DNA from: Bacteroidales bacterium
Lineage (GTDB): Bacteria > Bacteroidota > Bacteroidia > Bacteroidales > F082
DNA: 64,000 nucleotides
NCBI GenBank assembly: GCA_017394865.1
Contig: JAFPWT010000011.1
Coordinates: 62,001 to 126,000 of the forward strand
Direction of reading: 5' to 3'
This document shows, piece by piece, positions 1-64,000 of the stretch (positions are counted from its first letter, which is position 1; every line of letters starts with the position of its first letter). The position numbers and the translations under genes are program-made. Below the pieces are notes generated by a model. The model ran no database searches and was not told the origin of the DNA. It worked only from the letters and a program-made list of their open reading frames with translations.

Positions 1-182
1 TCGATGACGTTGGCGGCGGCGTCTTCGTCCTGGTCGAACGCATAGAGATGTCCAGTGCTGAGCCGTTCCATGATGGCACGCGAGTGTCCGCCTCCGCCGA
101 AGGTGACATCGGCATAGGCGCCTTCGGGATTGATCTTCAATCCTTCCAGACATTCGCTCAATAACACTGGTTGATGGTACAT
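1..182 (-). CDS. rsmH: 16S rRNA m4C1402 methyltransferase RsmH (MraW), N-terminal fragment
   Basis: Only the first 60 or so codons lie in the window; the gene continues past base 1. Translation from the ATG at 182 begins [15 protein letters not shown] and reaches the glycine-rich S-adenosylmethionine loop [11 protein letters not shown] at residues 27-37, followed by the acidic FDQDEDA segment, both typical of the RsmH family. RsmH methylates C1402 of 16S rRNA in the small ribosomal subunit. It starts 11 bp after the mraZ stop on the same strand, which is the classic order at the head of the dcw (division and cell wall) cluster, so it is most likely co-transcribed with mraZ. Confidence 0.93.
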
Positions 183-193
183 CGTAACTCGTT

Positions 194-658
194 TTAAATT
201 CCAAATTGTAACTCTGAGAACAATTCTTCCACGCCTTGGGCGAGGTCTTCTGTAGAGATGGCGCTGACACGTTCGTCGTATTTGGCTTTATCCCAGATTT
301 CCATGTTGGTGAACATGGAGTCGATGACGACATCTTTGGTCATGCCGCTGCGTTCCAGAAGCTCTTTGGGGATCTGGAGACGTCCGTTGGCGTCGAGTTT
401 CACGCGTTTTACACCATCGAGGTATTTACGCATGATGTCGAGCTTGCGGCGGTCGAAGGTGTTGACCTGCATCAGGATCTCGCGGCGGCGGTTCCAGTCG
501 CTGATGGTGTAAAGCTCCAGATAAGTGCCGTGCAGTCCCGGACGAAGGATGAAGTCCTCCTCGGTCTGGCCGCCCAACTGCTCCCTGAAATCGGCGGGAA
601 GCATCAGTCGGCCTTTCGAATCGAGCTTGCAATTGAATGTTCCAGTAGGGTTACTCAT
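194..658 (-). CDS. mraZ: Transcriptional regulator MraZ
   Basis: A 154-residue protein with two MraZ/AbrB-like halves. The first carries [15 protein letters not shown] and the second [15 protein letters not shown]; this repeated D-x-K/N-GR-x-x-(L/I)P motif is the family hallmark. MraZ is a DNA-binding repressor of the dcw cluster that recognises direct repeats in its own promoter. The start at 658 (MSNPTGTF) is preferred to an in-frame start at 712, because the extra 18 codons would run through a promoter-like -7 box and a tandem repeat array and have no family counterpart. It is followed after 11 bp by rsmH. Confidence 0.93.
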
Positions 659-679
659 CTCTTTTAATTTTTCAGAGAG

Positions 680-687
680 CAAAATTA
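680..687 (-). promoter_or_regulatory. Predicted -7 box of the mraZ promoter (TAATTTTG)
   Basis: Read on the minus strand this is TAATTTTG, a match to the Bacteroidetes -7 consensus TAnnTTTG, 21 bp before the mraZ ATG. The place where a -33 TTTG would sit is occupied by the 10-bp repeats at 691-724. Confidence 0.5.
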
Positions 688-690
688 TGC

Positions 691-724
691 ATTTTTTACC
701 ATTTTTTACCATTTTCCCCCACTT
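691..724 (-). promoter_or_regulatory. Tandem 10-bp repeats, candidate MraZ operator
   Basis: On the mraZ coding strand the trinucleotide TGG recurs at an exact 10-bp spacing (AGTGGGGGAAAAT then GGTAAAAAAT twice). The two innermost units are identical. MraZ proteins are known to bind several direct repeats with a GTGG/TGGG core, about one helical turn apart, in their own promoter. The array lies just upstream of the predicted -7 box, so binding would block RNA polymerase. The assignment is inference from position and period. Confidence 0.5.
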
Positions 725-865
725 TTTTCAGCCAAAAGGTGGATTAGTTTTCAACAATTTTATCAACAGGGTTGTTAATTAATGTTAATTTATTGAAAAT
801 CAATAAAATAGATATCAACAAGAAAAAAAAACGAGTAAGACGGTCTTACGTATGGAATTTGTTTG

Positions 866-873
866 TATTTTTG
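866..873 (+). promoter_or_regulatory. Predicted -7 box (TATTTTTG) for the acyltransferase pair
   Basis: TATTTTTG matches TAnnTTTG and lies 23 bp before the ATG at 897. No clear -33 TTTG is seen at the usual distance. Confidence 0.4.
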
Positions 874-896
874 TAAGTTAATTGAGTCATTGGCCT

Positions 897-1775
897 ATGG
901 AGGATAAGTACGGTAATCTCATCGATCTCAGGAAGATATTCGAGTCGAAGGCACCCAAATTAATGAAACGGATGCCCAATTGGTTGTTCCGTCGTATCCA
1001 GCATCTGCTGCACGAAGAGGATATCAACAGGGTGTTGAGTACCTATGGTCACTTGGAAGGTGTGGACTTCGTCCATGCGGTGGTCGATGACTTCAACCTG
1101 AACATCGTGGTTGAAGGATCGGAAAACCTGACGGCTTCGGAGCGTATCTTGGTGGCTTCGAATCATCCGCTGGGTGGACTCGATGGCATCGCGCTGATCG
1201 GCACCGTCGGTAACTATTGCAAGGACCCTGTCACCCCGGTCAACGATTTCCTGATGTTCATCAAAAACCTCCAACCTATCTTCATTCCAGTCAACAAGGC
1301 TGGAAAGGGCGTGTCTGGCCTGCAGGACAACCTCCGCCTCTTCAATCAGACCTTCGAGGGCGACCGCGCCATCTGCTACTTCCCCTTCGGCCTCTGCTCA
1401 CGCAAGTCCAAAGGAGGCAAGATCATGGACTTGGACTGGAAAAAGACGTTTGTCGCCAAGTCGAGAGAATACCACCGCGACATCATCCCCACCCATATCG
1501 ACGGAAGGAACTCCAAATTCTTCTACAACCTTGCCAGATTCCGTAAACGTCTGGGAATCAAGGTGAATGTGGAGATGGCCTTCCTTCCTGACGAATTCTT
1601 CAAGCAACGGAACAAGACACTTACCATCGTGTTCGGAAAACCGATTCCGTGGCAGACTTTCGACAATCGCTACACCGATGTACAGTGGGCTGAAAAGCTG
1701 CGCTGCTTCTCTTACAACCTAACCCCTGGGAAGGATCTTGTGTTTGATCCCGACCAGGACTATCAGATTCCGTGA
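897..1775 (+). CDS. Lysophospholipid-type O-acyltransferase, GlsA/OlsA-like
   Basis: A 292-residue PlsC-family acyltransferase. The acceptor-site motif appears as NHPLGGLDG at residues 89-97 (an H-x5-D variant of the usual H-x4-D), with a later FPFGLCSRK block. The next gene is a GNAT-type N-acyltransferase. In Bacteroides this adjacent pair (GlsB then GlsA) makes glycine lipids: one enzyme N-acylates the amino acid and the other adds the second acyl chain. The same role in amino-acid-containing membrane lipids is inferred here from family plus neighbourhood. The ATG at 897 is chosen over an upstream TTG at 882 because no ribosome-binding signal supports the TTG. The gap to the next gene is 18 bp. 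Confidence 0.72.
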   Translation: MEDKYGNLIDLRKIFESKAPKLMKRMPNWLFRRIQHLLHEEDINRVLSTYGHLEGVDFVHAVVDDFNLNIVVEGSENLTASERILVASNHPLGGLDGIALIGTVGNYCKDPVTPVNDFLMFIKNLQPIFIPVNKAGKGVSGLQDNLRLFNQTFEGDRAICYFPFGLCSRKSKGGKIMDLDWKKTFVAKSREYHRDIIPTHIDGRNSKFFYNLARFRKRLGIKVNVEMAFLPDEFFKQRNKTLTIVFGKPIPWQTFDNRYTDVQWAEKLRCFSYNLTPGKDLVFDPDQDYQIP

Positions 1776-1793
1776 TAAAACATCATTGAAGCT

Positions 1794-2750
1794 ATGAAAA
1801 CCATTATCGACCCTATACCTGTAGACAAACTCCTTGAGGAACTGACCGTGGATCGGTTCATCAGGAAGACGAACAATGGCAAGAACGAGTTGTATATTGT
1901 GGACGCCTTCAACGCTCCCAACGTGATGCGTGAGATCGGACGTCTGCGTGAGATCAGTTTCCGGGATTCGGGCGGCGGCACAGGCCTCGACTGCGATCTC
2001 GATGAATTCGACCTCAAAGAGGACAACTGCTTCCAGCAGCTCATCGTATGGAATCCCTACGACAAGGCTATCGTGGGGGGCTATCGCTACTTGCTGTGCG
2101 ACCACCTGAAGCCAACCCCTGACGGTGAAATCGACACTCCTACAGGCGAACTATTCCATTATTCGGAAAAATTCATCAAAGAGTATCTGCCCTATACCAT
2201 TGAACTGGGCCGCTCTTTCGTGCAACCTGAATACCAGCCTTCCAAATCGCTCTCCAAAGGCATCTATTCGTTGGATAACCTATGGGACGGACTGGGCTAC
2301 CTGTGCAAGACGATGCCGCAAGCGAAATACTTCTTTGGCAAGGTCACCATGTATCCCCAGCTGGAACGGGTGTCGCGCGACATGATCCTCTATTTCATGA
2401 AGAGTAACTTCCCAGATCCCGATCATCTGCTGGAACCACGTCCCGAACTGAATCTCCCCATCGTGATGGATGAGGAACAGCTGAAGACTCTCTTTACGGG
2501 CAACGACTATAATGAAAATTATCGTATTTTGGTGAAGAACGTCCGTGAGCGCGGCGCTGCCGTGCCTCCGCTGGTCAACGCCTACATGAGCCTCTCCAGC
2601 ACGATGCGCTCCTTCGGAACCGCCCTCAATCCGCCTTTCGGCAATGTGGAGGAGACGGGAATCCTCGTCACCATCAAGGACATCTACCTTGAAAAATACG
2701 AACGTCACGCTGATTTTGACCCCAATGAGAAACCCCTGCATCTAGGCTGA
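1794..2750 (+). CDS. GNAT-type N-acyltransferase, GlsB/OlsB-like
   Basis: A 318-residue protein of the hemolysin-acetyltransferase/OlsB type. It contains the acyl-acceptor core ([16 protein letters not shown]), the segment [17 protein letters not shown] and a long C-terminal extension. OlsB-type enzymes transfer a 3-hydroxyacyl group from ACP to the amino group of an amino acid; the Bacteroides homologue GlsB uses glycine. It sits 18 bp after the O-acyltransferase gene and 2 bp before engB, so all three are likely read together. Whether the amino acid is glycine, ornithine or another cannot be told from the sequence. Confidence 0.72.
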
Positions 2751-2752
2751 TC

Positions 2753-3376
2753 ATGAATATCACCGACGCTCGTTTTGTATCCAGCAACAGCCGCTTTGAG
2801 AAGCTCCCGAAGGACAATATGCCCGAGTATGCCTTCATCGGACGCTCCAATGTGGGTAAATCGTCGCTGATCAACGCCTTGGTGCAACGTCGTGGTTTGG
2901 CTAAGACCTCTTCTACGCCGGGCAAAACGATCGCCATCAATCATTTCATCGTTAACAACAGCTGGTACCTCGTCGACCTGCCGGGTTACGGCTACGCTCA
3001 GCGCTCCAAAAAGTCGCGCGAGGAATGGCGAGTGATGCTGGCCAACTATATCTCACGCCGACGCAACCTGCTCTATACCTTTGTCCTCGTCGACTCGCGT
3101 ATCGAGCCGCAGAACAGCGATATCGGGTTCATGGAATGGCTCGGCGAGAACAAAGTCCCGTTTTGTGTGGTGTTTACAAAAGCGGATAAATTAAGCAAGA
3201 CAGAACTTGAAAAAAATATAGATTCTTATAAAAAACGCCTGTTGGAAGACTGGGAAGAACTGCCGCCGGTTTTTGTCACCTCTTCGGAGTCAAAAATGGG
3301 TCGGGAGGAGATCCTTGATTTTATTGAACAACAGAATTTGGAACTTGAACAATATTTAAAAACGAAAGGATTATAA
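2753..3376 (+). CDS. engB: Ribosome biogenesis GTPase EngB (YsxC/YihA)
   Basis: A 207-residue single-domain GTPase. It has a P-loop GRSNVGKS at residues 30-37, the switch I threonines in KTSSTPGKT, the G3 motif DLPGYG at 75-80, the G4 motif TKAD at 142-145 and a G5-like SS near residue 174. Its length and motif order match YsxC/YihA, which assists late assembly of the large ribosomal subunit. The start codon lies 2 bp after the stop of the acyltransferase, so translation is probably coupled. Confidence 0.93.
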
Positions 3377-3394
3377 TTAATTACATATATAGCT

Positions 3395-3679
3395 ATGTTG
3401 TATAATATTATTGTTATCATTGCTTCGTTGATCGCTGGAGCTTTTATTGGAAGAATTGCCAATCGTCTCATGAACAAAGAGATGATGACCATCAACCCGA
3501 TGATTTGTACGATCGTCGGTATGATCGGTGGCGGTTTGGGTAGCTGGATCTTCAGCACACTTCAATTGAACCTGGGCATGACAAGGTACTTGTACCAGTT
3601 CGCGGCCGGTATTGGACTTGCTATTCTGCTCCTTCTTTTCCTCCTTCCTTTCAGGGATAAGAGCGAAGGTGATGAGTAA
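3395..3679 (+). CDS. Small three-helix membrane protein, YeaQ/YmgE-like
   Basis: A 94-residue hydrophobic protein with three predicted transmembrane segments (about residues 3-22, 33-53 and 66-86), glycine-rich helices (IVGMIGGGLGSW) and a charged C-terminus (FRDKSEGDE). Size and glycine pattern resemble the transglycosylase-associated YeaQ/YmgE family, but the match is judged by eye and the function of that family is itself poorly known. It follows engB by 18 bp and ends 6 bp from the convergent mutS2 stop. Confidence 0.6.
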   Translation: MLYNIIVIIASLIAGAFIGRIANRLMNKEMMTINPMICTIVGMIGGGLGSWIFSTLQLNLGMTRYLYQFAAGIGLAILLLLFLLPFRDKSEGDE

Positions 3680-3685
3680 TTGTAG

Positions 3686-6079
3686 CTATTTGAGCTGCAC
3701 TTTGGTAATTCCACTTCCACCTGTCTCGAGTGAGGCATCGCCGAAGCGTTGTACCTCATGGTCGTGACTGAGATATTCGCGGATGAGCTTTCTGAGGATG
3801 CCATTCCCTTTGCCGTGAAGGATACTTACTTCTTTAATGCTAAGTAGTTTAGCCTCGTCGAGGTATTTGGCTACAATGTCCAAAGCCTCTTCAGCACGTT
3901 TTCCTCTAACATCCAAAGTCATATCGAAATGTTCTGCCTTCTCGTTGAGTTCGTCGGCGAGTCCCGATTGCCATTTGCGGATGGCTTTCCGACCTTCGGC
4001 TCGACTCACTTTGCGTAGCTTTTCTGGGGTGGTGCGCAGTTTGACTGTGTCGAACATGATGGTGGCATCGGTGTCGCTGATGGCAACAATCTCACCGACA
4101 ATTTCCATCTCATCGATGCAAACGGTGTCGCCAACTTTCAGCGTGGTCTCAGCTTCTGGCTTGGGCTGTTTGGGTTCTGCCATCTTCTTGGCTGTCTCTG
4201 CGATCTCCTCTTTGGTCTTCTTTAACTCCTGACGGATTTCTTTAGTGCGTTCCTTTTCGGCCTGAGCCTCCTTGATCTCGCGTATGGTGCGCTCGATACT
4301 GCTGTTGGCTCTGTCGATAAGCTCCTGCGCCTCGGCTGCGGCATCGCGCATCAGCTGTTTTTTCTTGCCCTCCAGCTCGCTGAGCAGGTTCTTGTATTTC
4401 TCTACCACCTCAGATAATAGGGTGTCGGCTACCTGCAGCTCGCGTTCCTTCTTGCGGATGGCTTTCTTGTCCACTTCGAGTTGTTGCAACTGTTGCTCAA
4501 ACCTTAGATGCTGCTCGCCGGTGATGTGTGTGGCGTTGTCAAGGATGTCCTTGGGGAATCCGATTTTGCGGGCGATTTCGAAGGCAAACGAACTTCCGGG
4601 CTTGCCGGTGACCATGATATACATGGGTTGCATGAACTTGGTATCGAACAGCATGGCGCCGTTGAGGATGCCTTCGTGATGGTCGGCCAGCAGTTTCAGG
4701 TTGGCGTAGTGGGTGGTGACGATGCCAAACACCTTTTTCTTATTCAGTTCCAACAGGATGGCCTCGGCGATGGCACCGCCCAGTTGAGGCTCGGTACCAG
4801 TACCGAACTCGTCGATGAGGAAGAGGGAACGGTCGTTGGCGTTTTCAAGCAGCACCTTCATGTTGCGCAGGTGTGAGCTGTAGGTGGAGAGGTCATCGAG
4901 GATGCTTTGCTCATCGCCGATGTCGATGAACAGACTCTCGAAGAGCCCGCATTCAGAGTCGATGTGCATGGGAACGCAGAGTCCGCATTGCAGCATATAT
5001 TGGATAAGACCTGTAGTCTTAAGGCAGACGGATTTTCCACCGGCGTTGGGGCCGGAGATTACTAGGATGCGGTTCTCAGGGTCGAGGTTGAGATCGAGGG
5101 GGACAATAGTCTTTCCTTCTGATTTTAATTTTTGTTCCAGCACAGGATGCCGGGCTTGGATCCAACGGAAGAAAGGTTCGTCTTTGACGACGGGCTTGAT
5201 GGCGCTGATGCCTTGACTGTAAAGGGCTTTGGCACGGATGAAATCGAGCTGGCCAAGTAATTCCCAGGCTTTGAGTAGGTCGGGTAAGGAGGGACGGATG
5301 CGGTCGGTGAACTGCATCAGGATGCGTTGCACCTCTCTGCGTTCGGCATACTCCAACTCCTTGATCTCGTTGGAGGTTTCCACAATCTCGGAGGGCTCGA
5401 TGTATACGGTCTGTCCTGTGGCGGACTCGTCGTGTACGAAACCTTTGATGGCTCGCTTGTCACCAGCGTGGACGGGGATCACCATGCGGCCGTTGCGGAT
5501 GGTGAGCTCGGCTTTCGGGTCGACCCACCCTGAGGTCTTGGCATCGCTCATGATCTGCCGGATACGCCGTTCGATGCCGCCAGTCTTACGATGGATGTCG
5601 CGTCGTATCTCAGCCAGTTCGGGCGAGGCATTGTCGGGCATCTCGCCTTTGTCGTCGACAAGGCGGTTGGCTTCACTAAACACGATGGGGTCAACCTCGA
5701 TGCCGTCGGTCAAAGCACAGAGCTCAGGAAAATTTGTTCTTGCCTCGCTCTGACCGAACTTCAGGATGTAACCCAAAGCATTCAAAGAGGGCTTCATGGC
5801 AAACAGGTCTTCGAGACGGATGCTCGTGCCAGGGATCCTGATATGTTGGAACGCCTCGCGCAGGTCGTGGTAATCCCTTACGGGGAAGGGGACACCGTTT
5901 TGCAACAGCTGCATGAACTCCACGGTTTGGTCGAGGCTTTTTTCGATGGCTTCGCGATCGGTGCTGAAGTCCATCCGCTCGGCCCGCTCCAGTCCCATGG
6001 CGCTGATGCAGTGCCCTTTGACGGCTTCCCTCACATGGGTGAAGCCGATTTTCTGTTCGAAGCGTTCAGGATAGATCAT
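3686..6079 (-). CDS. mutS2: Endonuclease MutS2 (MutS-like ATPase with Smr domain)
   Basis: A 797-residue protein. The N-terminal part is the MutS core/lever region. The ATPase domain has Walker A GPNAGGKS near residue 345 and Walker B LFLIDEFGTG near residue 420, followed by a long coiled coil rich in K and E (about 510-630). A C-terminal Smr nuclease domain starts near residue 715 with LDVRG and HGKGNGILR. No mismatch-recognition domain is present, as expected for MutS2, which acts on branched DNA or collided ribosomes rather than in mismatch repair. The ATG at 6079 (MIYPERFEQK) is used; upstream in-frame codons are antisense to cutC. Confidence 0.94.
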   Translation of the reverse strand: MIYPERFEQKIGFTHVREAVKGHCISAMGLERAERMDFSTDREAIEKSLDQTVEFMQLLQNGVPFPVRDYHDLREAFQHIRIPGTSIRLEDLFAMKPSLNALGYILKFGQSEARTNFPELCALTDGIEVDPIVFSEANRLVDDKGEMPDNASPELAEIRRDIHRKTGGIERRIRQIMSDAKTSGWVDPKAELTIRNGRMVIPVHAGDKRAIKGFVHDESATGQTVYIEPSEIVETSNEIKELEYAERREVQRILMQFTDRIRPSLPDLLKAWELLGQLDFIRAKALYSQGISAIKPVVKDEPFFRWIQARHPVLEQKLKSEGKTIVPLDLNLDPENRILVISGPNAGGKSVCLKTTGLIQYMLQCGLCVPMHIDSECGLFESLFIDIGDEQSILDDLSTYSSHLRNMKVLLENANDRSLFLIDEFGTGTEPQLGGAIAEAILLELNKKKVFGIVTTHYANLKLLADHHEGILNGAMLFDTKFMQPMYIMVTGKPGSSFAFEIARKIGFPKDILDNATHITGEQHLRFEQQLQQLEVDKKAIRKKERELQVADTLLSEVVEKYKNLLSELEGKKKQLMRDAAAEAQELIDRANSSIERTIREIKEAQAEKERTKEIRQELKKTKEEIAETAKKMAEPKQPKPEAETTLKVGDTVCIDEMEIVGEIVAISDTDATIMFDTVKLRTTPEKLRKVSRAEGRKAIRKWQSGLADELNEKAEHFDMTLDVRGKRAEEALDIVAKYLDEAKLLSIKEVSILHGKGNGILRKLIREYLSHDHEVQRFGDASLETGGSGITKVQLK

Positions 6080-6118
6080 CTTAATGGTTTTACGGACGCA
6101 AAAATACGGAATAATTGC

Positions 6119-6126
6119 TATCTTTG
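6119..6126 (+). promoter_or_regulatory. Predicted -7 box (TATCTTTG) of cutC
   Basis: Exact TAnnTTTG match, 17 bp before the cutC ATG, in the 64-bp space between divergent mutS2 and cutC. Confidence 0.5.
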
Positions 6127-6143
6127 CACAAATTCTTATTGTT

Positions 6144-6875
6144 ATGATCCGTCTTGAAATCTGTGCCAACGGCATCAAATCGCTGCGCAATGCCATGGAA
6201 GGCTGCGCCCAATGTGTTGAACTCTGCGAAGCCCTCGAAGTGGGTGGACTCACACCATCGTTTGGAACCCTGGCCAAAGCCATCGACATCTCCTTCATTC
6301 CTATGCGGGTACTCATCCGTCCGCGACCGGGCAACTATATCTACGATGAGGAAGAAATTGACCAGATGAAGACCGACATCTTACTCTGCAAGAAGTTGGG
6401 TTTTGAAGGCGTGGTAATTGGCGCTTTGAATAACGAAGGGATGCCTGACGTAGAGGCCTTGAAAGTCCTTATGGAGGCAGGCGAGGGGCTGAAGTTCACC
6501 TTTCATCGCGCCATCGATGCTTGTGTGAAGCCGCTGGAGGCCATGGAGCAGATCATCGGCTTGGGCTTCGACAAGGTGCTGACTTCGGGTGGCAAGCCCA
6601 CCGCCGAAGAGGGCATCCCGATGATTGCCGAGATGCAGCTGCGTTATGGTGACAAGATCGCTCTGATGCCAGGCGGCGGTATTAATTTAGGTAATGTCAT
6701 GGACGTTGTCAACCAAACAGGTGTGGTCAACGTGCATGCCTCGCTGGGTCACTGGGTGCCGCGCTTCAACGAGAAACTTTATCCCAACCAGAAGGATGCC
6801 ACTGGTGCTTCCATGGTCTGGACCGAGTCGAATTATGACATTATCTACGAGATGGAGAAACTGATTAATCCATGA
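6144..6875 (+). CDS. cutC: CutC family protein (putative copper homeostasis)
   Basis: A 243-residue TIM-barrel protein with the conserved CutC stretches: an N-terminal EICANG, IRPRPGNYIYDEEE near residue 58, TFHRAID near 118, LTSGG near 145 and MPGGGI near 175. CutC was named for copper tolerance in E. coli, although the molecular role remains uncertain. The ATG at 6144 is chosen because it gives the family N-terminus and follows the -7 box at 6119. Its stop overlaps the start of the beta-mannosidase gene by 4 bp (ATGA), so the two are translationally coupled. Confidence 0.9.
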   Translation: MIRLEICANGIKSLRNAMEGCAQCVELCEALEVGGLTPSFGTLAKAIDISFIPMRVLIRPRPGNYIYDEEEIDQMKTDILLCKKLGFEGVVIGALNNEGMPDVEALKVLMEAGEGLKFTFHRAIDACVKPLEAMEQIIGLGFDKVLTSGGKPTAEEGIPMIAEMQLRYGDKIALMPGGGINLGNVMDVVNQTGVVNVHASLGHWVPRFNEKLYPNQKDATGASMVWTESNYDIIYEMEKLINP

Positions 6876-9184
6876 GAAAACTATCATTAATCATCATCAC
6901 TTTATTTTTGGCTGCTTGTACCCAGCGTCCCAACGTCGTTGAACAAAACTTGGGACAAAACTGGAACCTTACAGGCGACACTTTAAACATTAACCTCCAG
7001 GTTAGCGTGCCCTCGGTGGTTCAGCAAAACCTCTATGATGCCGGGCTGATCCCACATCCTTATCTTGGTACCGTTGAGGATGAACTACTCTGGATTTCCG
7101 ATCATCCTTGGACCTATTCCACCCACTTCGATGTTGATAAAAACCTTCTGGAAAAAGAGGTTGTGGAACTTGTGTTTGAAGGCATCGATACCTATGCTTC
7201 GGTGTTGTTGAATGGACAGAAGCTCTTTGATGCCGACAATCAGTTCCGTACTTGGAAAGCCGATGTAAGACCGTTGTTGAAACCCAACGATAATGTTTTA
7301 AAGGTGGATTTCCCGCGTTATGACAGCACGCAGCTGGCTTTGTATGAAGCACATCAACCTCGGCTGCCTGAAAAGTACGCTCTAAGCCGTAAAGCGCCTT
7401 ATCAACATGGCTGGGACTGGGCTCCGAAATACAAAAATGTGGGCTTATGGAAACCAGTAAAACTTCAAGGATGGTCTGACGCAAGGCTTGAGAATGCCTA
7501 TATAGTCACCAACGAAGCTACAAAAGATCAAGCCTGTTTGACCCTGCATCTTGATGTGGAAAGCACTTTAGGAGGGAATTTTACAGCTGAGATTCTTAAA
7601 GACGGAAAGCCGTTCCAGGATTTCTCGTTCCAGCAGGGGAAGGGCGATCAGCATAAGATGTTCAACTTCACCATCGATAATCCTGAGCTTTGGTGGCCCA
7701 ACGAGATGGGCGAGCAGTCGCTCTATCATTTCGAGATAGTGTTGAAATCTTCAAATAAGGTGTTGGATTCCAAAAAGATAACGACAGGTATCAAAACCCT
7801 TCAAATCATTCAGGAACCTGACGAGAAAGGCTTCTCGTTCTACTTCAAAGTGAATGGCGTACCGATGTATGCCAAAGGGGCCAATTATGTTCCCGAGGAG
7901 ATGATTGAGACTTGGATCAATCCTGACAATACCTTGAAGTTGCTCAAAATGGCTCAAGAGGCTCATTTCAATATGTTACGTGTATGGGGCGGAGGCATTT
8001 ATCCCTCTGACGACTTCTTCAATATCTGTGACTCATTGGGAATTTTGGTCTGGGAGGACTTTATGTATGCCGGCACGATGTATCCTTACGATGAGCCTTT
8101 CCTTGAAAATGTCAAAAAAGAGGCTCTGGAACAGGTGAAACGTCTGGCATCGCATCCTTCATTGGGCCTTTGGTGTGGTGGCAACGAAATCTCGGAAGGC
8201 TATTATAACTGGGGCTGGCAACAATCTCTGGGCTGGTCGGAAGAAGATGACCAAGCCATCAAGGCAGGTTATGACCGTCTCTTTGAGACCATTCTTCCCA
8301 TGGTGGTTGACACCTATGACGGCACTCGTCCCTACTGGCCTAGCTCGCCTTCGAAAGGCTGGGGACGACCTGAGAGCCTGACCCAGGGCGATGTGCATTA
8401 CTGGGGCGTGTGGTGGGGCGAGCAGCCTTACGAGGTCTACCGTGACAAGGTGGGACGTTTCAATAGTGAATACGGCTATCAGAGCTACCCCGATTACTCA
8501 ACCCTTCAGAAAATAGCGCAGGGCGAGCCGCTGAGCAAAGAGGCCAAAGTTATTGCGGCACACCAGAAACATGCGCGTGGTACCCAACTGATCGATGACT
8601 TTATCAAGCGTTATTATCCCTCTGAACAGCCCAAGGATTTCGAGGAATATGTCTTCCTGAGCCAATGTTCGCAAGCCTATGGCATGGAAATCGCAATCGA
8701 GGCGCATCGCATCGCCAAACCTTATAATATGGGTACACTCTACTGGCAACTCAACGATGCTTGGCCAGTGACTTCTTGGTCGTCCATCGATTATTATGGC
8801 AACTCCAAGGTACTGCATGAAAAGCTCAAGACACTCTATGCGCCAGTGCTTTTAACCCTCGATCCTAAGGATTGTCAGGTGTTTGTCACCTCCGATCTGC
8901 TTCGCAGCATCAACGGAATGCTGTCGGTCTCAGTGATCGATTGCGAAGACAATTGTCTGTTCGAGCAAAAGGTGAAGGTGGTGATGAAGGCCAATGAAAA
9001 CCAGAAATATTATGTTGAAGGCCTGCAAAACTTTTTACAGAATGCAGGCCTAGAACAGTTTTTCGTAAAGCTGGAACTGACGGAAGGGGGAAGCCTTACC
9101 GCTGAGCGTTATTCCCTTTTCGCTCGTAATGACCAGACGATCATCACAATGCCAACGATGACGAAGGGTACGCTGAGCCATTGA
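6872..9184 (+). CDS. Beta-mannosidase lipoprotein, glycoside hydrolase family 2
   Basis: A 770-residue exported GH2 enzyme. It begins with a lipoprotein signal ending LAAC (Cys16). A jelly-roll sugar-binding domain and immunoglobulin-like domain precede the TIM barrel. The acid/base glutamate is E439 in WCGGNE and the likely nucleophile is E533 in FNSEYG, the pattern of beta-mannosidases rather than beta-galactosidases. It probably removes terminal beta-mannose from mannans or N-glycans at the cell envelope. It is coupled to cutC by an ATGA overlap. Its last 76 bp overlap the 3' end of lgt on the other strand, so both C-termini are encoded by the same DNA. Confidence 0.88.
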   Translation: MRKLSLIIITLFLAACTQRPNVVEQNLGQNWNLTGDTLNINLQVSVPSVVQQNLYDAGLIPHPYLGTVEDELLWISDHPWTYSTHFDVDKNLLEKEVVELVFEGIDTYASVLLNGQKLFDADNQFRTWKADVRPLLKPNDNVLKVDFPRYDSTQLALYEAHQPRLPEKYALSRKAPYQHGWDWAPKYKNVGLWKPVKLQGWSDARLENAYIVTNEATKDQACLTLHLDVESTLGGNFTAEILKDGKPFQDFSFQQGKGDQHKMFNFTIDNPELWWPNEMGEQSLYHFEIVLKSSNKVLDSKKITTGIKTLQIIQEPDEKGFSFYFKVNGVPMYAKGANYVPEEMIETWINPDNTLKLLKMAQEAHFNMLRVWGGGIYPSDDFFNICDSLGILVWEDFMYAGTMYPYDEPFLENVKKEALEQVKRLASHPSLGLWCGGNEISEGYYNWGWQQSLGWSEEDDQAIKAGYDRLFETILPMVVDTYDGTRPYWPSSPSKGWGRPESLTQGDVHYWGVWWGEQPYEVYRDKVGRFNSEYGYQSYPDYSTLQKIAQGEPLSKEAKVIAAHQKHARGTQLIDDFIKRYYPSEQPKDFEEYVFLSQCSQAYGMEIAIEAHRIAKPYNMGTLYWQLNDAWPVTSWSSIDYYGNSKVLHEKLKTLYAPVLLTLDPKDCQVFVTSDLLRSINGMLSVSVIDCEDNCLFEQKVKVVMKANENQKYYVEGLQNFLQNAGLEQFFVKLELTEGGSLTAERYSLFARNDQTIITMPTMTKGTLSH

Positions 9185-9975
9185 CCCATGTCGAGCGTCA
9201 TATTCTTCTCAAATTCAACTTGGACGTTTTTCAGGAACTCAATGGCGATTCGTGACCCGAAGATGATGACGAGGAAAGTGCCGAACATCATGCCGGGACG
9301 TTTGTCGCCGATGTTACGTTTGAAGAACATCCACAGCAACAGCGCCATGGCCACGAGGCAGAAGAAGGCTTCGTAAAGTCCAGTGGGATGGCAGGGCAGG
9401 AGTTCACCGTTGTCGCCGAAGAACTTCTGTTCGCCTTGGACGAAGACGAAGCCCCAAGGCAGGGTGGTGGGCTTGCCATAGATCTCGGAATTGAACACGT
9501 TGCCCAGACGGATGAGGGCGCCCACAAGACACACGGGGATGACGATGCGGTCTAAGATCCAAAGATAGGTGATGTGGGTTTTCTCGTTTTTATCCCTACT
9601 GGTTTTTTTGAGGGCTTTCTTGTTGAAGCGACGCACGTAGATCCACAATCCAAGGAGGATGCCGATGGCACCGCCGTGGCTGGCCAGGCCGCCTTCCCAG
9701 ATCTTCAAGATGGAGATGGGGTCTGAGAGATAGGCTTTCGGCTCATAGAACAGGCAATGTCCCAGACGGGCGCCGATGACCGTGAAGACCAGCATATAGA
9801 TGAGCAGAGAGTCTATCTCGCCCGCTGGCATTTTCTCTTTCTTGTAGACCTTGCTCATGAGGAGGTATCCCAAGAGAAAGCCTACCGCCCAGCAGATGCC
9901 GTACCAGCGCACCGTCAACGGACCCAGTGAGAAGGCCACCGGGTTGACGTTCCATGTGATGTAGTTCAAAACCAT
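9109..9975 (-). CDS. lgt: Prolipoprotein diacylglyceryl transferase Lgt
   Basis: A 288-residue polytopic membrane protein with the Lgt signature GALIRLGNVFNSEIYG at residues 152-167. The conserved histidine is at about residue 100 (GGLASHGG), and GARLGHCLFYEP lies at 68-79. Lgt transfers diacylglycerol from phosphatidylglycerol to the lipobox cysteine of prolipoproteins, the first step in maturing the many lipoproteins in this window. It follows the DUF2723 gene by 13 bp on the same strand. The 3' end runs 76 bp into the beta-mannosidase gene in antisense orientation. Confidence 0.94.
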   Translation of the reverse strand: MVLNYITWNVNPVAFSLGPLTVRWYGICWAVGFLLGYLLMSKVYKKEKMPAGEIDSLLIYMLVFTVIGARLGHCLFYEPKAYLSDPISILKIWEGGLASHGGAIGILLGLWIYVRRFNKKALKKTSRDKNEKTHITYLWILDRIVIPVCLVGALIRLGNVFNSEIYGKPTTLPWGFVFVQGEQKFFGDNGELLPCHPTGLYEAFFCLVAMALLLWMFFKRNIGDKRPGMMFGTFLVIIFGSRIAIEFLKNVQVEFEKNMTLDMGQWLSVPFVIVGIVMIVWSLRAKRE

Positions 9976-9988
9976 AGCTGTTTTGTTA

Positions 9989-12900
9989 TTATTTCTTCGA
10001 GCGTTCCTCTATGAGAGCATCCAGTTGGAAGCCCATGTCGGTACGTTTAAACAGCAACGTATAATACTGCATCTGTTGCAAGATGCTCATGTTCAGCTCG
10101 ATCTCTTTGGCGTAGTACTTTACAAACTTTGGCTCCATGCTCCTGTAATAGTCGATCTTCTCGCAGCTGTTTTTTGCCAACTTCTGCATAAAGTCGTCGC
10201 CTTTCAGGGAGTCACCGCAGACGTAGTATAACTCCGGGAACTGATACAGGCGGTATCCGTAGTGGAATTTCTCATCGGGGAAGAACTCTTGGAATTTGTC
10301 CATTACCACGATGGCGGAGTCGTACTCCTGATGCTCGCAGAGGCTCAGGGCGAGGCGGGCGTAGCTTTGTCGGGCAAACTCGTAGTTGCGCATGCTTTCG
10401 CGGTCGGGGATCACACCTTCTTGGTTCAGGCAACCCCAGCGGGCCTTGTTGACCAGCAGGTCGTAGCTGCCGTCGCGGTACACGCCGCCGATGTCCTCGT
10501 AATAGTCAACGGCGTCGACTTCGACGGGGATGAAACGGTAGGAAAGGCCTTCCATGTGCAAGTATTTGTCGATGCCTAACACCCCTGTCATGTCGCTGAA
10601 GCTGGTGAAGTACACCGGGCGTTCCCAGTTGTTCGAGGCCATGAAGTCGAGCAACAGCAAGGCGTTCTTATAAACATAGCCGTCTTTGATTTCCCAGCGG
10701 ATCTCGTCGACGATACGGTCTTTCATGCTCTCCGGGACGATGCCGTTGCGCACGCAGGCTTCCTTGTCAACCGTCAACTTGAGGGTGCGGACAGGGACGT
10801 AGTGCGTGGTGCTGCCGTTGGTATAGTACTTCACGGCTCTGGGGTTGTGGATGAAGTCAATCACATCCTTGAGTTCGATGTATTGTCCTTTCAGGTTGTC
10901 ATCTTCGTAGACGGGCAGCGATTCATTGACGCCGTTGTCGTATTCCTGAGGCGTCAAGGTTAGCGGCAGCCGTTCGGAGTCGTACACCTTACGTCCCATC
11001 TGGTGGGCGTACCAGTAGCCTGATGAGAGCATGTAGTTGACTACGCGCACATCGGTGCGGAAGCCTTCCACCTCTTGGATGTACCACAACGGGAAGGTGT
11101 CGTTGTCGCCACGGGTGAAGATGACCGAGTTGGGCGGTAGTTGCGCCAGATAGTTCACAGCCCAGTCGTGTGCCGCGGTCTTGCCGCTACGGTTGTGTTC
11201 GTCCCAACCTTGGTAAGCCATGAGGCCGGGGACGGCGCCGAGGCAGATTAATGTGACGAGGACGGTGACAATGATGTTGGGGGCCACGTGTTTTTTACCG
11301 ATGATCGTCTCAAACAGGTTGATGATGGCCAGTGCGCCCAAGCCAATCCAGATGGCAAAGGCATAAAACGAGCCGGCATATGAGTAGTCTCGTTCACGTG
11401 GCTGGTAAGGTGTCTGGTTCAGATATATCACGATGGCGAGACCGGTCATAAAGAACAGCAGGAAGATGACCCAACTCGACTTTGGATCTTTGACAACCAT
11501 CCATACCAAGCCGATAAGTCCGAGGATGAGCGGGAGGAAGAAATAGGTCGTCCTTCCGGGATTCTGCATACTGTCGGGGATGTCGCTCTGATTGCCAAGC
11601 CGTGCCGAGTCGATGAAGTTGATACCGCTGATCCAGTTGCCGTGGTCCAGCTCGCCTTGGCTTTCTATGTCGTTCTGACGGCCAACAAAGTTCCACATGA
11701 AGTAGCGCCAGTACATCCAGTGGCACTGGTAATCGACAAAGAAGTGCATGTTCTGGAAGAAAGTGGGCTTGTTGAACGTTTGAGTGTAGCCGCTGATGTC
11801 GCGCACTTTGACTTTCTTACCGACGAACTCTCCGCGTTTGTTCTTTGGACGGTAACTTTCATAGGTGGGGATGTGTTTCTTTGGATCACTACTCCACATG
11901 CGGGGGAACAAGGTCTTGGTCTTCGAGGAGTACTCGGGTTGGCTGTGTACCTTGTCGTCAGTGATGATGTAACGGTCTTTTTCCTTACCATTTTCCGTCA
12001 CTTTACCTTTCACATAGATCGGTCTTCCATCAGAAGCATCGGAGATGGGGGCTTTGTAATAGGGGCCGTACAACAGAGGCCATGAGCCGTATTGTTCACG
12101 GTTTAGGTAGGCCAGCATCGAAAGGGCATCCTTGGGCTCGTTTTCATTAATAGGTGTATTGGTGTTGGCACGGATAACCAGCATGAAGAACGATGAGTAA
12201 CCGATCAGGATGAACATGAATGAGAGGACGGCGATGTTACCGATGACCAGTTTGAAACGCTGGGTGAAGAACAGCCCAAGCCCGATGAGGATGATCAACA
12301 AGGCGAAATACACGATAGCGCCTGAGTTGAAGGGCATTCCGAGTGTGTTGACGAAGAACAGCTCAAACCGACCTGCCAAGTTGACGATCTGAGGCACAAG
12401 GAACATGTTGATGAGCCACAAGAGCGCCACGGAGATGATTCCGGCAACCAAGAAACCGCCAAACGAGGTCTTTTTCCATTTTTTGAAATAGACCACGTAT
12501 ACGAAAGCGGGGATGCACAACAGGTTGAGCAGGTGGACGCCGATGGAGAGGCCGATAAGATAAGCGATCAGGATGATCCAACGGCTGCTACCCGGTTCGT
12601 CAGCCACGCGCTCCCACTTCAGGATAGCCCAGAAGGTGACGGCGGTGAAAAATGACGACATGGCGTAGACCTCACCTTCGACGGCGTTGAACCAGAATGA
12701 CTCAGTAAAGGTGTAAGCCAAAGCACCTACAAGACCAGCAGCCAATACGCCAATCTTGCGACTCCATGGTGACGCATCATCTTCTTTCATCCATACCTTG
12801 CGGGCGATCATGGTGATGCTCCAGAACAGGAAAACAATCGTCAAACCACTGCAGATGGCCGACATGGCATTCACCATCATGGCCACTTTGGTTACATCGT

Positions 12901-13105
12901 TGCCAGCAAACAGCGTGAAGAAACGCGCAATCAGCTGGAACAGCGGTGCCCCAGGCGGGTGACCCACTTGCAATTTGTATGAGGTCGAGATGTATTCGCC
13001 ACAGTCCCACCAGCTTACTGTGGGCTCCATGGTGATGAAATACACGATGGTCGCAATGATGCCGACCAGCCATCCGAGAATGTTGTTTAGGTGTTTAAAT
13101 TTCAT
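9989..13105 (-). CDS. DUF2723 family polytopic membrane protein (GT-C-like glycosyltransferase candidate)
   Basis: A 1038-residue protein with many transmembrane helices in the first 650 residues and a soluble C-terminal region. The first periplasmic loop holds SWWDCGEY (residues 31-38) and VGHPPGAPLFQL (47-58), the diagnostic block of DUF2723. An acidic pair in the first loop resembles the catalytic loop of GT-C glycosyltransferases such as protein O-mannosyltransferases, so a lipid-sugar-dependent transfer in the periplasm is plausible but not shown. The start at 13105 (MKFKHLNNIL) fits the hydrophobic N-terminus better than the one at 13138. It lies upstream of lgt in the same transcription unit. 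Confidence 0.85.
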   Translation of the reverse strand: MKFKHLNNILGWLVGIIATIVYFITMEPTVSWWDCGEYISTSYKLQVGHPPGAPLFQLIARFFTLFAGNDVTKVAMMVNAMSAICSGLTIVFLFWSITMIARKVWMKEDDASPWSRKIGVLAAGLVGALAYTFTESFWFNAVEGEVYAMSSFFTAVTFWAILKWERVADEPGSSRWIILIAYLIGLSIGVHLLNLLCIPAFVYVVYFKKWKKTSFGGFLVAGIISVALLWLINMFLVPQIVNLAGRFELFFVNTLGMPFNSGAIVYFALLIILIGLGLFFTQRFKLVIGNIAVLSFMFILIGYSSFFMLVIRANTNTPINENEPKDALSMLAYLNREQYGSWPLLYGPYYKAPISDASDGRPIYVKGKVTENGKEKDRYIITDDKVHSQPEYSSKTKTLFPRMWSSDPKKHIPTYESYRPKNKRGEFVGKKVKVRDISGYTQTFNKPTFFQNMHFFVDYQCHWMYWRYFMWNFVGRQNDIESQGELDHGNWISGINFIDSARLGNQSDIPDSMQNPGRTTYFFLPLILGLIGLVWMVVKDPKSSWVIFLLFFMTGLAIVIYLNQTPYQPRERDYSYAGSFYAFAIWIGLGALAIINLFETIIGKKHVAPNIIVTVLVTLICLGAVPGLMAYQGWDEHNRSGKTAAHDWAVNYLAQLPPNSVIFTRGDNDTFPLWYIQEVEGFRTDVRVVNYMLSSGYWYAHQMGRKVYDSERLPLTLTPQEYDNGVNESLPVYEDDNLKGQYIELKDVIDFIHNPRAVKYYTNGSTTHYVPVRTLKLTVDKEACVRNGIVPESMKDRIVDEIRWEIKDGYVYKNALLLLDFMASNNWERPVYFTSFSDMTGVLGIDKYLHMEGLSYRFIPVEVDAVDYYEDIGGVYRDGSYDLLVNKARWGCLNQEGVIPDRESMRNYEFARQSYARLALSLCEHQEYDSAIVVMDKFQEFFPDEKFHYGYRLYQFPELYYVCGDSLKGDDFMQKLAKNSCEKIDYYRSMEPKFVKYYAKEIELNMSILQQMQYYTLLFKRTDMGFQLDALIEERSKK

Positions 13106-13154
13106 GTTCTCTTTTCGATTGAAAATGCAAAAATACAAAAAATATCAAAAAACA

Positions 13155-13185
13155 CTTGCTATAAACAAAAAAAGCCGTATCTTTG
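13155..13185 (+). promoter_or_regulatory. Promoter of tRNA-Gln (CTTG-N19-TATCTTTG)
   Basis: A -33 element CTTG at 13155-13158 is separated by 19 bp from a perfect -7 box TATCTTTG at 13178-13185, 24 bp upstream of the mature tRNA. This is the standard Bacteroidetes sigma-ABfr layout. Confidence 0.65.
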
Positions 13186-13209
13186 CACCCGCATTCAGAC
13201 GAATGAAGG

Positions 13210-13280
13210 TGTCGAGTGGTGTAATGGCAGCACTGCAGATTTTGGTTCTGCCTGTCAAGGTTCGAATCCTTGCTCGACAA
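13210..13280 (+). tRNA. tRNA-Gln (anticodon UUG)
   Basis: A full cloverleaf can be folded. The 7-bp acceptor stem pairs TGTCGAG (13210-13216) with CTCGACA (13273-13279), with discriminator A at 13280. The anticodon stem pairs GCAGA (13235-13239) with TCTGC (13247-13251). The seven-base loop holds anticodon TTG at 13242-13244, and the T arm contains GGTTCGAATCC. The U1-A72 closing pair is typical of tRNA-Gln. CCA is not encoded. It has its own promoter and terminator and lies just before rimP-nusA-infB, where E. coli has a tRNA-fMet gene. Confidence 0.95.
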
Positions 13281-13298
13281 CTTAGTGTGGAAGTTTGG

Positions 13299-13327
13299 AA
13301 AACCTGCTACGAATGTAACAGGTTTTT
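13299..13327 (+). terminator. Intrinsic terminator after tRNA-Gln
   Basis: AAAACCTGCTAC-GAAT-GTAACAGGTTTT forms a stem of about 12 bp with one mismatch and a GAAT loop, running into a T tract. It ends the tRNA transcript 19 bp after the tRNA and 25 bp before rimP. Confidence 0.75.
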
Positions 13328-13351
13328 TTATTGGAAAAAATATTGTTAAAA

Positions 13352-13807
13352 ATGATAAGTAAAGAGCTGATTACGAGTTTAGTAGAAGAGACCATCCAAA
13401 ACACCGACCTCTTTCTGGTCGATGTCAAGGTGAAACCCAACAACGTCATCGAGGTCTACGTCGACGCTGATTCAGCGGTGAACATCGACCAATGTGTGAG
13501 CATTAGCCGTTTTGTCGAAAGCAAGATGGATCGCGATGTGGAAGACTTTGAACTGAGCGTGCTTTCATGGGGCCTTAGCGGTGCTCTGAAGATGGACCGT
13601 CAGTTGCAAAAGTATGTTGGGAAGGATGTCGAAGTGAAGAACAAAGAACTTGGTAAGTTTCAAGGGAAACTCGCCAGTTTCAATACTGAGAAAGTCGAAA
13701 TCATCCCTGCTCCTAAGAAATCTTCAAAGAAAAAGAATGTCGAAGAACCCGTGAATCTCTTTCTGGATCGTAAAACCACTGAAATTAAACCTGCAATAAT
13801 ATTTTAA
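13352..13807 (+). CDS. rimP: Ribosome maturation factor RimP
   Basis: A 151-residue protein with the N-terminal alpha/beta domain (LVDVKVKPNNVIEVYVD; the downstream NIDQCVSISRFVE block) and a C-terminal SH3-like barrel starting at KYVGKDVEVKNKELGKFQGKL. RimP assists assembly of the 30S subunit. The ATG at 13352 is chosen over a TTG seven codons upstream that lies next to the terminator hairpin. The order rimP-nusA-infB is conserved across bacteria; nusA starts 11 bp downstream. Confidence 0.92.
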   Translation: MISKELITSLVEETIQNTDLFLVDVKVKPNNVIEVYVDADSAVNIDQCVSISRFVESKMDRDVEDFELSVLSWGLSGALKMDRQLQKYVGKDVEVKNKELGKFQGKLASFNTEKVEIIPAPKKSSKKKNVEEPVNLFLDRKTTEIKPAIIF

Positions 13808-13818
13808 AATCATATATA

Positions 13819-15075
13819 ATGGAAAATTACAAATTAGTTGAAACTTTCTCTGAATTCAAAGAATTCAAAAACATCGATCGCGAAGCCATGATGCGTATCA
13901 TCGAAGACGTGTTCAGGGGTATGCTGAACAAGAAATTCGATACCGATACTGAGGATTTCATCGACATCATCGTTAATGTTGACAAGGGTGACTTCGAGAT
14001 CTATCACAACCGCACTGTGGTCGACGACGACGCATTGGAAGACCCGCGCCGTCAGATCAAGCTCTCCGATGCCATCCGCATCGAGCCTGACTTTGAAGTG
14101 GGCGACGATGTCTCTGAGATCCTTAAGATCGAAAGCTTCGGCCGTCGTGACATCCTGGCCCTCCGCCAAAACCTCCAAACCAAGATCAGCGAGTATCAGA
14201 AGGAAAACATCTTCCAGAAGTACAAAGACAAAGTGGGTGAGATCATCAATGCCGAAGTCAGCCATGTGTGGAAACGTGAGATCGTGGCCGTCGACGACGA
14301 GAACATCGAGCTCATTCTGCCTCGCATTGAGCAGATCCCGTCCGACATTTATAAAAAAGGTGATGGCGTCCGTGCCATCGTGAAGAGTGTCGAAAACGTC
14401 AACGGCTCACCCGTCATCACACTCTCCCGTACCTCTGAGGTGTTCCTGCAGCGTCTCTTCGAAGCTGAGGTTCCTGAGGTTTACGACGGTTTGATCACCA
14501 TCAAGAAGATCGTTCGTGAACCCGGTCAACGTGCCAAGATCGCCGTCGAATCGTACGACGACCGCATTGATCCCGTTGGCGCTTGCGTCGGCATGAAGGG
14601 ATCGCGTATCCATGGCATCGTCCGCGAGCTGCGTAACGAGAACATCGACGTCATCAACTGGACCACCAACCCGACGCTCTTCATCACCCGTGCCCTTAGC
14701 CCGGCCAAGATCAGCAGCATCGTCCTCGACAACGAGAACATGCTCGCCAACGTCTACATGGACAGCGACCAGGTCAGCCTCGCCATCGGTAAAGGTGGAT
14801 ACAATATCAAACTGGCCGGCAAACTGACGGGCTATAACATTGACGTCTACCGCAACAGCGAGATCACTCCTGATGAAGAGGACGTCGACCTCCAAGAGTT
14901 CTCCGACGAGATTGAGCAGTGGATCATCGACGCCATCATCGGCATCGGCTGCGACACCGCCAAACAGGTGCTCGCCATGAGCCCCGAAGAAGTGGCTCGC
15001 CGCGCTGACCTTGAGACGGAGACAGTCAACAACGTGTTTAAAGTCCTCAAGGCCGAATTTGAAAACGACAATTAA
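13819..15075 (+). CDS. nusA: Transcription termination/antitermination factor NusA
   Basis: A 418-residue protein. The N-terminal RNA-polymerase-binding domain (about 1-130) is followed by an S1 domain (about 135-200) and KH1, which carries [19 protein letters not shown] near residue 255. KH2 follows with [15 protein letters not shown] near residue 320. A helix-hairpin-helix-like acidic tail ([13 protein letters not shown]) ends the protein. NusA binds elongating RNA polymerase and modulates pausing, termination and antitermination. It sits between rimP and infB with 11- and 14-bp gaps. Confidence 0.95.
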
Positions 15076-15089
15076 GAGAAGGAGAACCT

Positions 15090-17909
15090 ATGTCAGAAGA
15101 TACCAATAAAACCATTAGACTGTCGAAAGCGGCTAAAGAGTTCAACGTGGGTATGGGTACCATCCTGGATTTCCTTGCCAAAAAGGGATTCCAAGTGGAC
15201 TCGTCACCCAATACGAAACTCTCCGCTGAGATGTACGCCCTCCTTGTGAAAGAGTACCAAGGAGAGCGCGAAGTGAAGAACGAAGCGAAGAAACTAGGCG
15301 ACCTCTCTTATAAAGGTGGCTCCGTCTCGGTGGATTCCACCATTCAAACTCCCGCAACTGACAACGAAGAAGATGACGCGGAAGTGTTTATCCGCTCTAC
15401 AACCATCAGCCCTCAGACACGTCCTGAGACCAAGGTGGAGGAAAAGGTCGAGACCAAGGCTCCTGAAAAGACTTCAGCTGAGCCGGCGCAGACCGTCAGC
15501 CAACCTCAGGAAGAGAAGAAGGCAGATGAAAGCGAAACAGGTTCTCTTAAAGTGGTCGGTAAGATCGACCTCGACAGCTTGAACGCCAAGACACGTCCGG
15601 AGAAGAAGTCGAAAGCCGAAAAACAGGCAGAGGCTAAGAAAGCAGAAGCCAAGAAAGCGGAGCCCAAGAAGGCTGAAACTAAGAAACCGGAAGCCAAGAA
15701 GCCCGAGGAGAAGAAGCAGGAGCCGGCACCCGTTGAGCCGAAATTCATCAAGACGGAAGTCAAGAAGCTCGAAGGCCCCAAGATTCTCGATAAAATCGAA
15801 TTGCCTGAGGAACGCAAGCGCTCCAAGCAACAGCCGGTGGCTTCGTCTGAAGGTAGTGGCGATGCCAAGAAAAAGAAACGCAAGCGCATCGCTGGAAAAC
15901 CTGAAAACGCTGGTGGGAAAGTGCAGCCAGAGCAGCAAGGCAAGAAGAATCCCAAGAAAGATAAAGGCAAACCCCAACCTCGACATGAGGAAAAGGTGGA
16001 ACTCTCCGATGAGGAGATCTCGAAGCAGATCAAAGACACCTTGGCACGCCTGTCGCCCCTGGGCAAGTCGAAGACCTCGAAACACCGTCGTGAGAAGCGT
16101 CAGCATGTCGCTGGCAGCATGATGGAGGAGCAGATGCGTCAGCAGGAGGAACAGTCCGTGCTGAAGCTCACCGAGTTCGTCACCGCCAACGATCTGGCCG
16201 TGATGATGGGTGTGCCTGTGACCAAGGTCATCGCCACCTGCATGGGACTGGGTATGCCGGTGTCCATCAACCAGCGTCTCGATGCTGAGGCCTTGTCAGT
16301 AGTGGCCAGCGAGTTCGGCTTCCAAGTCGATTTCGTCAGTGCCGACGTGCAGGAGGCCATCGCCGAGACCGAAGAGGAAGACCGTGAGGAAGATCTGGTG
16401 CCCCGTGCTCCTGTGGTCACCGTCATGGGTCACGTCGACCATGGTAAGACCAAACTCCTCGACTATATCCGTAACACCAACGTCGTGGCTGGCGAGGCAG
16501 GCGGCATCACCCAGCACATCGGTGCCTATGAGGTGACCACTGCCAGTGGCAAGAAGATCACCTTCCTCGATACGCCTGGCCACGAAGCCTTCACCGCCAT
16601 GCGTGCCCGTGGCGCCAAGATGACCGACGTCGCCATCATCGTCATTGCTACTGATGACAACGTGATGCCACAGACCGTTGAAGCTATCAACCACGCTCAG
16701 GCCGCCGGTGTTCCTATTGTGTTTGCCCTCAATAAGATCGATAAACCTACCGCCAACCCCGACAAGATCCGTGAGCAACTCTCCAAGATGAACATCCTTG
16801 TCGAGAGCTGGGGTGGTAAATATCAGGAACAGGAAATTGCTGCAAAGACAGGTTTGAATGTTGAAGAGCTGTTGGAGAAGGTGCTTCTCGAAGCTGAGTT
16901 CCTCGACCTGAAGGCCAATCCTAATAAACTCGCCAAGGGTACCGTCATCGAGTCGGCTTTGGATAAAGGCCGTGGCTATGTGGCCAAGATTCTGGTGCAG
17001 AGTGGTACACTCCGCGTTGGCGACATGGTCCTGGCCGGTACCACCTTCGGTAAGGTGAAAGCCATGTTCAACGATCACAACCAGAAGATCAAGGAAGCTG
17101 GTCCTTCGACGCCTGTGCTGCTGCTGGGTCTCAACGGCGCTCCGCAGCCCGGTGACACCTTCAATGTGATGACCGACGAGCGTGAGGTGAAAGACATCGC
17201 CAACCGCCGTGAACAGTTGCAACGCGAGCAGACCCGCCGTACTAACCCGCACATCACCTTGGACGAGATCGGACGTCGTATCGCCATCGGCGACTTCAAG
17301 GAACTCAACATCATCGTCAAAGCTGATGTGGACGGTTCCGTGGAGGCCCTGTCCGACTCCTTGCTCAAGCTCTCCACCGAAGAAGTGCAAGTCAACGTCA
17401 TCCACAAGTCGGTGGGTGCCATCAGCGAGTCCGACATCATGTTGGCCTCGGCATCCAATGCCGTCATCGTGGGCTTCAACGTGCGTCCTACCGTTCAGGC
17501 TCGTAAGCTGGCCGATCAGGAGAAGATCGATATCCGCATCTATTCCATCATCTATCAGGCCATCGAAGAGATCAAAGCCGCTATCGAAGGTATGCTGGCT
17601 CCCGAAATCGAAGAAGTGGTCACCTGCAACCTGGAAATCCGTGAGACCTTCAAGATCAGCAAGGTCGGCACCATCGCAGGATGCATGGTACTGGATGGCA
17701 AGATCACCCGTAACACGAAGATCCGCATCATCCGCGATGGCATCGTGATCTACACGGGTACACTGGGCTCTCTGAAACGCTTCAAGGACGATGTCAAGGA
17801 AGTCCCCGCCGGCATGGACTGCGGTCTGAACATCGAGAACTTCAACGACATCAAAGTCGGCGATATCATCGAAGGTTATACTGAGAAGGAGATCGCAAGA
17901 AAACTGTAA
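15090..17909 (+). CDS. infB: Translation initiation factor IF-2
   Basis: A 939-residue protein. An IF2_N-type helical domain (residues 4-50) is followed by a long charged linker to about residue 340 that contains degenerate [17 protein letters not shown] repeats. The G domain follows, with GHVDHGKT near residue 447, DTPGHEAF near 495 and NKID near 548, and then domains II-IV. IF-2 is the GTPase that brings initiator tRNA to the 30S subunit. Upstream of the ATG is GAGAAGGAG, one of the few purine-rich Shine-Dalgarno-like sequences in the window. It converges on the PAP2 gene with a 12-bp gap. Confidence 0.96.
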
Positions 17910-17921
17910 GAACTGGCTTGA

Positions 17922-18590
17922 CTAGCCGATATGCCAAGAACAAATCTTGGGATATCGCTGGTTAAGCCAGATAAATACAGGATGGAGTGAGGTGACGGAT
18001 ATCATGCCGATGATGCCTCCGGCAAAGACATCCATCGCAAAATGCTGCGAGAGGTAGATGCGCGAATAAGCCCCCGTCAAAGCGAAGAGAAAACAAACCA
18101 ACTGGATGAGATTCCGGTTGGTTTTTTTATGCTGGCTGTAGTAGTTTAATACAATGGACAAGGCAAAGAATAGCACAAAGAATGTGCTGGCATGGCCAGA
18201 AGGAAACGAATTGCTGCTGTGCAACTGGACTCCTTCAACGATGGGCAACGCATCCGGATGATTGGCCAAATCAAAGACGACGGCAGGTCTGGGAGCATGA
18301 ACGATATGTTTCGTAATTTGAACAATGACTCCTCCCAATGCCTCTCCTGCAAGCAAATATAGACTGGCTCCAAATTTCCAGAACAACAGGATGAATGCGG
18401 CAATGTAGATGCCATAGGCCGCAATGAAAGTGTAGTATCGAAAGAAAAAGTCACCAAAAGGAGTATGGCAACAATTCATCCATAAGTGTAGTTCTTGCTT
18501 CGTGCTAAAACACAATGCAATACCCAACCCGGCAAACACGAAAGTGAAAAGCAGGAGAAAAAGAAGGTTCTCTTTGATGAATTTCTTCAT
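17922..18590 (-). CDS. PAP2-family membrane phosphatase
   Basis: A 222-residue membrane protein with all three PAP2 phosphatase motifs: K-x6-RP (K94 to P102), PSGH (130-133) and SR-x5-H-x3-D (S176-R177, H183, D187). The catalytic histidine H183 and the preceding SGH histidine are present. Such enzymes dephosphorylate lipid phosphates such as undecaprenyl pyrophosphate, phosphatidate or lipid A; the substrate cannot be read from sequence. Its ATG overlaps the stop of the transglutaminase-like lipoprotein gene by 4 bp, so the pair is translationally coupled. Confidence 0.88.
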   Translation of the reverse strand: MKKFIKENLLFLLLFTFVFAGLGIALCFSTKQELHLWMNCCHTPFGDFFFRYYTFIAAYGIYIAAFILLFWKFGASLYLLAGEALGGVIVQITKHIVHAPRPAVVFDLANHPDALPIVEGVQLHSSNSFPSGHASTFFVLFFALSIVLNYYSQHKKTNRNLIQLVCFLFALTGAYSRIYLSQHFAMDVFAGGIIGMISVTSLHPVFIWLNQRYPKICSWHIG

Positions 18591-21091
18591 TTTGTAGGGA
18601 TGGTTTGTATTACTTTCAACAATTGTTCTCCTAGGCCAATGGTGTAGCCCTGTTTCATAAAATATACCTCGCCATGGATGTTGCCAACGATAAAGATGGG
18701 CAGGTTCCGATTTTCAAGCTGAAGACTGTCGCTGCAATTGTTCAGCAATGTCCCATCATTGATACCGTATGTTACCCGATGAGGTAAATTCTTGTAATCT
18801 TTTAACACGAACTCTTGATAGTCCTCTTTTGTGCTGAAGATGAAGAATATGGGAATAGCTCGGCTGTCAAAAGCATCTTTAAGGGTGGCGATGTCCTGCA
18901 TGGCATGGGTGGTGGGTTCACTGCCAGAGTCAAGGAATCCAAGGATATAATAGTCGGAGCCTACCAGTGCCATTTCCGGAATGTTAACCTGTATGTTTTG
19001 TGAGAGTTCATGAAAATAGTCATTAGGTGTGAAATGCCCGATGGTCTGTAGGACGGTTTTTGGTTCTCTCAAAATTAGGTTTACAGTGGTGGTTTTACTG
19101 GAGGTAATGGTGAAGAACTCACTATGGGTTAGGGCGGTACCATCGTCAAGACGCGTACCGGCCGTGAGGATGTAATAGCCTTCATCCAAAGGAGTGGGAT
19201 GGTCGAACGTGGAGAGCAGCATGCCGTCGTCGATGCCGGGATCTTTGGCATCGTAAGCCAAGAGCTTGAAGCTGCTGCCGTCGAACTTCTTGATGCTGAA
19301 GTGGGTGTAGTATTTCGGGTCGTTGATGGATCCATTGGGCTTGTATTGTAGGTCGAGGTATCCCACGGCGTTGTTTGTGGGTTCAGCGGCCTCGAAATCG
19401 ACATTAATCCACTGATGATCGCTGTAATACTGCACATTCCCGTTTACGGGGTTGATTTGTGCGGCAATGCCGCGACTGCGGGCTAAGGCCACAAAGAAGA
19501 TGTCACGAGAGTGGCGGTCGGCTTTGCGGGCTTTCAGCACGCCCAACGGTGAGATTGGGATACGCTGGGGGTTGAGGTCATCGTTGACTTCGATGTTTTG
19601 TTTTACCCAATCGACTAAGTTGTCAACAGGGAACAATTCCGAGAGGGTCTTTCGCCACGGCACAATCATCTCGTTGCTGATCCGAGGACTACAGGTGTAT
19701 GGGTCAAATGGTGGCGTGTTGTCGAAATGGTCTTTCAACACCTCAAGTGTGATGTCTCGCAAATCCTTATCCGAAAGGCTCCCCAACAGCCTTACAGCCA
19801 TGACTTCTTCACCTTGCTCCCTTGCGTAATCCATGAAATCGGCAATGGTCTGGTAATTGCCCCAAGTTTTCCCGTAGATGCTGCCCAAGGTTTTGTTGCC
19901 CGTGTTGGCAATCAACTCGTTTTGGGCTTTCTTGCAGTTGTCGATATATGCATTTCTAAGAGAATCCTCGTATTTGACACGACGGTCGTTTTCGGCCCTC
20001 ATCTCGGGGGTGACTTCTGGAATGTTCGCTGATGGGGCAGGGGGTACCATGTCGAACTCGAAACTGTCGACAGTGCCTTTTTGATGGTCAAGCACGATGG
20101 TTACCTCATCTTGTTCGCCTGACTTGAACACCTGGAAACCAAACTTGCCATCTTTGGCGGCGTAGGCCATCATGGTACCCAGTCCGGCGGTGAGCCAGGT
20201 CTGGCCGTTGGCATCGGTGGTCTTCCGTACCACAGTGCAGAACTCGGCGTAATTGTAGATCTTGAACTCCACGGTGATATTCGGTTGAGGCTTTCCGTCT
20301 TTATCCGTCACGATGAAGGTGGTCTTGGCCGTCTTTCCGTAGTTGTCGACCACATTGATTTCCGTGTAATTGCTGTTGCGACTGATCACTTCTTCGGGTC
20401 CGTCGTAGTCACCAAATACGCGGGTATGGAGCAGCAAGGCCCTTGAGACTGGCTCGTTGAACCAGCCCAGATCCAGTACGGGCTCGGGTTCGCAGGCGCC
20501 GAGGAAGTGCCATTTCCCATCCACCCAAGCCTCCACCCAGGCGTGATTGTCGTCGCAATGGGCCCAACGGGGCGTATAGACTTGTCTGGCCGGGATGCCT
20601 ACGGTGCGAAGGGCTGTCACCAGCAGGGTCGACTCCTCACCGCAGCGACCCCAAGAGGTCTTGATGGAAGCCATCGGGGCAGAGGTACGGCTGTCAGAGC
20701 CTTTGTAGTTCACATGTTCATGGCACCAGTGGTTCACCTCTAGCACGGCATCGTACAACGAAAGATTCTGTACTCTGCCTTTCAGCTCTTCATAATAAGT
20801 GGCCCTGAATCGGTCGAGGTTCTCGTTGTTCACCCTAGGCGGCAACACAAAGTGTTTGAACTCCCGCTCAGGGACGCTGTCGCCCCAAGGCAGCTCTGCT
20901 TTGGCCTTAAGTGCATATTGGATACACTCTCGATAATACTCCTCGGTGTAGTCTGCGCTGTCGCCAAGTGGCATGTATTGGTATAAAAATTCAAGGGCTT
21001 TCTCTTCGTTGAAAGCATCTTGTTTTGGCTCGCGATTGCAGGCTGCCAACAGCAGGACAGCAATAAGGGTTAGGAATAGTTTGTTTTTCAT
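18587..21091 (-). CDS. Transglutaminase-like lipoprotein
   Basis: An 834-residue lipoprotein (signal ending LAAC, Cys18). A transglutaminase-superfamily domain lies at about residues 115-215. The catalytic cysteine is in WGRCGEES (about residue 150) and the histidine in DDNHAWVEAW (about 183), followed by GKWHFLGACEPEP. Beta-sandwich segments follow, and the C-terminal part (about 690-834) has a thioredoxin-like look (PIFFIFSTKEDYQEF), without a CxxC. Bacterial members can be peptidases or amidases rather than cross-linkers; the substrate is unknown. It is coupled to the PAP2 phosphatase gene by an ATGA overlap. Confidence 0.8.
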   Translation of the reverse strand: MKNKLFLTLIAVLLLAACNREPKQDAFNEEKALEFLYQYMPLGDSADYTEEYYRECIQYALKAKAELPWGDSVPEREFKHFVLPPRVNNENLDRFRATYYEELKGRVQNLSLYDAVLEVNHWCHEHVNYKGSDSRTSAPMASIKTSWGRCGEESTLLVTALRTVGIPARQVYTPRWAHCDDNHAWVEAWVDGKWHFLGACEPEPVLDLGWFNEPVSRALLLHTRVFGDYDGPEEVISRNSNYTEINVVDNYGKTAKTTFIVTDKDGKPQPNITVEFKIYNYAEFCTVVRKTTDANGQTWLTAGLGTMMAYAAKDGKFGFQVFKSGEQDEVTIVLDHQKGTVDSFEFDMVPPAPSANIPEVTPEMRAENDRRVKYEDSLRNAYIDNCKKAQNELIANTGNKTLGSIYGKTWGNYQTIADFMDYAREQGEEVMAVRLLGSLSDKDLRDITLEVLKDHFDNTPPFDPYTCSPRISNEMIVPWRKTLSELFPVDNLVDWVKQNIEVNDDLNPQRIPISPLGVLKARKADRHSRDIFFVALARSRGIAAQINPVNGNVQYYSDHQWINVDFEAAEPTNNAVGYLDLQYKPNGSINDPKYYTHFSIKKFDGSSFKLLAYDAKDPGIDDGMLLSTFDHPTPLDEGYYILTAGTRLDDGTALTHSEFFTITSSKTTTVNLILREPKTVLQTIGHFTPNDYFHELSQNIQVNIPEMALVGSDYYILGFLDSGSEPTTHAMQDIATLKDAFDSRAIPIFFIFSTKEDYQEFVLKDYKNLPHRVTYGINDGTLLNNCSDSLQLENRNLPIFIVGNIHGEVYFMKQGYTIGLGEQLLKVIQTIPTK

Positions 21092-21108
21092 GGTGCCGAT
21101 GTTTTCGG

Positions 21109-21116
21109 CAAAGATA
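21109..21116 (-). promoter_or_regulatory. Predicted -7 box (TATCTTTG) for the transglutaminase/PAP2 pair
   Basis: Exact match on the minus strand, 17 bp upstream of the ATG at 21091. It lies back to back with the promoter at 21138-21168 of the divergent lipoprotein. Confidence 0.5.
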
Positions 21117-21137
21117 ATTAAAACTTGTTATTGTTTT

Positions 21138-21168
21138 TTTGCTTTTATTAAAACTATTGTTATCTTTG
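21138..21168 (+). promoter_or_regulatory. Canonical Bacteroidetes promoter (TTTG-N19-TATCTTTG)
   Basis: TTTG at 21138-21141, 19 bp, then TATCTTTG at 21161-21168: a perfect -33/-7 pair. It is 30 bp upstream of the lipoprotein ATG at 21199. Confidence 0.8.
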
Positions 21169-21198
21169 TCCGTTAAATCATTTCAAATATTGATAATT

Positions 21199-22242
21199 AT
21201 GAAAAAACTATTTGTAGCAATCATGCTCGTTGCGGCTGTAGCCATGGCCGCATGTACTCCTGAAGACGAACCGAACGGCGGCGGCACTGGCATCGAAAAC
21301 GGAGGTAACAACGGTGGCGAAGAGCCAGAAGTCCCCGTCACACCTACGGCCCCGACAGGCGCCGTCGATGGCACTTTCACCATTAACGCCCAAGGTGGCA
21401 AGGTCTATTTCTCACAAGGTAACTTGCAATATCAAGCCTTGACAAAAACTTTCCGTTTTGGCAATCCATGGGACTTCGTCGGTGGTACATACGGCATTAC
21501 AGGCAATAATCCTAATGGCGAACCTTGGCCTGGCACCGTTGCGGCGAGCAACAACTGTCTGGCCTCGGCAACCTATGAGGGCTGGTTGGACCTGTTCTCA
21601 TGGGGCACCAGCGGATGGAATGGTGGCGTTCTGTCCTACCAACCTTACAGCATTGTAGGGGATCCCTCTCCCTGTGATTGGGCGTGGCAGCACTACCTTG
21701 TTGGTAATGACGCCAATAACGGCCTTGTGGGTCAGTATGCCAACGCTGACTGGGGTGTGTATAACGCCATCAGCAATGGCGGCAACCAAGCGGGCTTATG
21801 GCGCACCTTGACCAGTGATGAATGGGAATATGTCATCAAGGGACGTGAGGGAAACCGCTTCTGCAAGGCTACCGTAAACGAGGTGAAAGGCCTCATCCTT
21901 ATTCCCGATGGTTGGGACAATGCGGCTTTCGCACTGAAGAGCATCAACTCAACAGGTGCTGGGTTTGACGCCAACGTAATCAACCAGTCCACATGGGAAA
22001 ACACTTGTGCACCTGCCGGACTCGTGTTTCTGCCTCAAACAGGAAAACGGGTATGCAATTACATGGGAGACCATTATTCCGTTTCTTTGGATTTAAGCGA
22101 AGGTTATGGCCTTTATTGGTCGTCGACTCCCAAGTCCGAGACTACGGCCTATCAATATAACTTCCACAGCGGAAACGTCAATCTTGATGGCGGATTGCGT
22201 TATCAAGGTTTGGCCGTCCGCCTGGTGCAGGATGTGCATTAA
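21199..22242 (+). CDS. Surface lipoprotein with FISUMP/DUF1566-like domain
   Basis: A 347-residue lipoprotein with a signal ending MAAC (Cys19) and a low-complexity Gly/Asn/Glu/Pro spacer (about 20-50). The C-terminal domain (about 60-347) contains KVYFSQGNLQY, WRTLTSDEWEYV, LILIPDGW, AGLVFLPQTG, YWSSTP and a closing LAVRLVQD. The arrangement recalls FISUMP/DUF1566-type C-type-lectin-like domains common in gut Bacteroidetes. The family assignment is by pattern only and the ligand is unknown. A related domain ends the lipoprotein at 33915-35747. The stop codon overlaps that of the ATP-grasp gene on the other strand in the palindrome TTAA. Confidence 0.72.
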   Translation: MKKLFVAIMLVAAVAMAACTPEDEPNGGGTGIENGGNNGGEEPEVPVTPTAPTGAVDGTFTINAQGGKVYFSQGNLQYQALTKTFRFGNPWDFVGGTYGITGNNPNGEPWPGTVAASNNCLASATYEGWLDLFSWGTSGWNGGVLSYQPYSIVGDPSPCDWAWQHYLVGNDANNGLVGQYANADWGVYNAISNGGNQAGLWRTLTSDEWEYVIKGREGNRFCKATVNEVKGLILIPDGWDNAAFALKSINSTGAGFDANVINQSTWENTCAPAGLVFLPQTGKRVCNYMGDHYSVSLDLSEGYGLYWSSTPKSETTAYQYNFHSGNVNLDGGLRYQGLAVRLVQDVH

Positions 22243-23390
22243 ACCATAAACTCCTCTAAAGTGGAGTGTAGGATCTCCTGAAGTTCCCCGCGGTGGGCAG
22301 GGTCGGTCTTGGTGAACAGGAACCCCCAGATGCTCATCGCGGGGTTCATAATGTCACGAGTCTCCAACACGCCGTGGAAGTGTTTCTTGATGGCCTCAAA
22401 ATCCAGGGCTTTTGTGGTTTCATAAGGCTTATCCAACACCACAAAGCTGAACACGTCGTTCTCAATGCCGTTCCACATGGTGGCATAGTCGGGGTGGGTG
22501 CCTTCGAAGAAAGCTTTCACGGGCAGCAAACCGCAGGTGTGGCGGGTGAGGTCGTTGAGGCACATGCCGGCGAAACGCAAAGGATTCACCTCAATCGGGA
22601 TGGCTTTGCCCGTGCGTTTGTCGACGCGGAACTCCACATGCATTGGGAAGTTCTTCAGTTGCAATACGCCGTTCAGGTCGATGCAAAACTGGTTGAAAGC
22701 GGGGTAGTTGGCCTCGAAGATCTGCTTGCTCATGCAGTAGAGTCGGTCGCTCACATCGGTCTCGTCCTTGAAGATATGGTGGAAGATATTGATGATGTTG
22801 GGCTTGCCTTCGGCATCGTAATAGGCATCCACGGCGTATTCTTCGCCTTCGATGAACTGCTCCAGCACGAAGTTCTCACTGCGTACCACAGTCTCAGGGA
22901 ACACGGCACACTGCTTGGCAAAGTTCTTGTCGATGTCGTCCAAAGCATTAAGCCATTCTTCTTTGCTGCGCACGATATACACGCCTACGCTCAGGAATCC
23001 CACAGATGGCTTTAGCACCAAAGGTAGCGGCAACTCATCGGGGTTCAGGTTGCGTAAAGCCTTCATCTCAACTTCCTTATAATAGAAATCGGGATATATC
23101 TGTTGGCAGATGCGGCGAAATGCAGCCTTGTCTTTCAAGATTTTAACCTTTTTCACCAACTCCGATTCAGGAAGCTGGGCATAGAGCCACACCAGGGCGT
23201 TTTCTGAAACAGCGTAGAGTTTCTTGGTTTCAAGATACTTTGCTACAAACTGCTGGTCTTCCAGTAAATTGAGCTTATGGCCTTGCTGGGTCAGCACATC
23301 GGCCATGTCGTTATGTAAAACGGGAATCTGTTTTTCTTCGAGATACGCCACCAACGGGGCGGAAACGTATGGTTTTTCTAAAATGATCAT
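22239..23390 (-). CDS. ATP-grasp domain protein, substrate unknown
   Basis: A 383-residue protein with an ATP-grasp fold: LPLVLKPSVGFLSVGV near residue 123, LEQFIEGEEYAVDAYYD near residue 175 and HVEFRVDKRTGKAIPIEVNPLRFAG near residue 250 (metal-binding Glu/Asn in IEVNP). It resembles carboxylate-amine ligases of the carbamoyl-phosphate-synthase-large-chain type. The reaction is not identifiable from sequence. Its start overlaps the stop of purA by 4 bp, and it is the last gene of the spoT-fur-purA operon, which suggests a link to purine or nucleotide metabolism but does not prove it. Confidence 0.75.
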   Translation of the reverse strand: MIILEKPYVSAPLVAYLEEKQIPVLHNDMADVLTQQGHKLNLLEDQQFVAKYLETKKLYAVSENALVWLYAQLPESELVKKVKILKDKAAFRRICQQIYPDFYYKEVEMKALRNLNPDELPLPLVLKPSVGFLSVGVYIVRSKEEWLNALDDIDKNFAKQCAVFPETVVRSENFVLEQFIEGEEYAVDAYYDAEGKPNIINIFHHIFKDETDVSDRLYCMSKQIFEANYPAFNQFCIDLNGVLQLKNFPMHVEFRVDKRTGKAIPIEVNPLRFAGMCLNDLTRHTCGLLPVKAFFEGTHPDYATMWNGIENDVFSFVVLDKPYETTKALDFEAIKKHFHGVLETRDIMNPAMSIWGFLFTKTDPAHRGELQEILHSTLEEFMV

Positions 23391-24664
23391 CTCAAGATAT
23401 TTTGTGTCCTGTCGGGACCGTAAGAAACGAATTTGATCGGTACGCCGACGTAGTTTTCAATGAATTTGATATAGTTTTCCAGCTTTTCTGGAATCTGGTT
23501 TTCAATTTTCTGTTGCCATCCGGGAAGTTCTGTATAGATGGGTTCCATCGTCTCGGTGCAGGCAGCGAAAGGCAGTTGTCTGGTCTCAACGCCGTTGTAG
23601 CGATAGGCAGTGGCAACCTTGATGGTCTCGAAGTCGTCCATCACGTCGGATTTCATCATCATCAGGTCGGTGACGCCGCTGAGCATCACGGCATATTTCA
23701 GGGCCGGGAGGTCGAGCCAGCCGCAGCGGCGGGGACGGCCCGTGGTGGCACCGAACTCATGGCCGTTTTGGCGGAGCGTCTCGCCTGTGGCATCGAACAG
23801 TTCAGTGGGGAAGGGGCCTGTGCCTACTCTAGTGCAGTAGGCCTTGAAGATGCCATATACCTTGCCGATCCTGCTGGGCGCAACACCTAGGCCGGAGCAG
23901 ACGCCGGCGGCAATGACGTTCGATGAGGTGACGAAGGGATAACTGCCGAAGTCCACGTCGAGCATGGAGCCTTGGGCACCTTCGGCCAATACTTTCTTGC
24001 CGTTGTCTAGAGCTTCGTTGATATAGTACTCGCCATCGACAAACTGGAACTGTTTCAGGTATTCCACGCCTTCGAACCATAGCTTCTCGTATTCCTCAAA
24101 GCTCACGCCGTCGAGGAGCAAGCCGTTCATGTCGAAGTCCACGGCGGCCATCTGGCGCAGGTGATGCTGCTTCAGGTTCTCGTATCTTTCCCGGAAGTCC
24201 GCTGAGGCGATATCGCCGATGCGCAAACCCTTGCGGGCGGTTTTGTCGGTGTAGGTGGGACCGATACCTTTCAGCGTAGTGCCGACTTTCATCTTGCCCA
24301 AAGCTTTCTCGTTGGCGGCATCCAAGGCACGATGGCTGGGAAGGATGAGATGTGCGCGGTTGGCAATCAGCAGGGTCTGACGCAGGTTGAAGCCTGCTTG
24401 ATTCAGCCCTTCTATCTCTCCTTGAAGGATGTGCGGGTCAATGATGACGCCGTTGCCGATGAGGTTGACACAGCCTGGGGTAAGCACACCCGAAGGGATG
24501 TTATGCAACACGAATTTCTTCCCCTCGAACTCGATGGTGTGACCGGCGTTTGGACCTCCTTGGAACCGTGCCACGATATCATAATTTGGCGTGAGGGCAT
24601 CGACAACTTTGCCTTTACCTTCGTCGCCCCATTGTAATCCTAATAGAATATCTATTTTATTCAT
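23387..24664 (-). CDS. purA: Adenylosuccinate synthetase
   Basis: A 425-residue enzyme with the GTP-binding loop QWGDEGKGK at residues 11-19, GGPNAGHT near 37, [19 protein letters not shown] near 130, and GTGPFPTEL and TGRPRRCGW in the C-terminal half. PurA joins IMP and aspartate using GTP, the first committed step from IMP to AMP. It overlaps fur upstream (4 bp) and the ATP-grasp gene downstream (4 bp), so the operon appears translationally coupled throughout. Confidence 0.96.
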
Positions 24665-25107
24665 GATTTGTTTTTGTGTCCGTAAAAAATTAGTGAATGA
24701 TGAGTGATGACAACCCCTAACTCTCTTTCGATAGTTTGCTGGATCTCCAACAACCGAGGGTCGCAGTATTCCATCACCTGACCTGTGTCGAGGTCCACGA
24801 AATGGTCGTGCTGGCGGAACTTGTACGACCGTTCATATTGGGCGCAGTTGTGCCCGAACTGGTGTTTGATCACCAGGTTGCAGTCCAAGAGCAGCTCGAT
24901 GGTGTTGTACAAGGTAGCGCGGCTCACGCGGTACTTCCGGTCTTTCATCTTGTTGTATAGATCTTCGATGTCGAAATGCCCGTCGGTGCTGTAGATCTCT
25001 TGCAGGATGGCAAAGCGTTCCGGTGTCTTGCGAAGGTTGTGGTCGTGGAGATATTCGGTGAATATCTTCTTGACGGTCAATGCTATAGTCTCATTCGTTT
25101 CTTTCAT
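24661..25107 (-). CDS. Fur-family transcriptional regulator lacking a CxxC zinc site
   Basis: A 148-residue Fur-like protein. The winged-helix half includes [14 protein letters not shown] and the recognition helix [16 protein letters not shown], followed by the dimerisation half with the metal-site histidines in [20 protein letters not shown]. Where classic Fur has a CxxC pair after the HDH motif, this protein has VDLDTG, and no second CxxC follows, so the structural zinc site is probably absent. The sensed signal (iron, peroxide, other) cannot be assigned. It lies 2 bp after spoT and overlaps purA by 4 bp. Confidence 0.85.
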
Positions 25108-25109
25108 AT

Positions 25110-27296
25110 CTAGATAAGACGTGCAGCTTTTCTCACTTCTTTGATTTGGTTCAGTTTATCGATAAGTGTATTGAGTTCTGTGGTGCTGTGTACGTATACT
25201 GACAACGTGGCCTCCACCAGGTCTTGCTTCGATTCCATCTGCAGGGAGTGAAGGTTGAGTTTCATCTCGTTGGAGAACAGGTCGGTGATTTTGTTAAGCA
25301 GCCCCACATGGTCGATGGCGGTGAATCTCACGCCGGCAAGGAAGGCGATCTCGCTCTTGGGCTGCCATTTAGCCTTGACGATGTTGTTGCCGTAGCGTGA
25401 CATCATCTCGATGGCTTTGGGACAGTCGCAGCGGTGGATCTGCATCGGTTCGCCGGGGAAGTTGAAGGCCACCACCTCGTCGCCGGGGATGGGGTTGCAG
25501 CAGGTGGCTACGTTGAAGTCGAAGTCACCTGACGACTCCAGAATGGCTTCCTCTTGTTTCGGGTCGCTGCCGATCAGTCCGAAGGTGATGCGCTTCAGGA
25601 AGTTGCCTCCGCTGTTGCTTTGCGGTTTCAGCACCTTGGCGATATGTTGCTCGGTGATCTTGCCTTGGGTCAGGTAGTAGAAGAAGTCGACAGCGCTGCT
25701 GAGGTGCTGATCCTCCATCACCTTGTTGCGGTTGGCCTTGGAGGCTTCGAGGCCGAGTTTCTTCATAATGTTGTTGAAGATGTCCTCGCCTTTTTCACGG
25801 AAATCGCGCCGGTATTCCTTGATGCCGTTTTTGAGTTTCGACTTGGCGAAGGCGGTGTTGAGGAACTCAAACCATTTCTCCTGCGGATGTTGGGCCTCGG
25901 AGGTGATGATCTCCACTTGGTCGCCGGTCTTGAGCTTCTGGTCAAGTTGGACCAGCTGGTTGTTGACGTGGGCGGCGATGCTGTGGTTGCCCACCTCAGA
26001 GTGGATGCTGTAGGCGAAGTCGAGCACGGTGGAGTGTTTGGGTAGCGTGATGGCTTTGCCCTGCGGGGTGAACACCTTGATCTCGTCGGAGAACAGGTCG
26101 TTGGTGAAGGTGTCCACAAAATCGAGAGTCGACTCACTCTCGTCGTTGAGTAACTCCTTGATGCGTTTCATCCACTCGTCGAAACCGCTCTCCGACTGGT
26201 TTTCAGTGCGATAGAGCCAGTAGGCGGTGAAGCCTTTCTCTGCGATGTCGTTCATGCGCTTGGTGCGGATCTGCACCTCTACCCAGTTGCCTTCCTTGCT
26301 CATGAGAAGGGCGTGGATCGACTCGTATCCGTTGATTTTTGGGGTCGAGATCCAGTCTTTCAACTTGGAGACATTGGGCGTGTAGACGTCGGTGAGGATG
26401 GCATATATTTTCCAGCATTCGATTCGCTCCATGTCGCGGGGACAGTCGGTGATCAGCCTGATGTTGAAGTTCCCGTAGAGGTCGTCGAAGGTGAGCTGTT
26501 TCTTCTGCATGCGCTTCCAGATGGAGTAGGTGGAGCGTTCGATGATCTGCGCTTCGACATTGACGCCTCTTTTTTTGAAGGCTTCCTCGATGGGTACCAG
26601 GAATTGTTTCAGCTGGGCGGTCTTCTCGTCGCGCACGGCGTTCATCTGTTTCTGGATGCTTTCGTAGATGACGGGGTCGCGGTACTTGAGCGAGAGGTCC
26701 TCCAGCTCGCTCTTGATGGCGTGGAGTCCCAGGCGGTAGGCGAGGGGTGCGTAGATATAGGACGTCTCGGAGGCGATCTTCAGCTGTTTGTGTGGCGGCA
26801 TAGAGCCAAGGGTGCGCATGTTATGCAGTCTGTCGGCCAGTTTCACGAGCACCACACGGACGTCGTAGCTGAGGGTGTTGATAATCTTCTTGAAGTTCTC
26901 GGCTTGGAGACTCTCGGCATTCTCCACCGAGTCGAGTTTGGTGAGCCCGTCGATGACGAGAGCCACTTTGTCGCCGAACAGTTGCCGGATGTCGTCGAGG
27001 GTATATTCGGTATCTTCCACCACGTCGTGCAGCAGGGCACAGGTGATGGAGGTGCGGCCTAGGCCGATATCTCTGGCGGCGATAGTGGCCACGGCGATAG
27101 GATGGTAGATGTAAGGCTCGCCTGAGCGACGGCGTTGTTTGTAATGGGCGTTGGCGGCAAAGTAAAAAGCGTCTTCCACTACCGCCAGATCCTGAGGCTC
27201 CTTGCGCGTTTGCCAGACGCTCAGCAAACGCTCATACCTTCGCAGGATCTCGGCTTTCTCTTCGGGTGAGTAACTATCGGGTAAAATGTGTTCCAT
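25110..27296 (-). CDS. RelA/SpoT-type (p)ppGpp synthetase/hydrolase
   Basis: A 728-residue protein with the full long-RSH domain order. The HD hydrolase domain has [22 protein letters not shown] and [11 protein letters not shown]. The synthetase domain has [31 protein letters not shown] and [22 protein letters not shown] domain follows ([25 protein letters not shown]), then a helical region and a C-terminal ACT domain. The HD motif is intact, so hydrolase activity is expected; the synthetase residues are also largely kept. The ATG at 27296 is used, because the longer in-frame reading continues antisense through the promoter region into the next gene. Confidence 0.93.
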
Positions 27297-27317
27297 GCTA
27301 TTGTTTTTTTTAACTCG

Positions 27318-27325
27318 CAAAGTTA
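27318..27325 (-). promoter_or_regulatory. Predicted -7 box (TAACTTTG) of the spoT-fur-purA operon
   Basis: Exact TAnnTTTG match on the minus strand, 21 bp upstream of the spoT ATG. The next upstream gene on this strand is far away, so this is the likely operon promoter. Confidence 0.5.
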
Positions 27326-27344
27326 CCAAAAAATAATTATTGTT

Positions 27345-27352
27345 TACCTTTG
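27345..27352 (+). promoter_or_regulatory. Predicted -7 box (TACCTTTG) of the T9SS cargo gene
   Basis: Exact TAnnTTTG match 19 bp before the ATG at 27372. It is arranged back to back with the spoT promoter in a 75-bp divergent spacer. Confidence 0.5.
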
Positions 27353-27371
27353 CAATCCAAAAAAACATTTC

Positions 27372-29636
27372 ATGCGTAAACTTTTTATCGTTTGCCTCTT
27401 CTTGATGCTGGCGTTGCCGGTTTGGGCTACGCACCAGCGTGCTGCCGAGATCACCTACGAGTGGAAAGGGGGCAACGCCTATGAGTTTACGCTGACCTGT
27501 TATACTTACTCGCCCAGCCCTGCCGGTATGCAGCGCGACTCGCTGCTGGTGATGTGGGGCGACGGCTTCGGCGACTACGTGCCGCGTGTGGTGTACCAGA
27601 ACCTCGGCGACGACTATACGTTGAATGTCTATAAGATGATTCATAACTATTCGTCGGCAGGTACTTATGTGATTAGTATGGAGGACCCTGACCGCAACTA
27701 CGGTGTGGTGAACGTGCCCAACTCCGTGAGCGTCCCGATGTATATAGAATCGGAATTGGTCATCAACCCGTTCTTGGGTTACAACAACTCGGTACAGTTG
27801 CTCAATGCTCCTGTCGACAAGGGCTGCGTGGGAAGACCGTTTTATCATACGCCGGCGGCCTATGACCCCGACGGCGATAGCCTCAGCTATCGATTGGTGC
27901 CCTGCAAGGGGACCAACGGCGAGGATATCCCTGGCTATACCTATCCCCAAACGTCGAGCCTGTTTGAAATTGATCCTTTGACGGGTGTCTTGCGGTGGGA
28001 GAATCCTATGCTGCAGGGTGAATACAACGTGGCCATCCTGATCGAAGAATGGCGGCAGGGCGTGAAGGTGGGATCAGTGATTCGCGACATGCAGATTTTG
28101 ATTGAGGCATGCAACAACAACCTTCCGCGTATTAATGCGATCAGCGATACCTGCGTCGTAGCAGGGAGTACGCTCGATTTTGTGATCACGGGCATCGATC
28201 CTGATGGCGACAAGGTCACGCTGGAGGCTTCAGGCGGACCGTTGACGTTGTCGGTCAGCCCCGCCGTGATGACGCCCCCGACGGACTTTGGCTTGAATCC
28301 GGCATTCGAGTTCACTTGGCATACCCAGTGTAGCCATATCCGAAAAACGCCTTACCAGTTGGTGATCCACGCCAAAGACAATTCTTTCCCCATCCCCCTT
28401 TCGAACGTCCACGCAGTCAATATCACCGTCATCGGCCCAGCAGTGGAAGGGCTGGAAGTGGATAATTCTCAACTTACTTGGTTGCCTTATGCGTACTGCA
28501 CTAACGTCTCAGCCATCCGCGTGTATCGCCGCACAGGCTCAACGCCTTATGAGCCCGAATCTTGCGAGACGGGCGTACGTCCAGGCTATCAGCTGATTGC
28601 CGAGTTACCCGCCGATGCTACCTCGTATGTTGACGACAATGGTGGGGCGGAGTTCCTGCAAGGGGTGGATTACTGTTATCGTGTGGTAGCCTTGTTCCAC
28701 GATGGAGCTGAGAGCCGTCCCAGCAACGAGGCCTGTTTCCAGATCCCAAACAACCAGCCGTTGATGACTAAGGTCTCCAACGACGAAGGCCATCTTTCTG
28801 ATGGTCATATGCTGGTGGAGTGGGTGCGTCCCCGTGATATCGATCCGCAGTTTACAGCCCCCTTTACCTATCGGTTAATCCGTAATCTTGACGGTGTGGA
28901 ATCTTCTGTTTATTCTGGTTTGGATTCTACCTTCTTTGATTCAGAAGTGAATCTCAAGGAGGCACAGTCTTTGAGTTATAAGGTGGAGATGAAGGATGCC
29001 AATCAGCAAGTAATGGGCACGAGCGCTCCTGCTGGTGCCGTGATGCTGACAGGTACAGGTGGCGACAAAACGGCATCCTTGTCGTGGACAGAGACGGTGC
29101 CTTGGGTGGTCGACAGCACCCAAATCTACAGGGAATTCGACACGGTGTTCGCCAAGATTGGCACGACTGCCGCCATGTCTTACGATGATATTCATGTCCA
29201 AAACGAGGTTACTTACCGTTATTACGTTTGTACCTTCGGACATTACACCATTGAAGGTTTGCCTCGTCCATTGGTGAACTATTCTGCCATCATTGAGGTG
29301 AAACCCACTGCGGAGGAGCCTGAACCTGAGCCGGATCATCCTGTTTATGAGTTGCCCAATGTGTTTACCCCTAACGGCGATGGCTTCAATGATGTGTTTG
29401 TTCCCATTCGTATCACCCCTGATCTTATCACCAGCGTGAAGATGCACATCTTCAACCGTTGGGGTCGCACTGTCTACGACACCGACGACATCTTCATCAA
29501 CTGGGATGGACGTGTTGCCGGCAGCGGCCAGCCTTGTTCCACAGGCACCTATTTCTACGTCTGCGACGTGGAAATGATCACCTCAGAAGGGTCAGTCACC
29601 AAGCGTCTCCAAGGGTCGATTATGATCATCAGATAA
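27372..29636 (+). CDS. Secreted multidomain protein with type IX secretion (type B) C-terminal domain
   Basis: A 754-residue protein with a Sec signal peptide (MRKLFIVCLFLMLALPVWA). A long series of beta-sandwich, cadherin/PKD- and fibronectin-like domains follows (for example DPDGDSLSYRLVPC near residue 165 and DPDGDKVTLEASGGP near 275). The last 90 or so residues are the gliding-motility-type sorting domain: LPNVFTPNGDGFNDVF, FNRWGRTVY, WDGR and GTYFYVCDVE. That domain directs export through the type IX system, so the organism should carry a T9SS. No catalytic motif was recognised; an adhesin or surface structural role is likely. The ATG at 27372 gives the signal peptide. Confidence 0.85.
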   Translation: MRKLFIVCLFLMLALPVWATHQRAAEITYEWKGGNAYEFTLTCYTYSPSPAGMQRDSLLVMWGDGFGDYVPRVVYQNLGDDYTLNVYKMIHNYSSAGTYVISMEDPDRNYGVVNVPNSVSVPMYIESELVINPFLGYNNSVQLLNAPVDKGCVGRPFYHTPAAYDPDGDSLSYRLVPCKGTNGEDIPGYTYPQTSSLFEIDPLTGVLRWENPMLQGEYNVAILIEEWRQGVKVGSVIRDMQILIEACNNNLPRINAISDTCVVAGSTLDFVITGIDPDGDKVTLEASGGPLTLSVSPAVMTPPTDFGLNPAFEFTWHTQCSHIRKTPYQLVIHAKDNSFPIPLSNVHAVNITVIGPAVEGLEVDNSQLTWLPYAYCTNVSAIRVYRRTGSTPYEPESCETGVRPGYQLIAELPADATSYVDDNGGAEFLQGVDYCYRVVALFHDGAESRPSNEACFQIPNNQPLMTKVSNDEGHLSDGHMLVEWVRPRDIDPQFTAPFTYRLIRNLDGVESSVYSGLDSTFFDSEVNLKEAQSLSYKVEMKDANQQVMGTSAPAGAVMLTGTGGDKTASLSWTETVPWVVDSTQIYREFDTVFAKIGTTAAMSYDDIHVQNEVTYRYYVCTFGHYTIEGLPRPLVNYSAIIEVKPTAEEPEPEPDHPVYELPNVFTPNGDGFNDVFVPIRITPDLITSVKMHIFNRWGRTVYDTDDIFINWDGRVAGSGQPCSTGTYFYVCDVEMITSEGSVTKRLQGSIMIIR

Positions 29637-29643
29637 TATTGAA

Positions 29644-30663
29644 ATGACTGACAACAACACCCAACGTATCGCTTATCTCGACATTCTCCGCCTCGTCGCG
29701 ACCCTTGCGGTGATCTTCATCCATGTGGTGGCGGACGGTTTGCCGTTGTCGTTTGGGCAATACAACTGGTATGTCGCCGTGGTGGGCGGCAGTCTGGTAC
29801 GTTGGGCGGTGCCGGTTTTTGTGATGATCAGCGGGGCTTTGTACCTGAATCCGCAAAAGCAGATCACGACTGAAACGATGCTGAAAAGAAAAGTCCCCAG
29901 GCTTTTGTTGGCTTACGTATCTTGGTGGTTGATCTATGCTTTGGCCATCGTGCTGGTGTGGTATGTTATCAAAAAGGAGGCGTTTCAGGTTGAATGGCTT
30001 GCTCCCCATTACCATCTGTGGTTTCTTCCCATGCTTTGTGGCGTATATCTGCTTATTCCCGTGTTGCGCCCCATTGCATCGGACAGGAAACTGTTGCGCT
30101 ATGCCCTGGTAATCTGGTTGTGCTATCTCGCGGGCAGTTTCGCGTTTGTCGGGGAGATCAAGCAGATCGCTCCATTGTTTGCCATGAATACCATAGTCGG
30201 GTATGCTGGATACTTCCTCTTAGGTTATTATCTTTCAACTCTTGAGACAACAAGAGGCCAAAGACGGGTTATTTATATCCTAGGGGTTGTGAGTGCGCTC
30301 GTCACTATCGGCGGTAGTATCGGATTGTCGGTTTCCAAAGGCGCATTTGACGAAAAGTTCTACACCTACCTAAGCGTTCACGTAGGCATGATGGCTGTCG
30401 CGTTGTTTGTCTTCGTAAAGGAGAGAACGGCCGGTCGGGGGCCCAAGACCTATCGTTTGGTTGAATATATGAGGCACGATCTGTTCGGCATTTATCTGAC
30501 CCATGATTTGTGGCTGATGGTGCTTAACAAAGAGATCATCCGGAACGTGTTCAATCACGCGGTCATGCTACCTTTGATCTGTATCGCCGTTTTCGTTTTG
30601 AGCCTTTACACAACGAAACTGATCCAAAAAATACCTTTCGTGAACAAAATCTTGATTCCATAA
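29644..30663 (+). CDS. Acyltransferase family 3 (OafA/WecH-like) membrane protein
   Basis: A 339-residue integral membrane protein with about ten helices. Its N-terminus carries the acyltransferase-3 pattern RIAYLDILRLVATLAVIFIHV (split by family-conserved residues R8, D13, R16 and H27). Such enzymes move acetyl or succinyl groups onto sugars of exopolysaccharide, O-antigen or peptidoglycan. The acceptor is unknown here. It starts 7 bp after the T9SS cargo gene and ends at the terminator shared with gapA. Confidence 0.85.
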   Translation: MTDNNTQRIAYLDILRLVATLAVIFIHVVADGLPLSFGQYNWYVAVVGGSLVRWAVPVFVMISGALYLNPQKQITTETMLKRKVPRLLLAYVSWWLIYALAIVLVWYVIKKEAFQVEWLAPHYHLWFLPMLCGVYLLIPVLRPIASDRKLLRYALVIWLCYLAGSFAFVGEIKQIAPLFAMNTIVGYAGYFLLGYYLSTLETTRGQRRVIYILGVVSALVTIGGSIGLSVSKGAFDEKFYTYLSVHVGMMAVALFVFVKERTAGRGPKTYRLVEYMRHDLFGIYLTHDLWLMVLNKEIIRNVFNHAVMLPLICIAVFVLSLYTTKLIQKIPFVNKILIP

Positions 30664-30665
30664 AA

Positions 30666-30689
30666 AAGGGGCGATCTCAGCCGCCCCTT
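30666..30689. terminator. Bidirectional intrinsic terminator between the acyltransferase and gapA
   Basis: AAGGGGCG (30666-30673) pairs with CGCCCCTT (30682-30689) around an 8-base loop. On the minus strand it runs straight into a T tract, making a canonical terminator for gapA; on the plus strand the trailing TTCTGTCTTT is weaker. Confidence 0.8.
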
Positions 30690-30709
30690 CTGTCTTTCGA
30701 CTTTTGGAA

Positions 30710-31717
30710 TCAATACTTCATCATCTCAATGAGGTCAACCATTCTGTTGGAGTAGCCCCACTCATTGTCATACCACGACATGATCTTCACCATCTTGCCC
30801 ATCACCATGGTGCTTTGGGCATCGAAGATGCTGCTGTGCGGGTTGTGGATGACATCGCAGCTGACGATTGGGTCTTCAGTATATTCAAGCACACCCTTCA
30901 TCGGGCCTTCAGCGGCTTCCTTCATGGCGGCGTTGATTTCTTCCTTGGTGGCTTCGGTTTTCAAGGTGCAGACGAGGTCGACCAATGAACCGGTGGGCGT
31001 AGGAACACGCACGGCGATGCCATCCAGCTTGCCGTTGAGGTCGGGGATGACGATGCCCACTGCCTTGGCGGCGCCAGTGGTGGTCGGGATTTGCGACATG
31101 GCGGCGCTACGGGCGCGGCGGAGGTCGCTATGCGGACCGTCGAGGATCACCTGGTCGTTGGTGTAGCTGTGGATGGTGGTGATGTAACCCTGCTCGATGC
31201 CGAAGCGGTCGTTCAGGACCTTGGCCACAGGAGCCAGACAGTTGGTGGTGCATGAGGCGTTGCTCACGCACTCAATGTCGTCGGTGAGTTCATGGTTGTT
31301 CACGCCGACCACGATGGTGGCATCGATGGCATCCTTAGAAGGGGCGGAGAGGATGACCTTCTTGGCACCGTTCTTCAGGTGGTCGCCATAGCCGCCCTTG
31401 CTGCTTTCCTTCGAGCGGAACACGCCAGTGGATTCAACCACCACGTCGGGGGTCTTGCCCCACTTGATGTTCAAAGGAGAGCGTTCGGCAGTGACAGGAA
31501 CTCTCACGCCGTTGACAATCAGCGCGGTCTCGTCGTACTCCACAGTGCCAGGAAACTTACCCTGGGTGGAGTCATATTTCAACAGGTGGGCCAGCACCTT
31601 GGTGCTCGTCAGGTCGTTGACGCCCACGATTTCAAGATTCGGACGTTCGCAGATGATGCGGAACACGTTGCGGCCGATACGGCCGAAACCATTGATACCT
31701 ACTTTAATCTTTTCCAT
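30710..31717 (-). CDS. gapA: Glyceraldehyde-3-phosphate dehydrogenase, type I
   Basis: A 335-residue enzyme with the NAD-binding KVGINGFGRIGRNV at the N-terminus, ND in VGVNDLTS (the NAD-preferring type), the active-site block SNASCTTNCLAP (Cys near 153), and a C-terminal WYDNEWGYSNRMVDL. It oxidises and phosphorylates glyceraldehyde-3-phosphate in glycolysis. The ATG at 31717 gives the family N-terminus; an in-frame start 13 codons upstream adds an unrelated extension. Upstream lies a TAGTTTTG -7 box at 31799-31806 embedded in phased TTGC repeats. Confidence 0.95.
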   Translation of the reverse strand: MEKIKVGINGFGRIGRNVFRIICERPNLEIVGVNDLTSTKVLAHLLKYDSTQGKFPGTVEYDETALIVNGVRVPVTAERSPLNIKWGKTPDVVVESTGVFRSKESSKGGYGDHLKNGAKKVILSAPSKDAIDATIVVGVNNHELTDDIECVSNASCTTNCLAPVAKVLNDRFGIEQGYITTIHSYTNDQVILDGPHSDLRRARSAAMSQIPTTTGAAKAVGIVIPDLNGKLDGIAVRVPTPTGSLVDLVCTLKTEATKEEINAAMKEAAEGPMKGVLEYTEDPIVSCDVIHNPHSSIFDAQSTMVMGKMVKIMSWYDNEWGYSNRMVDLIEMMKY

Positions 31718-31793
31718 TTTTGTAAATTTATGATTTCTAATTTTTAAGTTGTCCACGTATTTCTTCTATCAAACATGGCTTCCATAGGATATT

Positions 31794-31845
31794 TTTTGCA
31801 AAACTACGATTTTTTTTGCGAAAAAAATTGCTTTATTGCGAAATT
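31794..31845. promoter_or_regulatory. gapA/araC intergenic phased TTTTGC(A/G)AAA repeats and gapA -7 box
   Basis: Three copies of a TTTTTGCrAAA-like sequence have their TGC cores at 31797, 31817 and 31837, exactly 20 bp apart. The first overlaps the predicted gapA -7 box TAGTTTTG (31799-31806 on the minus strand). The spacing fits sites on one face of the helix. Similar repeats lie downstream of the AraC-type gene (33163-33257). Confidence 0.45.
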
Positions 31846-31948
31846 TCCTTTTTATTACGTTCTGAATGGAAGACAATATATGCTTGTTTTGGGAAGTAAT
31901 TCCACTATGTTTTTTTCGCTTAAAAAGATGCTTGTGTATGTTTTTTTG

Positions 31949-31956
31949 TAATTTTG
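31949..31956 (+). promoter_or_regulatory. Predicted -7 box (TAATTTTG) of the AraC-type regulator
   Basis: Exact TAnnTTTG match 21 bp before the ATG at 31978. Confidence 0.45.
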
Positions 31957-31977
31957 CCGCTTCAAAATTAAAAAAAA

Positions 31978-33129
31978 ATGAATAGTGTTGGTGATTTACT
32001 TTATATCATGCTCTATGGTGGAGCGACCATGGCATCACTCATCGCCTGCCTCTATTTGTTGCTGCGCAAAGGCAATGCCTTCGCGCCCGATGTCACGCCA
32101 CCACTGACGTTGCGTCGCTGGGCTGCGGCATTCTTTGCCGTGTCATGTCTGGGCCATTTTTGGTGGCTTCTTTTGTACTTCTATAGCAGGCATCTCAACA
32201 TGATTGGCGTTATGGAGGCTTCTGTGCTCGATACCAGGCATCTCAACATGATTGGCGTTATGGTGGCTTCTGTGCTCGACTGCGTGGGGATGCTCACCAC
32301 GATTGCAGGCACGCTGTCAGCCATGCTCCAAGACCGCAAGCGGCCTCTCTGGCCTGTCGTCATAGCGACTATGCCATACGCGGTACTATGGGCGTTGCAC
32401 CTTGCCTATCCTGATGGCCTTTTCCTCGACATGGCCATCGCATACATGGTGTTGTCCTGTGTGCTCTTAACCGTTTATCTGGTGTTTGCCGCCTGGCGAT
32501 ACAGGCACTGGCTGTGCGACAACTATGCCGACTTGGAGCATAAGGAGATAAGGTCGAGCTATATAATGATCTTCATCACCGTACTGCTGCTCATCCTCTT
32601 TTTCGGGTTCGAAAGCCGCTACAAGGTCATCGGCTTTATCGTGCAATTCCTCGAGATTCCTTTCTTCGGTCTCATGCTGTGGAGGGTGGAGACGCTGCAA
32701 CAATTGGATGGCATGACTGGCGTCGACACGGAAGATTCCCTTCCTGCCGAACCTGAAGAAACGGCTCCATTAGCCACGCTCTCCGGCATAGGAGCCCTGC
32801 TTAAGCGACATTGTGAGGATACCCAACTTTACTTGAAGCAAGACCTTTCACTTTCCCAACTCTCGCAGACCATTGGCACCAATCACTATTACCTCAGCCA
32901 GTATTTCACCCAGCAGGGCCTGACCTACAACGCCTACATCAACGGTCTGCGCATCAACCATTTTATCAACCTTTACCATGAAGCCGTCGCCACGCAACGT
33001 TCTTTCACTGCCCAGCAGCTGGCCTCCGAGAGCGGCTTCCGAAGCTACAGCACCTTCAGTGCGGCCTTCAAACAACGCATTGGACAGACCGTGACGGCCT
33101 GGATGCGCGACACCACTGGCGTGGAATAA
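31978..33129 (+). CDS. Membrane-anchored AraC-family transcriptional regulator
   Basis: A 383-residue protein. The N-terminal 240 residues contain about six or seven hydrophobic segments. The cytoplasmic C-terminus (about 270-383) is an AraC-type double helix-turn-helix: LSLSQLSQTIGTNHYYLSQYFTQ, then INHFINLY and LASESGFRSYSTFSAAFKQRIG. It is likely a membrane sensor that regulates nearby genes; the signal is unknown. Residues 71-102 contain a nearly perfect in-frame duplication of 16 residues (RHLNMIGVM...SVLD), encoded by two 48-bp copies, in a membrane segment. It is flanked on both sides by phased repeats that may be its binding sites. Confidence 0.85.
   Translation: MNSVGDLLYIMLYGGATMASLIACLYLLLRKGNAFAPDVTPPLTLRRWAAAFFAVSCLGHFWWLLLYFYSRHLNMIGVMEASVLDTRHLNMIGVMVASVLDCVGMLTTIAGTLSAMLQDRKRPLWPVVIATMPYAVLWALHLAYPDGLFLDMAIAYMVLSCVLLTVYLVFAAWRYRHWLCDNYADLEHKEIRSSYIMIFITVLLLILFFGFESRYKVIGFIVQFLEIPFFGLMLWRVETLQQLDGMTGVDTEDSLPAEPEETAPLATLSGIGALLKRHCEDTQLYLKQDLSLSQLSQTIGTNHYYLSQYFTQQGLTYNAYINGLRINHFINLYHEAVATQRSFTAQQLASESGFRSYSTFSAAFKQRIGQTVTAWMRDTTGVE
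32188..32283 (+). repeat. 48-bp in-frame tandem duplication inside the AraC-type gene
   Basis: Two copies, 32188-32235 and 32236-32283, begin AGGCATCTCAACATGATTGG and differ at only a few bases (GAG/GTG, ATACC/ACTGC). Each encodes 16 residues, so the frame is kept. The near identity points to a recent event. Confidence 0.9.
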
Positions 33130-33162
33130 CAGCCCCCAATTACCTTCTTGTTTGACTTTCAA

Positions 33163-33257
33163 AATCCGCAAAGTCCGATCTGTAGAATCTGCAAAAACGG
33201 TTTCAGAATCTGCAATTATTGCTGATTTTGCAAAACTTGTTTTGGGATTTGCAAAAC
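33163..33257 (+). repeat. Phased (G)A(A/T)TyTGCAAAA direct repeats, candidate AraC-type operator
   Basis: The 412-bp space after the regulator gene contains five copies of a short motif whose YGCAA cores start at 33167, 33190, 33211, 33229 and 33250. GAATCTGCAA occurs twice exactly 21 bp apart and TTTGCAAAAC twice exactly 21 bp apart. AraC proteins typically bind direct half-sites 21 bp apart. The array ends just before the promoter-like sequence at 33272-33300. Confidence 0.5.
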
Positions 33258-33271
33258 CTTCGGAAGGAGGT

Positions 33272-33300
33272 TTTGGGTTGGGTCAAATGGACTATTTTTG
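33272..33300 (+). promoter_or_regulatory. Predicted promoter (TTTG-N17-TATTTTTG) of the surface-protein locus
   Basis: TTTG at 33272-33275 and TATTTTTG at 33293-33300. The 17-bp spacer is slightly short, as can occur with activator-dependent promoters. It is the only good -7 box between the repeat array and the gene at 33542. Confidence 0.45.
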
Positions 33301-33324
33301 CAGCCTCAAAATAGAGGAAAAGGA

Positions 33325-33457
33325 ATGAAAGACCTTTGTAATATATTGAATATCAATAAGTTAAGCAAAAATTCAAAGGGGGGGGTAAATCTCCTTTCCG
33401 AGTTTTCGCATACCCTTAGTCCAAGACAGGCTGGAATGGCTTGTCTTGGATTTTTTT
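33325..33457 (+). other. Leader region with a short reading frame, a G8 run and an intrinsic terminator
   Basis: A short frame starting MKDLCNILNINKL opens at 33325 and contains a run of eight G at 33378-33385. A strong hairpin follows: TCCAAGACA (33420-33428) pairs with TGTCTTGGA (33442-33450), then seven T. The short frame runs through the hairpin to 33489, so it is probably not a stable protein. No other promoter is obvious before the gene at 33542, so the terminator may act as an attenuator, or it may end a small RNA of about 150 nt. Confidence 0.5.
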
Positions 33458-33541
33458 GTGCCTGGCGGGCAAACCCCTCAAATCTTTGAGTCTTTAAATC
33501 TTAAATCTTTAAATAATACTAAATCCTTAAATCTCAACTAA

Positions 33542-33898
33542 ATGAAAACAACCAAATCTTTGAAAACTGTCGCGTTTGCGCTTGGGCTGGCGGCCATGGG
33601 GCTGACAGCGGGCAACCTGAACGCCCAAACAGGCGGCGGGCTGTTTGGTAGAGGCGCAGAATCGTGGACAGACGCTTCTAACGAAAGCTTCATGCGCGCT
33701 TCGGGAGGCAACAGCTTCGACATCACGACCGGACTGTTCGGCGGCAACGGTGGCCAAGCAGGCGGCAACTACGGGATTAGCATCGGAACGTTCGGACAAG
33801 ATCCTCCCGCACCGCTCGGCAGCGGACTCTTCATCATGGCAGCGGCTGGCGCGGCCTACGCATTTTCAAAAAAACGTAAACAACAGGAAAACAAATAA
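33542..33898 (+). CDS. Small Gly-rich exported protein with a C-terminal sorting-like tail
   Basis: A 118-residue protein with three visible parts. An N-terminal signal peptide ends near NLNAQT. A glycine/asparagine/serine-rich middle follows (about 30-85; GGLFGRG, GGNGGQAGG). The C-terminal tail has PAPLGSG, then a hydrophobic helix, then KKRK. That tail layout (short Pro/Gly motif, one transmembrane segment, basic end) is shared by protein-sorting signals processed by exosortases or related enzymes, for example PID-CTERM in Bacteroidetes, but the exact motif differs. No known domain was recognised. It precedes the lipoprotein gene by 16 bp. Confidence 0.7.
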   Translation: MKTTKSLKTVAFALGLAAMGLTAGNLNAQTGGGLFGRGAESWTDASNESFMRASGGNSFDITTGLFGGNGGQAGGNYGISIGTFGQDPPAPLGSGLFIMAAAGAAYAFSKKRKQQENK

Positions 33899-33914
33899 AA
33901 ACACATCAGATACA

Positions 33915-35747
33915 ATGAAGAAACTTAGCACAATCATCATGGCCTTGGCTCTCGTGCTTGGTATGAGCCAATGCAAGAAACAAGAAACTCCCACCAATGG
34001 CGATAGTGGAGAAAAGGTTTACGTCACCTTGAACGTGAACAACGGCGAAAGCCTCGATGTGAACGTGAACGACAACGGCAGCAGACACGCAGTGGCCCCG
34101 AACCTCGGCGTGATCCAATTCCGCAACGGTGATGTCCTCTATGTGGGTAACAGCGGCAGATACATCGGCCAACTGACCTACACTAACGGTGCTTTCAGCG
34201 GCGAGCTTGAGCTCCCTACAGGTAACGACTATCTGCACTTCTACTTCTTGGGCGGCAAGGCTCCCGAAACCGAAATCGAGGCGGGAACCACAACCGACTT
34301 CACCATCAACATTGCCGACCAAAGCCAGAACCTGCCCGTGCTCTGCTACGGCCACTCAAGCCAGCCATATACGGCGACTGCCACCAATTACTCAGCTGTT
34401 TTGGAATACAAGTGTGCCTTGGTGAGGTTCAACCTGGAAAAACAGGTGTATATGAACGTTAACCTGTCGAACGTGCTGACAGAGGCTACCATCGACTTTG
34501 TCCACAATGCCATTACGCCCACTGCAACCACTGGTACCATGACCCTTTATGGCGAAGAAGGCGTCATTACCCACAGATGGGGCATCCTGCTGCCCGGAAC
34601 CACCCTTACTGGCAACTCAGACCTGGTATGGCAGGGAACTGGCAGCATGCCTACAATTGTGGCCAACGGCTATGTCGACGCTGGTGTAGGCGCAGGCTTC
34701 CTCATCCACAATCCTTCCATTCCTGCACCATCTCTGACTGATGCTGTCCATAGCGGCAATAACTTGTCTGTGTTCTCGGTGAGTCCTACGCAGAAGGTCT
34801 ATTTCTCGAAGGCCAACCTGAAACGTACCCCTGACTCGGATACTTGGGAATTCCACAACAGCCAGGTTGAAGAGTGCTATGGTCAACCGGAATTCAAATA
34901 TCTCGCTGGAACAATAGAAAGCATAAAACAATCGAATTATAGTAATGGTCCGCTGATAAATATTTATCAATCCAGCATGGATCGATTCTGCTGGGGATAT
35001 TACACCGGATCCTCCGCACCCTTTATGGATGTGTCTTCAACTGATTATGTAACAGGACGTAAGGATTTGAGCCGTACGTTAGGGACAGATTGGGGATGTG
35101 CATTCCCGAATGCCTATTGGCGCACCCCCACTGCAAGTGAGTGGGACTATCTGCTCAATAACACAGCGAGGGGAGACAAGCGTTTCATGCTGGTAAGGTT
35201 TTTCAATTCCGATCCTCTCGAAGGGGAGCAAACCGAGGGACTTTTATTGTTCCCCGATAATTTTGTCGAACCCGAAGACCTCCATGAAACATGGACAAAT
35301 CCTTATACTGGAAAAGTGATAACTTTTTTCAGTTCTAGTTGGTATAACCAAACCGATCAGTATTATCTGATTGATAGGCTAACGTGGGATTCAAGCGGTG
35401 ACGGAGTCTGCACTCAGAGTAATTCTAATATGTATAAGTTGTTGGCTGCCGGAGCCGTGTTCCTGCCTGCTGTCGGCGTCCGCTCTGGCAATGGCGGTTA
35501 TTATTATAAGTACAATTACTATGTAACTTGCACAAATAACTCTGATTTCCATGGCCAGGGCTACTATTGGTCGGCTTCGTTTAACGGTACTGATAGAAGC
35601 GCACAATACCTTTGGTTCGGAATTCATGGTAGCAAATACCAAGGTGATTCTTCACAACCCACAGTTACTGAGTATGTTGGAGTGAATAATCCTAATCTGT
35701 CTCGTGACCAAGGCTGCTGCGTCCGTTTGGTGTGGGATGCCAACTAA
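33915..35747 (+). CDS. Surface lipoprotein: fimbrillin-like N-terminus plus FISUMP/DUF1566-like C-terminus
   Basis: A 610-residue lipoprotein with a signal ending GMSQC (Cys20). The region about 25-290 is beta-rich and resembles fimbrillin-like Bacteroidetes lipoproteins (VYVTLNVNNGESL, LRFN-like ALVRFNLEKQVY). The region about 295-610 is a paralogue of the domain in the lipoprotein at 21199: KVYFSKANLKR, WRTPTASEWDYLL, LLLFPDNF, GAVFLPAVGVR, YYWSASF and CCVRLVWD. Function and ligand are unknown. The ATG at 33915 gives the signal peptide. It is likely co-transcribed with the small sorted protein 16 bp upstream and controlled with it by the AraC-type regulator. Confidence 0.75.
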   Translation: MKKLSTIIMALALVLGMSQCKKQETPTNGDSGEKVYVTLNVNNGESLDVNVNDNGSRHAVAPNLGVIQFRNGDVLYVGNSGRYIGQLTYTNGAFSGELELPTGNDYLHFYFLGGKAPETEIEAGTTTDFTINIADQSQNLPVLCYGHSSQPYTATATNYSAVLEYKCALVRFNLEKQVYMNVNLSNVLTEATIDFVHNAITPTATTGTMTLYGEEGVITHRWGILLPGTTLTGNSDLVWQGTGSMPTIVANGYVDAGVGAGFLIHNPSIPAPSLTDAVHSGNNLSVFSVSPTQKVYFSKANLKRTPDSDTWEFHNSQVEECYGQPEFKYLAGTIESIKQSNYSNGPLINIYQSSMDRFCWGYYTGSSAPFMDVSSTDYVTGRKDLSRTLGTDWGCAFPNAYWRTPTASEWDYLLNNTARGDKRFMLVRFFNSDPLEGEQTEGLLLFPDNFVEPEDLHETWTNPYTGKVITFFSSSWYNQTDQYYLIDRLTWDSSGDGVCTQSNSNMYKLLAAGAVFLPAVGVRSGNGGYYYKYNYYVTCTNNSDFHGQGYYWSASFNGTDRSAQYLWFGIHGSKYQGDSSQPTVTEYVGVNNPNLSRDQGCCVRLVWDAN

Positions 35748-35762
35748 GCGGTTCGCAAGGAG

Positions 35763-35986
35763 GCGGGATTTCCAATTCCGCAAGCCGAGGGAAGGGAGAT
35801 TTGCCATTCCCGCATGAAAATCGTAGAGACGTCACATTGTGGCGTCTCTATGTGTTTTATTGCGGTAGGATGGACGGCGTCAGCGTCAGCGGGTCAAGAC
35901 CCGCTGTCCCTACCGGGGTGCTGCCTGTCGGGGAGCTGCCGTAGGTCGCCGACCTACGGTTAGGGGAGGTTGCGTCTTTCAGACGC
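35763..35986. repeat. Cluster of at least five palindromes (REP/BIME-like)
   Basis: The 348-bp space between the lipoprotein and the PPDK-like gene holds five clear hairpins: 35763-35781 (GCGGGATT/AATTCCGC); 35824-35850 (TAGAGACG/CGTCTCTA, with an inner CAC/GTG); 35863-35915 (nested, core AGCGGGTC/GACCCGCT inside CGGTAG/CTACCG); 35939-35959 (CCGTAGGTC/GACCTACGG, 3-base loop); and 35972-35986 (GCGTCT/AGACGC). No reading frame is convincing. Clustered short palindromes like these are typical of repeats mobilised by REP-associated tyrosine transposases. The hairpin at 35824 is followed by a T-rich stretch and may also end the lipoprotein transcript. Confidence 0.75.
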
Positions 35987-36068
35987 GGAATGGCAGATTA
36001 ATGGTAATTCGTGTTGGAAGACGAAAAAGTGCATGAATATGCAGATCTCCCAATCAGGGAATTTTTGC

Positions 36069-36076
36069 TATTTTTG
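36069..36076 (+). promoter_or_regulatory. Predicted -7 box (TATTTTTG) of the PPDK-like gene
   Basis: Exact TAnnTTTG match 19 bp before the ATG at 36096. Confidence 0.45.
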
Positions 36077-36095
36077 CAAACCTTAATAAACAGAC

Positions 36096-39000
36096 ATGTC
36101 AGAACCCTTCAAATCACAGGCCCTCGAAGCCAATCTGGCGCAAACGCGCTACAAAGATATCTTCATCCCCGAAGAACACCAAAAGTTCATCAACCTTTCA
36201 GTAAAATATTTCGGCATCAACAAAAGAGCCAAGGAGTGCATCACCGAATACCATCACCCGATGTCGAACCATACTTTCGTCATTGAGGAGCTCCGAAAGA
36301 TCCTCATGGACGACTTTTGGTTCTATACCAGAGAGGACGTGCCGGCCGATGCCCTGATGATCCCCTTGGAGATGATGAGAAGCCTTTTAAGGCCTGATGT
36401 TCCGAAAAAACTTAGGCTTAATGTTGTGAATACCCTGTTGGAGTTTGCCACCAAGTCAAAACTTCTTGATGAGGTCTTCGACGTGCTCAACGAACGCTTC
36501 GAAACCAATCGCGACTGCTATATCTTGGCTTCGAAATATGCCATTAAATACCTTGATCATCTGGCCCATGACGAACAATACGGCCCAAAGGCGATGAACC
36601 TGGTAAGGATGATCCTGCAAGAGACCTACCGCTATTGGCAAGAGACCACCCAGGTGGAGAAATGGCTGACCGAAAAAGCCACACTTGTGGAGCCCCAAGA
36701 GGCACAATCCATCAAAGATACCATAGGCGAGCCGTATTTCAGCCAGTTAAATAATGACCTTGCCCAAGCTGACACTTGGGAGAAACTCGCCGATATGCCG
36801 GTCTTTGACCAGATTGCTGCCCGTTTCACCAAGTCAGAAGAGACCTTCCCGCATTTCATCACCAAGTTCCACTATGTGTTTTATCTGCTTCACCTTCCGG
36901 GCATGGAGAGCCAACGTGAACGCCTCATCTGGAACATGAACCGCATGCTCCGCGACGCTGTCGACGAAATGCCCCAAGAAGATATCGAGCCTTTCATCGA
37001 CACCATTTTCGATCTCGCCCAAGAACTCCGCGGCGACTACATGTCGGCCGTGCTCGATTTCCAGCTGACCCTGGGCCTGAAGATCATCGACATCGACCAG
37101 ACCGAACAACGCGACATCGTCAACTACTTCGAAAAGAAACTCATCAACTTCGGCTTCGTCACACCAGGAAAGGTGTTCGTCAATGAGGACTGGCAGCTCT
37201 CGGTGGACGAAAACCACCTGAAAAACATCCGCGTGTGGCTCGAACTCATCGAACACTCCAAATACCCCATGGAGAAACTGCTCTCCTCCCTCATCGTCAA
37301 CCTCAAATTGGGCGGCATCTTCCTCAGCGACACGGACCTCTTCCAACGCGAGATTACCAAAATTCTCAACTCGAACATCAGTCCCTATTATAAGAAGGTG
37401 AAACAGCTCACCCGCATCTTTCCGGTCTATTTCAACGAAATCGGCGCCGAAGGCGAGATTCGCAATGTCACCACCAATATGGACGAAATCTCGGGTCGCG
37501 AGGACAAACTGGTGCATTTCCTTCGTAAGCAAGTGCATACTGAGAGTAACAACACACTTATCGGACTGACATTCAGTGTCTTCCAATTTTGGAATGACGG
37601 TGTCAAAGAGAATCTCAGGTCCATCCTTCCCAATAATGTCTACGATAGCATCGACGTCAATAGCGAGTGGTTTACCTATGTGCACGATATTACCGTCACC
37701 ATGAGTGAGATCAGCTGCCTCGATGCGGAAGACCTGCTGATGCTCTCTCGCGATGACTTCGACAAACTGATTACCCGTGCTGCTGAGAAACTGCAACTCA
37801 ATCAAGAGCTCGCCGATCGTGAGCATGCCCGTCTGATGGACATCAAAGACCTCTACGCTTTCCTTCGTGAGAAGTACTCGTTTGAGAGTGTGAACATCTT
37901 CCATTCCCTCAGGAGTTATCCTTTCCTTATAGACAAAGAGATTGATGAGTTTGAAGTCGCCTATAAAAACAAGGAGATTGGCAAGTCGTTGAAATTGATC
38001 TATAGTTTTATGGAGAAATTGAAACAGATCATCTTTAACCCCGAGGAGAGCGAAGGCTGGGAAAACATTTACCACAAGCGCCATATCGCCATAGGCATCC
38101 CTTCGATGTATGGTACCTATCGTGAGAACAAATTCGAGGCCATGGGCTTGACGTTCCGTCTCGAACGTGTGGCGACCCAGCTGATGGAACAGGTAGTGCA
38201 GAGTATCAACCTCGAATACATCTCCGCCCGTACTTTAGAGGTGATTTACGACATCCTTGAATACTTCCGCGAAGGCCTTGAACTCGATGGCATCACCAAC
38301 CAAGGACTCAATTCGAAGCTTAAGATGCTCAAGTACGCTTTGACTTCGCGAAGCTTCTCGTTCGACCAATACATCAACATCTTCCAGTTTATCTCGGAAG
38401 ACGTGAAACGCATCGTCATCAGCTACTTCCTGAAGTCTTACGAATACCCCCTGAAGGTCATCGTCCCGCAACTCTTCGATCCCGAGGACCAGCTGGACGA
38501 ACGCGAGACGGCCGCCTTGATCAGCCGCAAATCGGAAGAGTTCCATCGCGACCTGCTGTCGGACGCCTTCCTGATGCAGCCTTTGGACAACTTCATCGCT
38601 CGCATTTTGAAATCACTGAGAGGCATGGCGGCAGATCTTGACCAGAAGCTGATCAACGACATCATGACCTACAACTCCGAGATGCTGATCAGCCCCTTCT
38701 GGAAAGCCACGCCTAAGATGGATAACCAGGTGTTTATCGGCAACAAGGCCTATCACTTGAAGAACCTTTACCTGAACGGGTTGCCGGTGCCTCCGGGCTT
38801 TGTGATTACTACCGAGACTTTCCGTCGCAACGACACCATCAATACCATTCCCGAGCTGCGTTCTGAGATCCATGGCATGATTCGTAAGTTCATCACGGGT
38901 TTGGAAGGCATCACCCAAAAGAAGTTTGGTGATCCGAAAAACCCACTGCTGCTCTCGGTGCGTTCCGGTACGGCCATCTCCATGCCGGGAGCCATGGATA

Positions 39001-40208
39001 CTTTGCTCAACGTTGGCTTGAACGATGAGATTGCCGAGACTGTGGCTCAAGAATCTGACAAAGGTTGGGCGGTTTGGGATTCCTACCGTCGCCTGCTGCA
39101 GAGCTGGGGCATGGCCAAGGGTATCGAGCGTGATGTCTTCGACGATGAGATCAATGCCTATAAGCAACAGACAGGTGTGGTGATGAAGGCTGATTTCAGT
39201 GCGACACAGATGCGTGAAATCGCAATGGCATACAAACGCATCCTTGATGGGCATGGAGTGGTGTTCGAACAGGACTCTTTCAAACAACTCATTGAGTGTG
39301 TCAACATGGTCATCGACTCATGGAACAGCGAGCGTGCCTTGGCCTACCGCCGTCACCTTGGTATCTCTGAGAACTGGGGTACTGCCGTCATCGTGCAGCA
39401 GATGATCTTCGGCAACCGCAGTGCCACCTCGGGCACCGGTGTGGTGTTCACACAGAACCCCAACCGCGAGCGGCCTGGCGTACATCTTTATGGCGACTTC
39501 ACATTGCGAAGCCAAGGCGAGGATATCGTGGGTGGCCTTGTGAAGCCGTTGCCGATAGGGGAGACCCAGCGTAAGGCTGCTGGGCTGGAGGGTCCCTCGA
39601 TGCAAACGATGCTGCCCGATATGTACCGTAAGATCTACAATACTGCCGTCAAGCTCACCGAGGAACTTGGTTACAGTCCGCAGGAGATCGAGTTTACCTT
39701 CGAAAGCGACAATCCCGACGACTTCCATATCCTACAGACCCGCGATCAAGACTTGAAGACAACTGAAAACGGAAAACTGAAAACGGAAAGTACCTTTGTC
39801 TTTGAGGATGCTTCGCAAAGGCTGCAACTCTCGGTGGGACGTGGCATGGGCATCGGTGGGGGCGCCATGAACGGCCTTGCTGCCTTCAACGCCAATCAGA
39901 TCGAAGAGCTCCGTAAGCAATATCCTTCGGAAAACGTTATCTTGGTGCGTCCAGATACGGTGCCCGATGACATCGGCATGATCTTCGACTGCGATGGTCT
40001 GCTTACTGCCCGTGGCGGTGCCACTTCGCATGCTGCCGTCACTGCTGTCCGTCTGGGCAAGGTCTGTGTGGTCAGCTGCGACGGTCTCGATGTGGATGTC
40101 GATGACGAGTTTGGCGCCATCAACGGCCATCCTTTGAAGATGGGTGACAAGATTGCCATCGACGGCAACCAGGGGTTGGTTTATTTGGGACATTATCCTG
40201 TTGAGTGA
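36096..40208 (+). CDS. PEP synthase/PPDK-like protein with long N-terminal extension and no PEP-binding barrel
   Basis: A 1370-residue protein. Residues 1 to about 870 are mostly helical and match no domain I recognise. From about 875 to 1225 there is a pyruvate-phosphate-dikinase-type ATP-binding domain (IGNKAYHLKNL, PVPPGFVITTETF, LLSVRSGTAISMPGAMDTLLN, GTGVVFTQNPN, LQTRDQDLKTT). A phosphohistidine swivel domain follows, with GGATSHAAV near residue 1310, and the protein ends about 60 residues later. The TIM-barrel PEP/pyruvate domain of true PPDK is absent. It may transfer phosphate to another acceptor, as water dikinases and related phosphotransferases do. A 14-bp tandem repeat lies in the linker before the histidine domain. 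Confidence 0.8.
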   Translation: MSEPFKSQALEANLAQTRYKDIFIPEEHQKFINLSVKYFGINKRAKECITEYHHPMSNHTFVIEELRKILMDDFWFYTREDVPADALMIPLEMMRSLLRPDVPKKLRLNVVNTLLEFATKSKLLDEVFDVLNERFETNRDCYILASKYAIKYLDHLAHDEQYGPKAMNLVRMILQETYRYWQETTQVEKWLTEKATLVEPQEAQSIKDTIGEPYFSQLNNDLAQADTWEKLADMPVFDQIAARFTKSEETFPHFITKFHYVFYLLHLPGMESQRERLIWNMNRMLRDAVDEMPQEDIEPFIDTIFDLAQELRGDYMSAVLDFQLTLGLKIIDIDQTEQRDIVNYFEKKLINFGFVTPGKVFVNEDWQLSVDENHLKNIRVWLELIEHSKYPMEKLLSSLIVNLKLGGIFLSDTDLFQREITKILNSNISPYYKKVKQLTRIFPVYFNEIGAEGEIRNVTTNMDEISGREDKLVHFLRKQVHTESNNTLIGLTFSVFQFWNDGVKENLRSILPNNVYDSIDVNSEWFTYVHDITVTMSEISCLDAEDLLMLSRDDFDKLITRAAEKLQLNQELADREHARLMDIKDLYAFLREKYSFESVNIFHSLRSYPFLIDKEIDEFEVAYKNKEIGKSLKLIYSFMEKLKQIIFNPEESEGWENIYHKRHIAIGIPSMYGTYRENKFEAMGLTFRLERVATQLMEQVVQSINLEYISARTLEVIYDILEYFREGLELDGITNQGLNSKLKMLKYALTSRSFSFDQYINIFQFISEDVKRIVISYFLKSYEYPLKVIVPQLFDPEDQLDERETAALISRKSEEFHRDLLSDAFLMQPLDNFIARILKSLRGMAADLDQKLINDIMTYNSEMLISPFWKATPKMDNQVFIGNKAYHLKNLYLNGLPVPPGFVITTETFRRNDTINTIPELRSEIHGMIRKFITGLEGITQKKFGDPKNPLLLSVRSGTAISMPGAMDTLLNVGLNDEIAETVAQESDKGWAVWDSYRRLLQSWGMAKGIERDVFDDEINAYKQQTGVVMKADFSATQMREIAMAYKRILDGHGVVFEQDSFKQLIECVNMVIDSWNSERALAYRRHLGISENWGTAVIVQQMIFGNRSATSGTGVVFTQNPNRERPGVHLYGDFTLRSQGEDIVGGLVKPLPIGETQRKAAGLEGPSMQTMLPDMYRKIYNTAVKLTEELGYSPQEIEFTFESDNPDDFHILQTRDQDLKTTENGKLKTESTFVFEDASQRLQLSVGRGMGIGGGAMNGLAAFNANQIEELRKQYPSENVILVRPDTVPDDIGMIFDCDGLLTARGGATSHAAVTAVRLGKVCVVSCDGLDVDVDDEFGAINGHPLKMGDKIAIDGNQGLVYLGHYPVE
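39761..39788 (+). repeat. Two perfect copies of a 14-bp unit within the PPDK-like gene
   Basis: AACTGAAAACGGAA occurs twice in tandem. The unit is not a multiple of three, so loss or gain of one copy would shift the frame just before the phosphohistidine domain. It encodes a Lys/Thr/Glu-rich linker. Confidence 0.9.
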
Positions 40209-40271
40209 GTTGTTGCACCCTGTTTTTTTTTTCTGTACTATTCCCTTGATGGGAAAGTGCCAAAAGTTCAA

Positions 40272-40288
40272 GGCCGACATGATCGGCC
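40272..40288. repeat. Short palindrome GGCCGA-CATGA-TCGGCC
   Basis: A 6-bp perfect stem with a 5-base loop, 63 bp after the PPDK-like stop codon. No T tract follows directly, so it is not a clear terminator. A run of ten T lies upstream at about 40220-40230. Confidence 0.5.
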
Positions 40289-40320
40289 CACCGCCCGGTC
40301 GTCCTAAAGGTTTTCTTGTC

Positions 40321-40446
40321 TCAATCAGCGATGATTTGAATCCCCATCGTTTGTTCCAGTTTTGTTAGGGTTTCCAGGGACATGTTTTCTTTGCCTTTGA
40401 GGATTTTTGAGACATATTGTTGGGTGCAGCCCAACCGTTGAGCCAT
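40321..40446 (-). pseudogene. Remnant of an XRE-type helix-turn-helix protein (antitoxin-like)
   Basis: The minus strand encodes 41 residues reading MAQRLGCTQQYVSKILKGK, then ENMSLETLTKLEQTMG, then a stop. This is the recognition helix and third helix of a Cro/C1-type HTH. In-frame codons upstream (CFEKFS) also fit the family, but a TGA stop at about 40468-40470 cuts the frame, and the first helices are not found intact. It looks like a truncated regulator or antitoxin of the HigA kind. No toxin gene lies beside it. Confidence 0.6.
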
Positions 40447-40648
40447 GGAGAATTTTTCGAAGCATTTGTATCAGGTTTTTTCTGATGAAGAAGATGAAGA
40501 GATTCGTCGTCGTTTCCCATTCCGATACTTTGAGGTAAGCGAATAAGAGATTGTCATCCAAACTTGTTCACCGCAATCACCTAATAGACCCACTGCGATA
40601 ATTACGTCAAGGTTATATATTCTTGTCGGTTTAAATCTTGAAAGCCAA

Positions 40649-40680
40649 TTTGTCGGGCAATGGAGAAATAGTTATCTTTG
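40649..40680 (+). promoter_or_regulatory. Canonical promoter (TTTG-N20-TATCTTTG) of the DUF2130 gene
   Basis: TTTG at 40649-40652 and TATCTTTG at 40673-40680, 15 bp before the ATG at 40696. Confidence 0.75.
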
Positions 40681-40695
40681 CAAAAATTTCCCGAG

Positions 40696-41904
40696 ATGAA
40701 AGAACTGAAATGTCCCAAATGCGGAAGCGTGTTCACAGTGGATGAAGCTGACTATGCCCTCATCCTCAGTCAAGTCAAGAATCGCGAGTTTGATGCGGAA
40801 GTCAACCGCCGTATCAACGAACTGCACCAACAACATAATGCCGAACAGAAAGCCGCTGAGGCCCAACTGGAAAAGAACCACCTGGCTGAACTGAATAAGA
40901 AAGACCAAGAGATCGCTCAGCTGAAGGCTCAGATTGCGCAAAGCGACAGCCGCCAACAGATCGCGGTCATGGAGATCCGGCAGAAAGCCCAAGGGGTGCT
41001 GAACCAGAAAGATGCTGAGATAGCAAAACTCAAGGCTGATGCCGAAGTGAAGACCGCCGAGGCGGCCTCGAGCATGGCCATCCTGAAAGAACAATACGAA
41101 GGCAGGCTGAAGAGCGCACAAGAGCAGGTGGAATACTACAAAGACCTCAAAGCCCGCCTGTCAACCAAGATGGTGGGAGAGACCCTTGAGATCCATTGTA
41201 GCACTGAGTTTGAACGGGTGCGTCCACTCTTTCCTAACGCTTATTTTGAGAAAGATAATGACGCCTCAGGAGGCTCCAAGGGCGACTTTATCTTCCGCGA
41301 CTTCGAGGATGACATTGAATATATCTCCATCATGTTCGAGATGAAAAACGAGATGGATGAGACCGCATCGAAGCACAAAAACGAGGATTTCTTTCGTAAG
41401 CTCGATGCCGACCGCAACGCTAAACACTGTGAGTTCGCTGTCCTCGTCAGCCTCCTTGAGCCCGATAGCGAATTGTATAACACAGGCATCGTCGATGTGT
41501 CGCATCGTTATCCTAAAATGTATGTCATCAGGCCGCAGTTCTTCATCCCACTCATCACCTTGCTGGTACAGACCTCCAAGAAGAGCCTCGAGTATAAGAA
41601 GCAACTCGTCATCGCTCAAAACCAGTCGATCGATGTTACCAACTTCGAGAGCCAGCTCACCGATTTTAAAGACCGTTTCGGAAGAAACTACCGGCTGGCC
41701 TACGAGAAATATCAAACTGCCATTGACGAAATCGACAAGTCCATCGCACATCTTCAGAAGATCAAAGACGCGCTTATCAGTTCTGAAAACAACCTCAGGC
41801 TTGCTAACGACAAGCTGGAAGACCTCTCCATCAAGAAGTTGACTCGCAACAATCCGACCATGAAGGCGAAATTTGACGAGGCCCGTGAGCAAAATATCGA
41901 ATAA
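40696..41904 (+). CDS. DUF2130 family protein (PD-(D/E)XK-like fold candidate)
   Basis: A 402-residue soluble protein. The N-terminus has a half zinc ribbon (CPKCGSVF), followed by a long coiled coil rich in Q, E, K and A (about 20-150). The C-terminal DUF2130 domain has [29 protein letters not shown] and MFEMKNEMD near residue 220. The D...ExK arrangement in GDFIF...FEMKNE recalls PD-(D/E)XK nucleases. A role in DNA or RNA processing is possible but unproven. The ATG at 40696 keeps the CPKC start. The lepA promoter lies directly after its stop. Confidence 0.75.
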
Positions 41905-41909
41905 ATCCG

Positions 41910-41917
41910 TATTTTTG
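41910..41917 (+). promoter_or_regulatory. Predicted -7 box (TATTTTTG) of lepA
   Basis: Exact TAnnTTTG match ending only 6 bp before the lepA ATG at 41924, which implies a leaderless or nearly leaderless mRNA from this promoter. Confidence 0.5.
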
Positions 41918-41923
41918 CACCCC

Positions 41924-43711
41924 ATGAAAAACATCCGAAACTTCTGCATCATCGCCCATATCGACCACGGCAAGTCAACACTCGCCGACCGTCTCCTTGA
42001 ACTTACCAAGACCGTCAGCGAAAAAGAACTCGTCGACCAAGTGCTTGACGACATGGACCTCGAACGCGAGCGTGGTATCACCATCAAGAGCCACGCCATC
42101 CAGATGAAATACAACTACAAGGGCGAGACATATACCCTCAACCTTATCGATACCCCCGGCCACGTCGACTTCTCCTACGAGGTGTCACGCTCCATCGCTG
42201 CCTGTGAAGGCGCTCTGCTGGTGGTCGATGCCACCCAAGGTATCCAAGCCCAGACCATAGCCAACCTGTATTCAGCACTGGAGCACGATCTGGAGATCAT
42301 TCCCGTGATGAACAAGATCGACATGGATAGCGCGATGATTGACATTGTGGAAGATCAGATCGTCGACCTGCTCGGCTGCGATCCATCTGAGATTCTTAAG
42401 GTGAGTGCCCGCACCGGTGAGGGCGTGCCTGCCGTGCTCGATGCTATCGTGGAAAAGGTGCCCTGCCCTAAAGGTGATCCTGATGCGCCGCTGCAAGCGT
42501 TGATCTTCGACTCGGTGTTCAATTCTTATCGTGGCATCATCGCCTACTATCGCATCATGAACGGCACCATCCATACCAATGACTTGGTGAAGTTCTTTGC
42601 CACAGGTAAGGAATATAACGCCGAGGAGATTGGCGTGTTGCAACTCAAGCAGGTGCCCAAGGCTCAACTTTCTGCTGGCGATGTGGGTTACATTATTTCG
42701 GGTATCAAGACCTCCAAGGAGGTGAAGGTGGGCGATACTATCACCCATGTGGAACGCCCTTGCGATCAGCCCGTGGCCGGCTTCGAGAATGTTAAACCTA
42801 TGCTTTTCGCAGGTATTTATCCTGTGGATGCTGACGACTACGAAGAACTCCGCGCTTCGCTTGAAAAACTGCAGTTGAACGATGCCTCCCTAGTGTGGGA
42901 GCCTGAGTCGTCGGCCGCTTTGGGCTTCGGTTTCCGCTGTGGCTTCCTCGGACTGCTCCATATGGAGATTGTGCAGGAACGTCTCGACCGTGAGTTCGAC
43001 ATGGATGTCATCACTACCGTGCCTAACGTGTCATTCAAGTGCTTCAAGACCGATGGTGAGATGATCGAGGTTCATAATCCTAGCGGGCTGCCCGAGGTGA
43101 CTAAGATCGACCATATCGAAGAGCCATATATTATCGCGCAGATCATCTCGAAGAATGATTTTACTGGTCCGATCATGACGCTTTGTATCGATCGGCGTGG
43201 TGTGCTCAAGAACCAGGTGTACCTTTCCACCGACCGTGTGGAGCTGACTTTCCAGATGCCGCTGAGCGAGATCGTGTTCGACTTCTACGACAAGCTCAAG
43301 TCGATCTCCAAGGGCTATGCTTCGTTCGACTATCATATTGCCGGTTACCAGGATGCCGATTTGGTGAAGCTTGACATCATGCTCAACGGTGAGTCGGTAG
43401 ATGCCTTATCTACCTTGATCCACCGTGGACATGCCTACGACTTCGGCCGTCGTATGTGTGAGAAGTTGAAGGAACTCATCCCACGCCATCAGTTCGATAT
43501 TGCCATCCAGGCTGCCATTGGCGCCAAGATCATTGCCCGTGAGACGGTACGACAGGTGCGTAAGGACGTGACAGCCAAGTGCTATGGCGGCGACGTGTCC
43601 CGTAAGCGCAAGCTCCTCGAGAAGCAGAAAGCTGGTAAGAAACGCATGCGCCAGATCGGTAACGTGGAGGTGCCCCAGTCAGCCTTCCTCGCCGTTCTTA
43701 AGCTGGACTAA
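41924..43711 (+). CDS. lepA: Translation elongation factor 4 (LepA)
   Basis: A 595-residue translational GTPase. G1 is AHIDHGKST near residue 12, followed by RGITIKS (G2), DTPGHVDF (G3) and NKID (G4). Domains II, III and V follow, and the C-terminal LepA-specific domain includes [19 protein letters not shown] and [14 protein letters not shown] at the end. EF4 back-translocates or remodels stalled ribosomes. The ATG at 41924 gives the family start ([19 protein letters not shown]). It converges on dprA. Confidence 0.96.
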
Positions 43712-43736
43712 ACGTCATCGCTCCTCGCAATGACGT
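43712..43736. terminator. Hairpin between convergent lepA and dprA
   Basis: ACGTCAT (43712-43718) pairs with ATGACGT (43730-43736) immediately after the lepA stop. No good T tract follows on the plus strand, so termination strength is uncertain. Read on the minus strand, the unit CGTCATTGCGAGGAGC resembles a dispersed repeat seen in many bacterial genomes. Confidence 0.45.
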
Positions 43737-43763
43737 ACTAGCCGCAACTTTTTGGTCACCCTC

Positions 43764-44861
43764 TTAACATCGTTGATAGCGTTTCCCCGGCAACGCCAGT
43801 AGGATACCGTCAAATTCCAAGTTGAGCAGCAGACTCGCCAGTTTGGTGGTGGGTAGGTCTGTCTTTACGATGATGTCGTCGAGGCTGATGATATCTTGGT
43901 CGTCAAAACAATCCAAGATCAGCGTCTCTTCTTTCGAAAACTCCCTGAAGATGGAGGTCTGCCGTTCTTCGGCTTTTCGGCGTTCCCAGCGCATTACGTA
44001 GCGTAGCTGGGCCACGCTTTCCATGAGATGGGCACGGTTGGTGCGGATCAGGTAGTTACAGCCTTGGCTATAAAGATCTTTTATTTTTCCAGGGTAGGCG
44101 AACACGTCGCGGCTGTAAGAGTTGGCGAGGTCGGCGGTGATCAGCGATCCGCCTTTTAGTGCCGACTCGATGACGATGGTGGCGTCGGACATACCAGCGA
44201 TGATGCGGTTGCGTCGAGGGAAGTTTTCTCTGTCGGGCAGGGTGCCGCTCATACACTCGGTGAGCAGCCCGCCGTTCTTCAGCATTTCGACGGCCAGCTT
44301 TTTGTTGGCCGCAGGATAGATCTGCTGAAACCCGTTGCCGAGGACGCCCACGGTGGGGATTCCCACTTTCACTGCTGTGCGGTGTGCCGTGGTGTCGACC
44401 CCGTAGGCCAGTCCGCTGACCACCAGCACCCCATCGTCGACGAGGTCGTTTACCAGTTCGGTACAGCACTCTTTGCCATATTCTGTGATGTTTCGTGTCC
44501 CCACTATTGCGACGACACGATTTGTGTTCAACGGGACATTCCCTTTGTAATATAGCATCATCGGGCTGTCGTCGCATTGCAACAGTCTTCGGGGATAATC
44601 CTTGTCCTGGTAAAACAAGGGCTGGACGGCGTTCTTCTCGATGAACTCAACCTCCTGTTCCGCCCTTTTCAGGATGTCCTTCGGGTGACACAAGGCATCG
44701 ATGGTGACCTCCCTCATGCCATTGATTTTCTCTAATGCTTTGCGTTTCTCTTGAAACACGGCCTCTGCGCTCCCGCAGTAGGCAATGAACTTCTTTCCGC
44801 TGATGTCTCCAATCCCTGGGATCAGCGTGATGGCGATTTGATATATTAATTGGTTTTTCAT
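43764..44861 (-). CDS. dprA: DNA processing protein DprA
   Basis: A 365-residue protein. A short N-terminal helix-hairpin-helix region (LIPGIGDISGKKF) precedes the Rossmann-like DprA core: VAIVGTRNITEYG near residue 115, VVSGLAYGVDTTAHR near 150, GVLGNGFQQIYP near 175 and ENFPRRNRIIAGMSDATIVIE near 215. A C-terminal winged-helix-like domain (about 300-365) ends the protein. DprA binds single-stranded DNA and loads RecA during natural transformation. Competence genes of this kind are also kept in non-competent species. It is divergent from rsgA. Confidence 0.94.
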   Translation of the reverse strand: MKNQLIYQIAITLIPGIGDISGKKFIAYCGSAEAVFQEKRKALEKINGMREVTIDALCHPKDILKRAEQEVEFIEKNAVQPLFYQDKDYPRRLLQCDDSPMMLYYKGNVPLNTNRVVAIVGTRNITEYGKECCTELVNDLVDDGVLVVSGLAYGVDTTAHRTAVKVGIPTVGVLGNGFQQIYPAANKKLAVEMLKNGGLLTECMSGTLPDRENFPRRNRIIAGMSDATIVIESALKGGSLITADLANSYSRDVFAYPGKIKDLYSQGCNYLIRTNRAHLMESVAQLRYVMRWERRKAEERQTSIFREFSKEETLILDCFDDQDIISLDDIIVKTDLPTTKLASLLLNLEFDGILLALPGKRYQRC

Positions 44862-44954
44862 ATTTAAATTAATTTTTGATGCAAAAATAGTAATAATATT
44901 TTAATACTATGTATATAATCTTGAAATCTTGAAATCTGAAATCTTTTAATTTAT

Positions 44955-44962
44955 TATCTTTG
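44955..44962 (+). promoter_or_regulatory. Predicted -7 box (TATCTTTG) of rsgA
   Basis: Exact match ending 4 bp before the GTG start at 44967. Transcription is expected to start at or next to this codon, implying a leaderless message. Confidence 0.55.
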
Positions 44963-44966
44963 CGCC

Positions 44967-45899
44967 GTGAAAGGCAAAGTCATTAAATCAACGGGAAGCT
45001 GGTACATCGTCCTCGACGAACAGGGATGCCAATGGGAATGCCGCCTGCGGGGCAAGATACGCCTCGATGGGTTGCGTTCCACCAACCCCGTGGCGGTGGG
45101 CGACAATATTGTGTTTGAACGGGAGCCTGGGAAAGATACTGGTGTGATCACGAAGATTGAGACACGCAATAACCTCATCGTCCGCAAGTCAGTCAACCTG
45201 AGCAAGGCCTCGCACATCATCGCTGCCAACGTCGACTTGGCCATCATCGTGGCCTCCGTCACGCAACCGCGTACCTCCACGGGATTCATCGACCGCTTCA
45301 TGGTCACCGCCGAGGCCTATCATATCCCAACCGCCCTGGTGTTCAACAAATGTGATCTCTACAATGACGACCAGATAGGGGAGATGGCAGTGTTGATAGA
45401 ATACTACCAAAGCATTGGCTACACCTCGTTTGGGGTGTCGGCTAAGACGGGCTTCCAGCTTGACCAGCTGAAGGCCTTGATGCAGGATAAGATCTGTCTC
45501 TTTTCGGGACACTCCGGCGTTGGGAAGTCTGCTTTGGTGAATGCCTTGGATCCAAGCCAGCATCTGCGTATCGGAGAGATCTCCGATGTCCATAACAAAG
45601 GCAAGCACACCACCACCTTTGCCGAGATGCATCATCTCGACTTCGGAAGCTGGATTGTGGACACTCCCGGGATCAAGGAGTTTGCGCTTTACGACATGGA
45701 GACGGAGACTCTGGCGCAACGTTTTCCCGAGATGCGCAGTTTGATGAGCGAATGCCGCTTTGCCAACTGCACTCACACCCACGAGCCGGGCTGTGCCGTC
45801 AAAGAGGCTGTAGAGCGCGGCGACATCGCCGATTGGCGCTATAACAACTATTTGAAAATGTATAACAACGAGGATTGGAGCTATGGAACCGACGATTAA
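44967..45899 (+). CDS. rsgA: Ribosome small-subunit-dependent GTPase RsgA
   Basis: A 310-residue protein. An N-terminal OB fold (about 1-70) is followed by a circularly permuted GTPase (G4 FNKCDL near 129, G1 SGHSGVGKSALVN at about 180-192, G3 DTPGIKEF near 231). A zinc finger with Cys/His in CRFANCTHTHEPGC lies at about 262-275. RsgA checks late 30S maturation. The GTG start at 44967 is used because no in-frame ATG precedes the OB fold. It overlaps the following gene by 17 bp. Confidence 0.93.
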   Translation: MKGKVIKSTGSWYIVLDEQGCQWECRLRGKIRLDGLRSTNPVAVGDNIVFEREPGKDTGVITKIETRNNLIVRKSVNLSKASHIIAANVDLAIIVASVTQPRTSTGFIDRFMVTAEAYHIPTALVFNKCDLYNDDQIGEMAVLIEYYQSIGYTSFGVSAKTGFQLDQLKALMQDKICLFSGHSGVGKSALVNALDPSQHLRIGEISDVHNKGKHTTTFAEMHHLDFGSWIVDTPGIKEFALYDMETETLAQRFPEMRSLMSECRFANCTHTHEPGCAVKEAVERGDIADWRYNNYLKMYNNEDWSYGTDD

Positions 45900-46221
45900 G
45901 GACTTATTGATGAAGCAATTGGAGACCTATGAGGCCTGTCTGATCCAACTGGAGATGGGGACGTACGACTATAGCCTCGCTGAGATTGCAAGGATTGTGG
46001 AGGAAAACGACGCCAAGATCTTGGGCTTGACTGTTGATGACATCCCTGAGGAGCCTGGGAGGATCGTGGTAATCCTTCTCATCAACCAGCCTGAATGCGG
46101 TGCCATCGTCAAGAGCTTCTATCGTTATAACTATAACGTTGTCAGCACTCTTAGCTCGCCTGACGAAAACCATGACCTGCTCGACAGGTTCTCGTTGTTG
46201 ATGCGTTACATGAATGTATAA
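45883..46221 (+). CDS. Stand-alone ACT-like domain protein (C-terminal half of a CBS-ACT protein)
   Basis: A 112-residue protein. The segment TYDYSLAEIARIVEENDAK and the following KILGLTV...RIVVILLINQPECGAIVKSF...RYNYNV, with the end LLMRYMNV, match the C-terminal ACT-like half of the CBS-domain proteins that usually stand beside nadK in Bacteroidetes. The two CBS repeats that normally precede it (about 110-120 residues) are missing, and the upstream DNA encodes rsgA. It overlaps rsgA by 17 bp and precedes nadK by 12 bp. Ligand and role are unknown. Confidence 0.65.
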   Translation: MEPTIKDLLMKQLETYEACLIQLEMGTYDYSLAEIARIVEENDAKILGLTVDDIPEEPGRIVVILLINQPECGAIVKSFYRYNYNVVSTLSSPDENHDLLDRFSLLMRYMNV

Positions 46222-46233
46222 AATGAAAAACCT

Positions 46234-47058
46234 ATGAAAATTGCCATCTATGGAAAGACCATTGCTCCTGAGAACGAGGGGTATATGAACCAGTTGATTG
46301 AGGAGCTGAAGAAGAACGGTGTGGAGATCGTGACCTGCTTCAACCGAAGGGAGCCGATTGACGATGATGTGGACCTGTTGCTTTCCATTGGCGGTGATGG
46401 CACCATGCTTGACGCAGTGCCGCTGGTGGGTGCCTCGGGTATCCCGATGCTGGGGATCAACATGGGACGGCTTGGCTTTATCTCAAGCGTGGCCAAAGAG
46501 GAGATCCATCAGGCGGTGAGCCTGCTTATGGAAGGCCGATATACTACTGAGAGTCGTACATTGCTCGAGTTGGTGGCCCCGCAAGGTGTTTTCAACGACA
46601 AGGTCAATTATGCCCTCAACGAAATCAACATCATCCGCAATCCCGAGCATTCACTGCTCTCCGTCAAAGTTTTCGTCAACGACCTCTTCCTCAATACTTA
46701 CTGGGGTGATGGCATCTTGATGGCTACTCCAACGGGTTCCACGGCTTATTCGCTCAGCGCCGGAGGGCCTATACTCACGCCCGACTCGCATAATTTTGTG
46801 ATCACCCCGATCGCTGCACACAACCTTACAGTACGTCCCATCGTCATCCCCGATGACAGTGAGGTGCGCATCCAAGTGGAAGGCCGGGAAAAAAAATTTG
46901 TGTTCAGCATGGACTCGCGTGTATGTGCCTTGGATACCTCGGTGGAGCTGGTGGTACGCAAGGCCAACTTCTGCATCCGTACCGTCAGGATGGAGGGTAC
47001 AGACTTTTTCAGCACCATCCGCAATAAACTCATGTGGGGCAAGGACAATAGAAATTGA
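46234..47058 (+). CDS. nadK: NAD kinase
   Basis: A 274-residue protein with GGDGTMLD at 53-60, NMGRLGFIS near 88, NEINIIRNPEHS near 130 and TPTGSTAYSLSAGGPI near 168, all hallmark NAD kinase motifs. It phosphorylates NAD to NADP using ATP or polyphosphate. It forms a unit with rsgA and the ACT-like gene. A separate promoter for the outer-membrane protein gene follows. Confidence 0.95.
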   Translation: MKIAIYGKTIAPENEGYMNQLIEELKKNGVEIVTCFNRREPIDDDVDLLLSIGGDGTMLDAVPLVGASGIPMLGINMGRLGFISSVAKEEIHQAVSLLMEGRYTTESRTLLELVAPQGVFNDKVNYALNEINIIRNPEHSLLSVKVFVNDLFLNTYWGDGILMATPTGSTAYSLSAGGPILTPDSHNFVITPIAAHNLTVRPIVIPDDSEVRIQVEGREKKFVFSMDSRVCALDTSVELVVRKANFCIRTVRMEGTDFFSTIRNKLMWGKDNRN

Positions 47059-47093
47059 TTTTCTGCGTTGTCACATTATTAAAAAAATTGTCT

Positions 47094-47101
47094 TAACTTT
47101 G
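47094..47101 (+). promoter_or_regulatory. Predicted -7 box (TAACTTTG) of the DUF6089-uppS-bamA unit
   Basis: Exact TAnnTTTG match 15 bp before the ATG at 47117. Confidence 0.5.
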
Positions 47102-47116
47102 CACACTTTTAATTTT

Positions 47117-47980
47117 ATGAAGAGAAGACTGCGTTTTTTGATGGTGACAATGAGCCTGGCTCTACTGAGTCTGGCTGGCTCTGTTTCGTACGCCCAAAGT
47201 CCAAAGACTATCGAAGTGGGGCCTCATTTCGGTGCCACTACCTATGCCGGTGATCTGAATGTTTGGCGAAACCTTGGTCAATGGGAATGGAGAAGTCTGA
47301 AACAATTTCATTACGAATGGGGTGCTGTGGCACGTTATAACTACGACTCTCGTTGGTCGTTCCGTCTCGATTACACCCATCTCCATCTCAGAGCTGGCGA
47401 CTCCATTGCCGCTTGGCGGCCTCAGGGTGACCTGAACTTCAGGACTACCGTCAACGACTTGAGTTTTGTGGTGGAATTCAATTTCTTGGACTACTACACA
47501 GGCAAATACGACAAGGGATTCTCTCCATATATCTTCTTGGGCATTTCAGGCATGATGTATGACGTGCAGCCTTTCACAGGTGATGAGGCCTGTGATACGC
47601 TGTATTTCAACAATCTCCATATGGACGATGCTGGCGCTGATGCTTTCACCGTTGATGGGGTGCGAGAGGGATTCAACTATGGGCTTTCCATCCCGTTTGG
47701 CCTTGGCTGCAAGATGTCCATCTCAGAACATCTCGCTGCCACTGTTGAATGGCGTATGCATTATGCTTTGACCGATTATCTCGATGGCGTTCACGGCAAC
47801 TACGCCAAGGAACACGCTGTCGCCAATGAATACGATTTCACCGATCCGACGGGGAACTTTCCCGAAGGGTACCAACGCGGTAATGCGCGTACTAACGACT
47901 GGTTTGGGATGCTTAACCTCTCGCTCACTTGGAAGTTTGTGATCCCAGACAGCGCAGCTTGTAAAATGACCGACCATTGA
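47117..47980 (+). CDS. DUF6089-like outer-membrane beta-barrel protein
   Basis: A 287-residue exported protein with a signal peptide (to about SVSYAQS). Alternating aromatic/polar strands suggest a small beta-barrel (VGPHFGATTYAGDLN, WSFRLDYTHLHLRAGD, FSPYIFLGISGMMY). In Bacteroidetes a protein of this DUF6089 type usually precedes uppS and bamA, as here. A role in outer-membrane biogenesis is likely from context; the biochemical role is unknown. The ATG at 47117 is used because it gives the signal peptide and follows the -7 box. The uppS ATG lies 2 bp after its stop. Confidence 0.78.
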   Translation: MKRRLRFLMVTMSLALLSLAGSVSYAQSPKTIEVGPHFGATTYAGDLNVWRNLGQWEWRSLKQFHYEWGAVARYNYDSRWSFRLDYTHLHLRAGDSIAAWRPQGDLNFRTTVNDLSFVVEFNFLDYYTGKYDKGFSPYIFLGISGMMYDVQPFTGDEACDTLYFNNLHMDDAGADAFTVDGVREGFNYGLSIPFGLGCKMSISEHLAATVEWRMHYALTDYLDGVHGNYAKEHAVANEYDFTDPTGNFPEGYQRGNARTNDWFGMLNLSLTWKFVIPDSAACKMTDH

Positions 47981-47982
47981 AA

Positions 47983-48726
47983 ATGACACTGAAAGAACAA
48001 ATCAACATAGAACGTCTGCCCAGGCATATCGCCATCATCATGGATGGTAACGGACGCTGGGCTAAAGAACATGGCAAACCGAGACTCTTTGGTCATCGTT
48101 CGGCAGTCCAATCTGTCAGAGATGTGAATGAGGCATGCGCTGAACTCGGCGTGGAATACCTCACCTTATATGCCTTCTCGACTGAGAACTGGAATCGTCC
48201 AGCCGACGAGGTGAGTGGATTGATGACGCTGTTCTCGCAAACCATCAAGAAAGAGACCTCCACGCTACTGAAAAACGGCATCCGCCTGAATGTGATCGGC
48301 GACACTGAACGCATGTCGCAAGGCATCCGTGACGAATTTTCCCGTGCCATCGACATCACCAGCAAGGGCGAACGCATGGAACTGACTCTCGCATTGAGTT
48401 ATTCAGGCCGTTGGGACATCACCGATGCGGCACGCCGCATGGCTCAAGCCGCCAAGGAAGGGACGCTTGACCCCAATACCATCACCGAAGATACCGTCAG
48501 TAGCTATCTCTCCACGGCAGGGCGCCCTGATCCCGAATTGTTGATCCGTACCAGCGGAGAACTCCGCATCAGTAATTTCTTGATGTGGCAGCTGGCCTAT
48601 TCGGAGCTGTACTTCACTTCGAAATACTGGCCTGACTTTAGGAAGGATGACCTCTATGAAGCTATCATCGACTACCAACACCGCGAACGCCGATTTGGCA
48701 AGACCAGCGAACAAATAACCAAATGA
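47983..48726 (+). CDS. uppS: Undecaprenyl pyrophosphate synthase
   Basis: A 247-residue cis-prenyltransferase. It carries IAIIMDGNGRWA (catalytic D21), GHRSAVQSVRDV, LTLYAFSTENW and RPDPELLIRTSGELRISNFLMWQLAYSELYF. It makes the C55 carrier lipid for cell-wall and surface polysaccharides. The ATG at 47983 is chosen over a TTG two codons earlier. Its end overlaps the bamA start by 4 bp. Confidence 0.95.
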   Translation: MTLKEQINIERLPRHIAIIMDGNGRWAKEHGKPRLFGHRSAVQSVRDVNEACAELGVEYLTLYAFSTENWNRPADEVSGLMTLFSQTIKKETSTLLKNGIRLNVIGDTERMSQGIRDEFSRAIDITSKGERMELTLALSYSGRWDITDAARRMAQAAKEGTLDPNTITEDTVSSYLSTAGRPDPELLIRTSGELRISNFLMWQLAYSELYFTSKYWPDFRKDDLYEAIIDYQHRERRFGKTSEQITK

Positions 48727-51377
48727 TTAAAATGAAAAATAATATACCCTTGAAACGTTTTTTGATCTTCTGTGGACTTCTCGTCTTCCTGATGGCGGGT
48801 AACAGCGTCATGGCGCAGATCAAGATCGGCGACGACTTGTCGGATATCGACTATAACAATCCCCAAAAGTACACGATAGGGGGTATCACCGTTGAAGGCA
48901 CAAAATTTGTCGATCCTAACGTTTTGGCCAGTCTTTCCGGCTTGAGGGTTGGCAGCGAAATTACGGTGCCGGGTGATGATATTGCCATGGCTATCCGCAA
49001 AATCTGGGATCAGGGAATGTTCGAAGATGTTGCGGTCAACGCCACCAATATCGTGGGCGGAAAGATCTTCCTGCAAATCGTTGTGCAGGAACGCCCCCGC
49101 GTTTCCAGGTTCTCTTTTGATGGTATCAAAAAATCAGAGGCTGACGATATTCGCAATAGGATCAACCTCTCCAGAGGTGATATTGCCACCAACCATTTGG
49201 AAACCAAGACACGGCGCATTATCGAGGATTATTATTCTGAGAAGGGTTACCTCGATGCGGAAGTCACCATCGTCCAAGTGCCTGACACTACCCGTGAAAG
49301 CTATGTGGATCTTCAGATCACTATTGATAAAGGCAAGCAGGTGAAAATCGGGAAGATCAACCTGTATGGTAATGATAATCTCTCCGATGCCCAGATATAT
49401 TCAGCAATGGAGGAGACGAAGCAAAAGGGCGTGTTTAACCCTCTTGAGCCTCTAGGTCCCATGGTGATCAATACCTTGGCTGACGCCTTGACGTTGAAGC
49501 CGCTGAAGGCCATCACTGACGTGGAGGAGTATTTCTATGAAAACTACCGCCCCAGGATCTTCAAGAGCTCCAAGTTTTTGGAATCAAATTACGAAAACGA
49601 CAAGCAGAATATCATCGCCAAATACAATACCAAAGGATACCGCGATGCCATCATTGTCAGAGATTCGGTTTACAAGCTCGATGATGGTGACTTGGGCATC
49701 GACATTGTGATTGACGAAGGCAGCCTTTACCATTACCGGAATATCTCTTGGACGGGCAACACCAAATACAGCAGTGAGACGCTCGACGGCGTACTCGGCA
49801 TCAAGTCTGGCGATGTATACAACAAGGAGCTGCTTAACAACAACCTCACCTATAGCGAGACTACACTCGACATCTCTTCGCTATACATGGATGATGGTTA
49901 CCTCTTCTTCCGTGTGGATCCTGTGGAGGTCCAAGTGGAGAACGACTCCATCGACCTTGAGATCCGTCTTAGCGAAGGCCAGCAGGCTCGAATCAGCAAT
50001 GTGACTTTGAAGGGCAACACGAAGACCAACGACTTTGTGGTGATCCGTGAGATGTATACCCGTCCGGGACAACTCTTCAGCCGTAGCGATGTGACCCGCA
50101 CGGTCAGAGAACTTGCTACATTGGGATTTTTCAACCAGGAGTCGATCAATCCCGATGTGCGTCCGAATTATCAGGACAACACCGTCGATATCGAGTATCA
50201 AGTGGAGGAAGCCAGTGCCGACCAGGTCTCGTTCTCCGCTGGATGGGGCTATAGCATGTTGATTCTTCAGGCAGGCCTGTCGTTCAACAACTTCTCCATG
50301 AGAAATCTGTTTAAAGGCGATGCCTGGAAACCTATCCCTGGTGGTGATGGACAGAAGCTGTCGCTCAATGTGTCGACTTACGGCACGCGCTATATCGGCT
50401 ACTCAGCCTCATTTACTGAGCCTTGGCTCGGCGGCCGTAAGCCCAACTCGCTGACGACCTCCATCTACCAGTCGTATTACAGCAACGGCTTAAGTAGGAG
50501 TGATGAGAACTTCGGATATTTCCGCATGACGGGTGCCACGGTGGGTATTGGAAAACGCTTGACGTGGCCTGATGACTACTTCACGCTATATCACGGCATC
50601 TCGCTGATGCAGTACCGCCTGAAGAACTATGCCAGCGTCCTCAACTTCGGCTCGGGCAACGGCAACTTCAACATGATCAGCTACAACTTCAATATCGGAC
50701 GTAACTCCGTTAGCCAGCCGCTCTACCCGCGTAGCGGTTCGGAGGTGCAGCTGTCGCTCGAGATCACCCCGCCCATTTCGCTCTTCACCGATAAGAACTA
50801 TGCAGGATTGTCGGAAGACGAACGTTATAAATGGATTGAGATGCACAAGTGGAAGTTCAAAGCAGCTTGGTATTCTGAGCTGTATGAAAAGCTGGTGCTG
50901 ATGACCCGTGTGCGATTTGGCTATCTCGGTTACTATAACGAGAACATTGGTCCGACGCCGTTCCATCGTTTCTATCTCGGCGGTGACGGCCTTGGCACAT
51001 ATAACTTTGACAGCCGTGAGATTGTGGGTATGAGAGGTTATAAGAATGAGTCGCTTACCCCGGAAAGCAGCAATGGCGTTGCCATAGGTGGCAATATCTT
51101 TGCCAAATATACCATGGAGTTGCGTTATCCCTTGTCGCTTAACCCTACGGCCACCATCTACGCCATGGGCTTTGTCGAGGCGGGCAACTGCTGGCTGGGA
51201 TTCGAGAACTTCAACCCATTCAAGGTATATCGTTCCGCCGGTATCGGCGCCCGTATCTACCTCCCGATGTTTGGACTGTTGGGTCTTGACTGGGGCTACG
51301 GATTCGATGCGGTACCAGGCGATGCCAGTGCCAATGGCAGCCAGTTCCACTTCTCCATCGGAGGCTCTATTGACTAA
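48723..51377 (+). CDS. bamA: Outer-membrane protein assembly factor BamA
   Basis: An 884-residue Omp85 protein: a signal peptide (to about VMAQ), five POTRA repeats (about 45-470; each with a strand-helix-helix-strand pattern, for example ITVEGTKFVDPNVL) and a C-terminal 16-strand barrel from about 500. The lid/loop-6 region includes GMRGYKNESLTP, and the protein ends GSQFHFSIGGSID. BamA inserts beta-barrel proteins into the outer membrane. The start at 48723 overlaps uppS (ATGA); an ATG three codons later at 48732 is equally possible. It is followed by two Skp-type chaperone genes, the usual Bacteroidetes order. Confidence 0.95.
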   Translation: MIKMKNNIPLKRFLIFCGLLVFLMAGNSVMAQIKIGDDLSDIDYNNPQKYTIGGITVEGTKFVDPNVLASLSGLRVGSEITVPGDDIAMAIRKIWDQGMFEDVAVNATNIVGGKIFLQIVVQERPRVSRFSFDGIKKSEADDIRNRINLSRGDIATNHLETKTRRIIEDYYSEKGYLDAEVTIVQVPDTTRESYVDLQITIDKGKQVKIGKINLYGNDNLSDAQIYSAMEETKQKGVFNPLEPLGPMVINTLADALTLKPLKAITDVEEYFYENYRPRIFKSSKFLESNYENDKQNIIAKYNTKGYRDAIIVRDSVYKLDDGDLGIDIVIDEGSLYHYRNISWTGNTKYSSETLDGVLGIKSGDVYNKELLNNNLTYSETTLDISSLYMDDGYLFFRVDPVEVQVENDSIDLEIRLSEGQQARISNVTLKGNTKTNDFVVIREMYTRPGQLFSRSDVTRTVRELATLGFFNQESINPDVRPNYQDNTVDIEYQVEEASADQVSFSAGWGYSMLILQAGLSFNNFSMRNLFKGDAWKPIPGGDGQKLSLNVSTYGTRYIGYSASFTEPWLGGRKPNSLTTSIYQSYYSNGLSRSDENFGYFRMTGATVGIGKRLTWPDDYFTLYHGISLMQYRLKNYASVLNFGSGNGNFNMISYNFNIGRNSVSQPLYPRSGSEVQLSLEITPPISLFTDKNYAGLSEDERYKWIEMHKWKFKAAWYSELYEKLVLMTRVRFGYLGYYNENIGPTPFHRFYLGGDGLGTYNFDSREIVGMRGYKNESLTPESSNGVAIGGNIFAKYTMELRYPLSLNPTATIYAMGFVEAGNCWLGFENFNPFKVYRSAGIGARIYLPMFGLLGLDWGYGFDAVPGDASANGSQFHFSIGGSID

Positions 51378-51443
51378 GGATGGAAATCGGCATGGTTATT
51401 GATGAAATTAATTTTTTGTAAATCAATCAAACAACAATAGAAA

Positions 51444-52079
51444 ATGAAAACTCTTAAATCACTGCTTTTGACCGCCGTCGTGGTTTGCTTTGGCACCATC
51501 AGCGGTTTTGCACAAATGGGCGGACAGAAATTCGCTTACGTCGATTCGGACTACATCCTGAGCAATATTCCGGAATACGCTGATGCTCAAGAAGAGCTCA
51601 ATACCCTTTCCATCAAGTGGGAAAACGAGGTGAAAGCCATTTATAACAAGGTCTCGGAGATGTATAAGAAATATCAGACCGAAATGGTGCTGCTCTCTGA
51701 AGATCAGAAACGCGCCCGTGAGCAAGATATCGTTAATAAAGAACAGGAAGCCAAGAACCTTCAGATGCAGTATTTTGGCTCGGACGGTCTTCTCTACCAG
51801 AAACAAACGGAGCTTGTCCAACCTATTCAGGAGAAAATCTATACTGCGTTGACCGAATATGCCCAGACCAAAGGCTACACCTTTATCTTTGACTTGGCTT
51901 CGGGCACTTCCATTCTCTATGCATCCGACAAGGTCGATGTCAGCGACGATGTGCTTGATCAGCTCAGCAACGTGATGCAGACCGTCCGCCGCGAGGACCG
52001 CAAACGCGCCAATGCCGCATCTAACAACACTGGATCGAAGTCATCCAACGTCAAGCCTAAGGGTGGAACCAAAAAATAA
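51444..52079 (+). CDS. Periplasmic chaperone, Skp/OmpH family (first copy)
   Basis: A 211-residue protein with a signal peptide (to SGFAQ). The Skp/OmpH pattern includes KFAYVDSDYILSNIPEY near the start of the mature part, a long charged coiled coil (about 55-130) and GYTFIFDLASGTSILY at the return to the trimer core. A Lys/Ser/Asn-rich tail (about 180-211) is extra. Skp shields unfolded outer-membrane proteins in transit to the Bam complex. It follows bamA by 66 bp. Confidence 0.9.
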   Translation: MKTLKSLLLTAVVVCFGTISGFAQMGGQKFAYVDSDYILSNIPEYADAQEELNTLSIKWENEVKAIYNKVSEMYKKYQTEMVLLSEDQKRAREQDIVNKEQEAKNLQMQYFGSDGLLYQKQTELVQPIQEKIYTALTEYAQTKGYTFIFDLASGTSILYASDKVDVSDDVLDQLSNVMQTVRREDRKRANAASNNTGSKSSNVKPKGGTKK

Positions 52080-52109
52080 TTTCAGAAGTTGCCGTATCGA
52101 GTTTTTTAG

Positions 52110-52117
52110 TATCTTTG
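52110..52117 (+). promoter_or_regulatory. Predicted -7 box (TATCTTTG) of the second skp-type gene
   Basis: Exact match; a GTTG at 52088-52091 lies 18 bp upstream as a partial -33. It suggests separate control of the second copy. Confidence 0.5.
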
Positions 52118-52159
52118 CGGCCTCAAACGGAAAAGTTAAATCATTAAATAATACGTAAA

Positions 52160-52681
52160 ATGAACAAAATCATCAAAGTATTCTTCCTGGCCGTCGCTCT
52201 GTTCGCTATGAACGGCTTTGTCAGCGCCCAGACAGTGAAGATCGCGCATGTCAATACCAGCAAGATCATGGAAGACATGCCTGAAAGAACCAAGGCCGAA
52301 AAGAGTCTTGAGAACTACTACAACGAACTTCAGGAACAACTGAAGACCATGCTTGGTGAGTATCAGAACAAGCTTCAGGACTATCAGGCCAATGCTGAAA
52401 CCATGTCGAACCTGGTGAAGCAGTCGAAAGAAAAGGAGCTTGTCGACCTTGAAAGCCGTATCACCGCTTTCCAAAACAGCGCTGAAAACGATTTCGAGGC
52501 TAAACGCGCTGAACTGCTGAAGCCTCTGCTTGAGAAGATACAAAATGCCATCGACGCTGTGGGTAAGGAAAAGGGATTTACCTATATCCTCGACACTGCC
52601 ACTGGCGCTGCCGTTTACATCGGCGCTGATGCCGTGGATGTCACCAAGGACGTCAAGGCAAAATTGGGAATCAAGAAATAA
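52160..52681 (+). CDS. Periplasmic chaperone, Skp/OmpH family (second copy)
   Basis: A 173-residue paralogue of the preceding gene: a signal peptide ending SAQT, KIAHVNTSKIMEDMPER, a coiled coil (about 45-120), and GFTYILDTATGAAVYI. It lacks the basic tail of the first copy. It is followed by a strong terminator. Confidence 0.9.
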   Translation: MNKIIKVFFLAVALFAMNGFVSAQTVKIAHVNTSKIMEDMPERTKAEKSLENYYNELQEQLKTMLGEYQNKLQDYQANAETMSNLVKQSKEKELVDLESRITAFQNSAENDFEAKRAELLKPLLEKIQNAIDAVGKEKGFTYILDTATGAAVYIGADAVDVTKDVKAKLGIKK

Positions 52682-52701
52682 TATCTTTCTAGATTGACAA
52701 C

Positions 52702-52740
52702 ACACGGGGCTGCCACAGCGTGGCAGCCCCGTGTTGTTTT
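52702..52740 (+). terminator. Strong intrinsic terminator after the skp pair
   Basis: A 14-bp perfect stem (ACACGGGGCTGCCA with TGGCAGCCCCGTGT) with a CAGCG loop runs into TGTTTTT. It separates the outer-membrane block from the next unit. Confidence 0.9.
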
Positions 52741-52844
52741 TGGCATTTTCGGGCTTTTATTGTTCATTTGGAAAGATTTTTGCTATTTTTCTCTTTTGTT
52801 CAGGGTAAAATGCGTATCTTTACCCCTTAAAACTTTTTGTGATA

Positions 52845-53561
52845 ATGAAATACTACTGCAAAATCATTCTTGCCCTTGTGATGACTGGCTTGATGCTGTC
52901 ATCCTGCAACAATAAGGAAGGTGAGGGCGGAACCGGCACCGTTCGCGGTCATGTCAAACTGGTGCATCATCCTGATGACGACTACCAGCTGGGGGCCGAT
53001 ACCATCGATGCGGCCAAAACGGATGTGTTCATCGTTTATGGCGATGAGGAGTTCTATGGTGACGACACGGAGACCAATCCCGACGGTCTTTATGAGTTCA
53101 ATTACCTGACCCCGGGCGACTATACCGTGTTTGCTTACTCTACGCTTCCTACTGGAGAGAAGGTCGCCGTTTCCGAGACCGTGACCCTGCATCGGGGTGG
53201 GGTGGCTGAAGTGCCGACCATATACATCCACGATGGCAAGGCCTATGGCACTTCCATCATCACTGGCAAGGTGTGGGCTTGGTATTTCCATAACAACGAA
53301 TACCGCGGTGAAAGCTGGGCTTACGAGCACCGCGTCTACCTCCGGAAGCTTGGCGACACCTACCATATAGATGATGCCCGCGTCGGTCTTAACGGCATCT
53401 TCGCTTTCCAGAAGGTGTTGCCTGGTGCCTACGAGGTGATCACTTACACACAGGATGCCCAGGAAGTTCCTTCGCCGGTTATCGATACCGTCACCGTCGA
53501 AGCCAATGAAGTCTTCCAAATGGTACCTGATACCACGTTTATTGTTCGAATTCAAGTTTAA
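52845..53561 (+). CDS. Lipoprotein with two prealbumin-like beta-sandwich repeats
   Basis: A 238-residue lipoprotein (signal ending LSSC, Cys21). Two similar carboxypeptidase-regulatory/SdrD-B-like modules are visible: about 32-120 (GTVRGHVKLV ... GLYEFNYLTPGDYTVFAYS) and about 138-238 (SIITGKVWAWYF ... GIFAFQKVLPGAYEVITYT). No enzyme motif was seen. It is the first gene of an eight-gene run and is followed after 5 bp. The ATG at 52845 is used; an upstream GTG at 52839 is less likely. Confidence 0.75.
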   Translation: MKYYCKIILALVMTGLMLSSCNNKEGEGGTGTVRGHVKLVHHPDDDYQLGADTIDAAKTDVFIVYGDEEFYGDDTETNPDGLYEFNYLTPGDYTVFAYSTLPTGEKVAVSETVTLHRGGVAEVPTIYIHDGKAYGTSIITGKVWAWYFHNNEYRGESWAYEHRVYLRKLGDTYHIDDARVGLNGIFAFQKVLPGAYEVITYTQDAQEVPSPVIDTVTVEANEVFQMVPDTTFIVRIQV

Positions 53562-53566
53562 AAGAG

Positions 53567-53995
53567 ATGAAGAGATTAATGTTGTTATTATTTGTAGGTT
53601 TTTGGGCACTGCCAGCCTTCTCCCAATCCGTCTCCGATGCCACCATCCATAAGCGTGAGAACCGTCGTGGCATGGTGCTGAAGGAATGGAACACTGCTGT
53701 GGGTGCCAAGACACCGTTCCTTGATCATGTCACCACTTACGATGAGCTGGGACGTAAGATCGAGGAGATTGAATACGCCAGCTATGGCCAGAAGTCGCGT
53801 GTGGTCAGCGAATATCCGCCTGACAGCGATGTCACTGCCAAAGTGGTGCGCGAGATCGAGTACAACGACCGTGACCGAGTCGTGCGCATCCGCAAGTTCG
53901 AATACAATGAAGACGGCTCAAAGAGCCGACAACTCAACTATTACCCCAACGGGAAACTCGAGTCGGTCAAGGTTTACGAATACATCTCCAAGTGA
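53567..53995 (+). CDS. Small exported protein with YD/MORN-like repeats
   Basis: A 142-residue protein with a signal peptide (to AFSQS). The mature part has repeating short strands (TTYDELGRKIEEIEY, EYNDRDRVVRIRKFEY, NYYPNGKLESVKVYEY), a pattern seen in YD/RHS-type and toxin-antitoxin-associated beta-meander repeats. The function is unknown. It overlaps the VTC-domain gene by 4 bp (GTGA), so the two are translationally linked. Confidence 0.65.
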   Translation: MKRLMLLLFVGFWALPAFSQSVSDATIHKRENRRGMVLKEWNTAVGAKTPFLDHVTTYDELGRKIEEIEYASYGQKSRVVSEYPPDSDVTAKVVREIEYNDRDRVVRIRKFEYNEDGSKSRQLNYYPNGKLESVKVYEYISK

Positions 53996-54759
53996 ACCCC
54001 GCTATCCTTGACATAGTAAACACCATGAAGCCGATTACGCTCGACGAAATGAAGGGCGTTAAGCTGATGAACCGTGTCGATACGAAGTATCTGGTGACAT
54101 CCGGACAACTTCAAGACATCCTCAATGGTATTCATGACTATTACTATGCCCAGGAAGTGGAAGGCAAGCGCCTGTCGGCCTACGACACCGTCTATTACGA
54201 CACGCCTGACCTGAAGATGTATACCATCCACCATGACCGTCATCTGGTGCGCGATAAAGTGAGGGTGCGTACCTATGTGGATTCACACTTGACCTTTTGT
54301 GAGGTGAAGCACAAGACCAATAAGGGCCGCACTAAGAAGAAGCGCATAGAGATTCAGCCAGGCATCGATGTGACTGTAGACCCCGAGGCATCAGCTTTTC
54401 TCGCTGAGAAACAGCCGTATCCCGTGGAGAGCCTCAACCCCAACCTTGAAACCGTATTCGACCGCTTTACGCTGGTCAACGATGAAAAGACCGAGCGCCT
54501 TACGATCGACTGCAATCTGGTGTTCAACAACTTTGTATCGGGGACGTCAGCTACAATCGATCCTTTGGTAATTATGGAACTCAAGCAGGATGGACGTGCC
54601 CGCTCCCTGCTGAAAGAGGTGCTGCTCGACCTTCGGATCAAGCCCTATAAAATCAGCAAATACTGCATCGGCACGGCCATGACCCGCCCCGAAGTCAAGC
54701 AAAACCGCTTTAAGAAAAAAATCAGAAGAATTAATAAACTCCTAACGCTTAACTCATAA
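53992..54759 (+). CDS. VTC-domain polyphosphate polymerase-like protein
   Basis: A 255-residue cytoplasmic protein of the VTC/CYTH tunnel type. Visible elements are NRVDTKYLV (27-35), YYDTPDLKMY, HLVRDKVRVRTY, FCEVKHKTNKGRTKKKR and, near the end, IMELKQDG and ISKYCIG. The alternating basic strands (R, K) and acidic metal ligands (E in CEVKHK and MELK) match VTC domains, which in yeast polymerise ATP gamma-phosphate into polyphosphate. Activity here is inferred. The start is a GTG overlapping the previous stop; an ATG at 54025 is an alternative. The next gene, a DUF4956 membrane protein, is its regular partner in bacteria. Confidence 0.82.
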   Translation: MNPAILDIVNTMKPITLDEMKGVKLMNRVDTKYLVTSGQLQDILNGIHDYYYAQEVEGKRLSAYDTVYYDTPDLKMYTIHHDRHLVRDKVRVRTYVDSHLTFCEVKHKTNKGRTKKKRIEIQPGIDVTVDPEASAFLAEKQPYPVESLNPNLETVFDRFTLVNDEKTERLTIDCNLVFNNFVSGTSATIDPLVIMELKQDGRARSLLKEVLLDLRIKPYKISKYCIGTAMTRPEVKQNRFKKKIRRINKLLTLNS

Positions 54760-54761
54760 CT

Positions 54762-55487
54762 ATGAACTTATTACAAACTGCTCCGGCTTTTGATCCTGAC
54801 ATCGCCCGTGAATTCGGCAACGGTGGCGGTGTGGCCGACATCAATTTCTTGGGTGTGCCGTTGTTCGACTCCATGAGCCTGTGGACACTGCTGTTCCGTT
54901 TCGCACTCAACTTCCTGGTGTGTTGGATCATCATTCGACTTTTCTATTACAGGAAATCGAAACGCCGTGATTATTATTTTACCTTCATGATGTTCGCTGT
55001 TGTCATCTTTTTGATTATCACCTTGATGGATAATATGAAGATGAACGTGGCCTACGCCCTGGGTCTGTTTGCCATTTTTGGCATGATCCGATACCGAACG
55101 GAGACACTACGCATTCGCGAGATGACCTACCTCTTTGTGGTTATGGGCGTTTCCATCATCAACGGTCAAGCACTGACAACGAGCTATATCGAGCTGTTTA
55201 TCACCAATATATTAGTTATTCTGGCGATCTGGGCTTTCGAGGGCAATCGCCTCTCGAAACAATTGGTGGAGAAGGTGATCCTGTACGATAAAATCGAGCT
55301 GGTGAAGGTAGGTAAGGAAGCGGAGTTGAAGGCTGATCTCGAGGAACGCACCGGCATCAGAATTGAAAAGATGGAAATCGGGCATATCGACTATCTTCGT
55401 GATGCAGCTTTCATCAAGATATGGTATAGACCAGCTCCCGGTGAGACGGGCTCGATAGGTACATTCACCAAAATCAAGGAGTTCTAG
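54762..55487 (+). CDS. DUF4956 membrane protein
   Basis: A 241-residue protein with about four transmembrane segments (about 45-62, 71-90, 97-112 and 125-160) and a soluble C-terminal domain (about 170-241). The core AYALGLFAIFGMIRYRTETLRIREMTYLF is the DUF4956 signature. DUF4956 genes commonly stand directly behind VTC-domain genes, as here with a 2-bp gap, which suggests a membrane partner or channel for the polymer. This role is inference. Confidence 0.8.
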   Translation: MNLLQTAPAFDPDIAREFGNGGGVADINFLGVPLFDSMSLWTLLFRFALNFLVCWIIIRLFYYRKSKRRDYYFTFMMFAVVIFLIITLMDNMKMNVAYALGLFAIFGMIRYRTETLRIREMTYLFVVMGVSIINGQALTTSYIELFITNILVILAIWAFEGNRLSKQLVEKVILYDKIELVKVGKEAELKADLEERTGIRIEKMEIGHIDYLRDAAFIKIWYRPAPGETGSIGTFTKIKEF

Positions 55488-55490
55488 AAA

Positions 55491-56189
55491 GTGGAAAGTG
55501 GCAGGAGGAGAACGGGAAGCCTATTAATCGCACTGCTGCTGGCAGTGGCGTGGCCTGTGTTTGGCCAAAGTGGAAGGACCAGTGACTTCGGCGCCATCCT
55601 CAGTGCGAAATACGACACCGACTTGACGGGAAAACTCGCCATCGAGGTGGAGGAAGAGCTTCGTTTTGACCACAACTGCACTCAGTTCGACCGTTGGCTT
55701 AACTCGGTGACCCTTGAATATCCGTTCCTTCACAACCGAATGCACGTAGGTCTGTCGGGAGGCTATATCCGTCGTTACAACGACCGTAACTTCTACGAAA
55801 ACCGTACCCGTATTGGCCTCGATGTCAACTATGCGGAGACTTGGCGACGCTATAAGTTTTCCTTTAGGACCCGGCTGATGACGACGTTTCGCGACGAGCG
55901 GTTAGGGGACTATCGTGTCAATCCCAAGATGTACTGGCGCAACCGTTTTCAGGTGGCTTACCAGATGCCGTACAGCCGTTTTAAATACGAACTTTCCACC
56001 GAGCTCCACTGGCTCCTCAACGACCCCAAAGCCAATGTGATCGACAATATCCGCACCGTGTTCACCGTCGATTACCGACTGTCGCGGCGTGAGCATCTCG
56101 AATTCTCCATCCGCATGGATAATGACATCCAAGTTACGGAACCCATTGATAGACTCTATCTCGGTTTTACCTATCATTATAAGAATTAA
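55491..56189 (+). CDS. DUF2490-like outer-membrane protein
   Basis: A 232-residue exported protein. The N-terminus (MESGRRRTGSLLIALLLAVAWPVFGQS) is a signal peptide, which supports the GTG start at 55491, 3 bp after the DUF4956 gene. The rest alternates amphipathic strands ending YLGFTYHYKN, as in DUF2490 beta-barrels. The function is unknown. It is part of the same run as the VTC gene. Confidence 0.7.
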   Translation: MESGRRRTGSLLIALLLAVAWPVFGQSGRTSDFGAILSAKYDTDLTGKLAIEVEEELRFDHNCTQFDRWLNSVTLEYPFLHNRMHVGLSGGYIRRYNDRNFYENRTRIGLDVNYAETWRRYKFSFRTRLMTTFRDERLGDYRVNPKMYWRNRFQVAYQMPYSRFKYELSTELHWLLNDPKANVIDNIRTVFTVDYRLSRREHLEFSIRMDNDIQVTEPIDRLYLGFTYHYKN

Positions 56190-56207
56190 CTCATAATAAC
56201 TCGAAAT

Positions 56208-57965
56208 ATGGCACTGTTTAAGAAAGGCGAAAAAATCGGAAAATACATCGTGAATTCCTTCATTAAGAAGGGCGCGTCGGCGGAATCCTATACGGTTTAC
56301 GGCGGCGATGACATGCTTTACTTCTGTAAGATATTCAATATGACAGACACGCCGTCCTCCATGCTTTTTGAAGGCAAGGAGGTGTTTGAAATCGTGTTTT
56401 GCAAGGAACTGAGTGCCGAAAGGAATGAAAATATCATTCATTATATCGACAACGGCGGCTTCAGCAAGGGCGGTAAGGAATACCATTATCTTGTGACGGA
56501 GTTCTATCCGGGCGAACTGCTCAGTGAGGCGGTGGAGAAAGAGGGCGTGTTTGATGTGGAGGATGCTTCGCAGATTGCCCTTTGCGTGCTGAATGGCTTG
56601 AAGTATATGCATGCCAAAGCCCTGCTCCACAACGACATCACACCGTCCAACATCATGTTGAAGGAACTGGAGGATGGGATGCTGCAACCTACGATTATCG
56701 ACTTGGGCCATGTCTCCTATATGGTGATGGGACGGCCCAACTTCTTTGTGGGTGACCTGGCTCCGTTTTTCCGGGCACCGGAGACCTACAGGGGCATCTA
56801 CACTCCGAAATCCGACGTGTTCTCGGTAGGCGCCCTGCTGTATTATCTGATTTTCGGCAAAGCGCCATGGGAGACCGATATCTCGGCGTGCGGCGACAAT
56901 TTGGATCTTGTTCGCGACAAGGTGAAGGAAGCCCGCAAGGCGCCGCTGGCCTTGGAAATGGGTGGTATCGAACTGCCCGATTTCATGAAGGAGATCCTCA
57001 AAAAGGCGTTGTCACTCAACATGGCTCGTCGTTTCCATTCGGCGGACAGCTTCTTTAAGAAGTTGATGGAGAAGATCGCTCCCGAGGAGAGTGAAGGAGA
57101 TGAGAGACCGGAGGATGAATCGCAGAGCGTTCTCGACAATCTGGAAAATGCGCTGAAGAATGCCTTGACGCCTCAGCAGTTCCAGCCTATTCCGTTCAAG
57201 AAAGGCTCTGGTAGCGGTTTCGACCAAGTGGCTGGCCGCGACGAGCTGAAGGAGCAGCTGCGCAAGGAAGTGATTTTTGCCATGCAACATCCTGATAAAG
57301 CCCAGTTATACCAACTGCCGAAGATTAACGGCATCCTGTTCTATGGCCCTCCTGGATGTGGCAAGAGCCTCGTGATGGAGTGTTTCGCCGAGGAGTTGGG
57401 ATTCAACTACACCATCTTGAAAGCCTCCGATTTTGGCAATATCTACCAGCCGGGAGTGCTCGACAATCTGCAGCGCATCTTTGACGCGGCATCCATCAAA
57501 GCCCCGTTTGTGCTTTGCTTTGATGAGTTGGAATACCTGATTCCCGCCCCGGGTACCGAAGGAATCACCAAGGAAAGCGTCGCCATGCTGAACCTCATGA
57601 ACGACTGCGCTGAGAAAGGCGTCTTGCTGGTGGTCTCCTCCAGTCAGCCTGATCAGGTGGATCCCTTCTTGCTCCGTCCCGGATGCATCGACAGGGTGTT
57701 TTTCGTGCCGCAACCCGATTTCGCGGCTCGTAAGGACATCTTCAAGAAACACCTGAGCAACCGACCCTGCGATGAGATCGATTACGAAGAGTTGGCACGA
57801 CTGTCAGACGACTTCGTGGCTGGCGATATCACCGAGACCGTCAACGAGGCTGCTATGACCGCAGCTTACATGGACGTGCCCATCTCCCAGAAGATCCTCG
57901 TAGATGTGCTGAAGTACAAGAACCCGACCTATTCCACCAAAACAAAAATAGGATTCCACAAATGA
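56208..57965 (+). CDS. Protein kinase-AAA+ ATPase fusion
   Basis: A 585-residue cytoplasmic protein with two enzyme domains. Residues 10-290 are a Hanks-type kinase: a glycine-poor loop near 20, K41 (YFCKIF), catalytic loop HNDITPSN (D143, N148; the usual Lys is Thr), DLG at 165-167 in place of DFG, and APE at 190-192. A charged linker (about 293-335) follows. Residues 340-575 are a classic AAA+ domain of the Cdc48/FtsH clade: Walker A GPPGCGKS at 380-387, Walker B LCFDE to 440, and LLRPGCIDR at 488-496, where the usual PGR is PGC. The kinase may regulate, or be regulated by, the ATPase. It overlaps the YbjN-like gene by 4 bp. Confidence 0.85.
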   Translation: MALFKKGEKIGKYIVNSFIKKGASAESYTVYGGDDMLYFCKIFNMTDTPSSMLFEGKEVFEIVFCKELSAERNENIIHYIDNGGFSKGGKEYHYLVTEFYPGELLSEAVEKEGVFDVEDASQIALCVLNGLKYMHAKALLHNDITPSNIMLKELEDGMLQPTIIDLGHVSYMVMGRPNFFVGDLAPFFRAPETYRGIYTPKSDVFSVGALLYYLIFGKAPWETDISACGDNLDLVRDKVKEARKAPLALEMGGIELPDFMKEILKKALSLNMARRFHSADSFFKKLMEKIAPEESEGDERPEDESQSVLDNLENALKNALTPQQFQPIPFKKGSGSGFDQVAGRDELKEQLRKEVIFAMQHPDKAQLYQLPKINGILFYGPPGCGKSLVMECFAEELGFNYTILKASDFGNIYQPGVLDNLQRIFDAASIKAPFVLCFDELEYLIPAPGTEGITKESVAMLNLMNDCAEKGVLLVVSSSQPDQVDPFLLRPGCIDRVFFVPQPDFAARKDIFKKHLSNRPCDEIDYEELARLSDDFVAGDITETVNEAAMTAAYMDVPISQKILVDVLKYKNPTYSTKTKIGFHK

Positions 57966-58366
57966 AGTCTGTAGCCAAAAATCTACTGCTTGAATACCTG
58001 AAAGCCAACGGTATCGCGGCCAAACGCTCGAAGGTGGGCGTTAACTTCGTGTACGAAGGGTGGAATTTCCTGCTTTGGAACGATGCTGACGATCCGCTGT
58101 TTTTCCGTCTTGCCCTCCCTGGCATCCTTGATGTCACCGACGAGAACTATGCCCGCGCCTTGATGGCTTGCAACACGCTCAACTGGAATTACAAGGTGGT
58201 GAAGGCTTCGCTATACGAATACGAAGAGGCTGGTAAACGCCAAGCTTCTGTCTGGGTGTGCTTTGAGCAGATGCTCGACGGTTCTTCCGACGACCCGGAG
58301 ATTGTAGCGCGTGCCGTTGCTGCCTTGACGGATGCTGCTGAACAATTTCAGAATATTTTGGAATAA
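57962..58366 (+). CDS. YbjN-like (type III secretion chaperone-like) protein
   Basis: A 134-residue protein with the mixed alpha/beta fold pattern of YbjN/Tir-chaperone-like proteins: FVYEGWNFLLWNDADDPLFFRLALPG, then ARALMACNTLNWNYKVVKA, and a final helix. Such proteins often act as small chaperones or adaptors. Its start overlaps the kinase-AAA stop by 4 bp (ATGA), a sign of coupled synthesis and possibly of physical partnership with that protein. Confidence 0.7.
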   Translation: MKSVAKNLLLEYLKANGIAAKRSKVGVNFVYEGWNFLLWNDADDPLFFRLALPGILDVTDENYARALMACNTLNWNYKVVKASLYEYEEAGKRQASVWVCFEQMLDGSSDDPEIVARAVAALTDAAEQFQNILE

Positions 58367-58371
58367 ACAAT

Positions 58372-60180
58372 ATGAAAAAGACAATGCTATTATTGCTGGT
58401 TTTGACAGGCTCTGTCGCCTTCGCACAATATGCCCCCAAAGGCGACAAAATCAAAACCCGCTGGGCTTCGGAAGTGAAGCCCGATAAGGTGCTTCCCGAA
58501 TATCCCCGCCCTTTGATGACCCGCCAGGCATGGCAGAACCTCAACGGATTGTGGAATTATGTGATCACCCCGAAAGATGCCAAGCAGCCATCTGATTACG
58601 AAGGTGAGATCTTGGTACCGTTCTGCATTGAGTCGTCACTGTCAGGCGTACAGCAGACGGTCGGCGCTGACAAGGTGCTATGGTATCAGCGTGAGTTTAC
58701 GGTGCCACGAGGCTGGAATGGCCAACGGGTGTTGCTGCACTTCGGCGCTGTCGACTGGCAGACCGATGTGTGGGTGAACGATGTCAAAGTGGGCAGCCAC
58801 ACTGGTGGGTACACACCTTTTACCTTCGATATCACCCAGGCATTGAACGACAAGAAAAACACGCTGGTGGTGCGGGTATGGGATCCCACCGACGATTCCT
58901 ATATCCCTCATGGCAAACAGGTGAACAAGCCTCGTGGCATCTTCTATACAGCTGTCACCGGCATCTGGCAGACGGTGTGGCTGGAACCCGTTCCCGAGAA
59001 CTATATTGCCTCCCTGAAGACTACACCTGATCTTGACAGAGCTACGGTGACCGTGACCCCAGACTTCAAAGGGCCTGCTGACGATGTCCTTTATCGGGTA
59101 GAGGTTTTGTATGACGGGAAGACGGTTGCCTCGGGCAAAGCCCTCGGCGGTCAGTCTGTGGAGGTGGCCATGCCCGAAGGCTTCCTCACCTGGACTCCCG
59201 ACCATCCGCATCTCTATGACATGAAAGTGACAGTGCTAAGAAAAGGCAAGACCGTCGATCAGGTGGGTAGCTACTTCGCCATGCGGAGCTTCGGCACCCA
59301 ACGTGACGAGAGTGGTATCGTCAGGTTGACTTTGAACGGCAAGCCGATATTCCATTTCGGTCCCCTCGACCAGGGCTGGTGGCCTGATGGACTATATACC
59401 GCGCCCACCGATGAGGCTTTGGCCTACGATATTGAAAAGACCAAGGAACTGGGCTTCAACATGATTCGCAAGCACGTGAAGGTTGAGCCGGCACGCTGGT
59501 ACTACCATTGCGACCGCCTCGGGATGATTGTGTGGCAGGACATGCCTAGCGGTGGGAGAGGCCCGGGCTGGCAAACCGACAAGTACTTCGACGGCCCAGA
59601 GAGCCTTCGCTCGATGGAATCAGAAGAATGCTATAAGAAGGAGTGGAGAGAGATCATAGAGAGTTTGATTTCGCAGCCCTGCATCGGGGTGTGGGTGCCT
59701 TTCAACGAGTCATGGGGTCAATTCAAGACCACGGAGATCGTTGAGATGACAAAAAAGTTGGATCCTACTCGTTTGGTGAATCCCGCTTCGGGCGGCAACT
59801 TCTACGCTTGCGGTGATATCCTCGACCTGCATCACTATCCAGAGCCGAAGATGGTGCTTTACGACCCCAGCCGTGCCACGGTGTTGGGTGAATATGGTGG
59901 CATCGGCCGCAAGGTGGAAGGCCATACCTGGGTGAAGGACCAGGGCTGGGGTTATGTGGAGTTCGATACCGAAGAAAAGGTGACCGATACCTATGTGGAA
60001 TATGCCAATCAGTTATATAATATGATTTCACAAGGCTTTTCGGCGGCGGTTTACACTCAGACCACCGATTGTGAGACCGAGCTTAATGGCTTGATGACTT
60101 ACGACCGTGAGGTGATAAAGTTGAATCCCAAACGGTTATTGGAGATCAACCGAAAGATCAGCCACGCCTTGGCAGAATGA
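58372..60180 (+). CDS. Exported glycoside hydrolase family 2 protein (beta-galactosidase-like)
   Basis: A 602-residue protein with a signal peptide (to AFAQ). The sugar-binding jelly roll includes WYQREFTVPRGW and FGAVDWQTDVWVN. The TIM barrel carries the acid/base glutamate E446 in VPFNESWGQF and the likely nucleophile E507 in LGEYGG. It is shorter than LacZ and lacks the small-chain domain. The substrate (galactoside, glucuronide or other) cannot be set. It is the last gene before the terminator at 60181 and follows the YbjN-like gene by 5 bp. Confidence 0.82.
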   Translation: MKKTMLLLLVLTGSVAFAQYAPKGDKIKTRWASEVKPDKVLPEYPRPLMTRQAWQNLNGLWNYVITPKDAKQPSDYEGEILVPFCIESSLSGVQQTVGADKVLWYQREFTVPRGWNGQRVLLHFGAVDWQTDVWVNDVKVGSHTGGYTPFTFDITQALNDKKNTLVVRVWDPTDDSYIPHGKQVNKPRGIFYTAVTGIWQTVWLEPVPENYIASLKTTPDLDRATVTVTPDFKGPADDVLYRVEVLYDGKTVASGKALGGQSVEVAMPEGFLTWTPDHPHLYDMKVTVLRKGKTVDQVGSYFAMRSFGTQRDESGIVRLTLNGKPIFHFGPLDQGWWPDGLYTAPTDEALAYDIEKTKELGFNMIRKHVKVEPARWYYHCDRLGMIVWQDMPSGGRGPGWQTDKYFDGPESLRSMESEECYKKEWREIIESLISQPCIGVWVPFNESWGQFKTTEIVEMTKKLDPTRLVNPASGGNFYACGDILDLHHYPEPKMVLYDPSRATVLGEYGGIGRKVEGHTWVKDQGWGYVEFDTEEKVTDTYVEYANQLYNMISQGFSAAVYTQTTDCETELNGLMTYDREVIKLNPKRLLEINRKISHALAE

Positions 60181-60212
60181 AAAAACGCTCCGAATTTTCG
60201 GAGCGTTTTTTT
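60181..60212. terminator. Bidirectional intrinsic terminator
   Basis: AAAACGCTCCGAA and TTCGGAGCGTTTT form a stem of about 13 bp with T tracts on both strands, directly after the GH2 stop codon. It serves both the GH2 gene and the convergent lipoprotein gene. Confidence 0.9.
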
Positions 60213-60233
60213 CACGTAAAGCGTAAGCTAAAC

Positions 60234-61082
60234 TTATTTGGCTTCGCCAGAGATAATTATCTTGGTGCCGTTAGGAGCTTCTACAGCAACAGAAGTGCCG
60301 GTGATATGAATGGCGTGATAGTTGCCTTCAGCGTCTTTGGTGACAAGCACGTCGTCGTAACGGGCACTGGCGTTGCAGTCGATTTTATTGTAATCGGTGC
60401 AAGCGGGAACTTCCGGATCCTCATAGAGCATTTGGAAGAGGCCAGCGAGATTGGAGGCGGTTTCAACGGCTTCGAACCAATCTTCACTGTCGTTTTCAAT
60501 CACGTAGAGGGCGCAACCTTCAGCAGGATAAATGTGTACGAAAGGTGATTTCCAGTTGTTTGCCTGCATTTCAAGGCCATAAGCGGAAAGGTCTTCAACA
60601 GTATGACCCCACTTTGTCCATTCGATAGAAGTGACTTCGAGGGCTTCTTCCTTGTTGATGTCAATTTTGAAGCTGGTTGAGTTGGAAAAGCCGTCGACGT
60701 CGGTCACGGTGGCGGTGATTTCGGCTGAACCGATGAGGTCCTTTCCTGCAGGTTCAAAAGAGATATAGTCTTCGAAAACGAATTCGGTGCCGTCGATCAA
60801 GGTGTCGTAAATGACACTGGGTTCTTCGGTTTCATCGCCGCTTGTAATAGCGCAAGTGACAACGAATTTGGCCAGTTCGGCTTGGGTGTTGACGTTAGAG
60901 GCAGCGCGGAAGCCATAAAGACCGAGTTCGTTGAGGTCAAGGACATCACCGTTTTGCAGGTAACCGTCTTCAGTGAGAATTTCGATGGACGGTTGCACTT
61001 CCTGAATGATTTCTTCGGGATCGCAGCTTGCAAAGAAAGCAACGCTGACGAGGCACACGAGTGCCAAAGCTAATTTCTTCAT
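60234..61082 (-). CDS. Lipoprotein of unknown function
   Basis: A 282-residue lipoprotein (signal ending FASC, Cys20). The mature part looks beta-rich, with an immunoglobulin-like N-terminal half (EITATVTDVDGFSNSTSFKIDINKEEAL) and a C-terminal half with several conserved-looking Trp residues (WTKWGHTVED, NNWKSPF). No catalytic motif was recognised. It is acidic overall. It stands alone between the terminator at 60181 and the ferredoxin terminator at 61202. Confidence 0.65.
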   Translation of the reverse strand: MKKLALALVCLVSVAFFASCDPEEIIQEVQPSIEILTEDGYLQNGDVLDLNELGLYGFRAASNVNTQAELAKFVVTCAITSGDETEEPSVIYDTLIDGTEFVFEDYISFEPAGKDLIGSAEITATVTDVDGFSNSTSFKIDINKEEALEVTSIEWTKWGHTVEDLSAYGLEMQANNWKSPFVHIYPAEGCALYVIENDSEDWFEAVETASNLAGLFQMLYEDPEVPACTDYNKIDCNASARYDDVLVTKDAEGNYHAIHITGTSVAVEAPNGTKIIISGEAK

Positions 61083-61201
61083 TGTTTGATTTGTTTAGGT
61101 TAATAAAATGAATTTAGTGTTTTTCGTTTTTGTGTTTTTAAAAAGACGGGGCAAATATATCAAATAATTTGCCAAAAAAGCGTGTTTTGGTTGAAAAAAT
61201 G

Positions 61202-61230
61202 AAAAAAGCCTGCAAAAACAGGCTTTTTTT
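61202..61230 (-). terminator. Intrinsic terminator after ferredoxin
   Basis: AGCCTG (61207-61212) pairs with CAGGCT (61219-61224), flanked by A and T tracts, so it works in either direction. It lies 29 bp after the ferredoxin stop. Confidence 0.8.
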
Positions 61231-61258
61231 CATTAAATGCGGAAAATGCACTTAATAT

Positions 61259-61426
61259 TTAGTCCTCAACGATAGCATCGTTCGGGCAAGCGCCGGCGCA
61301 GGTGCCGCAACCAACGCAAGAATCAGCGTCGATGACGTAGATGCTACCTTCTGAAATAGCGCCAACCGGGCATTCGTCGATGCAGGTGCCGCAAGCAATG
61401 CATTTGTCTGTGATTTTGTAAGCCAT
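61259..61426 (-). CDS. 2[4Fe-4S] ferredoxin
   Basis: A 55-residue clostridial-type ferredoxin with two C-x2-C-x2-C-x3-CP clusters: [12 protein letters not shown] at 9-20 and [12 protein letters not shown] at 37-48. The ends are MAYKITDK and NDAIVED. It carries low-potential electrons. The divergent korA/korB genes encode a ferredoxin-reducing 2-oxoacid oxidoreductase, its obvious partner. It is too short for usual ORF cut-offs but unmistakable. Confidence 0.95.
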
Positions 61427-61467
61427 GATTTTTAAGTTTTAAAGTTAGTTTTCTTTGTTTGAGCATG

Positions 61468-61475
61468 CAAATATA
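61468..61475 (-). promoter_or_regulatory. Predicted -7 box (TATATTTG) of the ferredoxin gene
   Basis: Exact TAnnTTTG match on the minus strand, 41 bp upstream of the ferredoxin ATG. Confidence 0.5.
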
Positions 61476-61583
61476 CTGGTTTGTTTGTTATCCGAACAGG
61501 ACTTTGTGCAATTTAGAAATAGTCTAAAAAACGATTTAAAAAGTTTTTCTTTTTTTTAATTAGGTTATGCCGATTAAATGACG

Positions 61584-61591
61584 TACCTTTG
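61584..61591 (+). promoter_or_regulatory. Predicted -7 box (TACCTTTG) of korAB
   Basis: Exact TAnnTTTG match 61 bp before the korA ATG. The AT-rich leader between them shows no obvious hairpin. Confidence 0.5.
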
Positions 61592-61652
61592 CAGCCTCAA
61601 AAAGGATACCAGATTAATTCTTTAAATATTGAATTTTTAAATCTTAATAGTT

Positions 61653-63494
61653 ATGACAGGAAAAAGTAAAGTTGTAGCCCTTGAGCATGTCGTGATCCGC
61701 TTTGCGGGCGACTCGGGCGATGGTATGCAACTTACCGGAAATCTTTTCTCCGACTCAACGGCATTCGCCGGAAACGATTTCGCCACCTTCCCGGACTATC
61801 CTGCTGAGATCCGTCCCCCGCAAGGGACCGTTGCCGGTGTGTCAGGGTTCCAGGTGCACTTCGGACACAAACCGATCCACTCCACAGGAGACCTCTGCGA
61901 CGTCCTCGTGGCCATGAACCCGGCTTCCATCAAAGCCAACATGCGCTGGCTCCGCCCCGGCACCATCATCATCATCGACACCGACTCCATCACCGAGAAA
62001 GCACTGGAGAAGGCCGGTTACGAAGATGACCCCACCGTGGACGGCACCCTCGCCGACTACCAAGTGGTGAAAGCCCCGATCTCGGAACTCACCAAGGAAG
62101 CACTGAAAGACTTCGGCATGGACAACAAGTCGATGCTGAAATCCAAAAACATGTTCGCCCTCGGTATCGTGATGTACCTCTTCAACCGCGAGCTGGACAC
62201 CGTCTACGCCTACTTCGAGACCAAGTTCAAAGGCAAAGACCAAGTGATCAAAGCCAACCGCACCGTCCTCGACGCCGGTTACCACTACGCCGACACTTGG
62301 GAGCTCTTTACCAATACCTATAAGGTGGAAGCCGCCAATCTTGAAAAGGGCAAGTACCGCAACATCACGGGCAACACCGCCGCTGCATGGGGCCTCATGG
62401 CCGCCTCCGAGAAGTCGGGTCGCCCGCTGTTCCTCGGTTCGTATCCTATCACCCCTGCCACTGACATTCTGGCAGAACTGACAAAATATAAGAACTTGAA
62501 CGTGAAGGCCTATCAGGCTGAAGACGAAATTGCCGGCATCATGTCGTCGATTGGCGCCGCCTACACTGGCTGCCTCGCCGTCACCACCACCTCAGGCCCC
62601 GGCCTCTCGCTGAAGAGTGAAGCCATGGGTCTCGCCGTCATGACGGAGCTCCCGCTCGTCATCATCGACGTGCAACGTGGCGGCCCGTCCACAGGTCTTC
62701 CCACCAAGTTCGAGCAGAGCGACCTGCTGCAGGCCCTCTATGGCCGTAACGGTGATGCTCCTTTGATCGTCATCGCCGCCCGCGGCTCCGCGCAGTGCTT
62801 CTACGCTGCCTTCGAAGCCGCCCGTCTCGCCCTCGAGCACATGACCCCCGTCATCCTCCTCAGCGACGGCTCCCTCGGCAACGGCTCCGAAGTGTTCCGC
62901 ATCCCCAAGATGGCCGACCTGCCAACCATCACACCTCCGCTGGCCAAAGCCAACGACCCCGAATACATGCCGTTCCGCCGCGACGAGAAATGGCTCCGCC
63001 GCGAATGGGCCATCCCGGGAACCCCCGGCCTGCGTCACCGCGTAGGCGGCCTGGAAAAGGAAGATGGCAAGGGTAACCTCTCCACCAATCCTGAGAACCA
63101 CCAACGTATGACCGAACTCCGTGAGGAGAAAGTGATGCGCGTTGCCGACGACATCCCGATGCAGGAGATCTACGGTGACCCGAATGCCGACCTCCTCGTC
63201 GTCAGCTGGGGTGGCACCTTCGGCGTCATCCGTACCGCCGTCGAGAACCTCATGGAACAAGGCAAGAGCATCGCTCATGCCCACTTCGACTACATCATGC
63301 CGCTGCCTAAAAACACTGAGGAAGTGCTGCAAGGTCACAAGAAGATGGTGGTCTGCGAAATTAACCGCGGCCAGTTCGCCAAGTACCTCCGCATGAACTT
63401 CCCGGAATACAAGTGTGAGCAATTTAATAAGGTGATGGGTCTGCCGTTCACCATCAACGAACTGGAGACCAAGTTTAACGACCTCTTAAAATAA
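61653..63494 (+). CDS. korA: 2-oxoacid:ferredoxin oxidoreductase, alpha subunit with fused gamma domain
   Basis: A 613-residue protein. The N-terminal gamma-type domain (about 10-190) has [18 protein letters not shown] and [19 protein letters not shown]. The pyrimidine-binding alpha domain (about 210-470) has [35 protein letters not shown] and [14 protein letters not shown], followed by the C-terminal transketolase-like domain. This gamma-alpha fusion with a separate beta subunit is the 2-oxoglutarate (KorAB) type. It oxidises a 2-oxoacid with CoA to acyl-CoA and reduces ferredoxin. The exact 2-oxoacid is inferred. Confidence 0.9.
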
Positions 63495-63501
63495 TACGAC
63501 C

Positions 63502-64000
63502 ATGGAAAATCAGAATATCGAACAAGAAGTCATGCTGACTAAAGAGGATTTTGCAAGTGACCAGGTGGTGAAATGGTGCCCCGGCTGCGGCGACCATGCC
63601 ATCCTGAAGGCCATGCAAGACGTATTTCCCAAGTTGGGCGTTAAGAAAGAAGACATCGTGGTGGTGTCCGGCATCGGATGCTCCTCGCGCTTCCCTTATT
63701 ATATGAACACCTACGGCTTCCACAGCATCCACGGTCGTGCCGCTGCTTGCGCCACTGGCGTGAAGCTGGCCAACCCGAAGCTGAGCGTTTGGATGATCAC
63801 TGGCGACGGTGACTGCACCGCCATCGGTGGTAACCACTTCATCCACGCCTGCCGCCGTAACATCGACATCAACCTGGTGCTCTTCAACAACCGCATCTAC
63901 GGTATGACCAAGGGCCAGTTCTCTCCCTGCACCTTCCGTGGCACCAAGACCAAGACCTCACCGCAAGGCACCTACGAGGATCCGTTCAATCCTGGTGAAC
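63502..64000 (+). CDS. korB: 2-oxoacid:ferredoxin oxidoreductase, beta subunit (partial at window end)
   Basis: The first 166 codons are present; the gene runs off the window. It shows [16 protein letters not shown], where the two Cys bind the Fe-S cluster, then [29 protein letters not shown] and the thiamine-pyrophosphate motif [20 protein letters not shown]. It binds TPP and the [4Fe-4S] cluster that passes electrons to ferredoxin. It starts 7 bp after korA. Confidence 0.92.

Follow-up and report, generated by a model that had tools for sequence, protein, structure and literature searches.

Among the systems closest to the locus reported here are the yeast VTC complex and the CotH-PPP-DUF4956 genes of Gram-positive pel clusters, in which, according to the accessible parts of the reports (PMC7112168, PMC12345266), a polyphosphate polymerase gene adjoins a DUF4956 gene. 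The pel cluster of Streptococcus intermedius also includes a glycoside hydrolase; in the part of that report available to us, deletions of SIR_1592 and SIR_1594 lower aggregation, and the polyphosphate polymerase SIR_1593 is not among the deletions described there as doing so (PMC12345266). Here, we analyzed a window of 64,000 nucleotides (the whole stretch of DNA under study) from a Bacteroidales bacterium, in which a VTC gene likewise adjoins a DUF4956 gene and a glycoside hydrolase gene lies nearby. Compared with the Gram-positive clusters, the window has DUF2490 and lipoprotein genes in place of CotH: Pfam matched CotH to none of the eight gene products of the unit, and inspection by eye of the window neighbours seen revealed no pel gene.

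All eight ORFs (g1 to g8) were found on the plus strand, in agreement with the sequence-only reading, and are separated by 5, -4, 2, 3, 18, -4 and 5 nt, in order from g1 to g8. The two flanking intrinsic terminators claimed earlier are real as well: on the plus strand, the upstream one (52702..52734; -33.5 kcal/mol, z -7.1) and the downstream one (60181..60212; -21.3 kcal/mol, z -7.3) each fold better than 200/200 shuffles. The upstream terminator was also listed by an automatic scan; the downstream one was absent from it, and the 10 terminator-like sites that the scan placed across the 12-kb region are no excess over the shuffle mean of 12.7, so that folding is the one line of evidence for the downstream site. 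The g5-g6 junction (56180-56220) is unstructured (-0.7 kcal/mol, z 0.8), and the eight genes of the unit are probably co-transcribed. In all 16 other genomes sharing the gene order, a MarR-family gene precedes g1, ending at most 130 nt away or overlapping it. This gene is absent upstream of g1 in the window; thus, although both terminators are present, enclosure on the left is a peculiarity of the window genome.

The first five genes form a conserved core. Among 30 loci of the genus (L049 together with those of 29 out of 31 further genomes carrying VTC, G005 and G035 being left out), g1 to g4 are present in 30/30 and g5 in 29/30, the sole miss (L058) being at a contig end. The g1 gene (52845-53561, from an ATG at 52845; the mechanical ORF begins at 52839) encodes a putative lipoprotein with beta-sandwich domains (NOMO1-like and CarboxypepD_reg-like), a lipobox recognised by eye and a whole-protein match to PF22904 (28.3 bits, cut-off 27). 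It is followed by g2 (53567-53995), a small exported protein with DUF2963/MORN-like repeats, which matches PF11178 at 22.9 bits (cut-off 22.6) with no individual stretch passing by itself. The g4 product (54762-55487) is a DUF4956 membrane protein (PF16316, 177.3 bits, cut-off 30.6) with a C-terminal soluble domain; its structure model has a low confidence, too poor for the fold to be read. The DUF2490 protein g5 (55491-56189; 65 bits, cut-off 29.8) is presumably an outer-membrane beta-barrel. The last gene of the unit, g8 (58372-60180), encodes a GH2 glycoside hydrolase with four GH2-type domains above cut-off and a signal-like N-terminus, and in a clade without the kinase gene GH2 lies directly after g5, with a 3-nt gap, in 6/6 loci.

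The VTC protein g3 (53992-54759) is a candidate polyphosphate polymerase, as predicted from its domain (PF09359, 108.2 bits, cut-off 23) and its kept tunnel residues. Invariant columns among 19 sequences include K32, R91, R93, E104, K106, R118, R158, E196, K198 and K223, which we take to line the tunnel. Like the yeast complex, g3 has the tunnel domain, and its basic and acidic residues align with those of Vtc4 (PDB 3g3q). A phylum-wide VTC profile matched this structure at 1.8e-15, and the solved structures that it matched (seven rows) are VTC subunits only, with Vtc4 on top; a profile built from genus sequences alone gave no match to Vtc4. In contrast to the yeast complex, g3 comprises 255 aa with the VTC domain alone and without an SPX domain (VTC was the only Pfam match at E<=0.1), and the membrane part would here come from DUF4956. 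VTC was matched in 32/40 genus genomes (14/18 of the most complete) and missed in 8/40. Neither PPK1 nor PPK2, the enzymes that usually synthesise polyphosphate, was found in this genus (each 0/40, and 0/18 of the most complete), in a search where many of the 40 genomes are incomplete and the window genome itself is 73% complete.

The sixth and seventh genes differ in character from this core. The single 585-aa protein encoded by g6 (56208-57965) joins a Ser/Thr kinase (PF00069, 99 bits, cut-off 31.7) to an AAA+ ATPase (PF00004, 70 bits, cut-off 21.2). Its kinase motifs (YFCK with the catalytic Lys, HND..N and DLG) and AAA+ motifs (Walker A GPPGCGKS, Walker B DE and the arginine finger RPGCIDR) are intact. 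Its partner g7 (57962-58366) resembles the YbjN/TY-chaperone family (PF10722, PF22551; a family covered in the accessible parts of two reports, PMC9503650 and PMC5398634) through a weak profile match. In the window it scores 17.1 bits against Pfam YbjN, below the cut-off of 22, whereas a YbjN-like paralogue at L018 passes at 28.0 bits. Among 19 relatives, Pfam YbjN matches 15 and TY-Chap1 five at E<=0.05; g7 itself matched E. coli YbjN no better than controls did. The earlier suggestion that the kinase-AAA+ protein pairs with the YbjN-like one is plausible: both were matched in the identical 58 of 173 family genomes and, in a further difference from the YbjN/TY-chaperone family, g7 adjoins the kinase-AAA+ gene in 58/58.

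A YbjN-like match also lies alongside in 9/9 paralogous kinase-AAA+ genes of 35-37% identity. A paralogous g6-g7 pair, at L018, adjoins two Na/H exchanger genes. The pairing is not strict among paralogues: G013 has a YbjN-like paralogue without an adjacent kinase, G523 has one adjoining a 184-aa kinase remnant, and at the genus kinase-AAA+ copies L047 and L048, a TerB-like gene takes the place of the YbjN-like neighbour. These two copies belong, with L078-L081 from other Bacteroidota, to a group of six homologous kinase-AAA+ fusions, found in a survey that scored up to three candidates per genome. This group differs from the window in that an Hsp70-like gene lies upstream in 6/6, a TerB-like partner replaces the YbjN-like one in 5/6, and HNE or HNN stands in for HxD in 5/6. 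The presence of Hsp70-like and TerB-like genes beside these distant relatives suggests a role in protein remodelling.

The sequence-only reading had suggested that the kinase-AAA+/YbjN-like pair regulates or remodels the VTC machinery. Judged by the refuting condition set with it, rare adjacency to VTC-DUF4956 among relatives, this claim is not supported: across the family, VTC is adjacent in 17 of the 58 kinase carriers, elsewhere in 39 and unmatched in two, leaving 41/58 kinase carriers without VTC next door, and a kinase adjoins VTC in 17/89 VTC carriers, with 33 VTC-bearing genomes having no kinase match. Of the 39 genomes with both genes apart, reading covered the kinase side of 20 and the VTC side of 14, and the count for the remaining ones is based on coordinates in draft genomes. 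Among 20 split loci that were read, 19 have the kinase past gyrB on the same strand, with gaps of 3 to 195 nt in 14 of them. The co-occurrence check proposed beforehand gave the same answer: at 20 distant VTC loci drawn from 19 genomes, DUF4956 adjoins VTC in 20/20 (five of these matches being weak: 4e-08 to 8e-05 at L127-L129 and L131, 2e-06 at L130 and L112), DUF2490 in 9/20 and kinase-AAA+ in 0/20. Alignments took in 16 of these loci (L116, L117, L122 and L128 were left out), and the CotH frequency among them is a lower bound, with only three proteins checked by Pfam. Two matches were not counted, namely a weak g6 match at L131 (8e-05) that resembles cytidylate kinase and a g1-like match inside a 2167-aa protein at L115.

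We consider the unit to be a composite operon made up of two modules, a VTC-DUF4956 polymer module and an autonomous kinase-AAA+/YbjN-like pair, with a probability of roughly 0.6. This reading builds on the observed gene content and its conservation, on adjacency, on the domain families to which the proteins belong, and on VTC, kinase and AAA+ motifs that are intact. Module 1 would consist of g1 to g5, with the GH2 gene g8 as an old follower. In it, VTC would convert ATP to polyphosphate, or a polymer containing it, at the inner face of the membrane, with DUF4956 as its membrane partner or conduit; the DUF2490 barrel, lipoprotein g1 and small exported g2 would transport the product or retain it in the outer envelope, and g8 may trim a glycan associated with the polymer. 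The previously proposed synthesis or export of an envelope polymer is plausible around VTC-DUF4956; a role of the kinase pair as its arm is not supported. Module 2 would be g6-g7, a protein-remodelling AAA+ ATPase with a fused kinase and a YbjN/TY-chaperone-like adaptor. It may have been inserted between g5 and g8 in the clade ancestor and later relocated, together with g8 and the genes following, behind gyrB in one lineage. Enzyme activities, export, adaptor role, insertion direction and co-transcription are all predictions here.

Several other explanations have to be weighed against the two-module reading. That all eight genes form a single functional system, with the kinase pair regulating or remodelling the polymer machinery, seems improbable to us, although the short gaps, the structureless g5-g6 junction and the order shared by 16 other genomes speak for it. 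VTC is also present in 56/58 kinase carriers, an outcome that a functional link would yield too. In a kinase tree of 43 rows, covering 20 of the 41 non-adjacent kinases, the split state takes one change, and adjacency may be the original condition of the kinase carriers; the branches that set adjacent loci apart from split ones are weak (split 51/91). Given this and the retention of VTC, a past or conditional link is possible. Against a single system stand the frequent separation of the genes, the lack of any kinase at the distant loci, and the paralogous pair beside antiporters rather than VTC; as g6-g7 and VTC loci occur apart and GH2 directly follows g5 where the kinase is missing, a functional link is not needed.

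It is somewhat less unlikely that the VTC protein yields, instead of long polyphosphate, another tunnel-fold product (short chains, or triphosphatase activity), tuning phosphate or divalent-ion levels via DUF4956. The triphosphate tunnel fold superfamily has several activities. Streptococcal SIR_1592, which adjoins the polymerase gene, is described as MgtC-like with an ACT domain in the accessible part of the report (PMC12345266); yet the phylum-wide profile matches VTC subunits alone, with Vtc4 first, and the tunnel residues are conserved. Very unlikely, in our judgement, is an anti-phage or conflict function of g6-g7. Defence islands do not typically sit in stable chromosomal neighbourhoods, and those of this pair are stable in the genus. 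The kinase part does resemble the PADLOC MAD6 and PD-T4-6 kinases and the AAA+ part IetA, and some predicted ADP-ribose conflict systems contain TY-Chap chaperones, according to the available part of one report (PMC9503650); however, g6 reaches 94.8 bits against NCBIfam MAD6, far below the equivalog cut-off of 460, and its assignment as this MADS defence kinase was rejected.

Returning to the two-module reading, we tentatively entertain a bolder version, to which we give somewhat less than even odds. The genus would have lost PPK, and soluble VTC with DUF4956 would be its sole polyphosphate synthase, feeding a barrel/lipoprotein envelope device as a counterpart of the yeast VTC that synthesises and translocates; the kinase-AAA+ protein would represent a new remodelling family with a YbjN-like or TerB-like co-chaperone. 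If right, the genus would offer a clean test of bacterial VTC function, since neither PPK1 nor PPK2 turned up in the 40 genomes searched. The kinase-AAA+/YbjN pair, of which our literature search found no description, would then be set apart from the VTC module, and VTC-DUF4956 would be seen to have outer-envelope partners in diderm bacteria.

The eight + strand genes occupy window 52845-60180 at the positions proposed in the sequence-only reading, with gaps of 5, -4, 2, 3, 18, -4 and 5 nt between them. Pfam cut-offs were exceeded by VTC (g3), DUF4956 (g4), DUF2490 (g5), the kinase plus AAA+ domains on a single chain (g6) and GH2-type domains (g8); beta-sandwich domains are present on the lipoprotein g1, and the YbjN-like g7 scored 17.1 bits against Pfam YbjN, below the cut-off of 22. 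Both flanking terminators also held up, folding well beyond shuffled sequences, and the same comparison with shuffles revealed no terminator-like structure at the g5-g6 junction. Terminator-like sites were not in excess in the pattern scan overall, which missed the second terminator. On the - strand at window 60234-61082 lies a lipoprotein-like gene with no Pfam match at E<=0.1, which recurs between GH2 and Por genes in many kinase-bearing loci.

All eight genes had been read as one system; judged by how the genes are distributed in sequenced genomes, the unit is better read as two modules, a g1-g5 core with VTC and a kinase-AAA+/YbjN pair lodged in it. Among 173 genomes of the family (the window's own included), the kinase-AAA+ gene (E<=1e-60) was found in 58 and the YbjN-like gene (E<=1e-5) in the identical 58, adjoining on the same strand in every one. 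In 17 of these 58 carriers, VTC and the kinase were no more than 3 kb apart; in two they shared a contig at a distance of 40 or 131 kb, and in 37 they were on different contigs. VTC was not found at E<=1e-10 in the remaining two (G014 and G016). Moreover, VTC was present in 89 of the 173 family genomes at E<=1e-10 (window's own genome counted), and 33 VTC carriers had no kinase match. No description of the pair was found in the literature searched.

The core itself is well conserved. In 30 genus loci read together with their surroundings (L049 and 29 of the 31 further VTC-bearing genus genomes), g1 to g4 were always found and g5 was missing only from L058, at a contig end (29/30). A phylum-wide draw yielded VTC in 37 of 198 genomes, window's own included. 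At 20 distant loci from 19 VTC-bearing phylum genomes, a DUF4956 gene adjoined VTC in all 20 (some matches being weak), a DUF2490 gene was near it in nine (eight by the genus profile, one by Pfam), a g1-like lipoprotein occurred in two, and the kinase-AAA+ gene in none. The VTC-DUF4956 module is of a known kind, here in a new setting.

Three gene arrangements were found. In the adjacent one (17 genomes), g1-g5 are followed by kinase, YbjN and GH2; in the split one, g1-g5 stay at the old place and the kinase-YbjN-GH2 block lies beyond gyrB; in the kinase-free one, GH2 begins 3 nt past g5 in all six loci, whose source genomes have no kinase match. Of the 20 split loci read, 19 have gyrB upstream of the kinase and on its strand: 14 at a distance of 3-195 nt and five at 930-4427 nt. 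In the twentieth (L035), the contig ended before any gyrB was seen. A MarR-family gene ends less than 130 nt from g1 or overlaps it in every other adjacent locus (16/16), in 13 of the 15 loci with VTC apart from the kinase (one of these 15, L066, is from a genome without a kinase match) and in 6/6 kinase-free loci. In the two exceptions, the MarR gene is 1.6 kb away (L061) or the contig ends (L171). An acyltransferase gene is upstream on the same strand in 15/16, 11/15 and 6/6 of these loci, respectively. It passed no NCBIfam cut-off. Among solved structures, it is closest to a 7-keto-8-aminopelargonate synthetase-like enzyme (584 bits) and to cysteate-C-fatty acyltransferase (535 bits), with serine palmitoyltransferase far behind (204 bits), and the L068 copy gave the same ranking; this likeness suggests a role in sulfonolipid synthesis. 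Both genes are absent from the window, including the stretch between OmpH and g1 (52682-52844), and the window's genome (73% complete) shows no close MarR copy (best match 27% identity).

The kinase tree accounts for the split state with a single change but requires two for the adjacent one. Among kinase carriers, the adjacent order may therefore be ancestral, although the branches that decide this are weak. In the simplest history, the g6-g7 pair would have been inserted between g5 and GH2, and the downstream block would then have been relocated once. Alternatively, the kinase-free clade, in which GH2 directly follows g5, could possibly have lost the pair.

Among the aligned kinase-AAA+ rows, the H-N-D motif, the following Asn and D-x-G are kept by six paralogues and by every one of the 24 orthologues that cover this region, and Walker A is kept in 37 of 37 rows. 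Walker B varies: it reads Glu-Glu in both L023 and L049, and the orthologue at L025 9265-10950 has Asp-Gly, with Gly in place of Glu. Each of nine paralogous kinases (35-37% identity) is adjoined by a YbjN-like match; in L018 (430-8974), such a pair lies downstream of two Na/H exchanger genes and a C25 peptidase gene. Two YbjN-like paralogues are exceptions to the pairing, one in G013 without an adjoining kinase (L185 5959-6336) and one in G523 beside a 184-aa kinase remnant (L186 6247-7123). In the window's own genome, three protein-kinase-like genes lie in close proximity at about 22-27 kb of contig C15 (L005, L007 and L008).

Across the phylum, the fusion was matched at 1e-50 in five of 395 genomes, window's own included. 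Six distant copies (four foreign, and L047 and L048 from the genus) are all downstream of an Hsp70-like gene, Pfam-confirmed in three and recognized by shared N-terminal sequence in the others, which is directly upstream in the four foreign copies and separated by one or two genes in L047 and L048. A TerB-like gene follows the fusion in five of the six (Pfam-tested in three, all below cut-off), no further gene being seen after it in L080, and HNE or HNN replaces HxD in five. This group (L047, L048 and L078-L081) also has an exported coiled-coil protein and a protein with NP(Y/F)R(I/V)LG near its start. According to PMC9503650, YbjN-like proteins have a fold in common with peptide-binding chaperones. 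We infer that the kinase-AAA+ protein may be a protein-remodelling machine with an exchangeable small partner.

The pel clusters of streptococci, clostridia and bifidobacteria are reported to combine CotH, a polyphosphate polymerase and DUF4956 (PMC7112168), and a table for Clostridium perfringens lists VTC genes close to a CotH gene (PMC2879425). PMC12345266 presents Streptococcus intermedius SIR_1592 as an MgtC-like protein that carries an ACT domain; we take it as the DUF4956-type gene, a name that the paper does not use. Deleting SIR_1592 or the CotH-like SIR_1594 lowered aggregation, and Pel was increased in the former mutant and decreased in the latter; the mutant lacking the predicted polymerase, SIR_1593, retained aggregation and is absent from the mutants named there as decreased (PMC12345266). 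The same paper reports the three-gene order as not found outside pel loci. In our data, CotH is clustered with VTC, DUF4956 and DUF2490 in three Bacteroidota loci (L119 7024-10585, L120 4608-8050 and L121 5936-9578), and no pel genes were recognized by eye among the gene starts over 15 kb near these clusters.

An alignment of 19 VTC sequences (that of the window, two from genus relatives and 16 drawn from the 20 distant loci) has 19 invariant columns. Among these are a Lys, R-x-R, E-x-K, an Arg and a final Lys, which line the tunnel in yeast Vtc4; the phylum-wide VTC profile aligns these motifs in register with the Vtc4 structure 3g3q (1.8e-15). PPK1 and PPK2, the usual polyphosphate-making enzymes, were each found in none of the 40 genus genomes, and the same searches detected PPK1 in seven and PPK2 in eight of 14 named control genomes, including a Bacteroides. 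Since 32 of the 40 genus genomes carry VTC, as do 14 among the 18 most complete, VTC is, by these searches, the only polyphosphate-synthase candidate among the families searched. The main gain is a genus that could allow tests of VTC in the absence of PPK.
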